DNA of 23,384 bases from a virus (IMGVR_UViG_3300035698_020631:1-23384); one strand, 5' to 3'; counted from the stretch's first letter, positions 1 through 23,384 are shown. Numbers and translations are program-made. Notes: a model not told the origin generated them from the sequence alone.

Positions 1-126
1 ATAACCGCCAGCGCCGCCATTCCGGCGTCGGATATCAAACGCCGCAACAGGCCTTCAAGAATATGACTTGGAAAATGGCAGCATAGGGTCAATAACTAAA
101 CTGTCCGGTTTCAGGGACGAAGTTCA
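1..126 (+). mobile_element. Right end of an IS3-family insertion sequence (partial)
   Basis: The first 86 bases encode the C-terminal tail of an IS3-type transposase. After its stop, a sequence resembling an IS3 terminal repeat follows. Read inward from 126 on the minus strand it starts TGAACT, then has CCCTGAAACCGGACAG, a layout typical of IS3-family ends (5'-TG...GGACAG). The left end and any target duplication lie outside the window, so the exact border at 126 is inferred from the terminal CA/TG rule only. Confidence 0.55.
3..86 (+). CDS. IS3-family transposase OrfB, C-terminal fragment (runs in from left edge)
   Basis: The frame starting at base 3 is open from the left edge to TAG at 84-86 and encodes 27 residues. 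It begins with N-R-Q-R-R-H-S-G-V-G-Y-Q-T-P-Q-Q-A-F. That is the characteristic end of IS3-family integrase-type transposases, which finish the rve domain with a (Y)N..RRH..LGY.TP..F motif. Only the tail is visible, so the catalytic DDE residues cannot be checked. The protein would catalyse cut-and-copy transposition of its element. The stop codon lies about 40 bases from the presumed IS end, which is a normal distance for this family. The motif is short but highly characteristic. Confidence 0.7.
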   Translation, partial: NRQRRHSGVGYQTPQQAFKNMTWKMAA

Positions 127-892
127 TTGATCCTTCTACAATCGCAATCCAGTTCTCAACCGCAGCTTGCATTTGAGCATCAAATGATTTGATCGGCTCA
201 CCATCGTCGGCCAACACTTCCACCCTGAAAGTGTGAGGGTCAATCGTTCTTTTTATAACCTTAGAATATTGGTCAGGAATGGGTGGTTGAATATACCAAA
301 TTTCCGCCGCTAAAGCTTCAAAGTGAGAAGCAGACCAAGATTGCTTTAGGCCTCGCATAACAACTGTGGTGCCATGCCGTGACTGACCAGCAAAACTAAC
401 TGTTCGATCTTTGGTCCAATAGGTTGCCTTGGCCTCTGTAAGTTCATTAGCGGCAATTGCTGAATCCCAATCAACTTCCGCAATCAATGCGACGCTCGAA
501 TCTTCTTCGCTGGAGGTCGTGAGGGACATTTGGTTTGCTAGAAACTGTGCTGACAGCCGTCCCACACCTTTAGAGCCTGTTATGGGGCGTTTCAGTTTTC
601 TGCTGACCAAGGTCTTTTGCTTATTAGTCGTGCCAATTCTCATCCAAAACTTAAGAAACTCGTCTTCGCTCATCCCATGGCCATTGTCGGAGACTAATAT
701 CTCATCATCCCCAAACTGTACGGTACATACTGTCGCATCAGCATCGTATGCATTTTTGATCAACTCTGCCAAAGCTATGTGGGATTGCCCTACAAGTCGT
801 TCGCCAAGCTCTCGCAACAAAGCTGAGTCCACCTGGAACTTCGCAGTCTTCGCGTCTGCTTGGGTGCCTGCATGAAGTACATCAACGGTCAA
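89..892 (-). pseudogene. GHKL (MORC/MutL-like) ATPase of a defence locus, 3' truncated by the IS3 insertion
   Basis: The 267 residues carry the N-terminal half of a GHKL ATPase. The N-box ALAELIKNAYDADA is at about 40-53 (E43, N47, D50), the DNGHGM box at 69-74, and the glycine-rich GSKGVGRLS lid motif at 106-114. These residues bind ATP-Mg in the HSP90/MutL/MORC fold. The start is a TTG at 892, placed by a GGGAG ribosome-binding site at 899-903; there is no nearby in-frame ATG. MORC-type relatives linked to methyltransferase genes are much longer and add transducer and C-terminal domains that are missing here. The last 11 or so residues (N-F-V-P-E-T-G-Q-F-S-Y) coincide with the IS3 end, so the C-terminus is IS-encoded and the native 3' part is gone. 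It lies divergent to the cytosine methyltransferase, as in restriction-type operons. The ATPase site looks intact; the system probably is not. Confidence 0.72.
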
Positions 893-970
893 GAAGTGCT
901 CCCAAAATAGCGGTTTATCGCGTTTCTATGACATGTTATCAAGTATTTGTAAGAAGAATTCGAGAGCAAA
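893..970. promoter_or_regulatory. Divergent intergenic region between the ATPase and methyltransferase genes
   Basis: This 78-base AT-rich gap separates two genes transcribed outward, so it must hold both promoters if neither is read through. The GGGAG at 899-903 (minus strand) serves the ATPase gene. I see no convincing consensus pair of -35 and -10 boxes. The stretch TGACATGTTATCA near the middle is only a weak imperfect palindrome. Confidence 0.3.
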
Positions 971-2032
971 ATGGCGAGCATTCAGGCGGTTGACCTTTTC
1001 TGTGGTGTGGGAGGGCTCACGGTGGGGCTTGAGAGCGCTGGAATAACTGTGGTTGAGGGCTATGATATCGACCCCGAATGCAAGTTTCCGTATGAGGAAA
1101 ACTCTTCGGCGAGATACATACTGAAAAATGTCCAGGACGTAACGCCCCGTGACATTGTGGCGGCACTGGCTGATGCAGAAGTAAGCGTCTTGGTTGGCTG
1201 CGCCCCATGCCAGCCGTTTTCAACATATACTCAGGGCCTACATTTGGATGAGTCCAGTCGTTGGAAATTGGTCAAGCACTTCGCGGACCTAGTTGCCGGT
1301 GCGACACCGGACATTGTATCAATGGAAAATGTCCGCAAATTGTCCTCGCATCCTTCATTCCAGCATTTCCTGAAAGTACTTGAACGTGAAGGTTATTGGG
1401 TCAGTTATAAAAACGTTGATTGTCGCCTATACGGTGTGCCACAAAATAGAACTCGTTTAGTATTACTTGCAAGCAAGTTGGGTCCTATTGAATTAATCGC
1501 TCCGACGCACCCAAAGGTAACTGATTGGAATACCGTGGAGAATACGATTTGGCACCTTCCACCTTTGAGGGCAGGAGAGCGACATGAAACCGATAATCTA
1601 CATGTTTCCAGCAGCTTAAGTGACCTAAATCTTAGACGAATGCGCGCCTCGAAGCCGGGCGGCACGTGGCGTGATTGGCCTAAGAACCTTGTCGCAGAGT
1701 GCCATAAAAAACAGTCTGGGAAAACTTTTCCCGGTGTGTATGCACGTATGCAACAAGATAAACCTTCGCCCACCATGACGGGCCAATGCTTCGGCTTTGG
1801 AAACGGAAGGTTCGGCCACCCCCAACAAGATCGTGCGATCTCGCTGAGAGAGGCCGCGTTGTTACAAACGTTTCCACCCACTTTCAAATTTGTCGAAGAT
1901 ACTCAACCGGTACGGATGAAGTCTGTAGGTCGGATGATTGGCAATGCCGTTCCCCCAAGGCTGGGCGAGGTGATAGGAAAGTCCATTCTTCAGCATCTTC
2001 AGGATCCCCCCCGAGCGGCCAAAGCGTATTAG
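971..2032 (+). CDS. DNA (cytosine-5)-methyltransferase
   Basis: A 353-residue C5-cytosine methylase with all main motifs in the usual order. Motif I is DLFCGVGGLTVGLESAG (8-24, SAM binding). Motif IV is APCQPFS with the catalytic C80, motif VI is ENV at 119-121, and motif VIII is QNRTR at 158-162. The target-recognition region follows at roughly 180-270, then LREAALLQTFP (motif IX, near 292-302) and GNAVPP (motif X, 324-329). It transfers a methyl group from SAM to C5 of cytosine in a specific DNA site. Length is normal and the gene looks complete. It is clearly more AT-rich than the phage genes to the right and lies divergent to a GHKL ATPase gene. It is therefore best read as a host restriction-type or defence methylase rather than a phage gene. 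No cognate endonuclease is visible beside it; the IS and the prophage occupy both flanks. The ribosome-binding site before this ATG is weak. Confidence 0.93.
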   Translation: MASIQAVDLFCGVGGLTVGLESAGITVVEGYDIDPECKFPYEENSSARYILKNVQDVTPRDIVAALADAEVSVLVGCAPCQPFSTYTQGLHLDESSRWKLVKHFADLVAGATPDIVSMENVRKLSSHPSFQHFLKVLEREGYWVSYKNVDCRLYGVPQNRTRLVLLASKLGPIELIAPTHPKVTDWNTVENTIWHLPPLRAGERHETDNLHVSSSLSDLNLRRMRASKPGGTWRDWPKNLVAECHKKQSGKTFPGVYARMQQDKPSPTMTGQCFGFGNGRFGHPQQDRAISLREAALLQTFPPTFKFVEDTQPVRMKSVGRMIGNAVPPRLGEVIGKSILQHLQDPPRAAKAY

Positions 2033-2044
2033 TCTTTTAGAAGT
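2033..2044. other. Probable left prophage-host junction (attL neighbourhood)
   Basis: The methylase stops at 2032 and the integrase stop codon begins at 2045. Base composition shifts from AT-rich host genes to GC-rich phage genes here. Integrase genes commonly lie directly at the attachment site with their 3' or 5' end toward it. No tRNA is present. The core sequence cannot be defined without the right end or an empty site. Confidence 0.35.
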
Positions 2045-3310
2045 CTACTCCCCGACAACCCTGAGCCGCGGCTTTAGCATCTCACCCACCGCGTTGACCC
2101 CCGCCCGCAACGGCGAGTCGATTAGGTGGGCATAGCGCTGGGTCGTCCCAATCTGCGTATGACCGAGCAACCGCCCGATCATTTCGAGCGATGCCCCACC
2201 CGACACTAGCAACGATGCAAACGTATGCCGAAGGTCGTGAATGCGGACATCTGGGATGTCGGCCTGCACGCGCATCCGTTCCCAGAAGCGTTTGAGATCG
2301 ACCACTGGCTGGCCCGGGACGTCGCCCGGGAACAGAAACGGACAGCCCTTGGGCACCGCATCTTTGCGCAGGCGGATCAAGGCGACGGCCTCGTGCGAGA
2401 TCGGCACGCGGTGGACGCGGCGCTGCTTGGTATAAGCGGCCTGTTTGGTCCAGATCGCCAGATCGAGGTTGAACTGGTCGAAGGTGGCGGTTCGGGCTTC
2501 GCCGCAGCGGGCGCCGGTGAGCATGCAGAGGCGGATGATCCCGGCCGCCCGCTGATCGGGATCGTCGCAAAGGGCCTCAGCGAGGCGCTGGATTTCGTCA
2601 AAGGACAGGAACCGTTCGCGGGCGGTTTCAGGCCGTTTGCGGAAACTGGTGGCGGGGTTGTCCGTGCGCATTTTCCACGTCACCGCAAGGCTGAACATCT
2701 TGCGCAGCACCTCGCCCACACGGTTAGCCCGGACGGGCGTCGGCCTGAAGGCCTTTGGTGGCGACTTTGGTTTGGACCGCGCCGGTTTGAGAGTTCGGGG
2801 CACTTTGATCGGCTTTGTGGCCTTCTTCCAAACCCGCGGCCGTCCCGCCGCGATCTTGGTCAGCAGCCGGTCGACATCGGTAGGCGTAATGTCGGCCACT
2901 TTACGGGACCGCCATTCAGGCACGACCAACGTCCTAAGCATGCTGGCCTGATCCTTGCTGCTGGGTGTGGACAGCTTCGGCAAATGTTCGTCGATGTACC
3001 TCTCAACCAGTTCCTCAATGGTGGGTGCATGGCGGGCATTTGTGCGCGTATCCATTGGGTCTTCGCCGCGATCGATGTCGCGCTTGAGCCGCTTGGCCTC
3101 CTCGCGAGCGGCAACCACCGACCAGCTGGGCCATGTGCCGATCGTCATGCGCCGTTGCCGCCCCGCCGCGCGGTAAATTAAGACAAAGCCTTTGCGGCCA
3201 GACTCAAAGACGCAAAGGCCGAAGCCCGCGCAATCCTCGTCGAACACCACGTATTTGCGTGAGCCAATTTCGGCAGCCTTTACAACTCTTTCCGTCAGAT
3301 GCGTTCCCAT
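2045..3310 (-). CDS. int: Tyrosine recombinase (phage integrase)
   Basis: A 421-residue tyrosine integrase that would catalyse att-site integration and excision. The N-terminal arm-binding domain (about 1-90, DUF4102-like) is followed by a core-binding domain and a C-terminal catalytic domain. Catalytic residues are visible: R268 in TGARCGE, H358 and R361 in HDLRH, H384 in LLGHT, and the nucleophile Y393 in TTQRYAHL. The start at 3310 is preferred to an upstream in-frame ATG at 3418 because GGAGGG lies at 3314-3319 and the family's arm domain begins right there; the longer version would add 36 Cys/Arg-rich residues. Residues about 155-195 form a lysine/proline-rich insertion in the core-binding domain, which is unusual. 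The gene reads toward the host junction. Its upstream region carries the left CCGGCA repeat block, a probable control site. Confidence 0.94.
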   Translation of the reverse strand: MGTHLTERVVKAAEIGSRKYVVFDEDCAGFGLCVFESGRKGFVLIYRAAGRQRRMTIGTWPSWSVVAAREEAKRLKRDIDRGEDPMDTRTNARHAPTIEELVERYIDEHLPKLSTPSSKDQASMLRTLVVPEWRSRKVADITPTDVDRLLTKIAAGRPRVWKKATKPIKVPRTLKPARSKPKSPPKAFRPTPVRANRVGEVLRKMFSLAVTWKMRTDNPATSFRKRPETARERFLSFDEIQRLAEALCDDPDQRAAGIIRLCMLTGARCGEARTATFDQFNLDLAIWTKQAAYTKQRRVHRVPISHEAVALIRLRKDAVPKGCPFLFPGDVPGQPVVDLKRFWERMRVQADIPDVRIHDLRHTFASLLVSGGASLEMIGRLLGHTQIGTTQRYAHLIDSPLRAGVNAVGEMLKPRLRVVGE

Positions 3311-3347
3311 TCGGTCCCTCCAATTCAGGCCGACTGAGCAAAGAGAA

Positions 3348-3454
3348 CCGGCAAAGAGCAACCTGCACTTCGGACCCTTCCGGCAGAGAGGCAGAAACCG
3401 GCAGAAACAAACCGGCAATTCTGCCGCTGGCTTTGCGGTGTGTGCAAATGCCGG
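3348..3454. repeat. Left CCGGCA repeat cluster with 47-bp inverted-repeat arm at 3380-3426
   Basis: CCGGCA occurs in direct orientation at 3348, 3380, 3398 and 3412. Its inverse occurs as TGCCG at 3422 and TGCCGG at 3449. Bases 3380-3426 match the reverse complement of the block ending at 4287 at 45 of 47 positions, with the same internal spacings of 18 and 14 bases. The block lies 70-116 bases upstream of the integrase start. Several A(A)CCGGCARA-type units per block suggest multiple protein-binding sites. Confidence 0.75.
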
Positions 3455-3455
3455 C

Positions 3456-4049
3456 TCAGTCCGGGTTCAGTTCCTGCCAGATCGCCTTGATCCGGCGTCG
3501 GATCGTGCTCTCGTCGGGGGCCTCGCCATCGTCAGAATTGGCGATGAACCATTCCTGCATCTCAACCACTAAGTCACGCTGATGCAACGAAAATCCGCCC
3601 GTGTAGATGCGTTTGAACAGGGCCATGTGAAAGCCCTCCCAGTCATATCTCCCTGGCGCTCCCGGCCCTGCGTTGCGGGTCCGACCGATCCCATTTGCTT
3701 CCTCGAAGCGATCAATTTCGCGGGCTGTGATCATGATGTCCGCCGCAGTCAGCCGCAAACCGCGTGCCGGTTCGGTGATGGTTTTCCAGTCATCGCCTGA
3801 GGACTGGCGCGCTTGCGTCACGTAGATTTTCTTCGCCCCTTTGCCGTATGGACGGAACAACGCCCGAACCTCGCTGCCAGGGACGTGCATCAGACCGGCC
3901 GCACATTCAGTGCCGAATTTAACCGCCGAAAACCCGGCCACAAGGTCAAGCTCGCCCGAGATTGCCCAGTTCACAACCGCGGTCTGGTTGCACCCCCACC
4001 GACCCGCAACATCAAGAATTGAATAGAAATACTGCGCCGGAAACGCCAT
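3456..4049 (-). CDS. Putative DNA-binding regulator of the prophage switch (unrecognised family)
   Basis: A 197-residue protein that I cannot assign to a named family. The start at 4049 is supported by GGGAGG six bases upstream. Residues about 9-35 (YSILDVAGRWGCNQTAVVNWAISGEL) look like a helix-turn-helix, with 'VAGRWGCNQTAVVNW' resembling a recognition unit. The C-terminal STIRRRIKAIWQEL could be a second basic helix. The middle has a helical stretch (TAADIMITAREIDRFEEANG). It is transcribed leftward from the switch region, divergent from the early operon, and is flanked by the two inverted CCGGCA blocks. This is where a repressor or regulator gene normally sits, and no other repressor-like gene is present in the window. 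A LexA box in its upstream region suggests SOS-linked expression. Role as regulator is inferred from HTH-like sequence and position only. Confidence 0.6.
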   Translation of the reverse strand: MAFPAQYFYSILDVAGRWGCNQTAVVNWAISGELDLVAGFSAVKFGTECAAGLMHVPGSEVRALFRPYGKGAKKIYVTQARQSSGDDWKTITEPARGLRLTAADIMITAREIDRFEEANGIGRTRNAGPGAPGRYDWEGFHMALFKRIYTGGFSLHQRDLVVEMQEWFIANSDDGEAPDESTIRRRIKAIWQELNPD

Positions 4050-4169
4050 GCGTGCCTCCCTGTTTGCCCGCCGGTAAGGTCGTGGCTCCGTCGCATACGA
4101 AACCTGTCCCCACCTCTCGGTAAGGGGTGACCATCTGGCGAATCTGGTTGAAAACTGCTCCCGCTTAAA

Positions 4170-4199
4170 TTGTCAGAGTTCACTGTTTGTTCATATAGG
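4170..4199 (+). promoter_or_regulatory. Candidate rightward early promoter in the 4050-4361 intergenic switch
   Basis: TTGTCA at 4170-4175 and TATAGG at 4194-4199 are separated by 18 bases; CATATA at 4192-4197 would give 16. The promoter would read toward the excisionase-like gene at 4362 and pass through the right CCGGCA block. A LexA box fills the spacer. The rest of this 312-base gap holds the ribosome-binding site of the leftward regulator near 4055-4060 and no gene that I can support. Confidence 0.45.
4178..4192 (+). promoter_or_regulatory. LexA (SOS) operator, GTTC-N7-GTTC
   Basis: GTTC at 4178-4181, seven bases ACTGTTT, then GTTC at 4189-4192. This matches exactly the direct-repeat LexA consensus established for alphaproteobacteria such as Rhodobacter. 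It sits between the candidate -35 and -10 of the rightward promoter and between two divergent genes. LexA binding there would block early transcription until DNA damage. I found no other copy in the intergenic regions I inspected. Confidence 0.7.
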
Positions 4200-4239
4200 G
4201 ATTAATGAGCCGCCCTCCGATTTCGGTGGATAAATCGGA

Positions 4240-4287
4240 CCGGCAGAATTGCCGGTTTGTTTCTGCCGGTTGCTGCCTCTTTGCCGG
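4240..4287. repeat. Right CCGGCA repeat cluster, inverted copy of the left block
   Basis: CCGGCA is at 4240-4245, and its inverse TGCCGG at 4250, 4264 and 4282. The order and spacing (14, 18) mirror the left block, and 45 of 47 bases agree after reverse complementing. It lies about 75 bases upstream of the excisionase-like start at 4362, the same distance at which the left block precedes int. Flanking bases beyond the block do not match, so the repeat has sharp ends. Confidence 0.75.
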
Positions 4288-4361
4288 TGCCATGCCCGTG
4301 CTTGTCTTGTCCCACTGATTTCAGCGCGCCGATCGGGGAGCGCTGGGCATGGAGAAAAGAC

Positions 4362-4631
4362 ATGAAGAACATTGGCTTGAAGGAAATCACCGACGATGTG
4401 CCGGAAGGTGACACCGGCCTGCTCTCGGGCTGGCTGAACCGTGCTGACCTTGCCCGGGAACTGACCTTGTCAGTGGACACATTGCAGCGCTGGGAGACCC
4501 GCCGCATGGGGCCGCCCTGCGTCCGGGTCGGGCGCAAGGTGCTGTACCGCATGGAGGCGGTCAGGGACTGGCTGCGTGATCAGGAGGCCCGCAAAGCGGG
4601 CGTCAGCCGCGCTGTGGCTGGTCGGCGTTGA
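4362..4631 (+). CDS. Excisionase/AlpA-like MerR-type HTH protein
   Basis: An 89-residue small DNA-binding protein. The segment GWLNRADLARELTLSVDTLQRWETRRMGPPCVRVGRKVLYRMEAVRDWLRDQE (residues about 22-74) is a classic excisionase-type winged HTH (HTH_17). It has the 'LA..L..S..TL.RW...G.P...VGR...Y....V..WL' pattern. Such proteins bend att DNA as recombination directionality factors or act as small activators. The ATG at 4362 follows GGAG at 4351-4354; an upstream in-frame start at 4257 would lie within the repeat block and has no homology support. It is the first gene of the rightward early operon, downstream of the LexA-box promoter, which suits an excision factor induced by SOS. It could instead be a transcription regulator. 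Confidence 0.75.
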   Translation: MKNIGLKEITDDVPEGDTGLLSGWLNRADLARELTLSVDTLQRWETRRMGPPCVRVGRKVLYRMEAVRDWLRDQEARKAGVSRAVAGRR

Positions 4632-4641
4632 GGGGGCAATC

Positions 4642-4839
4642 ATGGTGAACACAATCACACCCAGCGGCACCATCCCGGTCACCGCACTGATCGCTGAGGC
4701 CCAGCGCGAGCTGGATCTGCGACGGCAGTTTTACTGGTCCCGCGTGCGGGCAGGCAAGATGCGCCAGGATGAAGCCGACCGGCGCATCGCGCTGATGCAG
4801 GCGATCGTCAAACGCCTGACCGTCACGGCGGCGCCATGA
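4642..4839 (+). CDS. Small prophage protein of unknown function
   Basis: A 65-residue protein starting at the ATG at 4642 after a strong AGGGGG (4631-4636) that overlaps the preceding stop region. It is probably mainly helical. The segment IAEAQRELDLRRQFYWSRVRAGKMRQDEADRRIALMQAIVKRL is amphipathic and charged, with a 'M..EADRRI..M.AI' pattern that I have seen in short alphaproteobacterial prophage proteins with no known function. It overlaps the next gene by four bases (ATGA, 4836-4839), so translation is probably coupled. The position directly before the replication-initiator-like gene suggests a helper role in replication or early control, but nothing in the sequence proves it. Confidence 0.7.
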   Translation: MVNTITPSGTIPVTALIAEAQRELDLRRQFYWSRVRAGKMRQDEADRRIALMQAIVKRLTVTAAP

Positions 4840-5693
4840 GCCACAAGGCCACCAACTGGGCGATCCAGCAGCGCGGGTTGATGCCTGTGACCAAGCTTGT
4901 GCTCTGGTATCTCTGTGACCGGCACAACCCGGATTTCGGGTGCTTCCCGTCGCAGGACCAGTTGGCGGCCGACGCCGAAATTTCCCGTGCCTCGCTGAAT
5001 GTCCACCTCGACAAGCTGGAAATGGCCGGGCTGATCCGTCGGCACCGGCGTGTGGACGAGGCCACCCGCAAGCAGAAATCCACCCGTTATGTCCTCGGCT
5101 TTGAGGATGATTTCGATCGCGAGCCATGTCCAGAATCTGGACATGGAAAACCCCAAAAGCCGTGTCCAGATTTTGGCAAAAGCCGTGTCCAGAATCTGGA
5201 CACTAACCTTGTAAGAGAACCTGTAACTACTACCGCGCGTGAGGCAGACGAAAACGCCGATGCCGAAGGGGCTTGCCTCGCTGCTTGTGGTGACGGGCTG
5301 AGCCAAACATCGCGGACCGCGATCATCGCGACCCGACCGGTGATCGATGCCTGGCTGGCAGCAGGTTACGATCTGAAGGCCGATATCCTGCCCACCCTGG
5401 CCGAGCGGACCAAGCGCAAGCGCGCCGACCCGATCCGGACGTGGGGATATTTCACGATGGCGATCGCGAAGCGCCATACCCAGAGGGTGGCGCAGACGGC
5501 AACGGCGAAAAATGCTGAGAAAGCAAAAGCTGCCGCAAAGGCCAGCCCGGCTGAAATTCTGGCGTTCACTGCCGACTGGATCAATTCCGACAAATACGTG
5601 CCCCCCAGCGCTGTGTCGAACACCATGCGCGACGCGTTACTGGCAGCCGGGCTTGTGACCGAGGCCGCCTTGCGCGCCCGCCAGCTTTATTGA
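4836..5693 (+). CDS. HTH replication-initiator-like protein
   Basis: 285 residues. The N-terminal 1-90 form a winged helix-turn-helix of the HTH_36 type: FGCFPSQDQLAADAEISRASLNVHLDKLEMAGLIRRHRR, followed by a strand reaching STRYVLGF. Residues about 95-130 are a low-complexity linker (PCPESGHGKPQKPCPDFG, then VQNLDTNLVREPV) encoded by three DNA palindromes. The C-terminal part contains an Ala/Lys-rich helix and ends with NTMRDALLAAGLVTEAALRARQLY. Proteins with this HTH plus a repeat-bearing linker occur in phage and plasmid replication regions, comparable in layout to lambda O, which carries the origin inside its gene. The ATG overlaps the upstream stop by four bases. The HTH domain is secure; the replication role is an inference from position and repeats. 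Confidence 0.75.
   Translation: MSHKATNWAIQQRGLMPVTKLVLWYLCDRHNPDFGCFPSQDQLAADAEISRASLNVHLDKLEMAGLIRRHRRVDEATRKQKSTRYVLGFEDDFDREPCPESGHGKPQKPCPDFGKSRVQNLDTNLVREPVTTTAREADENADAEGACLAACGDGLSQTSRTAIIATRPVIDAWLAAGYDLKADILPTLAERTKRKRADPIRTWGYFTMAIAKRHTQRVAQTATAKNAEKAKAAAKASPAEILAFTADWINSDKYVPPSAVSNTMRDALLAAGLVTEAALRARQLY
5125..5203. repeat. Palindromic iterons inside the initiator-like gene (candidate replication origin)
   Basis: Three TGTCCAGA-based units begin at 5127, 5163 and 5186. The first is a perfect palindrome with 10-base arms around A5135 (5125-5145). The third is perfect with 9-base arms (5185-5203). The middle one is degenerate on its right half. The third unit is read in a different codon frame from the first two (VQNLD against CPESG/CPDFG), so conservation is at the DNA level. 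This is what iterons bound by the encoded initiator would look like. Confidence 0.6.
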
Positions 5694-5712
5694 ACCCCGA
5701 GGAAGGACCACC

Positions 5713-6234
5713 ATGACCCTGACACCCCGCGATATCGAGGACCGCTTTGACGAGGCCGCCTATACCCTGCGCCGCCTGCCCGAGAAGGACCGGCCACGTG
5801 GCTATGGCTCGTCGTGGCCGCCCATCTTGCAGGAGGCCAAGCACGCCTATGGCTACACGCCCGAGGCCCCGATGCGGGTGATCCCAAGCGCTGCCGCGAT
5901 CACCCGGATGGAGGAATGCTTCGACTGGCTGATGCTGATCGATCCCCAAGACGCACGGATCGTCTGGCTGCGGGCGGACGGCATGCGCTGGCGCCAGGTC
6001 TGTATCCGCGCCGGTGTGGTGAGATCGACCGCCTGGCGGCGCTGGGTGGCCGCACTTCTGACGATTGCAAAGAAGCTGAATTCCCAAACGAAAACAAAGC
6101 GCAAGCTGAAGGTGCCGCAGCTTCCGGTTTCCACACCCGGCGCAATCCCGCGCGAAAGCGTGGTGAACACGCAGGATAACCCGCAAGACACGTTGAACTT
6201 CAGGCGAGACATTTCTTCCGGTTCTGAGGCATAA
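5713..6234 (+). CDS. DUF6362 family protein (HTH-containing)
   Basis: 173 residues, with a strong GAGGAAGGA ribosome-binding site before the ATG at 5713. The pattern RFDEAAYTLRRLP...GY...WPPI...YGY....R..PSAAAITRMEECFDWL..IDPQDARIVWLRADGMRWRQVCIRAGVVRSTAWRRW is that of DUF6362, a family common in alphaproteobacterial prophages. Residues about 78-120 resemble the paired helices of sigma-70 region 4 or small HTH proteins, so it may bind DNA as an early or middle regulator. The last 50 residues are low-complexity and charged (KKLNSQTKTKRKLK) and less conserved. It lies 19 bases after the initiator-like gene, in the same operon. The family assignment is from memory of the motif; the molecular function is unknown. 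Confidence 0.78.
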   Translation: MTLTPRDIEDRFDEAAYTLRRLPEKDRPRGYGSSWPPILQEAKHAYGYTPEAPMRVIPSAAAITRMEECFDWLMLIDPQDARIVWLRADGMRWRQVCIRAGVVRSTAWRRWVAALLTIAKKLNSQTKTKRKLKVPQLPVSTPGAIPRESVVNTQDNPQDTLNFRRDISSGSEA

Positions 6235-6256
6235 AAGCGATAGGCTGGTGGAACAT

Positions 6257-6376
6257 ATGGGCGACAGATCGCCCGCTTCCCCAGGTCCATATCGGGCGCT
6301 GCCCCCCTCTCCCCCGGCCTTGGTTCCACCCTGGCCGGACCTGTATGCGGGGGGCAGAGGCGCGGTAAGTCTCTAG
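6257..6376 (+). CDS. Possible small proline-rich ORF
   Basis: An ATG at 6257 opens a 39-codon frame ending in TAG at 6374-6376. The product is proline-rich (YRALPPSPPALVPPWPDLY). The ribosome-binding site is weak (GGTGG). It fills part of an otherwise empty gap, and the biased PP/SP composition could come simply from GC-rich sequence. I have no family match, so treat it as uncertain. Confidence 0.28.
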   Translation: MGDRSPASPGPYRALPPSPPALVPPWPDLYAGGRGAVSL

Positions 6377-6607
6377 CGTCAAACATTTTTTCTGGGTTCG
6401 CGCCTTGGGTGCGCACTCTTGGGTTCGCAGGTACGCACCCCTCCCTCGGGAGATAGAAACGCAGGGCCATGCCGCCCGTAAGCCGGACGACGGGCCGGGG
6501 CTGACGCTCCGGCCCGTGATCATTTCTGAAGTTGCTCCGGGTGCTGCTCGCCCCGTGAGCCGACACCGGTCCGGCGCGTGATCCCTGACGCGTCGGACCG
6601 GATTTTG
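6377..6607. other. Non-coding gap before the ParB-like gene, with short repeats
   Basis: TGGGTTCGC occurs twice (6393-6401 and 6420-6428). GGGTGCG (6407-6413) pairs with CGCACCC (6434-6440) across a 20-base loop, and a T-run lies at 6385-6391. These may be regulatory or packaging-related, but no known site is recognisable. Together with 6235-6256 and the weak ORF, this is the longest gene-poor stretch of the early region. Confidence 0.35.
6490..6517 (+). terminator. GC-rich hairpin, possible weak terminator
   Basis: ACGGGCCGG (6490-6498) pairs perfectly with CCGGCCCGT (6509-6517) around a 10-base loop. It is followed by GATCATTTCT, which has only a short T-rich stretch. It could end the early operon before the ParB-like gene or be an attenuating structure. 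The stem is certain as sequence; its function is not. Confidence 0.4.
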
Positions 6608-7414
6608 ATGGAGGACCACCCCTTGCAGATCGACATGATGCCAACCTCCCGGCTGGTGCCCTACATCCGCAACGCCCGTACCCATTCCGCCGATCAGGTG
6701 GCGCAGATTGCGGCCTCGATCGCCGAATTCGGGTTCACCAACCCTATCCTGATCGGTGAGGACGATGTGATCATCGCCGGGCACGGACGGTTGATGGCGG
6801 CGCAGACCCTCGGGCTCACAGACGTGCCGGTGATCGTTCTGGATCATCTGTCCGAGGCCCAGCGCCGCGCCCTGATCCTAGCTGACAACCGGATTGCGGA
6901 AAACGCCGGGTGGGACAACGCGATGCTGGCCTCGGAACTGGCTGCCCTGCGTGACGAAAACTTCGATCTGGACATGATCGGCTTTGACGAAGCTGAACTG
7001 GACGAATTGCTGGCGGGGTTTGAATTTGGTGATGCCGGTGCGCTGGGCGGCGAAGGTCATGACGGCGGTATTGGTGGTAACGACGCCCCACCGGCCGCAT
7101 CGTCCTCCGGCAGTCTGGCTGTCCGCTTCGGCATCCCACCGTTCTCGATCCACGATGCCCGCAAAGGCTGGTGGCAAGATCGCAAACGCGCCTGGCTGGA
7201 TCTCGGCATCCGGTCAGAACTGGGCCGCGGCGAGGGCGATCGCGCCTGCCCGGGCGGCAGCCCGATGCCGGGCAACGGGTCGCGCAAGGACTACAAGCCC
7301 GGCGCGGCCAAGGCGTTTAACGATGGCGCGGTCCTTGGCGGCGGCGGTCTGGCCGATCAGGTCGCCAAGGCGGCAACAGCCCGCCGTCAAAAGAAGGAAG
7401 CCACACATGGCTAA
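6608..7414 (+). CDS. ParB/Srx-type nuclease-fold protein with methylase-associated C-terminal motif
   Basis: 268 residues from the ATG at 6608. The N-terminal ParB/sulfiredoxin fold spans about 5-105. It has RLVPYIRNARTHSADQVAQIAASIAEFGFTNPILI, the IIAGHGRLMAA box (GHGR) and ALILADNRIAENAGWD. It lacks the HTH half of a partition ParB, so chromosome partition is unlikely. After a Gly/Ala-rich linker comes a motif, LAVRFGIPPFSIHDARKGWWQDRKRAWLDLGI.SELGRG, that I associate with phage DNA methylase proteins, where it sits at the methylase N-terminus. The gene overlaps the methylase gene by eight bases, which supports joint function. Start choice is uncertain: GTG 6578 is possible, and TTG 6623 has the best ribosome-binding site (GGAGGA at 6610-6615). 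Confidence 0.8.
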   Translation: MEDHPLQIDMMPTSRLVPYIRNARTHSADQVAQIAASIAEFGFTNPILIGEDDVIIAGHGRLMAAQTLGLTDVPVIVLDHLSEAQRRALILADNRIAENAGWDNAMLASELAALRDENFDLDMIGFDEAELDELLAGFEFGDAGALGGEGHDGGIGGNDAPPAASSSGSLAVRFGIPPFSIHDARKGWWQDRKRAWLDLGIRSELGRGEGDRACPGGSPMPGNGSRKDYKPGAAKAFNDGAVLGGGGLADQVAKAATARRQKKEATHG

Positions 7415-8360
7415 ATCCCCCGCCCGCACCTTTGGCCAAGACCTGATGCGCGGCGAGCATGTGGTTGGCGGCGACAAGACCAACGGCGGCGTGCTGATGC
7501 CGTCGCACACCTCAGGTGATCCAAGCTTTTATGCCAAGAAACGCGCCAAAGAGGCAGAACTGGGCCATGAATTGACCACCGAAGCCTTCCTCGCGGATCA
7601 CTACCAAGCCTCAGACGCCCCCGCGGCATCGGGCACATCAATCTTCGATCCAGTCCTTTGCGAAATCGCCTATCGCTGCTTCTGCCCGCAGGGCGGCACC
7701 GTACTTGATCCCTTCGCTGGCGGATCGGTGCGCGGCATCGTCGCCTCCCAGCTTGGCCGGGCTTACGTTGGAATAGAATTGCGGGCCGAGCAGGTCGCCG
7801 CCAATCAGGTACAGGCGGCGCTGGGCGCAGGCCCGGCACCGGAATGGATCACCGGCGACAGCCGCGAAATCGCCACGTTGGCAAAAGACGTGGACGCCGA
7901 TCTCATATTCAGCTGCCCGCCTTATTGGAACCTAGAGGTCTATTCCGACAATCCAGCCGACCTATCCACGCTCGGAAAAGATGCGTTCTTCGAGGCCTAT
8001 GCCCGGATCATCGCCGGAGCGGTGTCCCGCCTGCGCGACGACCGCTTCGCCGTCTGGGTGATCGGTGATGTCCGCGATGCGGGCGGGTTCTTCGTCAACC
8101 TGCCCGGCAAAACGGTTGAGGCCTTCGAGGCCGCAGGAGCCCGGTTCTACAATGATGCAATCCTTGTCACGGCGGTGGGATCGCTGCCAATCCGCGCCGG
8201 GCGGCAATTCGAGGCCTCGCGCAAGCTGGGCCGGACCCATCAAAACGTGCTGGTCTTCTGCAAGGGCGATCCCAAGCGCGCCACTGAGGCGATCGGACAG
8301 GTGGAATTCGGCGAAATCGACGAGGCTGATGGCACCAGTGAAGAGGCTCCCCAAGAATGA
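7407..8360 (+). CDS. DNA methyltransferase, N6-adenine or N4-cytosine amino type
   Basis: 317 residues. Motif I is LDPFAGGSVRGIVASQLGRAYVGIEL (100-125, SAM-binding). Motif IV is IFSCPPYWNLE (167-177), the S/D-PPY/W signature of amino-methylases that modify N4 of cytosine or N6 of adenine. Motif I precedes motif IV. The start ATG at 7407 follows AAGGAAG, and longer in-frame extensions upstream only overlap the ParB-like gene. Its stop overlaps the next start (ATGA, 8357-8360). No endonuclease gene is adjacent, so it is probably a solitary phage methylase protecting phage DNA or part of a modification cassette with its neighbours. Which base and site it modifies cannot be read from the sequence. 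Confidence 0.88.
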   Translation: MAKSPARTFGQDLMRGEHVVGGDKTNGGVLMPSHTSGDPSFYAKKRAKEAELGHELTTEAFLADHYQASDAPAASGTSIFDPVLCEIAYRCFCPQGGTVLDPFAGGSVRGIVASQLGRAYVGIELRAEQVAANQVQAALGAGPAPEWITGDSREIATLAKDVDADLIFSCPPYWNLEVYSDNPADLSTLGKDAFFEAYARIIAGAVSRLRDDRFAVWVIGDVRDAGGFFVNLPGKTVEAFEAAGARFYNDAILVTAVGSLPIRAGRQFEASRKLGRTHQNVLVFCKGDPKRATEAIGQVEFGEIDEADGTSEEAPQE

Positions 8361-9061
8361 CCGCCCCAATCGTACAAACCCATTCCGGGATCTGGGTGGT
8401 CCGTGATGACCTACACCCCGGCGGCACCAAAGCTCGCTTCATTGGCCGCATGTTCGACGGTGTTCAGGAAGCCGTCTATGCCAGTCCGCCCGAAGGCGGC
8501 GCCCAAACCGCCCTGGCGCATGTCGCCCGGGCGCTGGGCAGAAAGGCGACGATCTTCGTGGCGCAGCGTGCCAAGCCGCACGCTCGGACGCTGGAAGCGG
8601 CGCGGCTGGGCGCAAAGGTTGTGCCGGTGTCGCCGGGATACCTCACCGTCGTGCAGAGCCGGGCCCGCCAGTATTGCCGTGATACTGGGGCTTCGTTGAT
8701 CCCGTTCGGAGCAGATATCCCTGGCGGCATAGAGGCGATCGCCGAAGCGGCGCTGGCAACCGGGCTTCAACCAGACGAGGTTTGGTGCGCGGCGGGATCG
8801 GGCGTTTTGGCGCGCGGTCTGGCGCTGGCATGGCCAAAAGCCCGGCGGCACGTGGTGCAGATCGGGCGGGAACTGGCGCCGAAAGACGTCGCCGGGGCTC
8901 GGATTCACGTTTATCCACGCTCATTTGGGCAGATAGCGATCATGGGTGCGCCCTTCCCGGCAGATCAACACTATGACGCGAAGGCATGGGAATTGTGCGT
9001 GGCGATGCGCGGGCCGGGGCGAGTGCTGTTTTGGAATGTGGCGCCGTTACCTCGGGGCTAA
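8357..9061 (+). CDS. PLP-dependent lyase-like protein (fold type II) of the phage methylase cassette
   Basis: 234 residues. W13-VVRDDLHPGGTKARF-28 matches the 'KRDDL..GGNK.R' block of the ACC deaminase/D-cysteine desulfhydrase family, with K25 at the PLP-lysine position. EGGAQTALAHVARALGRKATIF (about 47-68) parallels their GG.QSNH..A.A..A..LG block, with the SNH residues replaced. WCAAGSGVLARGLALA (about 143-158) matches the glycine-rich phosphate loop. At 234 residues it is about a hundred shorter than the metabolic enzymes, so it is a minimal version. Substrate is unknown. The four-base overlap with the methylase gene implies coupled expression and a shared pathway; hypermodification of DNA bases by PLP enzymes is known in other phages. 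That link is inference, but the fold assignment is fairly secure. Confidence 0.7.
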   Translation: MTAPIVQTHSGIWVVRDDLHPGGTKARFIGRMFDGVQEAVYASPPEGGAQTALAHVARALGRKATIFVAQRAKPHARTLEAARLGAKVVPVSPGYLTVVQSRARQYCRDTGASLIPFGADIPGGIEAIAEAALATGLQPDEVWCAAGSGVLARGLALAWPKARRHVVQIGRELAPKDVAGARIHVYPRSFGQIAIMGAPFPADQHYDAKAWELCVAMRGPGRVLFWNVAPLPRG

Positions 9062-9106
9062 TGTTTCTGCCAAATCAGATTTTACGCCGCTCGCCATTTG
9101 CGATTT

Positions 9107-9127
9107 CAGTGGAGACGGCCTCCACTG
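9107..9127. promoter_or_regulatory. Perfect inverted repeat upstream of the 9170 gene (operator or terminator)
   Basis: CAGTGGAG (9107-9114) pairs with CTCCACTG (9120-9127) around a five-base loop. TACTATTTAGTCT follows directly. It could terminate the methylase cassette, or be an operator, since TACTAT at 9128-9133 could be a -10 box for the next gene. The 108-base gap holds no coding sequence that I can support. Confidence 0.45.
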
Positions 9128-9169
9128 TACTATTTAGTCTGAAAGAAAAAGTCAGTTTGGAGCCCACCC

Positions 9170-9736
9170 ATGCAGCCACTACAAATGCTCGTTTACCTGC
9201 AAGAGGTTTCGACCGCAGCAGACATGGGAGTAGCACTAAGAAACAATTTCCTCCGGCTCGTCGCAAATGAGGAAGAACGGCAAAATATCACTGTTTGGCT
9301 GATGCTCCAAGCTGCACTGTTGCACTATGGAATGGTGTCGAAATTCATTTTCCCGGTGGCGCAAGCTGGCAAGACCGGATTGGATAGAGGGGCAGCATTA
9401 CGGGCCGAACTCGGAATTGAGGACACCAGCCCGCTGAACAATCGTGACGCCCGAAACGCACTAGAGCATTTCGACGAGCGAATCGATCAGTGTATCGAGC
9501 GTCCAGATTCCGGAATCCTCCAAATGATTTTCGAAAATCGGGCTGGCTACGAATATCTTGCGGCTGATCGCTGGGTGGTTCGCAGGGCATACATAATCGA
9601 CGAAGATATATTCGTTACCGAGGGTCCAAGGGGAAGAGGACGGGTGGAAATGCCACTAACCGATATCTTTGACGAGCTTGAAAAAATCGCAGCCCATGCG
9701 GAACACAGATTGGATGGCAAATTCAAAATGTATTGA
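9170..9736 (+). CDS. Accessory (moron-like) protein with HEPN-type RxxxxH motif
   Basis: 188 residues of an unrecognised family, with GGAG about eight bases before the ATG at 9170. It is predicted to be mostly helical in the first 110 residues. There, NRDARNALEHFDERIDQCIE (91-110) contains R95-N-x-x-x-H100, the RX4-6H signature of HEPN ribonucleases, in a context (RN.LEH.DER) resembling HEPN helix motifs. The C-terminal third has strands and charged segments (YIIDEDIFVTEGPRGRGRVEMPL). The gene is visibly more AT-rich than its neighbours, has its own upstream palindrome, and ends convergently with the leftward cassette. These are marks of an acquired accessory gene, perhaps for host or superinfection control. 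The motif alone is not proof of RNase activity. Confidence 0.6.
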   Translation: MQPLQMLVYLQEVSTAADMGVALRNNFLRLVANEEERQNITVWLMLQAALLHYGMVSKFIFPVAQAGKTGLDRGAALRAELGIEDTSPLNNRDARNALEHFDERIDQCIERPDSGILQMIFENRAGYEYLAADRWVVRRAYIIDEDIFVTEGPRGRGRVEMPLTDIFDELEKIAAHAEHRLDGKFKMY

Positions 9737-9786
9737 GAGCCTCCAGTACAATCAAAATTCGCTCCGACGCATCAAGTTGAACGCAG

Positions 9787-10122
9787 TCAGTGTAGCATAC
9801 ACGCTAGTCCCAGCCTCTCGAATGCCACTTTCATAGTCGTGTCGAACCCCGGATCGATACGCGCCGGACCGTAGCCATGCGCTTGGTTCCAGGCATTGAT
9901 CTCGCGTAGCTCGACGACGAACTCCGCGGGCGACGCGGCCTCCTTCAAAGTCGTGTCGCCTTCGCAATAGCTGAAGATCATCAACCGGGTCGGATTGGCC
10001 CATGTCCCGAAATACAACGCGTCCTGCGCCGTATCGACCTGCGCCCAGCCGTTTTCGTAGCTGCACAGCCCGAAATCATAGACATACCGGTCACCCGGGC
10101 AAAATTCGCGGGTGACCTTCAT
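9787..10122 (-). CDS. Hypothetical protein, last gene of the leftward cassette
   Basis: 111 residues from the ATG at 10122, which overlaps the previous stop by four bases (ATGA). That start is preferred to an upstream one at 10161. Sequence features are MKVTREFCPGDRYVYDFGLCSYENGWAQVDTAQDALYFGTWANPT, a central ...FSYCEGDTTL, and an acidic/helical C-terminus with INAWNQAHGYGPARIDPGF. I have seen this kind of protein on alphaproteobacterial plasmids and prophages without any assigned function. No signal peptide or membrane segment is present, and there are three to four cysteines. It is coupled to the 10119-10664 gene and ends convergently with the 9170 gene. No function can be assigned. Confidence 0.7.
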   Translation of the reverse strand: MKVTREFCPGDRYVYDFGLCSYENGWAQVDTAQDALYFGTWANPTRLMIFSYCEGDTTLKEAASPAEFVVELREINAWNQAHGYGPARIDPGFDTTMKVAFERLGLACMLH

Positions 10123-10664
10123 GCTTCCACCCCTGTCCGGGCGGTGATCGCGATCACACAAAGGTCGCGGTAGCGCGCTATCGCCTTGGGGCTGGACGAC
10201 ACCGGGTTAATCTCGAAGGCCTGCAGCGCGGCGATGTCGCCCGCCTCGACCAAGGCAACGACTTGGGCCAGCTTGGTGCGAAACCGCGCGTGGGTCGGTT
10301 TGGAGAAATCCGGCGCCTGCGGCAGCACCCCGCTCTGGGCCTGATCGATGATGGCCTGCCGCTTGCCAATTATGGGTGCAGTCGCGGGCTTCGGTTCTTC
10401 TATCGCGGGCCCGGTCTCGCCCGCGGGTTCGGTATTGCCATAATCCAGCACCAAGGTCAGCCGGGCCTCTGCCTGATCGAAGGTGGCGGCGGTCATGATC
10501 GAGGTGAAGGCAAGCGCGGCGCGGTCGGTGCCGATCTGCGCCGCGAGCAAGCGGGCGAGGTTGTCGCCCGCCTTCTTGGCGCTGGTTGTGGGCTCAAAAG
10601 GCGTTCCGGAAAGGCGCTGAGCGAGCGTGTCGATCTGCGCGGCGGTGAGGACTTTGGTTTTCAT
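10119..10664 (-). CDS. Hypothetical protein, middle gene of the leftward cassette
   Basis: 181 residues. The N-terminal region is helical (VLTAAQIDTLAQRLSGTPFEPTTSAKKAGDNLARLLAAQIG). A middle linker is rich in Glu/Pro/Ala (about 80-95), and a basic helical C-terminal part follows (THARFRTKLAQVVALVEAGDIAALQAFEINPVSSSPKAIARYRDLCVIAI). The segment TSAKKAGDNLARLL followed by a helical region could be a DNA-contacting unit, but no family is recognised. The ribosome-binding site before 10664 is poor, which suggests coupling to the 10677 gene just upstream (12-base gap). The next gene starts within its stop codon. It lies opposite to all late genes and so needs its own promoter, possibly active in the lysogen. 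Confidence 0.68.
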   Translation of the reverse strand: MKTKVLTAAQIDTLAQRLSGTPFEPTTSAKKAGDNLARLLAAQIGTDRAALAFTSIMTAATFDQAEARLTLVLDYGNTEPAGETGPAIEEPKPATAPIIGKRQAIIDQAQSGVLPQAPDFSKPTHARFRTKLAQVVALVEAGDIAALQAFEINPVSSSPKAIARYRDLCVIAITARTGVEA

Positions 10665-10676
10665 GATGGGCGCGTT

Positions 10677-10886
10677 TCAAGCGTTGGTGATATGGGCGGA
10701 ATGCCCAAGGTTGGTGACCGCATAGATCATCGTGCGGCCGTCGCCGATCGCGGCTCCAAATGCCTGCGCCTCGGGCAGCGTCGCGAATTGCTGGCGGGTG
10801 CGGGTGGCGGGTGTGCGGCCCCGGGCGGCGACAAAATGGGCGGCGTTTTGCAGGCAGAATTCTTCGTGCGTTGTCAGGGGTTTCAT
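10677..10886 (-). CDS. Hypothetical small protein, first gene of the leftward cassette
   Basis: 69 residues from the ATG at 10886, which is set by a clear GGAGG five bases upstream; a longer in-frame version from 10934 lacks such a site. The sequence ends ATRTRQQFATLPEAQAFGAAIGDGRTMIYAVTNLGHSAHITNA, a strand-helix-strand-like pattern with 'DGRTMIYAVT..GHSAHI'. I recall this pattern from short hypothetical proteins on alphaproteobacterial mobile elements. No catalytic or binding motif is known. It heads the three-gene leftward group and is divergent from the terminase genes, with a 94-base gap that must carry promoters for both directions. Confidence 0.65.
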   Translation of the reverse strand: MKPLTTHEEFCLQNAAHFVAARGRTPATRTRQQFATLPEAQAFGAAIGDGRTMIYAVTNLGHSAHITNA

Positions 10887-10980
10887 GGAGGCCTCCGTTG
10901 GGTTGCGATGGCTGCAGACAGCGCACGGAACCAAAAGAGAGCAACTCCTAAGTCACTGAATAAATGAGGTTTCGATCAGA
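10887..10980. promoter_or_regulatory. Divergent region between leftward cassette and late genes
   Basis: This 94-base gap lies between outward-pointing genes. It contains the GGAGG of the leftward gene near 10889 and an AT-rich segment around 10951-10972. No good -35/-10 pair or LexA box is seen. It would be the natural site for a late promoter and for a terminase recognition (cos or pac) sequence, but I see no diagnostic motif. Confidence 0.3.
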
Positions 10981-11589
10981 ATGGGAGTGTCTCGGCGAAG
11001 CTATGCAGCGCAGCGCGGCGTCTCCGAGGCGGCGGTGCGCAAAGCCATCGCCACGGGGCGCATCACGACCTTGCCGGACGGCACGATTGACCCTGATCGC
11101 GCCGATGCCGAATGGGGCGCACAGACCGATCCTGCCAAACAACGCGGCCTACATGCCCGCCAGATGGGGGCCGAGACGGCCGCAGGAACCGCCCGCGCGA
11201 CTGCGACCAAACCGGTGCCGCAGGCAGCGCTCAAGGCGGTGGCCGATACGCTGCGGGATGCGGGCACCGATCCCAGCAGCCCGGAGGCCAGCGGGGGCGA
11301 GGTGTCCTTCCTGCGCGCCCGGATGGCGAACGAAGTGCTGAAGGCCCAGACCGCCAAGGTCCGGCTGGAAAAAATGAAGGCCGAGGTGATCGACCGCGCG
11401 CGGGCCACGGCCATGGTCTTTGATCTTGCCCGGCGCGAACGCGATGCCTGGCTGAACTGGCCACCCCGGGTGGCGGCGAACATGGCGGCAGAATTGGGCG
11501 TCGATGCCCACCGGATGGAGCAGGTTTTGGACACATATCTGCGCGCGCATCTGGCTGAGATGGCGGAGGTGAAGATTGAGCTCCGCTGA
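10981..11589 (+). CDS. Terminase small subunit
   Basis: 202 residues. The N-terminus SYAAQRGVSEAAVRKAIATGRI (about 7-28) is a helix-turn-helix of the kind by which small terminase subunits recognise the packaging start on phage DNA. A variable linker follows, then a long helical oligomerisation part (FLRARMANEVLKAQTAKVRLEKMKAEVIDRARATAMVFDLARRERDAWLNWPPRVAANMAAELG). This second part is typical of terminase small subunits paired with GpA large subunits. The 14-base overlap with the large-subunit gene supports the call. It forms the packaging complex with the next product and the portal. The ATG at 10981 has only a weak ribosome-binding site. Confidence 0.85.
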   Translation: MGVSRRSYAAQRGVSEAAVRKAIATGRITTLPDGTIDPDRADAEWGAQTDPAKQRGLHARQMGAETAAGTARATATKPVPQAALKAVADTLRDAGTDPSSPEASGGEVSFLRARMANEVLKAQTAKVRLEKMKAEVIDRARATAMVFDLARRERDAWLNWPPRVAANMAAELGVDAHRMEQVLDTYLRAHLAEMAEVKIELR

Positions 11590-13558
11590 GACCTTTGTCG
11601 GTGCCGAGGAGGTCCGGCGCGCATGGATGGCCGGGCTTGCCCCCGATCCGTCGTTGACCGTCTCGCAATGGGCGGACCGCCACCGGGTTTTGTCATCCCG
11701 GGCGGCGTCGGAAGCTGGGCCCTATCGCACGGCGCGCACGCCCTACATGAAGGCTGTGATGGATGCGCTGTCACCACGCCACCCTGCGCAACGAGTGGTG
11801 TTCATGAAGGCAGCGCAAGTTGGGGCCACGGAAGCGGGTAACAACTGGATCGGCTTCTGCATGCACCGCGCGCCGGGGCCGTTCCTTGCCGTGCAGCCGA
11901 CCGTAGATCTGGCGAAGCGCCTGTCGCAACAGCGGATCGACCCGCTGATCGAGGAAAGCCCGGATTTGCGGGCGCTGGTCTTGCCATCAAGGTCGCGGGA
12001 CGCCGGGAACACCATTCTGGGCAAACGGTTTCCCGGCGGGCAGCTGATCCTGACCGGCGCGAACTCTGCCGTGGGCCTGCGATCAATGCCCGCACGCTGG
12101 GTGTTTCTCGACGAGGTCGATGCCTATCCGGGCGATGTCGACGGCGAAGGCGATCCGATTGCGCTGGCTGAGGCCCGGACCATCAGCTTCGGCCATCGCA
12201 GTAAGGTGTTTCTGGCCTCAACGCCGACGTTGAAGGGCTTGAGCCGGATTGAACGGGAGTGGGAATTGTCCGACCAGCAGCGCTATCACGTGCCCTGTCC
12301 GCATTGTGGCGGGCTGCAATGGCTGCAATTTGAGCGGCTGCGCTGGGAGCCGGGCAAGGCCGAGACGGCGCAGTATCTGTGCGAGCATTGCGACGCCCCG
12401 ATCGCCGAGCGGCATAAGACGTGGATGATGGCGGAAGAGAACGGCGCAGGCTGGATGGCAACCGCCGCTCCCGACGTGCAGGCAGCGGCAAAGGCGGCAG
12501 GTGTGGTCGGGTATCACATTTCGGGCCTCTATTCGCCGCTGGGGTGGCTGTCATGGGAGGAGATCGCTCGGGGCTGGGAAGGCGCGCTGGGCAATGATGC
12601 AGCACTGAAAACGCTGAAGAATACCATTCTGGGCGAGACTTGGCAGGAGCGCGGCGAGGCGCCGGACTGGCAGCGGCTTTATGAGCGCCGCGCAGATTGG
12701 CAGCTTGGGATAGCGCCTGAGGGCGTGTTGCTTCTGACCGCTGGCGCCGATGTGCAGCGCGACCGGATCGAAGTCGATGTCTGGGGTTGGGGCCGCAATC
12801 TGCGCTCCTGGCTGGTCGATCACGTTGTCTTGGAAGGCGATACCGCCCGGCCGGAAGTCTGGGCGCAACTGTCGGAGTTTCTGAGCCAGACATGGGAGCA
12901 CGCATCGGGCTGCCGGATGGCGCTGGCGCGGATGGCGATCGACTCCGGCGACGGGGTCACCACCGATGCGGTTTATTCATGGGTGCGGGCCGTAGGGCGC
13001 GGACAGGTGATCGCGATCAAGGGTGTGGCGGGGTTTGACCGTAGCACGCCCGTGGACGGCCCCACCTACGTCGAAGTGACCGAGGCCGGGCGCAAGCTGC
13101 GGCGCGGTGTGCAGCTTTGGAAAGTGGCCGGGGCGGTGTTCAAATCGGAAACCTACCGCTTCCTGCGCCTGATCGCCCCAACCGACGAGGAACTGGCCGA
13201 GGGGGCAGAATGGCCCCACGGCTTTGTGCACATTCCCAAGGGCACCACGGCGGAATGGATGAAGCAGCTCACCGCCGAGCAGCTGATGACGATCAAGACC
13301 CGGCAGGGGTTTCAGAAGCTGGAATGGCAGCAGACCCGCGAGCGCAACGAGGCGCTCGATTGCAGGGTCTATGCCCGGGCTGCCGCCTGGCTGATGGGGA
13401 TCGACCGCTGGGACGATCTGCGCTGGGAGCAGCTTGAGGCCCAGATGACTATCGGAACGGCCGAGGCGCTGCCAGCCGGTCAGCCAAACCGACCCGCGCC
13501 CGCAACACAGACAAAACGCCCCGCCCCATGGATGGGCCCGAGAAAGAAATGGTTCTGA
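11576..13558 (+). CDS. Terminase large subunit, GpA family
   Basis: 660 residues, full length for the lambda gpA-type packaging motor. The start is TTG at 11576 with a perfect GGAGGTGA ribosome-binding site just upstream, inside the small-subunit gene. The ATPase domain has the atypical P-loop MKAAQVGATEAGNN (77-90) and Walker B WVFLDEVDAY (175-184). A zinc-binding pair, CPHC (241-244) and CEHC (269-272), is present. The C-terminal nuclease domain begins near LLLTAGADVQRDRIEVDVWGWG (about 385-405), where an Asp contributes to metal binding. The protein translocates DNA into the prohead and cuts it at the packaging site. It overlaps the small subunit gene and lies one base before the gpW-like gene. 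Confidence 0.95.
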   Translation: MSSAETFVGAEEVRRAWMAGLAPDPSLTVSQWADRHRVLSSRAASEAGPYRTARTPYMKAVMDALSPRHPAQRVVFMKAAQVGATEAGNNWIGFCMHRAPGPFLAVQPTVDLAKRLSQQRIDPLIEESPDLRALVLPSRSRDAGNTILGKRFPGGQLILTGANSAVGLRSMPARWVFLDEVDAYPGDVDGEGDPIALAEARTISFGHRSKVFLASTPTLKGLSRIEREWELSDQQRYHVPCPHCGGLQWLQFERLRWEPGKAETAQYLCEHCDAPIAERHKTWMMAEENGAGWMATAAPDVQAAAKAAGVVGYHISGLYSPLGWLSWEEIARGWEGALGNDAALKTLKNTILGETWQERGEAPDWQRLYERRADWQLGIAPEGVLLLTAGADVQRDRIEVDVWGWGRNLRSWLVDHVVLEGDTARPEVWAQLSEFLSQTWEHASGCRMALARMAIDSGDGVTTDAVYSWVRAVGRGQVIAIKGVAGFDRSTPVDGPTYVEVTEAGRKLRRGVQLWKVAGAVFKSETYRFLRLIAPTDEELAEGAEWPHGFVHIPKGTTAEWMKQLTAEQLMTIKTRQGFQKLEWQQTRERNEALDCRVYARAAAWLMGIDRWDDLRWEQLEAQMTIGTAEALPAGQPNRPAPATQTKRPAPWMGPRKKWF

Positions 13559-13559
13559 A

Positions 13560-13769
13560 ATGGCATGGACGCAAAGTGAACTCGATGCCCTGAAGCGGGC
13601 CTATGCCGCAGGCACCCTGCGCGTGACCTCAGATGGCCGCACCGTTGAATATGGCAACGCTGCCGATCTTCTGTCCCGGATGCGCACCATTGAAAGCGAG
13701 ATGGCGCAGGCTGCCGGGTCGCCCTTGCCCGTCGCAGGATTTGCCAGCTTTCGCCGGGGCCTGCGGTGA
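13560..13769 (+). CDS. gpW-like head-tail joining protein
   Basis: 69 residues. The pattern MAWTQSELDALKRAYAAGTLRVTSDGRTVEYGNAADLLSRMRTIESEM fits the small gpW family: helix, beta hairpin with 'DGRTVEY', then helix. In lambda, gpW plugs the portal after packaging and prepares the head for tail joining. Length (lambda gpW is 68) and position between terminase large subunit and portal are exactly as in lambda-like phages. It starts one base after the terminase stop and overlaps the portal start by four bases (GTGA). Confidence 0.85.
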   Translation: MAWTQSELDALKRAYAAGTLRVTSDGRTVEYGNAADLLSRMRTIESEMAQAAGSPLPVAGFASFRRGLR

Positions 13770-15313
13770 GCACTACGGCACCGCCCACCATCCGTTGGGG
13801 TCTGATTGATCGCGCCGTGGCGCTGGTCTCGCCGCAGGCCGCCGCACAGCGCTATGCCGCCCGGATTGCTTTGGGCAATCTCCGCCGAGCTTATGATGGG
13901 GCAGCCAAGGGACGAGGCACCGATGGGTGGACGACCAGCGGCAAAGCCGCCGATGCAGAGATCGGAGTGGCTGCGCCGATCCTGCGCGACCGAATGCGTG
14001 ATCTGGTCCGCAACAACCCGCTCGCGGCAAAAGCCGTGGCCGTGCTGGTTAACAGCCTTGTCGGCACTGGCATCCGACCGCGGGCAGCGGGTGCGGATAA
14101 GGCGCTCAACAAGCTGGTCGATGATCTCTGGGCGCGCTGGGCGGATCAATGCGACGCCGATGGGCACACCGATTTCCACGGGCTGCTCTCGCTGGCGATG
14201 CGCGAAACCATCGAGGGCGGCGATGTTTTCGCACTGCGGGTCCGCCGCCCGCGATCGGCCGGGCTGGTCGTGCCGCTGCAGATCGAACTGAAAGAGGCCG
14301 ATCACCTCGATGGCGCGAAGTTCGAGGATCGTGCCGGTGGGGCGCGCATTCGCTACGGTATCGAGCACGACAGCGCCGGGTGGCGGTCAGCCTATTGGAT
14401 GTATCCCGATCATCCCGGCGATGCGGCGCCAGTGTTTACACGACGGTTTGAATCCGTCCGCATCCCGGCCGATCGCGTGGCGCATTTGTTTGAACGCCAG
14501 CGGGTCCAATCGCGCGGCGTGCCCTGGGGCACCCCGGCGATGGCGGCGCTGCGCGATGTGGATGATTGGCAGCGGGCGGAACTCGTGCGCAAGAAGACCG
14601 AAGCCTGCCTTGTCGGCATTGTCTTTGGGGATGACGAAACCCAGCAATCCATTGCGCCGGTGGTGCAGGATGCCGACGGCAACCGGATTGAGCAGTTTGA
14701 ACCCGGCCTGATCGCCTATGCCCGCGGCGGCAAGGATATCAAGTTCAACCAACCCGCCGCGACCGCCGGGGTCTATGAATGGCACCGCGTGCAGCTGCAC
14801 ATCATCGCGGCGGGCTGGCGGGTGCCGTATGAGCTGATGACCGGTGATCTGTCACAGGTGAACTTTTCGTCCAGCCGCGTCGGTCTGAACGAATTCCGCC
14901 GTATGGTGGAGGCAATGCAATGGCAAATGATCATCCCGATGTTCTGCCAACCGATCTGGAACTGGTTTTGCGAGGCGGCCTTTGCCGCAGGGCTGCTCCC
15001 GACCGCTGATATTCCGGTCGAATGGGCCCCGCCAAAGTTCGACAGCGTCAACCCGCTGCAAGACGCCACCACCGACCTGCTGGAAACCCGAGCCGGGTTC
15101 TCGACCATCGCCCAGCAGATCGCCAAGCGCGGCTATGATCCGCGCAAGGTTATGGAGGAATGGCAGGAATACGCCCTGCTGGCTGACACCATGAACCTGA
15201 TCTTTGATTCCGACCCCCGCAAAGTCAGCCGCGGCGGGCAGGTTCAAAGCCAAGACCCCGGATCGCTGGACGGCGCGCTGGGCACCCCACCGCCAGATAC
15301 CAGCCAAAGCTGA
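13766..15313 (+). CDS. Phage portal protein, lambda family
   Basis: 515 residues, normal for lambda gpB-type portals. It starts with GTG in a GTGA overlap with the gpW-like gene. Typical elements are the N-terminal helix-rich clip region with RMRDLVRNNPLAAKAVAVLVNSLVGTGIRP, GLLSLAMRETIEGGDVFALR, the RVAHLFERQRVQSRGVPWGTPAM segment, and VPYELMTGDLSQVNFSSSRVGLNEFRRM. These match the lambda-type portal family. The dodecamer forms the DNA channel at one head vertex and binds the terminase. The C-terminus is a low-complexity tail (SQDPGSLDGALGTPPPDTSQS). The gene is followed after 13 bases by the protease/capsid gene. Confidence 0.95.
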   Translation: MSTTAPPTIRWGLIDRAVALVSPQAAAQRYAARIALGNLRRAYDGAAKGRGTDGWTTSGKAADAEIGVAAPILRDRMRDLVRNNPLAAKAVAVLVNSLVGTGIRPRAAGADKALNKLVDDLWARWADQCDADGHTDFHGLLSLAMRETIEGGDVFALRVRRPRSAGLVVPLQIELKEADHLDGAKFEDRAGGARIRYGIEHDSAGWRSAYWMYPDHPGDAAPVFTRRFESVRIPADRVAHLFERQRVQSRGVPWGTPAMAALRDVDDWQRAELVRKKTEACLVGIVFGDDETQQSIAPVVQDADGNRIEQFEPGLIAYARGGKDIKFNQPAATAGVYEWHRVQLHIIAAGWRVPYELMTGDLSQVNFSSSRVGLNEFRRMVEAMQWQMIIPMFCQPIWNWFCEAAFAAGLLPTADIPVEWAPPKFDSVNPLQDATTDLLETRAGFSTIAQQIAKRGYDPRKVMEEWQEYALLADTMNLIFDSDPRKVSRGGQVQSQDPGSLDGALGTPPPDTSQS

Positions 15314-15326
15314 ACGGAGCACCACA

Positions 15327-17357
15327 ATGCCGAACGATATCATCGATCTGCCTCTTCAGGGGCGGATGGCCTCTGTGCGCGCGGGCTCCGTCGATGAAAC
15401 CGCCCGCACGGTTGAGATCATCTGGACCACCGGCGCCACCGTCCGCCGCGCCCGGCTCTGGGACGAGGCGGTCGATGAAGAACTCTCGCTTGATCCTAGC
15501 ATGATCCGCCTGGAACGGCTGAACGGCGGTGCGCCCTTCCTGAACTCGCATGATGCGGGATCGCTGGACGCGGTGCTGGGCGTGGTGGTCGATGGCTCGG
15601 CCCGCATCGCCAATGGTCAGGGCACCGCCACGATCCGCTTTAGCGAGCGGGCGGATGTGGAGCCGATTTTCCGTGACATCGCGGGCGGCATCATCCGCAA
15701 CGTCTCCGTCGGCTACCGCGTCCACCGCTATGAAATCACCAAGCGCGACGGCGCGCCCGAGCTTTGGCGCGCTGTCGATTGGGAACCCATGGAAATCTCG
15801 GCCGTCGCCATTGGCGCTGATCCGGGCGCGCGGATTCGCTCTGAAACAGGCACAACTCGTGCCCTCAACACCTGCACACTCACCCGCACCACACACCCTA
15901 AAACGGAGGCTCAAATGCCCGACGACATCCAACCCGCTACCCCGGCTGTGGCACCTGCGCCGACAACCCGGGCAGTTGATCCTGCGCCTGCTGCAATCGT
16001 AACCCCACCACCCGCGCCAACCGCGCCCGCGCCCGCCCCAGCTGTACCCAACGCCGACGCCATCCGCGCCGAAGCGCAGCGCGCCGCGGCGGATATCCTG
16101 ACGCTCTGCCAGCGCCATGGCCTCGACAACACCTTCACCGCCGATCTGATCGGTCGGGGTGTGACGCTTGATGCGGCCCGCGGCGCCGTGCTGGACCGGC
16201 TGGCGGAGGCGGACACCCTTGGCACCCGCACCGGCGCGACCGTCCCTGCCGCCGCCCGCGATACCGGTGCGAGTGAGATCGCCTATCGCGATGCCGTCTC
16301 GGCCGCCCTGTTGCACCGCCATTCCCCCGGCCTGCACCAACTGACCGACGCAGCGCGGGAATTCCGGGGGCTGAACCTGCTCGATATGGCCCGCCACGCC
16401 CTCGAGCGCCGGGGCATCAGCACGCGGGGTATGTCGCGGATGGAACTGGCGACCGAAGCCCTGCAAAAGCGCGCTGGGCCCGGCTATCATTCCACCGCTG
16501 ACTTCCCGTTCATCCTCGCAAACGTCGCCAACAAGACCCTGCGCGCGGCCCATGACAGCACGCCTCGGACCTTCACCGCCTGGGCGCGCCAAGCCACAAT
16601 CACCGATTTCCGGCCTGTCCAGCGCACCCAGCTGGCCGGGGCGCCAGACCTGCTGCGCGTGCCCGAAAGCGGTGAATTCACCTATGGCACCATGGGTGAA
16701 GGCCGCGAGGTCTATGCCCTGCTGACCTATGGCCGGATCATCGGCATCACCCGCCAGACCCTGATCAACGACGATCTGGATGCCTTCACCCGCATTCCCT
16801 CGGCCTTCGGGGCCTCGGCCGCCGACCTTGAATCCGATCTGGTCTATTCGATCCTGACCTCGAACCCGCTGATGAGCGACGGCGTGGCGCTGTTCAATTC
16901 CGGCCACGGCAATCTCGGCACGGCCGGAGCGATTTCTGAAACCACCCTCGCAGAAGCCTATCGCCTCTTCGGCAACCAGCGCGGGTTGGAAGCGCGGCAA
17001 ATCTCGGTCCAGCCGCGCTATCTGATCACGCCTCCGGGCACCCGGTCAGTGGAAGCGCGCAAGAACGTCACGGCAACCACGCCGAGTGCGGTGGCAGGCG
17101 TGAACGCTTTCGCCGGGCGGTTGGAACCAATCGAAGAGCCGCGCCTGATCCCGGCGGCCGGGGCCGATCCGTGGTTCCTGGCTGCCGATCCGAACCGGAT
17201 CGATACCGTGGAATATGCCTATCTCGACGGTAGCAATGGCGTTTACACCGAGACCCGCATGGGCTTCGAAGTCGACGGTATGGAGATCAAGGCCCGCCAC
17301 GACTTCGCGTCCAAAGCCATCGACTGGCGCGGGCTCTATCGCAACGCGGGCGTTTGA
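15327..17357 (+). CDS. Prohead protease/major capsid protein fusion
   Basis: 676 residues from the ATG at 15327, chosen over an upstream in-frame ATG (15204, inside the portal gene) because GGAG lies at 15316-15319. Residues about 1-180 are an HK97-type (S78) prohead protease with H75 in LNSHD and S127 in NVSVGY. A Pro/Ala-rich linker spans about 197-240. The C-terminal part is a major capsid protein of the Mu gpT-like HK97-fold type (GEFTYGTMGEGREVYALLTYGRIIGITRQTLINDDLDAF, ALFNSGHGNLGTAGAIS). In this group protease and capsid are one gene. A strong internal ribosome-binding site and in-frame ATG at 15915 (M197) would give a separate capsid product of about 480 residues. The protease would process scaffold and capsid during head maturation. 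Confidence 0.93.
   Translation: MPNDIIDLPLQGRMASVRAGSVDETARTVEIIWTTGATVRRARLWDEAVDEELSLDPSMIRLERLNGGAPFLNSHDAGSLDAVLGVVVDGSARIANGQGTATIRFSERADVEPIFRDIAGGIIRNVSVGYRVHRYEITKRDGAPELWRAVDWEPMEISAVAIGADPGARIRSETGTTRALNTCTLTRTTHPKTEAQMPDDIQPATPAVAPAPTTRAVDPAPAAIVTPPPAPTAPAPAPAVPNADAIRAEAQRAAADILTLCQRHGLDNTFTADLIGRGVTLDAARGAVLDRLAEADTLGTRTGATVPAAARDTGASEIAYRDAVSAALLHRHSPGLHQLTDAAREFRGLNLLDMARHALERRGISTRGMSRMELATEALQKRAGPGYHSTADFPFILANVANKTLRAAHDSTPRTFTAWARQATITDFRPVQRTQLAGAPDLLRVPESGEFTYGTMGEGREVYALLTYGRIIGITRQTLINDDLDAFTRIPSAFGASAADLESDLVYSILTSNPLMSDGVALFNSGHGNLGTAGAISETTLAEAYRLFGNQRGLEARQISVQPRYLITPPGTRSVEARKNVTATTPSAVAGVNAFAGRLEPIEEPRLIPAAGADPWFLAADPNRIDTVEYAYLDGSNGVYTETRMGFEVDGMEIKARHDFASKAIDWRGLYRNAGV
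15904..15917 (+). promoter_or_regulatory. Internal ribosome-binding site and in-frame start for a separate capsid product
   Basis: CGGAGG at 15904-15909 lies five bases before an ATG at 15915-15917, in frame with the surrounding gene (codon 197). It falls exactly between the protease domain and the linker/capsid part. This resembles nested in-frame initiation such as lambda C/Nu3. Confidence 0.6.
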
Positions 17358-17394
17358 TCCTTTCCCATAATTCACATATTTCTGGAGACCTCTG

Positions 17395-17736
17395 ATGAAA
17401 AACTTCATTGGCGTGGGCAACCGCGTCACCCTCACGGCCACCGCCGTCACGACGTCCGGGCAGCCGGTTCTGTTCGGTTCGCTGTTTGGCATTGCCGAGA
17501 ACGCGGCCGCGATCGGCGATCAGCTTGTTCTCGTGCTCAACGGCATTTTCGACCTCACGAAAACTGCCTCGCAAGCCTGGACCGTCGGCCAGTTGATCTA
17601 TTGGGATGTCGCCACATCCCGTGTCACCAGCACCGTCGCCACCAACAAGCTGATCGGCGTTGCGATTCTGGCCGTCGATGGCGGCGCGGGCGAAACTACT
17701 GGCCGCGTCCGCCTCACCGCAGCGAGTGCAAATTGA
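17395..17736 (+). CDS. DUF2190 family capsid decoration-type protein
   Basis: 113 residues, with TGGAG before the ATG at 17395. The protein is beta-rich and alanine/glycine/valine-rich (VTLTATAVTTSGQPVLFGSLFGIAENAA, LIYWDVATSRVTSTVATNKLIGVAILAVDGGAGETTGRVRLT). The 'G..IYWD...' element is the hallmark of DUF2190, small proteins encoded right after the major capsid gene in many siphoviruses and Mu-like phages and thought to bind or stabilise the capsid surface. Position directly downstream of the capsid gene agrees. The next gene's TTG start overlaps its stop by four bases. The family call is good; the decoration role is inferred from family and position. Confidence 0.85.
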   Translation: MKNFIGVGNRVTLTATAVTTSGQPVLFGSLFGIAENAAAIGDQLVLVLNGIFDLTKTASQAWTVGQLIYWDVATSRVTSTVATNKLIGVAILAVDGGAGETTGRVRLTAASAN

Positions 17737-18047
17737 CCGCCTTCGATCTGGCGACAGACGCGCTGTTCAACGATCCGAACCTTGCCGCCGACGGGCTCTT
17801 GCGCCTCGGCGGCACCGGTCCTGCCCAATCCATCCGGGTCATCCGTGCCATGCCGGATCGCTTTGCGAATTTCGGCGACGGACGTTTTGTCGTCGATACG
17901 GTGCTGTTGAACATCCGACTGTCCGACGCAGCCGAGCTATCGGCTGGCGACACCGTGGAGATCGCAGGCCAGCTTCTTGAGGTTAGCGGCACCCCAAACC
18001 GCGACACGGGCAGACTTGTCTGGTTGGCAGAGGCGCGGGCGCTGTGA
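17733..18047 (+). CDS. gpFII-like head-tail joining protein
   Basis: 104 residues if read from TTG at 17733, which overlaps the previous stop (TTGA); there is no better start without losing the conserved N-terminus FDLATDALFNDPNLAADG. The protein is beta-rich with FVVDTVLLNIRLSDAAELSAGDTVEIAGQLLEVSGTPNRDTGRLVWLAEAR. This fits the lambda gpFII-type head-tail connector family, where a small beta-barrel ring bridges the gpW or portal complex and the tail. Length and position (after capsid/DUF2190, before the neck protein) are as expected. It overlaps the following gene by four bases (GTGA). Confidence 0.72.
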   Translation: MTAFDLATDALFNDPNLAADGLLRLGGTGPAQSIRVIRAMPDRFANFGDGRFVVDTVLLNIRLSDAAELSAGDTVEIAGQLLEVSGTPNRDTGRLVWLAEARAL

Positions 18048-18679
18048 AGCTCCTCGCCGGTATTCAGGGCGATGTCCGCGCCATGATGCAGGCGGAAGTG
18101 GAAGCCGCAGAACGCGCGGTCACCGCCGGGGTTTCGGAGGCGGCAAGCGGTTTGCAGCAGGACTGGCGCGGCCAGATCACCGGTGCCACTTTGGGCCGAG
18201 GGCTCGCCAATTCGATCCGCAAGAAAATGTATCCAACGACCGGAGCTTCAATCTGGGCGGCGGCAGTGGTCTATTCCAATGCCTCGAACGTGGTCGATGC
18301 CTTTGACTGGGGCGTCCTGATCCGTTCAAAGAACGGGTTCTGGCTGGCCATCCCGACGGCCGCCGCGGGCAAGAAAGGGGTCGGCAAAAAGCGGATCACC
18401 CCCGGCGGGTGGGAGCAGCGTAAGGGACAGCGCCTGCGCTTTGTCTATCGGCGCGGTCAGCCAAGCCTGCTGGTGGCGGAAACACGGTTGAACTCGAAAG
18501 GTCGTGCTGTCGCCTCAAGATCAAAAACCGGGCGTGGTCTCGCGACGGTGCCGATCTTCATCCTCGTGCCGCAGGTGAAACTGCCCAAGCGGTTAAGTCT
18601 TGAAGGACCGGCGCGTGTGGCAGAGGCGAGGCTGCCGGGGCTGATTGTGACGAGGTGGGAAGCAAGGAATAACCCTTGA
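18044..18679 (+). CDS. DUF6441 family neck/tail-completion protein
   Basis: 211 residues from GTG at 18044 (GTGA overlap). The pattern MKLLAGIQGDVRAMMQAEVEAAERAVTAGV....GLQQDWRGQITGATLGRGLANSIRKKMYP, then FDWGVLIRSKNGFWLAIPTAAAGKK, RKGQRLRFVYRRGQPSLLVAETRLNSKGRAVASRSKTGRGLATVPIFILVPQVKLPKRL, matches DUF6441 from alphaproteobacterial prophages. It occupies the slot of HK97 gp10 or lambda gpZ-like tail-completion proteins, between the head-tail connector and tail terminator. It is very basic. A role in joining head and tail is inferred from this slot. The reverse-oriented HNH gene follows immediately and separates it from the tail terminator-like gene. Confidence 0.8.
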   Translation: MKLLAGIQGDVRAMMQAEVEAAERAVTAGVSEAASGLQQDWRGQITGATLGRGLANSIRKKMYPTTGASIWAAAVVYSNASNVVDAFDWGVLIRSKNGFWLAIPTAAAGKKGVGKKRITPGGWEQRKGQRLRFVYRRGQPSLLVAETRLNSKGRAVASRSKTGRGLATVPIFILVPQVKLPKRLSLEGPARVAEARLPGLIVTRWEARNNP

Positions 18680-18726
18680 AAGGTTGTCACACAGAAGGGA
18701 AGTGCTGCCAGGCATCACAGTTTCTG

Positions 18727-19413
18727 CTATCGCGAAAATTCCCGCCAGCGATCTTTAAAACTATCAGAAGACGGCCCCCCCTTCAGCAATGCCAGTTGGG
18801 TGCCGTCAATCTGCCGATAGTCAGATTTTATGGCTTCAGCGACACATACGGAAAGGGATTCCGGGTTGATTGCAATACGTCCAGCGTCGAACAATCTATG
18901 TAGATCGGCTCTCAGCAGAATACCGTTTCCTAAGGAGTCTTCTCCGCCCATGCTGAATGGCAAAATATGGGCTGCTTCAATGGCCTCAGCAATCGAAACT
19001 CCTGAAATCGCACAGCGCTGACCAAAAGCCTCAAACAGTGCCTTCCGGAAGGCTGATTGGCCAGGACGCGCCAAGGTCAGATAGTACGATCGCTTCTGCG
19101 CCTCTTCCTCGGCAGGTGTCTTTGAGCCGCCCAGACCGTTTACTTCAACATATCCAAGGCGCTTGAGAGGGGCTACCGCCTCGTTTACGGTCATATCGTT
19201 TGTTAGACGATCCGTGTTCCCAGCGAGTTGTGCTGCCAAAAAGCCGAATGCTTTTGATGGGTGCCGAATTCCGTCAATGACGATGTAGCGAAAGCGCGGC
19301 GCTTCTCTTCCGGTGCGCTCAAATAGCCAATTGATCCCGTTTTCGTCGATCAGCCGCGCAGCTTCTTCAACGTGAGCATCGTCAATCAATTGCCGGGCAT
19401 CGCGCAGATTCAT
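18727..19413 (-). CDS. HNH endonuclease with McrA-like N-terminal region (moron)
   Basis: 228 residues on the opposite strand to all late genes, with GGAGGG six bases before the ATG at 19413. The C-terminal HNH_2-type nuclease has CAISG (134-138), EAAHILPFSMGGEDSLGNGILLRADLHRLFD (147-176) with H149, N163 and H172, and a single Cys pair-like start. The N-terminal half contains PRFRYIVIDGIRHPSKAFGFLAAQLAG (39-65), a 'dG.r.PSKA..g.A' pattern like the N-terminal head domain of ScoMcrA-type modification-dependent restriction enzymes. The gene is more AT-rich than its neighbours and breaks the neck-tail gene order. It is thus an acquired accessory gene, probably lysogen-expressed, that may cut incoming DNA. 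The HNH call is firm; substrate and the McrA link are inferred. Confidence 0.85.
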   Translation of the reverse strand: MNLRDARQLIDDAHVEEAARLIDENGINWLFERTGREAPRFRYIVIDGIRHPSKAFGFLAAQLAGNTDRLTNDMTVNEAVAPLKRLGYVEVNGLGGSKTPAEEEAQKRSYYLTLARPGQSAFRKALFEAFGQRCAISGVSIAEAIEAAHILPFSMGGEDSLGNGILLRADLHRLFDAGRIAINPESLSVCVAEAIKSDYRQIDGTQLALLKGGPSSDSFKDRWREFSR

Positions 19414-19444
19414 TCATTTCCCTCCGGTTCGAGCAAACGATAAC

Positions 19445-19867
19445 ATGTTTACCACCCGTGAAACCATCCTAACCGCGCTGCACGCGCGGTTGCAGTCGCT
19501 TGCCGCCGCGGTCCTGCGCGATGAAGTCCTGCCCGAACGCATCCCGCCAGCCGGGCTGATCATTCTGCGCGATGGCCAACCCGGCGAGCCGGAAGTTACG
19601 TTGTCGCCCCTGCGCTATCACTATCAGCACCGCACCGAATTGGAGGTGATCGTTCAGGCTGCCAATAATCGGGCCACCGCGTTCGACACTTTAATCGCAA
19701 GCATCGGCACCGCGCTGGAAGCCGACCGCACACTCGGCGGCCTCTGCGACTGGATTGAGACGGAGGCCCCGGCCTCGGTCGATCTGCCCGTCGAGGGCGC
19801 GGCAAGCCTGAAGGCAGCGGTGATCACCGTCGTTCTGCACTACACCACCACGGGCCCATTGGCCTGA
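19445..19867 (+). CDS. Tail terminator-like protein (gpU-type minor tail protein)
   Basis: 140 residues. MFTTRETILTALHARLQSL, then LPERIPPAGLIILRDGQPGEPEVTLSPLRYHYQHRTELEVIVQA, and AVITVVLHYTTTGPLA make an alpha-beta pattern with a 'Y.H.TELEVIV' strand typical of tail terminator proteins, the ring that stops tail tube growth and contacts the neck. Homologues in alphaproteobacterial phages are often mis-named acyl-CoA transferase; nothing here suggests such an enzyme. It lies directly before the tail tube gene, as expected. It begins 31 bases after the divergent HNH gene start, so it must be transcribed through that gene's antisense side or from a local promoter. The ribosome-binding site is weak. 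Confidence 0.72.
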   Translation: MFTTRETILTALHARLQSLAAAVLRDEVLPERIPPAGLIILRDGQPGEPEVTLSPLRYHYQHRTELEVIVQAANNRATAFDTLIASIGTALEADRTLGGLCDWIETEAPASVDLPVEGAASLKAAVITVVLHYTTTGPLA

Positions 19868-19891
19868 CGCCCCAACAACAAGGAGAAAGAC

Positions 19892-20830
19892 ATGGCACGA
19901 GCGCAAGGCGCCCGGGCGCAGATGGCGCTTGGCTTTGAAACGGTTTATGGCACCCCGCCGGTCAGTGGGTTCCGATTGATGCCCTTTGCCCGGACGACGC
20001 TGGGCTCGGAACAACCCCTGCTGCAATCCGAACTGCTGGGCTATGGCCGCGATCCATTGGCCCCGATCAAGGATGCCGTGACGGCGGATGGCGATGTCGT
20101 CGTGCCGATCGATGTCGAGGCTTTTGGGTATTGGCTGAAGGCGGCGTTCGGTCAGCCGAGCACAAGCGGCACGACGCCCAAGACCCACACGTTTCAGTCG
20201 GGCAACTGGACCCTACCCAGCATGTCGATCGAGACCGCTATGCCCGAGGTGCCCCGCTTTGCGATGTATTCGGGCTGCGTGCTGGACCAGCTGTCGTGGC
20301 AGATGCAGCGCTCCGGCCTTTTGACCGCCTCGGCCAAGCTGATCGCGCAAGGCGAGACCATCGCCGCCACGACTGCCGCTGGCACACCCACCGCGCTGGG
20401 CTTGCAGCGCTTTGGTCATTTCAACGGCACCGTGAAGCGGAATGGCAGCAGCCTGGGCAACGTGGTTTCGGCCGAGATTACCTATTCCAACAACCTCGAC
20501 CGGATCGAGACCATCCGCGGCGACGGGCGGATCGACGGCGCTGACCCGACGATGGCCGCGCTCACCGGCCGGATCGAAGTGCGGTTCTCCGATACGACGC
20601 TGGTCACCCAAGCGATCGACGGCACACCCTGCGAGTTGGAGTTCAACTACAGCCTCGGGGCAGATGCCAGCTTCACCTTCACCGCCCATGCCGTCTATCT
20701 GCCGCGTCCCCGCATCGAGATCGCCGGGCCCCAAGGTGTGCAGGCCAGTTTCGACTGGCAGGCGGCAAAAGCCACCAGCCCCGCCCGCATGTGCACCGCC
20801 GTCCTTATCAACACCCTCACAGGATACTGA
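19892..20830 (+). CDS. Phage tail tube protein
   Basis: 312 residues, with AAGGAG seven bases before the ATG at 19892. The start ARAQGARAQMALGFETVYGTPPVSGFRLMPFARTTLGSEQPLLQSELLGYGRDPLAP and later VVVPIDVEAFGYWLKAAFG, YSGCVLDQLSWQMQRSGLLTASAKLIAQGE and AEITYSNNLDRIETIRGDGRIDGADPTMAALTGRIEVRFSD are characteristic of the large siphovirus tail tube family (Phage_tube_2 type). Subunits stack as rings to make the non-contractile tail. The position between terminator and chaperone/tape measure genes matches. No sheath gene is present, in line with siphovirus morphology. Confidence 0.88.
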   Translation: MARAQGARAQMALGFETVYGTPPVSGFRLMPFARTTLGSEQPLLQSELLGYGRDPLAPIKDAVTADGDVVVPIDVEAFGYWLKAAFGQPSTSGTTPKTHTFQSGNWTLPSMSIETAMPEVPRFAMYSGCVLDQLSWQMQRSGLLTASAKLIAQGETIAATTAAGTPTALGLQRFGHFNGTVKRNGSSLGNVVSAEITYSNNLDRIETIRGDGRIDGADPTMAALTGRIEVRFSDTTLVTQAIDGTPCELEFNYSLGADASFTFTAHAVYLPRPRIEIAGPQGVQASFDWQAAKATSPARMCTAVLINTLTGY

Positions 20831-20832
20831 TC

Positions 20833-21180
20833 ATGATCCGACTGAACCTGACCGCCACGCCTGAATGGCTGAACCTCGCCCCCGGCCTGCGTTTGCTGGT
20901 GGCCCCCCTGACCACCGCGCTGATGGTCTCGGCCCGCGCCGATCCCGCCATCGAGGCCATGCCGGATACGGCCACGACCGAGGAACTGGCGCTCGCAATG
21001 GCCAAGGCCGTCGCCCGGCGTGCAGTGTTGGACTGGGAAGGTGTCGGTGATGACGCGGGCGATGTCATCCCTGTTTCATCTGAAGGCATCGACACCCTGA
21101 TCGCCGCAGAACTTCTGCCTGAGATCGAGGCGGTGATGGTGCGCAAACTGAACGAACAAATCGGAGAAAACCATGGCTGA
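20833..21180 (+). CDS. Tail assembly chaperone-like protein
   Basis: 115 residues from the ATG at 20833 (a longer in-frame start at 20791 would overlap the tube gene). It is acidic and helical: PGLRLLVAPLTTALMVSARADPAIEAMPDTATTEELALAMAKAVARRAVLDWEGVGDDAGDVIPVSSEGIDTLIAAELLPEIEAVMVRKL. It lies between tail tube and tape measure, where lambda gpG-type chaperones are found, and size and acidity fit. The tape-measure gene starts inside its last codons, leaving no room for a second, frameshifted T-type ORF. I see no clear slippery heptamer. The family is not recognised by sequence alone; the chaperone call is by position. Confidence 0.65.
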   Translation: MIRLNLTATPEWLNLAPGLRLLVAPLTTALMVSARADPAIEAMPDTATTEELALAMAKAVARRAVLDWEGVGDDAGDVIPVSSEGIDTLIAAELLPEIEAVMVRKLNEQIGENHG

Positions 21181-23384
21181 GAAGAAGGTCAGCGTCCGCC
21201 TGTCAGCGGTCGGCGGACGCCAAGTGCGCGCCGAGCTGGAGGGCGTAGGCGAAGCTGGGGCCCGGGGCTTTGGTCGTTTGTCCTCGGAGATGGAGATGGC
21301 AAACGCACGGCTGGTGGGATTTGGGCGCCGGGCAGGATTGGCGCTGGCCGCAATGACCGCGGCGGCGGCAGCCGCTGGCGTCGTCATGATCCGGACCGGG
21401 CTCGATACGATCGATGCGCAGGCGAAGCTGGCCCAATCGCTCGACACGACCGTGGCCAGCATTCAGGTGCTGGAACGCGCGGGCGGTTTAGCAGGGGTTG
21501 CCATGACCGGCATTGAGCAGGCGACCAAGGATCTCACGCGCCGCCTGTCGCAGGCCGCTGCGGGCACCGGACCGGCGGTCGCAGCGCTGGATCGCTTGGG
21601 CCTCTCGGCCACAGACCTGATGGCGCTGCCGCTGGACGAGCGGATTGGCCAGATCAACCAGGCGATCGAGGATTTCGTACCAACGGCGGAGCGCGCGGCT
21701 GTGGCGGGGCAGCTTTTTGGGGAGGAAGGCTCTATCGCCATGTCGCGGATCGACAGCGCTACTTTGCGGCAGGCCACACAGGATCTGCGGGATTTCGGGG
21801 TGGTGGTGTCGGAGCAGGACGCCGATCAGATCGAACGCACTAATGATGCGCTGTCACGGTTGGGGCTGATCTGGCGTGGCGTGTCAAACCAGTTGGCGGT
21901 TGCGGCGGCTCCTGCCTTGGAAGCGGTCGCCAATGCACTGGCCAGCGTCGCACGCACGACCGGTCTGGTCGGCATCGCGATCACAATGCTGTTCGACAAC
22001 ATCGGACGCCTGACCACCTACGCCGCGACTTTTGTGGCGTTGATGGCCGGGCGTTGGGTCGCAGGTATGGCCGCCGCGGCCCTTTCGGTCAGCACTCTGG
22101 CCACCGGACTTGTAATCCTGCGCGGCGCTTTAATCCGCACCGGCATCGGTGCGTTGATCGTCGGTGCGGGCGAGTTGGTCTATCAGTTCACCCGGCTTAC
22201 GGCTGGTGCCGGTGGCTTTGGTAACGCGATGGGTTTGCTGTCCGACCTCGTCTCCGAGGTATGGGGCAGGATTGGCTTAGCGCTCGATGCCGCGCTGGCG
22301 CGGATGGCAGCAGGCTGGGAGGGGATGAAGGCCACCGCGCTGACGGCGCTCGACGGTGCAGTCACGGGCGTGTTCAGCTTTGGTGACCGGTCGGTGGCGG
22401 TGTTCCAAGGCGCATTCGATGCAATGAAGGCGATCTGGGGGCGGCTCCCCGGTGCCATTGGCGACTTCGCGTTTCAGGCAGCAAACGGGCTGATCAGCGG
22501 GGTTGAGTCGATGCTGAACGGTGTTGTCTCCCGGATCAACGGCTTCATTACGACGCTCAACGCGGCACTGGACCTGCTCCCCGAATGGGCGACTGGCGAA
22601 GGCGGGGTTCGGATTGGCACGCTTGATCCAGTGACGCTCGGCGGCATCGACAACCCCTTCGCGGGGGCGGCCGAAGCAGCCGGTGCTGCGGCAGCCGATG
22701 CATTCTCGGCGGCTTTGGGTCGAACTTACGTCGATACGCCTGATCTGGGACTTGGGGCGGCAGCCGACGATGCCAGCGCCCGGGCCGACGGCTACCGCGA
22801 GGCGGCAGGCATGCTGGCCGATGCTGCGGGGCGCCCGTTGGCAAGTTGGGAGGCGCTGCGCGACGCGATGACCAACGCTGGGACCGAGGCCGACACAGCC
22901 CTCGCGGATGCTGCCACTTCGGCAGATGCGCTCGGGGTTGAACTTGATGAGACGGCCGCCGCCGCCGGTGGTGCTGGTGCCGCCACACGCGCAGCCGGGG
23001 CCGCAGCCGCAGAGGGTGCGGCACAAGCAGTAACCGGCTGGGGCGCTGTCACGGCTGCCCTTGCTGATTATGCGGCCAAAGCCCGCGATATCGGCGGCGA
23101 TATCGGCCAAACGCTCGTCGGTGCGTTCCAGAGCGCGGAAAATGCCGTGGGCGACTTCGTCAAAACCGGTAAGCTGGATTTCAGCAGCCTCGTAACTTCG
23201 ATGATTGCTGATCTGGCCAAACTGGCCGCGCGGCGCTTCATCCTCGGACCCATTGCCGATGCCTTGTCAGGCGCGTTTGGCGGCGCGGGCGGGTTGTTCG
23301 CGAATATCTTGCACGCAGGCGGGACGGTTGGATCGCCGGGTCCGGGCCGGATGGTCCCGGCCATGGCCTTCGCTGGTGCCCCGC
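21173..23384 (+). CDS. Tail tape measure protein (5' part; runs off right edge)
   Basis: 737 codons are open from the ATG at 21173 (CGGAG upstream) to the window end, without a stop. The N-terminal MAEKKVSVRLSAVGGRQVRAELEGVGEAGARGFGRLSSEMEMAN is coiled-coil-like. A hydrophobic segment at about 44-65 (GRRAGLALAAMTAAAAAAGVVMI) follows, and more hydrophobic helices lie at about 260-330. Long Ala-rich helical regions follow, and a late block KTGKLDFSSLVTSMIADLAKLAARRFILGPIADALSGAFGG is typical of the C-terminal part of lambda-type tape measures. The protein sets tail length and is ejected with the DNA, its hydrophobic parts contacting the inner membrane. It overlaps the chaperone-like gene by eight bases. 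The very end is probably close, since the GG-rich AGGTVGSPGPGRMVPAMAFAGAP tail is usually near the C-terminus. Confidence 0.9.
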   Translation, partial: MAEKKVSVRLSAVGGRQVRAELEGVGEAGARGFGRLSSEMEMANARLVGFGRRAGLALAAMTAAAAAAGVVMIRTGLDTIDAQAKLAQSLDTTVASIQVLERAGGLAGVAMTGIEQATKDLTRRLSQAAAGTGPAVAALDRLGLSATDLMALPLDERIGQINQAIEDFVPTAERAAVAGQLFGEEGSIAMSRIDSATLRQATQDLRDFGVVVSEQDADQIERTNDALSRLGLIWRGVSNQLAVAAAPALEAVANALASVARTTGLVGIAITMLFDNIGRLTTYAATFVALMAGRWVAGMAAAALSVSTLATGLVILRGALIRTGIGALIVGAGELVYQFTRLTAGAGGFGNAMGLLSDLVSEVWGRIGLALDAALARMAAGWEGMKATALTALDGAVTGVFSFGDRSVAVFQGAFDAMKAIWGRLPGAIGDFAFQAANGLISGVESMLNGVVSRINGFITTLNAALDLLPEWATGEGGVRIGTLDPVTLGGIDNPFAGAAEAAGAAAADAFSAALGRTYVDTPDLGLGAAADDASARADGYREAAGMLADAAGRPLASWEALRDAMTNAGTEADTALADAATSADALGVELDETAAAAGGAGAATRAAGAAAAEGAAQAVTGWGAVTAALADYAAKARDIGGDIGQTLVGAFQSAENAVGDFVKTGKLDFSSLVTSMIADLAKLAARRFILGPIADALSGAFGGAGGLFANILHAGGTVGSPGPGRMVPAMAFAGAP

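Follow-up and report, generated by a model that had tools for sequence, protein, structure and literature searches.

A phage gene trio of ParB-like protein, amino-methyltransferase and PLP enzyme as a proposed split DNA-modifying enzyme

A virus sequence of 23,384 bases from IMG/VR, referred to here as the window, carries three overlapping genes that encode a ParB-like protein, an N4-cytosine/N6-adenine-type methyltransferase (MTase) and a PLP enzyme (PALP), with terminase, portal, capsid and tail genes to their right. We consider it probable, with appreciable doubt, that this trio is a split phage DNA-modifying enzyme acting as one complex, for which we propose a protective hypermodification of bases. 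Profile matches identify its parts as a ParB domain joined to the N-terminal segment of the MTase, the body of the N4-cytosine/N6-adenine-type MTase, and a PLP enzyme that looks catalytically intact. In related phages the same parts occur as a single polypeptide, in which the PLP domain lies inside the MTase beside its cofactor site.

The gene trio and its parts

An earlier reading of the window, made from its sequence only, described three overlapping genes, and the coordinates of the open reading frames bear out both the genes and their overlaps of 8 and 4 bases (Table 1). All three products pass their Pfam cut-offs, for ParB_N (PF02195), N6_N4_Mtase (PF01555) and PALP (PF00291), respectively. 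The ParB-like protein comprises an N-terminal ParB domain and, at its C-terminus, the N-terminal segment of an MTase, and it matches the PHROG profiles phrog_15396 (E 1e-95) and phrog_498 (E 4e-58). Its residues 164-203 align with positions 24-63 of phrog_12517, the start of a phage methylase family, and its C-terminus also aligns with the middle of the fused family phrog_498. The methylase is thus divided between two genes, as the sequence-only reading had proposed and as one-protein relatives confirm. Microcystis phage Mae-JY30 has a trio split in the same way. The ParB domain and N-segment are on an ORF separate from the MTase body in 21 of 77 PALP-linked loci and in none of 151 partnerless or SpeD-type loci, all fused, a count biased toward fused matches, since most of the queries used for partnerless loci were themselves fused.

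The MTase scores 42.7 bits against the PF01555 cut-off of 26.7 and matches phrog_12517 with an E-value of 2e-127. It contains the motif I (DPFAGGSVRG) and the (S/D/N)PP(Y/F) motif IV (SCPPY) that characterize N4-cytosine and N6-adenine MTases, and motif I precedes motif IV in the sequence. In the motif IV region C170, PPY, L176, E177, Y179 and S180 are invariant in 44 relatives. The best solved relative of the core is the putative modification methylase TTHA0409 (2zie), which the MTase profile matches (E 1.5e-14) in two pieces and in swapped order. As judged from this alignment, the MTase family is a circular permutation of CcrM/PvuII-like enzymes. The comparison with thymine hypermodification made in the sequence-only reading found no support in these tests, the family being an amino-methylase (PF01555, 2zie).

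Table 1. Coordinates of the trio, of its motifs and of related features (positions in the window unless a locus is named)
Feature	Position	Strand	Remark
ParB-like gene	6608-7414	+	GTG start at 6578 also possible
MTase N-segment SGSLAVRFGIPPFS...RKRAWLDLGIRSELGRG	7097-7228	+	same polypeptide as methylase in other phages
MTase gene	7407-8360	+	ATGGCTAA, overlaps ParB-like gene by 8 bases
Motif I, DPFAGGSVRG (SAM loop)	7707-7736	+	FAGGxxRG/A pattern in relatives
Equivalent of PALP insertion point	7815-7841	+	ZS04, R6L, Pam4, L311-L313, L315/L321, L316, L348
Motif IV, SCPPYWNLEVYSD	7911-7949	+	conserved in 44 relatives
PLP enzyme gene (PALP)	8357-9061	+	ATGA, overlaps MTase gene by 4 bases
K25, Schiff-base lysine of GGTK	8429-8431	+	invariant in 67 relatives
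G147-S148-G149, PLP-phosphate loop	8795-8803	+	>90% conserved in 67 relatives
Y206-D-A-K209 tail motif	8972-8983	+	K209 invariant; Y206, D207, A208 >90%
Asp_Arg_Hydrox-like ORFs	L171:4428-5576, L185:2728-5484		between MTase and PLP enzyme; additional N-terminal domain

The PLP protein reaches 49.4 bits against the PF00291 cut-off of 35 and matches phrog_7093 with an E-value of 8e-65. The sequence-only reading had called it very short; this holds for its length, 234 residues against about 325 in solved relatives, but not for its fold, which the AlphaFold2 model (pLDDT 97.1, pTM 0.92) renders as complete rather than minimal. A Foldseek search with this model gave the ACC deaminase homologue 1j0a at a TM-score of 0.83 on query length, and the nearest structures are D-cysteine desulfhydrase, 1j0a and threonine deaminases. 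By this model the protein is a complete fold-type II domain despite its short length. The best match of the family's sequence profile is again 1j0a (E 2.7e-8), and the kinship to ACC deaminase and D-cysteine desulfhydrase suggested earlier is borne out by profile and fold alike; a PDB search with the single protein sequence returned one spurious match only. The name threonine dehydratase, taken from PHROG, was rejected as a literal function (best NCBIfam score 31.2 bits, cut-off 331).

Among 67 PLP sequences down to 20% identity, R16, D17, D18, G23, K25, G94, G170, K209 and W226 are invariant. The sequence-only reading had named loss of K25 and of the phosphate loop in relatives as evidence against itself; both were looked for in these 67 relatives and both are kept. 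The lysine and the phosphate loop, like the fold, are common to 1j0a and D-cysteine desulfhydrase (4d8t/4d9e), from which the window protein differs in its length, its link to a DNA methylase and its substrate loop. The VHSNHAF segment of 1j0a, which includes the SNH carboxylate loop, aligns with aegyaq in the family profile, and the SNH-type loop of ACC deaminase and D-cysteine desulfhydrase is thus absent in this alignment. Because the usual carboxylate-binding Ser/Asn loop is replaced, the substrate cannot be read from the sequence. The replaced loop could suggest that the PLP protein is catalytically dead and contributes structure or specificity to the methylase as one of its domains, but K25, RDD and the phosphate loop are kept across very divergent members, and we regard this explanation as very unlikely. 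Very probably, therefore, the protein is a functional fold-type II enzyme whose substrate is unusual; its Schiff base is assigned by homology.

Fused forms and co-occurrence with the methyltransferase

Scans of IMG/VR yielded about 400 loci (L-numbers) in 263 groups that have no exact 100-mer in common. Erythrobacter phages ZS04 and R6L and Pseudanabaena phage Pam4 encode the ParB, MTase and PLP domains in one protein of about 810-830 residues (ZS04_7, R6L gp1 and Pam4_70), and several metagenomic phages likewise encode all three as one polypeptide. These proteins have the same three parts as the window trio, fused, and the PLP domain interrupts the MTase: the match to the MTase comes in two pieces, with the PLP match occupying the space between them. 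The motif I/II half of the MTase ends (EQVxANRxQ) just before the insert, and the WxxGDS strand that precedes motif IV follows it; the insertion point is at core-profile positions about 119-124 in ZS04, Pam4, L311, L312, L313, L315/L321, L316 and L348. This point is beside the SAM site of the MTase. The halves of TTHA0409 run in the opposite order to those of this MTase, and the insertion point is the permutation junction, where the CcrM/PvuII-like relatives have their chain ends. Two other arrangements were observed: in L399 the PALP is joined as a C-terminal fusion, and in Mycobacterium phage AlanGrant (same species as Vincenzo) a ParB-MTase (gp1) overlaps the gene of a more distant PLP protein (gp2). 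The model of the fused L312 protein has a pTM of 0.64 and its best 50 fold matches are PLP enzymes only. The single-polypeptide forms give the functional PLP-methylase unit proposed in the sequence-only reading stronger support than a reader of one sequence could have had.

An amino-MTase was located within about 4 kb in 97 of 111 non-redundant PALP groups. It lies directly upstream in 53, downstream in 17 (with the order ParB-PALP-MTase where inspected), 0.6-4 kb upstream in 15, in the same ORF in 10 and convergent in two. The expectation that would have weakened the proposal, a PLP gene found mostly without the methylase, is therefore contradicted. Most PALP loci came from PALP queries, which are blind to the methylase, and a minority from MTase scans, which favour co-occurrence; in the first PALP scan alone, the MTase was adjacent in nearly every locus with sufficient flanking DNA. 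In GTDB genomes the MTase is directly upstream in 10 of 13 PALP hits (Rhodobacter, Paracoccus, Ancylobacter, Sinorhizobium and others). The 14 remaining PALP groups include three at contig ends and several in which the gene is near other PF01555-type genes (L393, L397, L352, L338, L354 and L377).

In some phages, L364 (2053-3927, 4669-5928), L360 and L389, the PLP gene lies between large genes without Pfam matches, and L364 has a divergent amino-MTase upstream. In L352, a single ORF (5499-8648) near the PLP gene combines a family A DNA polymerase (DNA_pol_A) with a preceding N6_N4_Mtase match that is weak (E 0.007) and below cut-off, and the large ORFs of L338 and L354 have MTase-like matches similar to that of L352. 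A distant PLP-family member (31% identity) occurs in a Candidatus Magasanikbacteria MAG (L413:3959-4654), where no methylase was detected within 4 kb on either side.

Counted from the MTase, 77 of 236 groups have a PALP nearby, eight have it in the same ORF, 51 have a SpeD gene and 100 have neither, and the ParB-MTase architecture is unchanged with or without PALP. On a FastTree tree of the MTases the PALP label changes 34 times, at least 10 of which are forced by well-supported branches, and the link between PALP and MTase has thus been gained or lost repeatedly. The 100 groups without a partner might suggest that an ordinary phage methylase happens to adjoin an auxiliary metabolic gene unrelated to it. 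We find this highly improbable: the PALP is inserted into the MTase domain itself, it has re-associated with the MTase repeatedly and in different gene orders, and it is absent from all 54 whole records of partnerless phages that were searched for a PALP elsewhere, with L185 as positive control.

Partner enzymes and the proposed chemistry

A sister MTase clade (L079-L158, with L005 and L010) has a SpeD gene directly after the MTase gene, often overlapping it. Croceibacter phage P2559S (L005) and Pseudomonas phage ZRG1 (L010) are examples in which the same type of MTase overlaps this S-adenosylmethionine decarboxylase. Motif I reads FAGD[TS]xFG in 51 of 51 SpeD-linked MTases and FAGGxxR[GA] in nearly all of the others; the FAGD pattern was used in the scan that yielded most of the SpeD loci, which biases their number and not the link to SpeD. 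On a tree from which motif I was excluded, there is one change of the FAGD state against four of the SpeD link. This is consistent with a single clade and three losses, and the correlation therefore has no independent replication. SpeD was found elsewhere in none of 45 partnerless or PALP records, including those of FAGD loci without an adjacent SpeD. An E. coli speD mutant regains spermidine when supplied with the SpeD of P2559S (PMC9992855); this SpeD thus makes decarboxylated SAM. AdoMet decarboxylase is the commonest phage polyamine gene, and only one of the phages studied also has a spermidine synthase (PMC9992855). A simple reading is that the MTases of the SpeD clade are candidate DNA aminopropyltransferases using decarboxylated SAM. 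Phage base modifications made from SAM derivatives were reportedly already predicted by Iyer et al. in 2013.

A third type of partner is an aspartyl-hydroxylase-like oxygenase. An Asp_Arg_Hydrox gene or domain stands directly before the PALP in five loci (L171/L290, L164, L351, L350 and L185), the L185 copy being a domain fused to the ParB-MTase. The Pfam model PF05118 was run on L171 and L185, and the other loci were recognized by a profile built from those two. The oxygenase is rare, with three of 40 PALP-containing records against none of 40 partnerless ones, and L190 has an Asp_Arg_Hydrox-type gene with no PALP in the DNA of the locus. Downstream of partnerless MTases mainly terminase and small unknown genes were observed, the aspartyl-hydroxylase-like gene being the sole recurrent enzyme partner. 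PAPS-reductase/PP-loop genes were also considered as a third partner and set aside, since they are not enriched (two of 40 PALP against four of 40 partnerless records).

We propose that the three proteins assemble on phage DNA into a single complex. In it, the MTase part would bind a base with an exocyclic amine and alkylate it from SAM, the PLP part would act on an amino-acid group retained within that complex, at or near the MTase site, and the product would be a hypermodified base that shields the phage genome from restriction. SpeD, fold-type II PLP enzymes and aspartyl hydroxylases all have alpha-amino acids or their derivatives as usual substrates, which favours the amino-acid end of SAM as the raw material. 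In the likeliest chemistry that we can propose, still a tentative one, the MTase would transfer the 3-amino-3-carboxypropyl group of SAM instead of the methyl group, and the PLP part would act on the product. The resulting DNA-bound alpha-amino acid would form an aldimine as substrate of the PLP part, in some phages after hydroxylation by the aspartyl-hydroxylase-like oxygenase; in the sister clade, decarboxylated SAM would come from SpeD and the outcome would be aminopropylated DNA.

The presence of a PALP leaves no strong mark on the MTase sequence. The FAGGxxRG/A motif I is present in 84 of 85 PALP-linked and 96 of 100 partnerless MTases, and the two groups differ neither in this motif nor in any strongly discriminating alignment column. 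In related enzymes motif I touches the methionine part of SAM. The MTase sequences of the PALP group thus hint at no unusual donor. The unchanged SAM loop suits a partner that acts after the MTase step, or on its by-product, and this makes the removal of S-adenosylhomocysteine (SAH) a serious rival to the main reading. According to this rival, methylation is all that the MTase does, and the PLP part acts as a C-S lyase which breaks down SAH or another by-product of SAM, so that a genome-wide methylase would remain uninhibited by virtue of a lyase beside its SAM site. D-cysteine desulfhydrase is indeed among the nearest folds, the PLP insert adjoins the SAM loop, the MTase stays the same when PALP is gained or lost, and PALP also occurs near other amino-MTase subfamilies. 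However, the rival leaves the aspartyl-hydroxylase-like gene between MTase and PALP unexplained, and SAH is normally cleared already by other host enzymes; we judge it unlikely.

The PLP part might instead make aminoacrylate from serine or an activated serine and add it to the base amine presented by the MTase, a beta-replacement of the kind known from cysteine synthase. The sequence and fold matches of the PLP part include cysteine synthases, O-ureidoserine synthase and SbnA, and the ParB domain matches the serine kinase SerK very weakly, with an E-value of 0.025 that is far below cut-off. The best PLP matches are lyases and deaminases, however, not synthases, the ParB-MTase architecture is the same whether or not a PALP is present, and the SAM motif of the MTase is normal, which together render this grafting of an amino acid quite unlikely.

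Relation to known systems and possible significance

The phage PALP (phrog_7093) and the ParB-MTases (phrog_498) are already known families. The ParB-methyltransferases of phrog_498 and phrog_12517, such as Enterococcus phiFL3A gp36 and Listeria B054 gp77, have the same ParB domain, linker and MTase core as the window proteins. They are single polypeptides with no PLP partner, whereas in the window ParB and MTase come from separate genes, with a PLP gene coupled to these. The GenBank names of the proteins fused to a PLP domain are only 'DNA modification methylase', 'DNA methyltransferase' or 'PLP-dependent enzyme', and the paper on R6L describes ORF 1 only as a CcrM-like methylase (PMC5463345). 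A search of full-text literature, mostly non-subscription papers, did not find a PLP enzyme built into a DNA methyltransferase.

The closest parallel is in phage S-B43, whose MTase homologue CmoX attaches a carboxymethyl handle to DNA from carboxy-SAM; the same study found CmoA linked to no N4/N6 candidates (PMC12783734). Both systems have ParB-domain proteins nearby and an MTase homologue that uses more than the methyl group of SAM, as shown for CmoX and only proposed for the trio. CmoX is a C5-cytosine enzyme acting with Cx-SAM, whereas the window trio combines a PLP enzyme with an MTase of the PF01555 family, which does not have the C5-cytosine methyltransferase fold.

The PLP-methylase unit is possibly a new chemical class of DNA modification. 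In a more general form of the proposal, which we put forward as a possibility only, the ParB-linked MTase family would place the amino-acid side of SAM, and not the methyl group, on the amines of DNA bases. The group added would be aminocarboxypropyl with SAM and aminopropyl with decarboxylated SAM from an adjoining SpeD, and the PLP enzyme, with or without the aspartyl-hydroxylase-like oxygenase, would yield further processed forms. If this is true, DNA modification would gain a new chemical class, and the many phage SpeD genes that lack a spermidine synthase would have a purpose. Phage base modification would then carry amino-acid chemistry, and the enzymes would be useful for DNA labelling. 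Phages of both the PLP type and the SpeD type exist in culture.

Among PADLOC models, the ParB and MTase proteins match only general methyltransferase models and one mad2 model, and the PLP protein of the trio matches none. A 188-residue ORF at 9170-9736, directly after the trio, has an NCBIfam match below cut-off only and no significant match to Pfam, PHROG or PADLOC models. The window also encodes, at 971-2032, a C5-cytosine DNA methylase (PF00145, E 2e-53), which is a second methylase of this phage.
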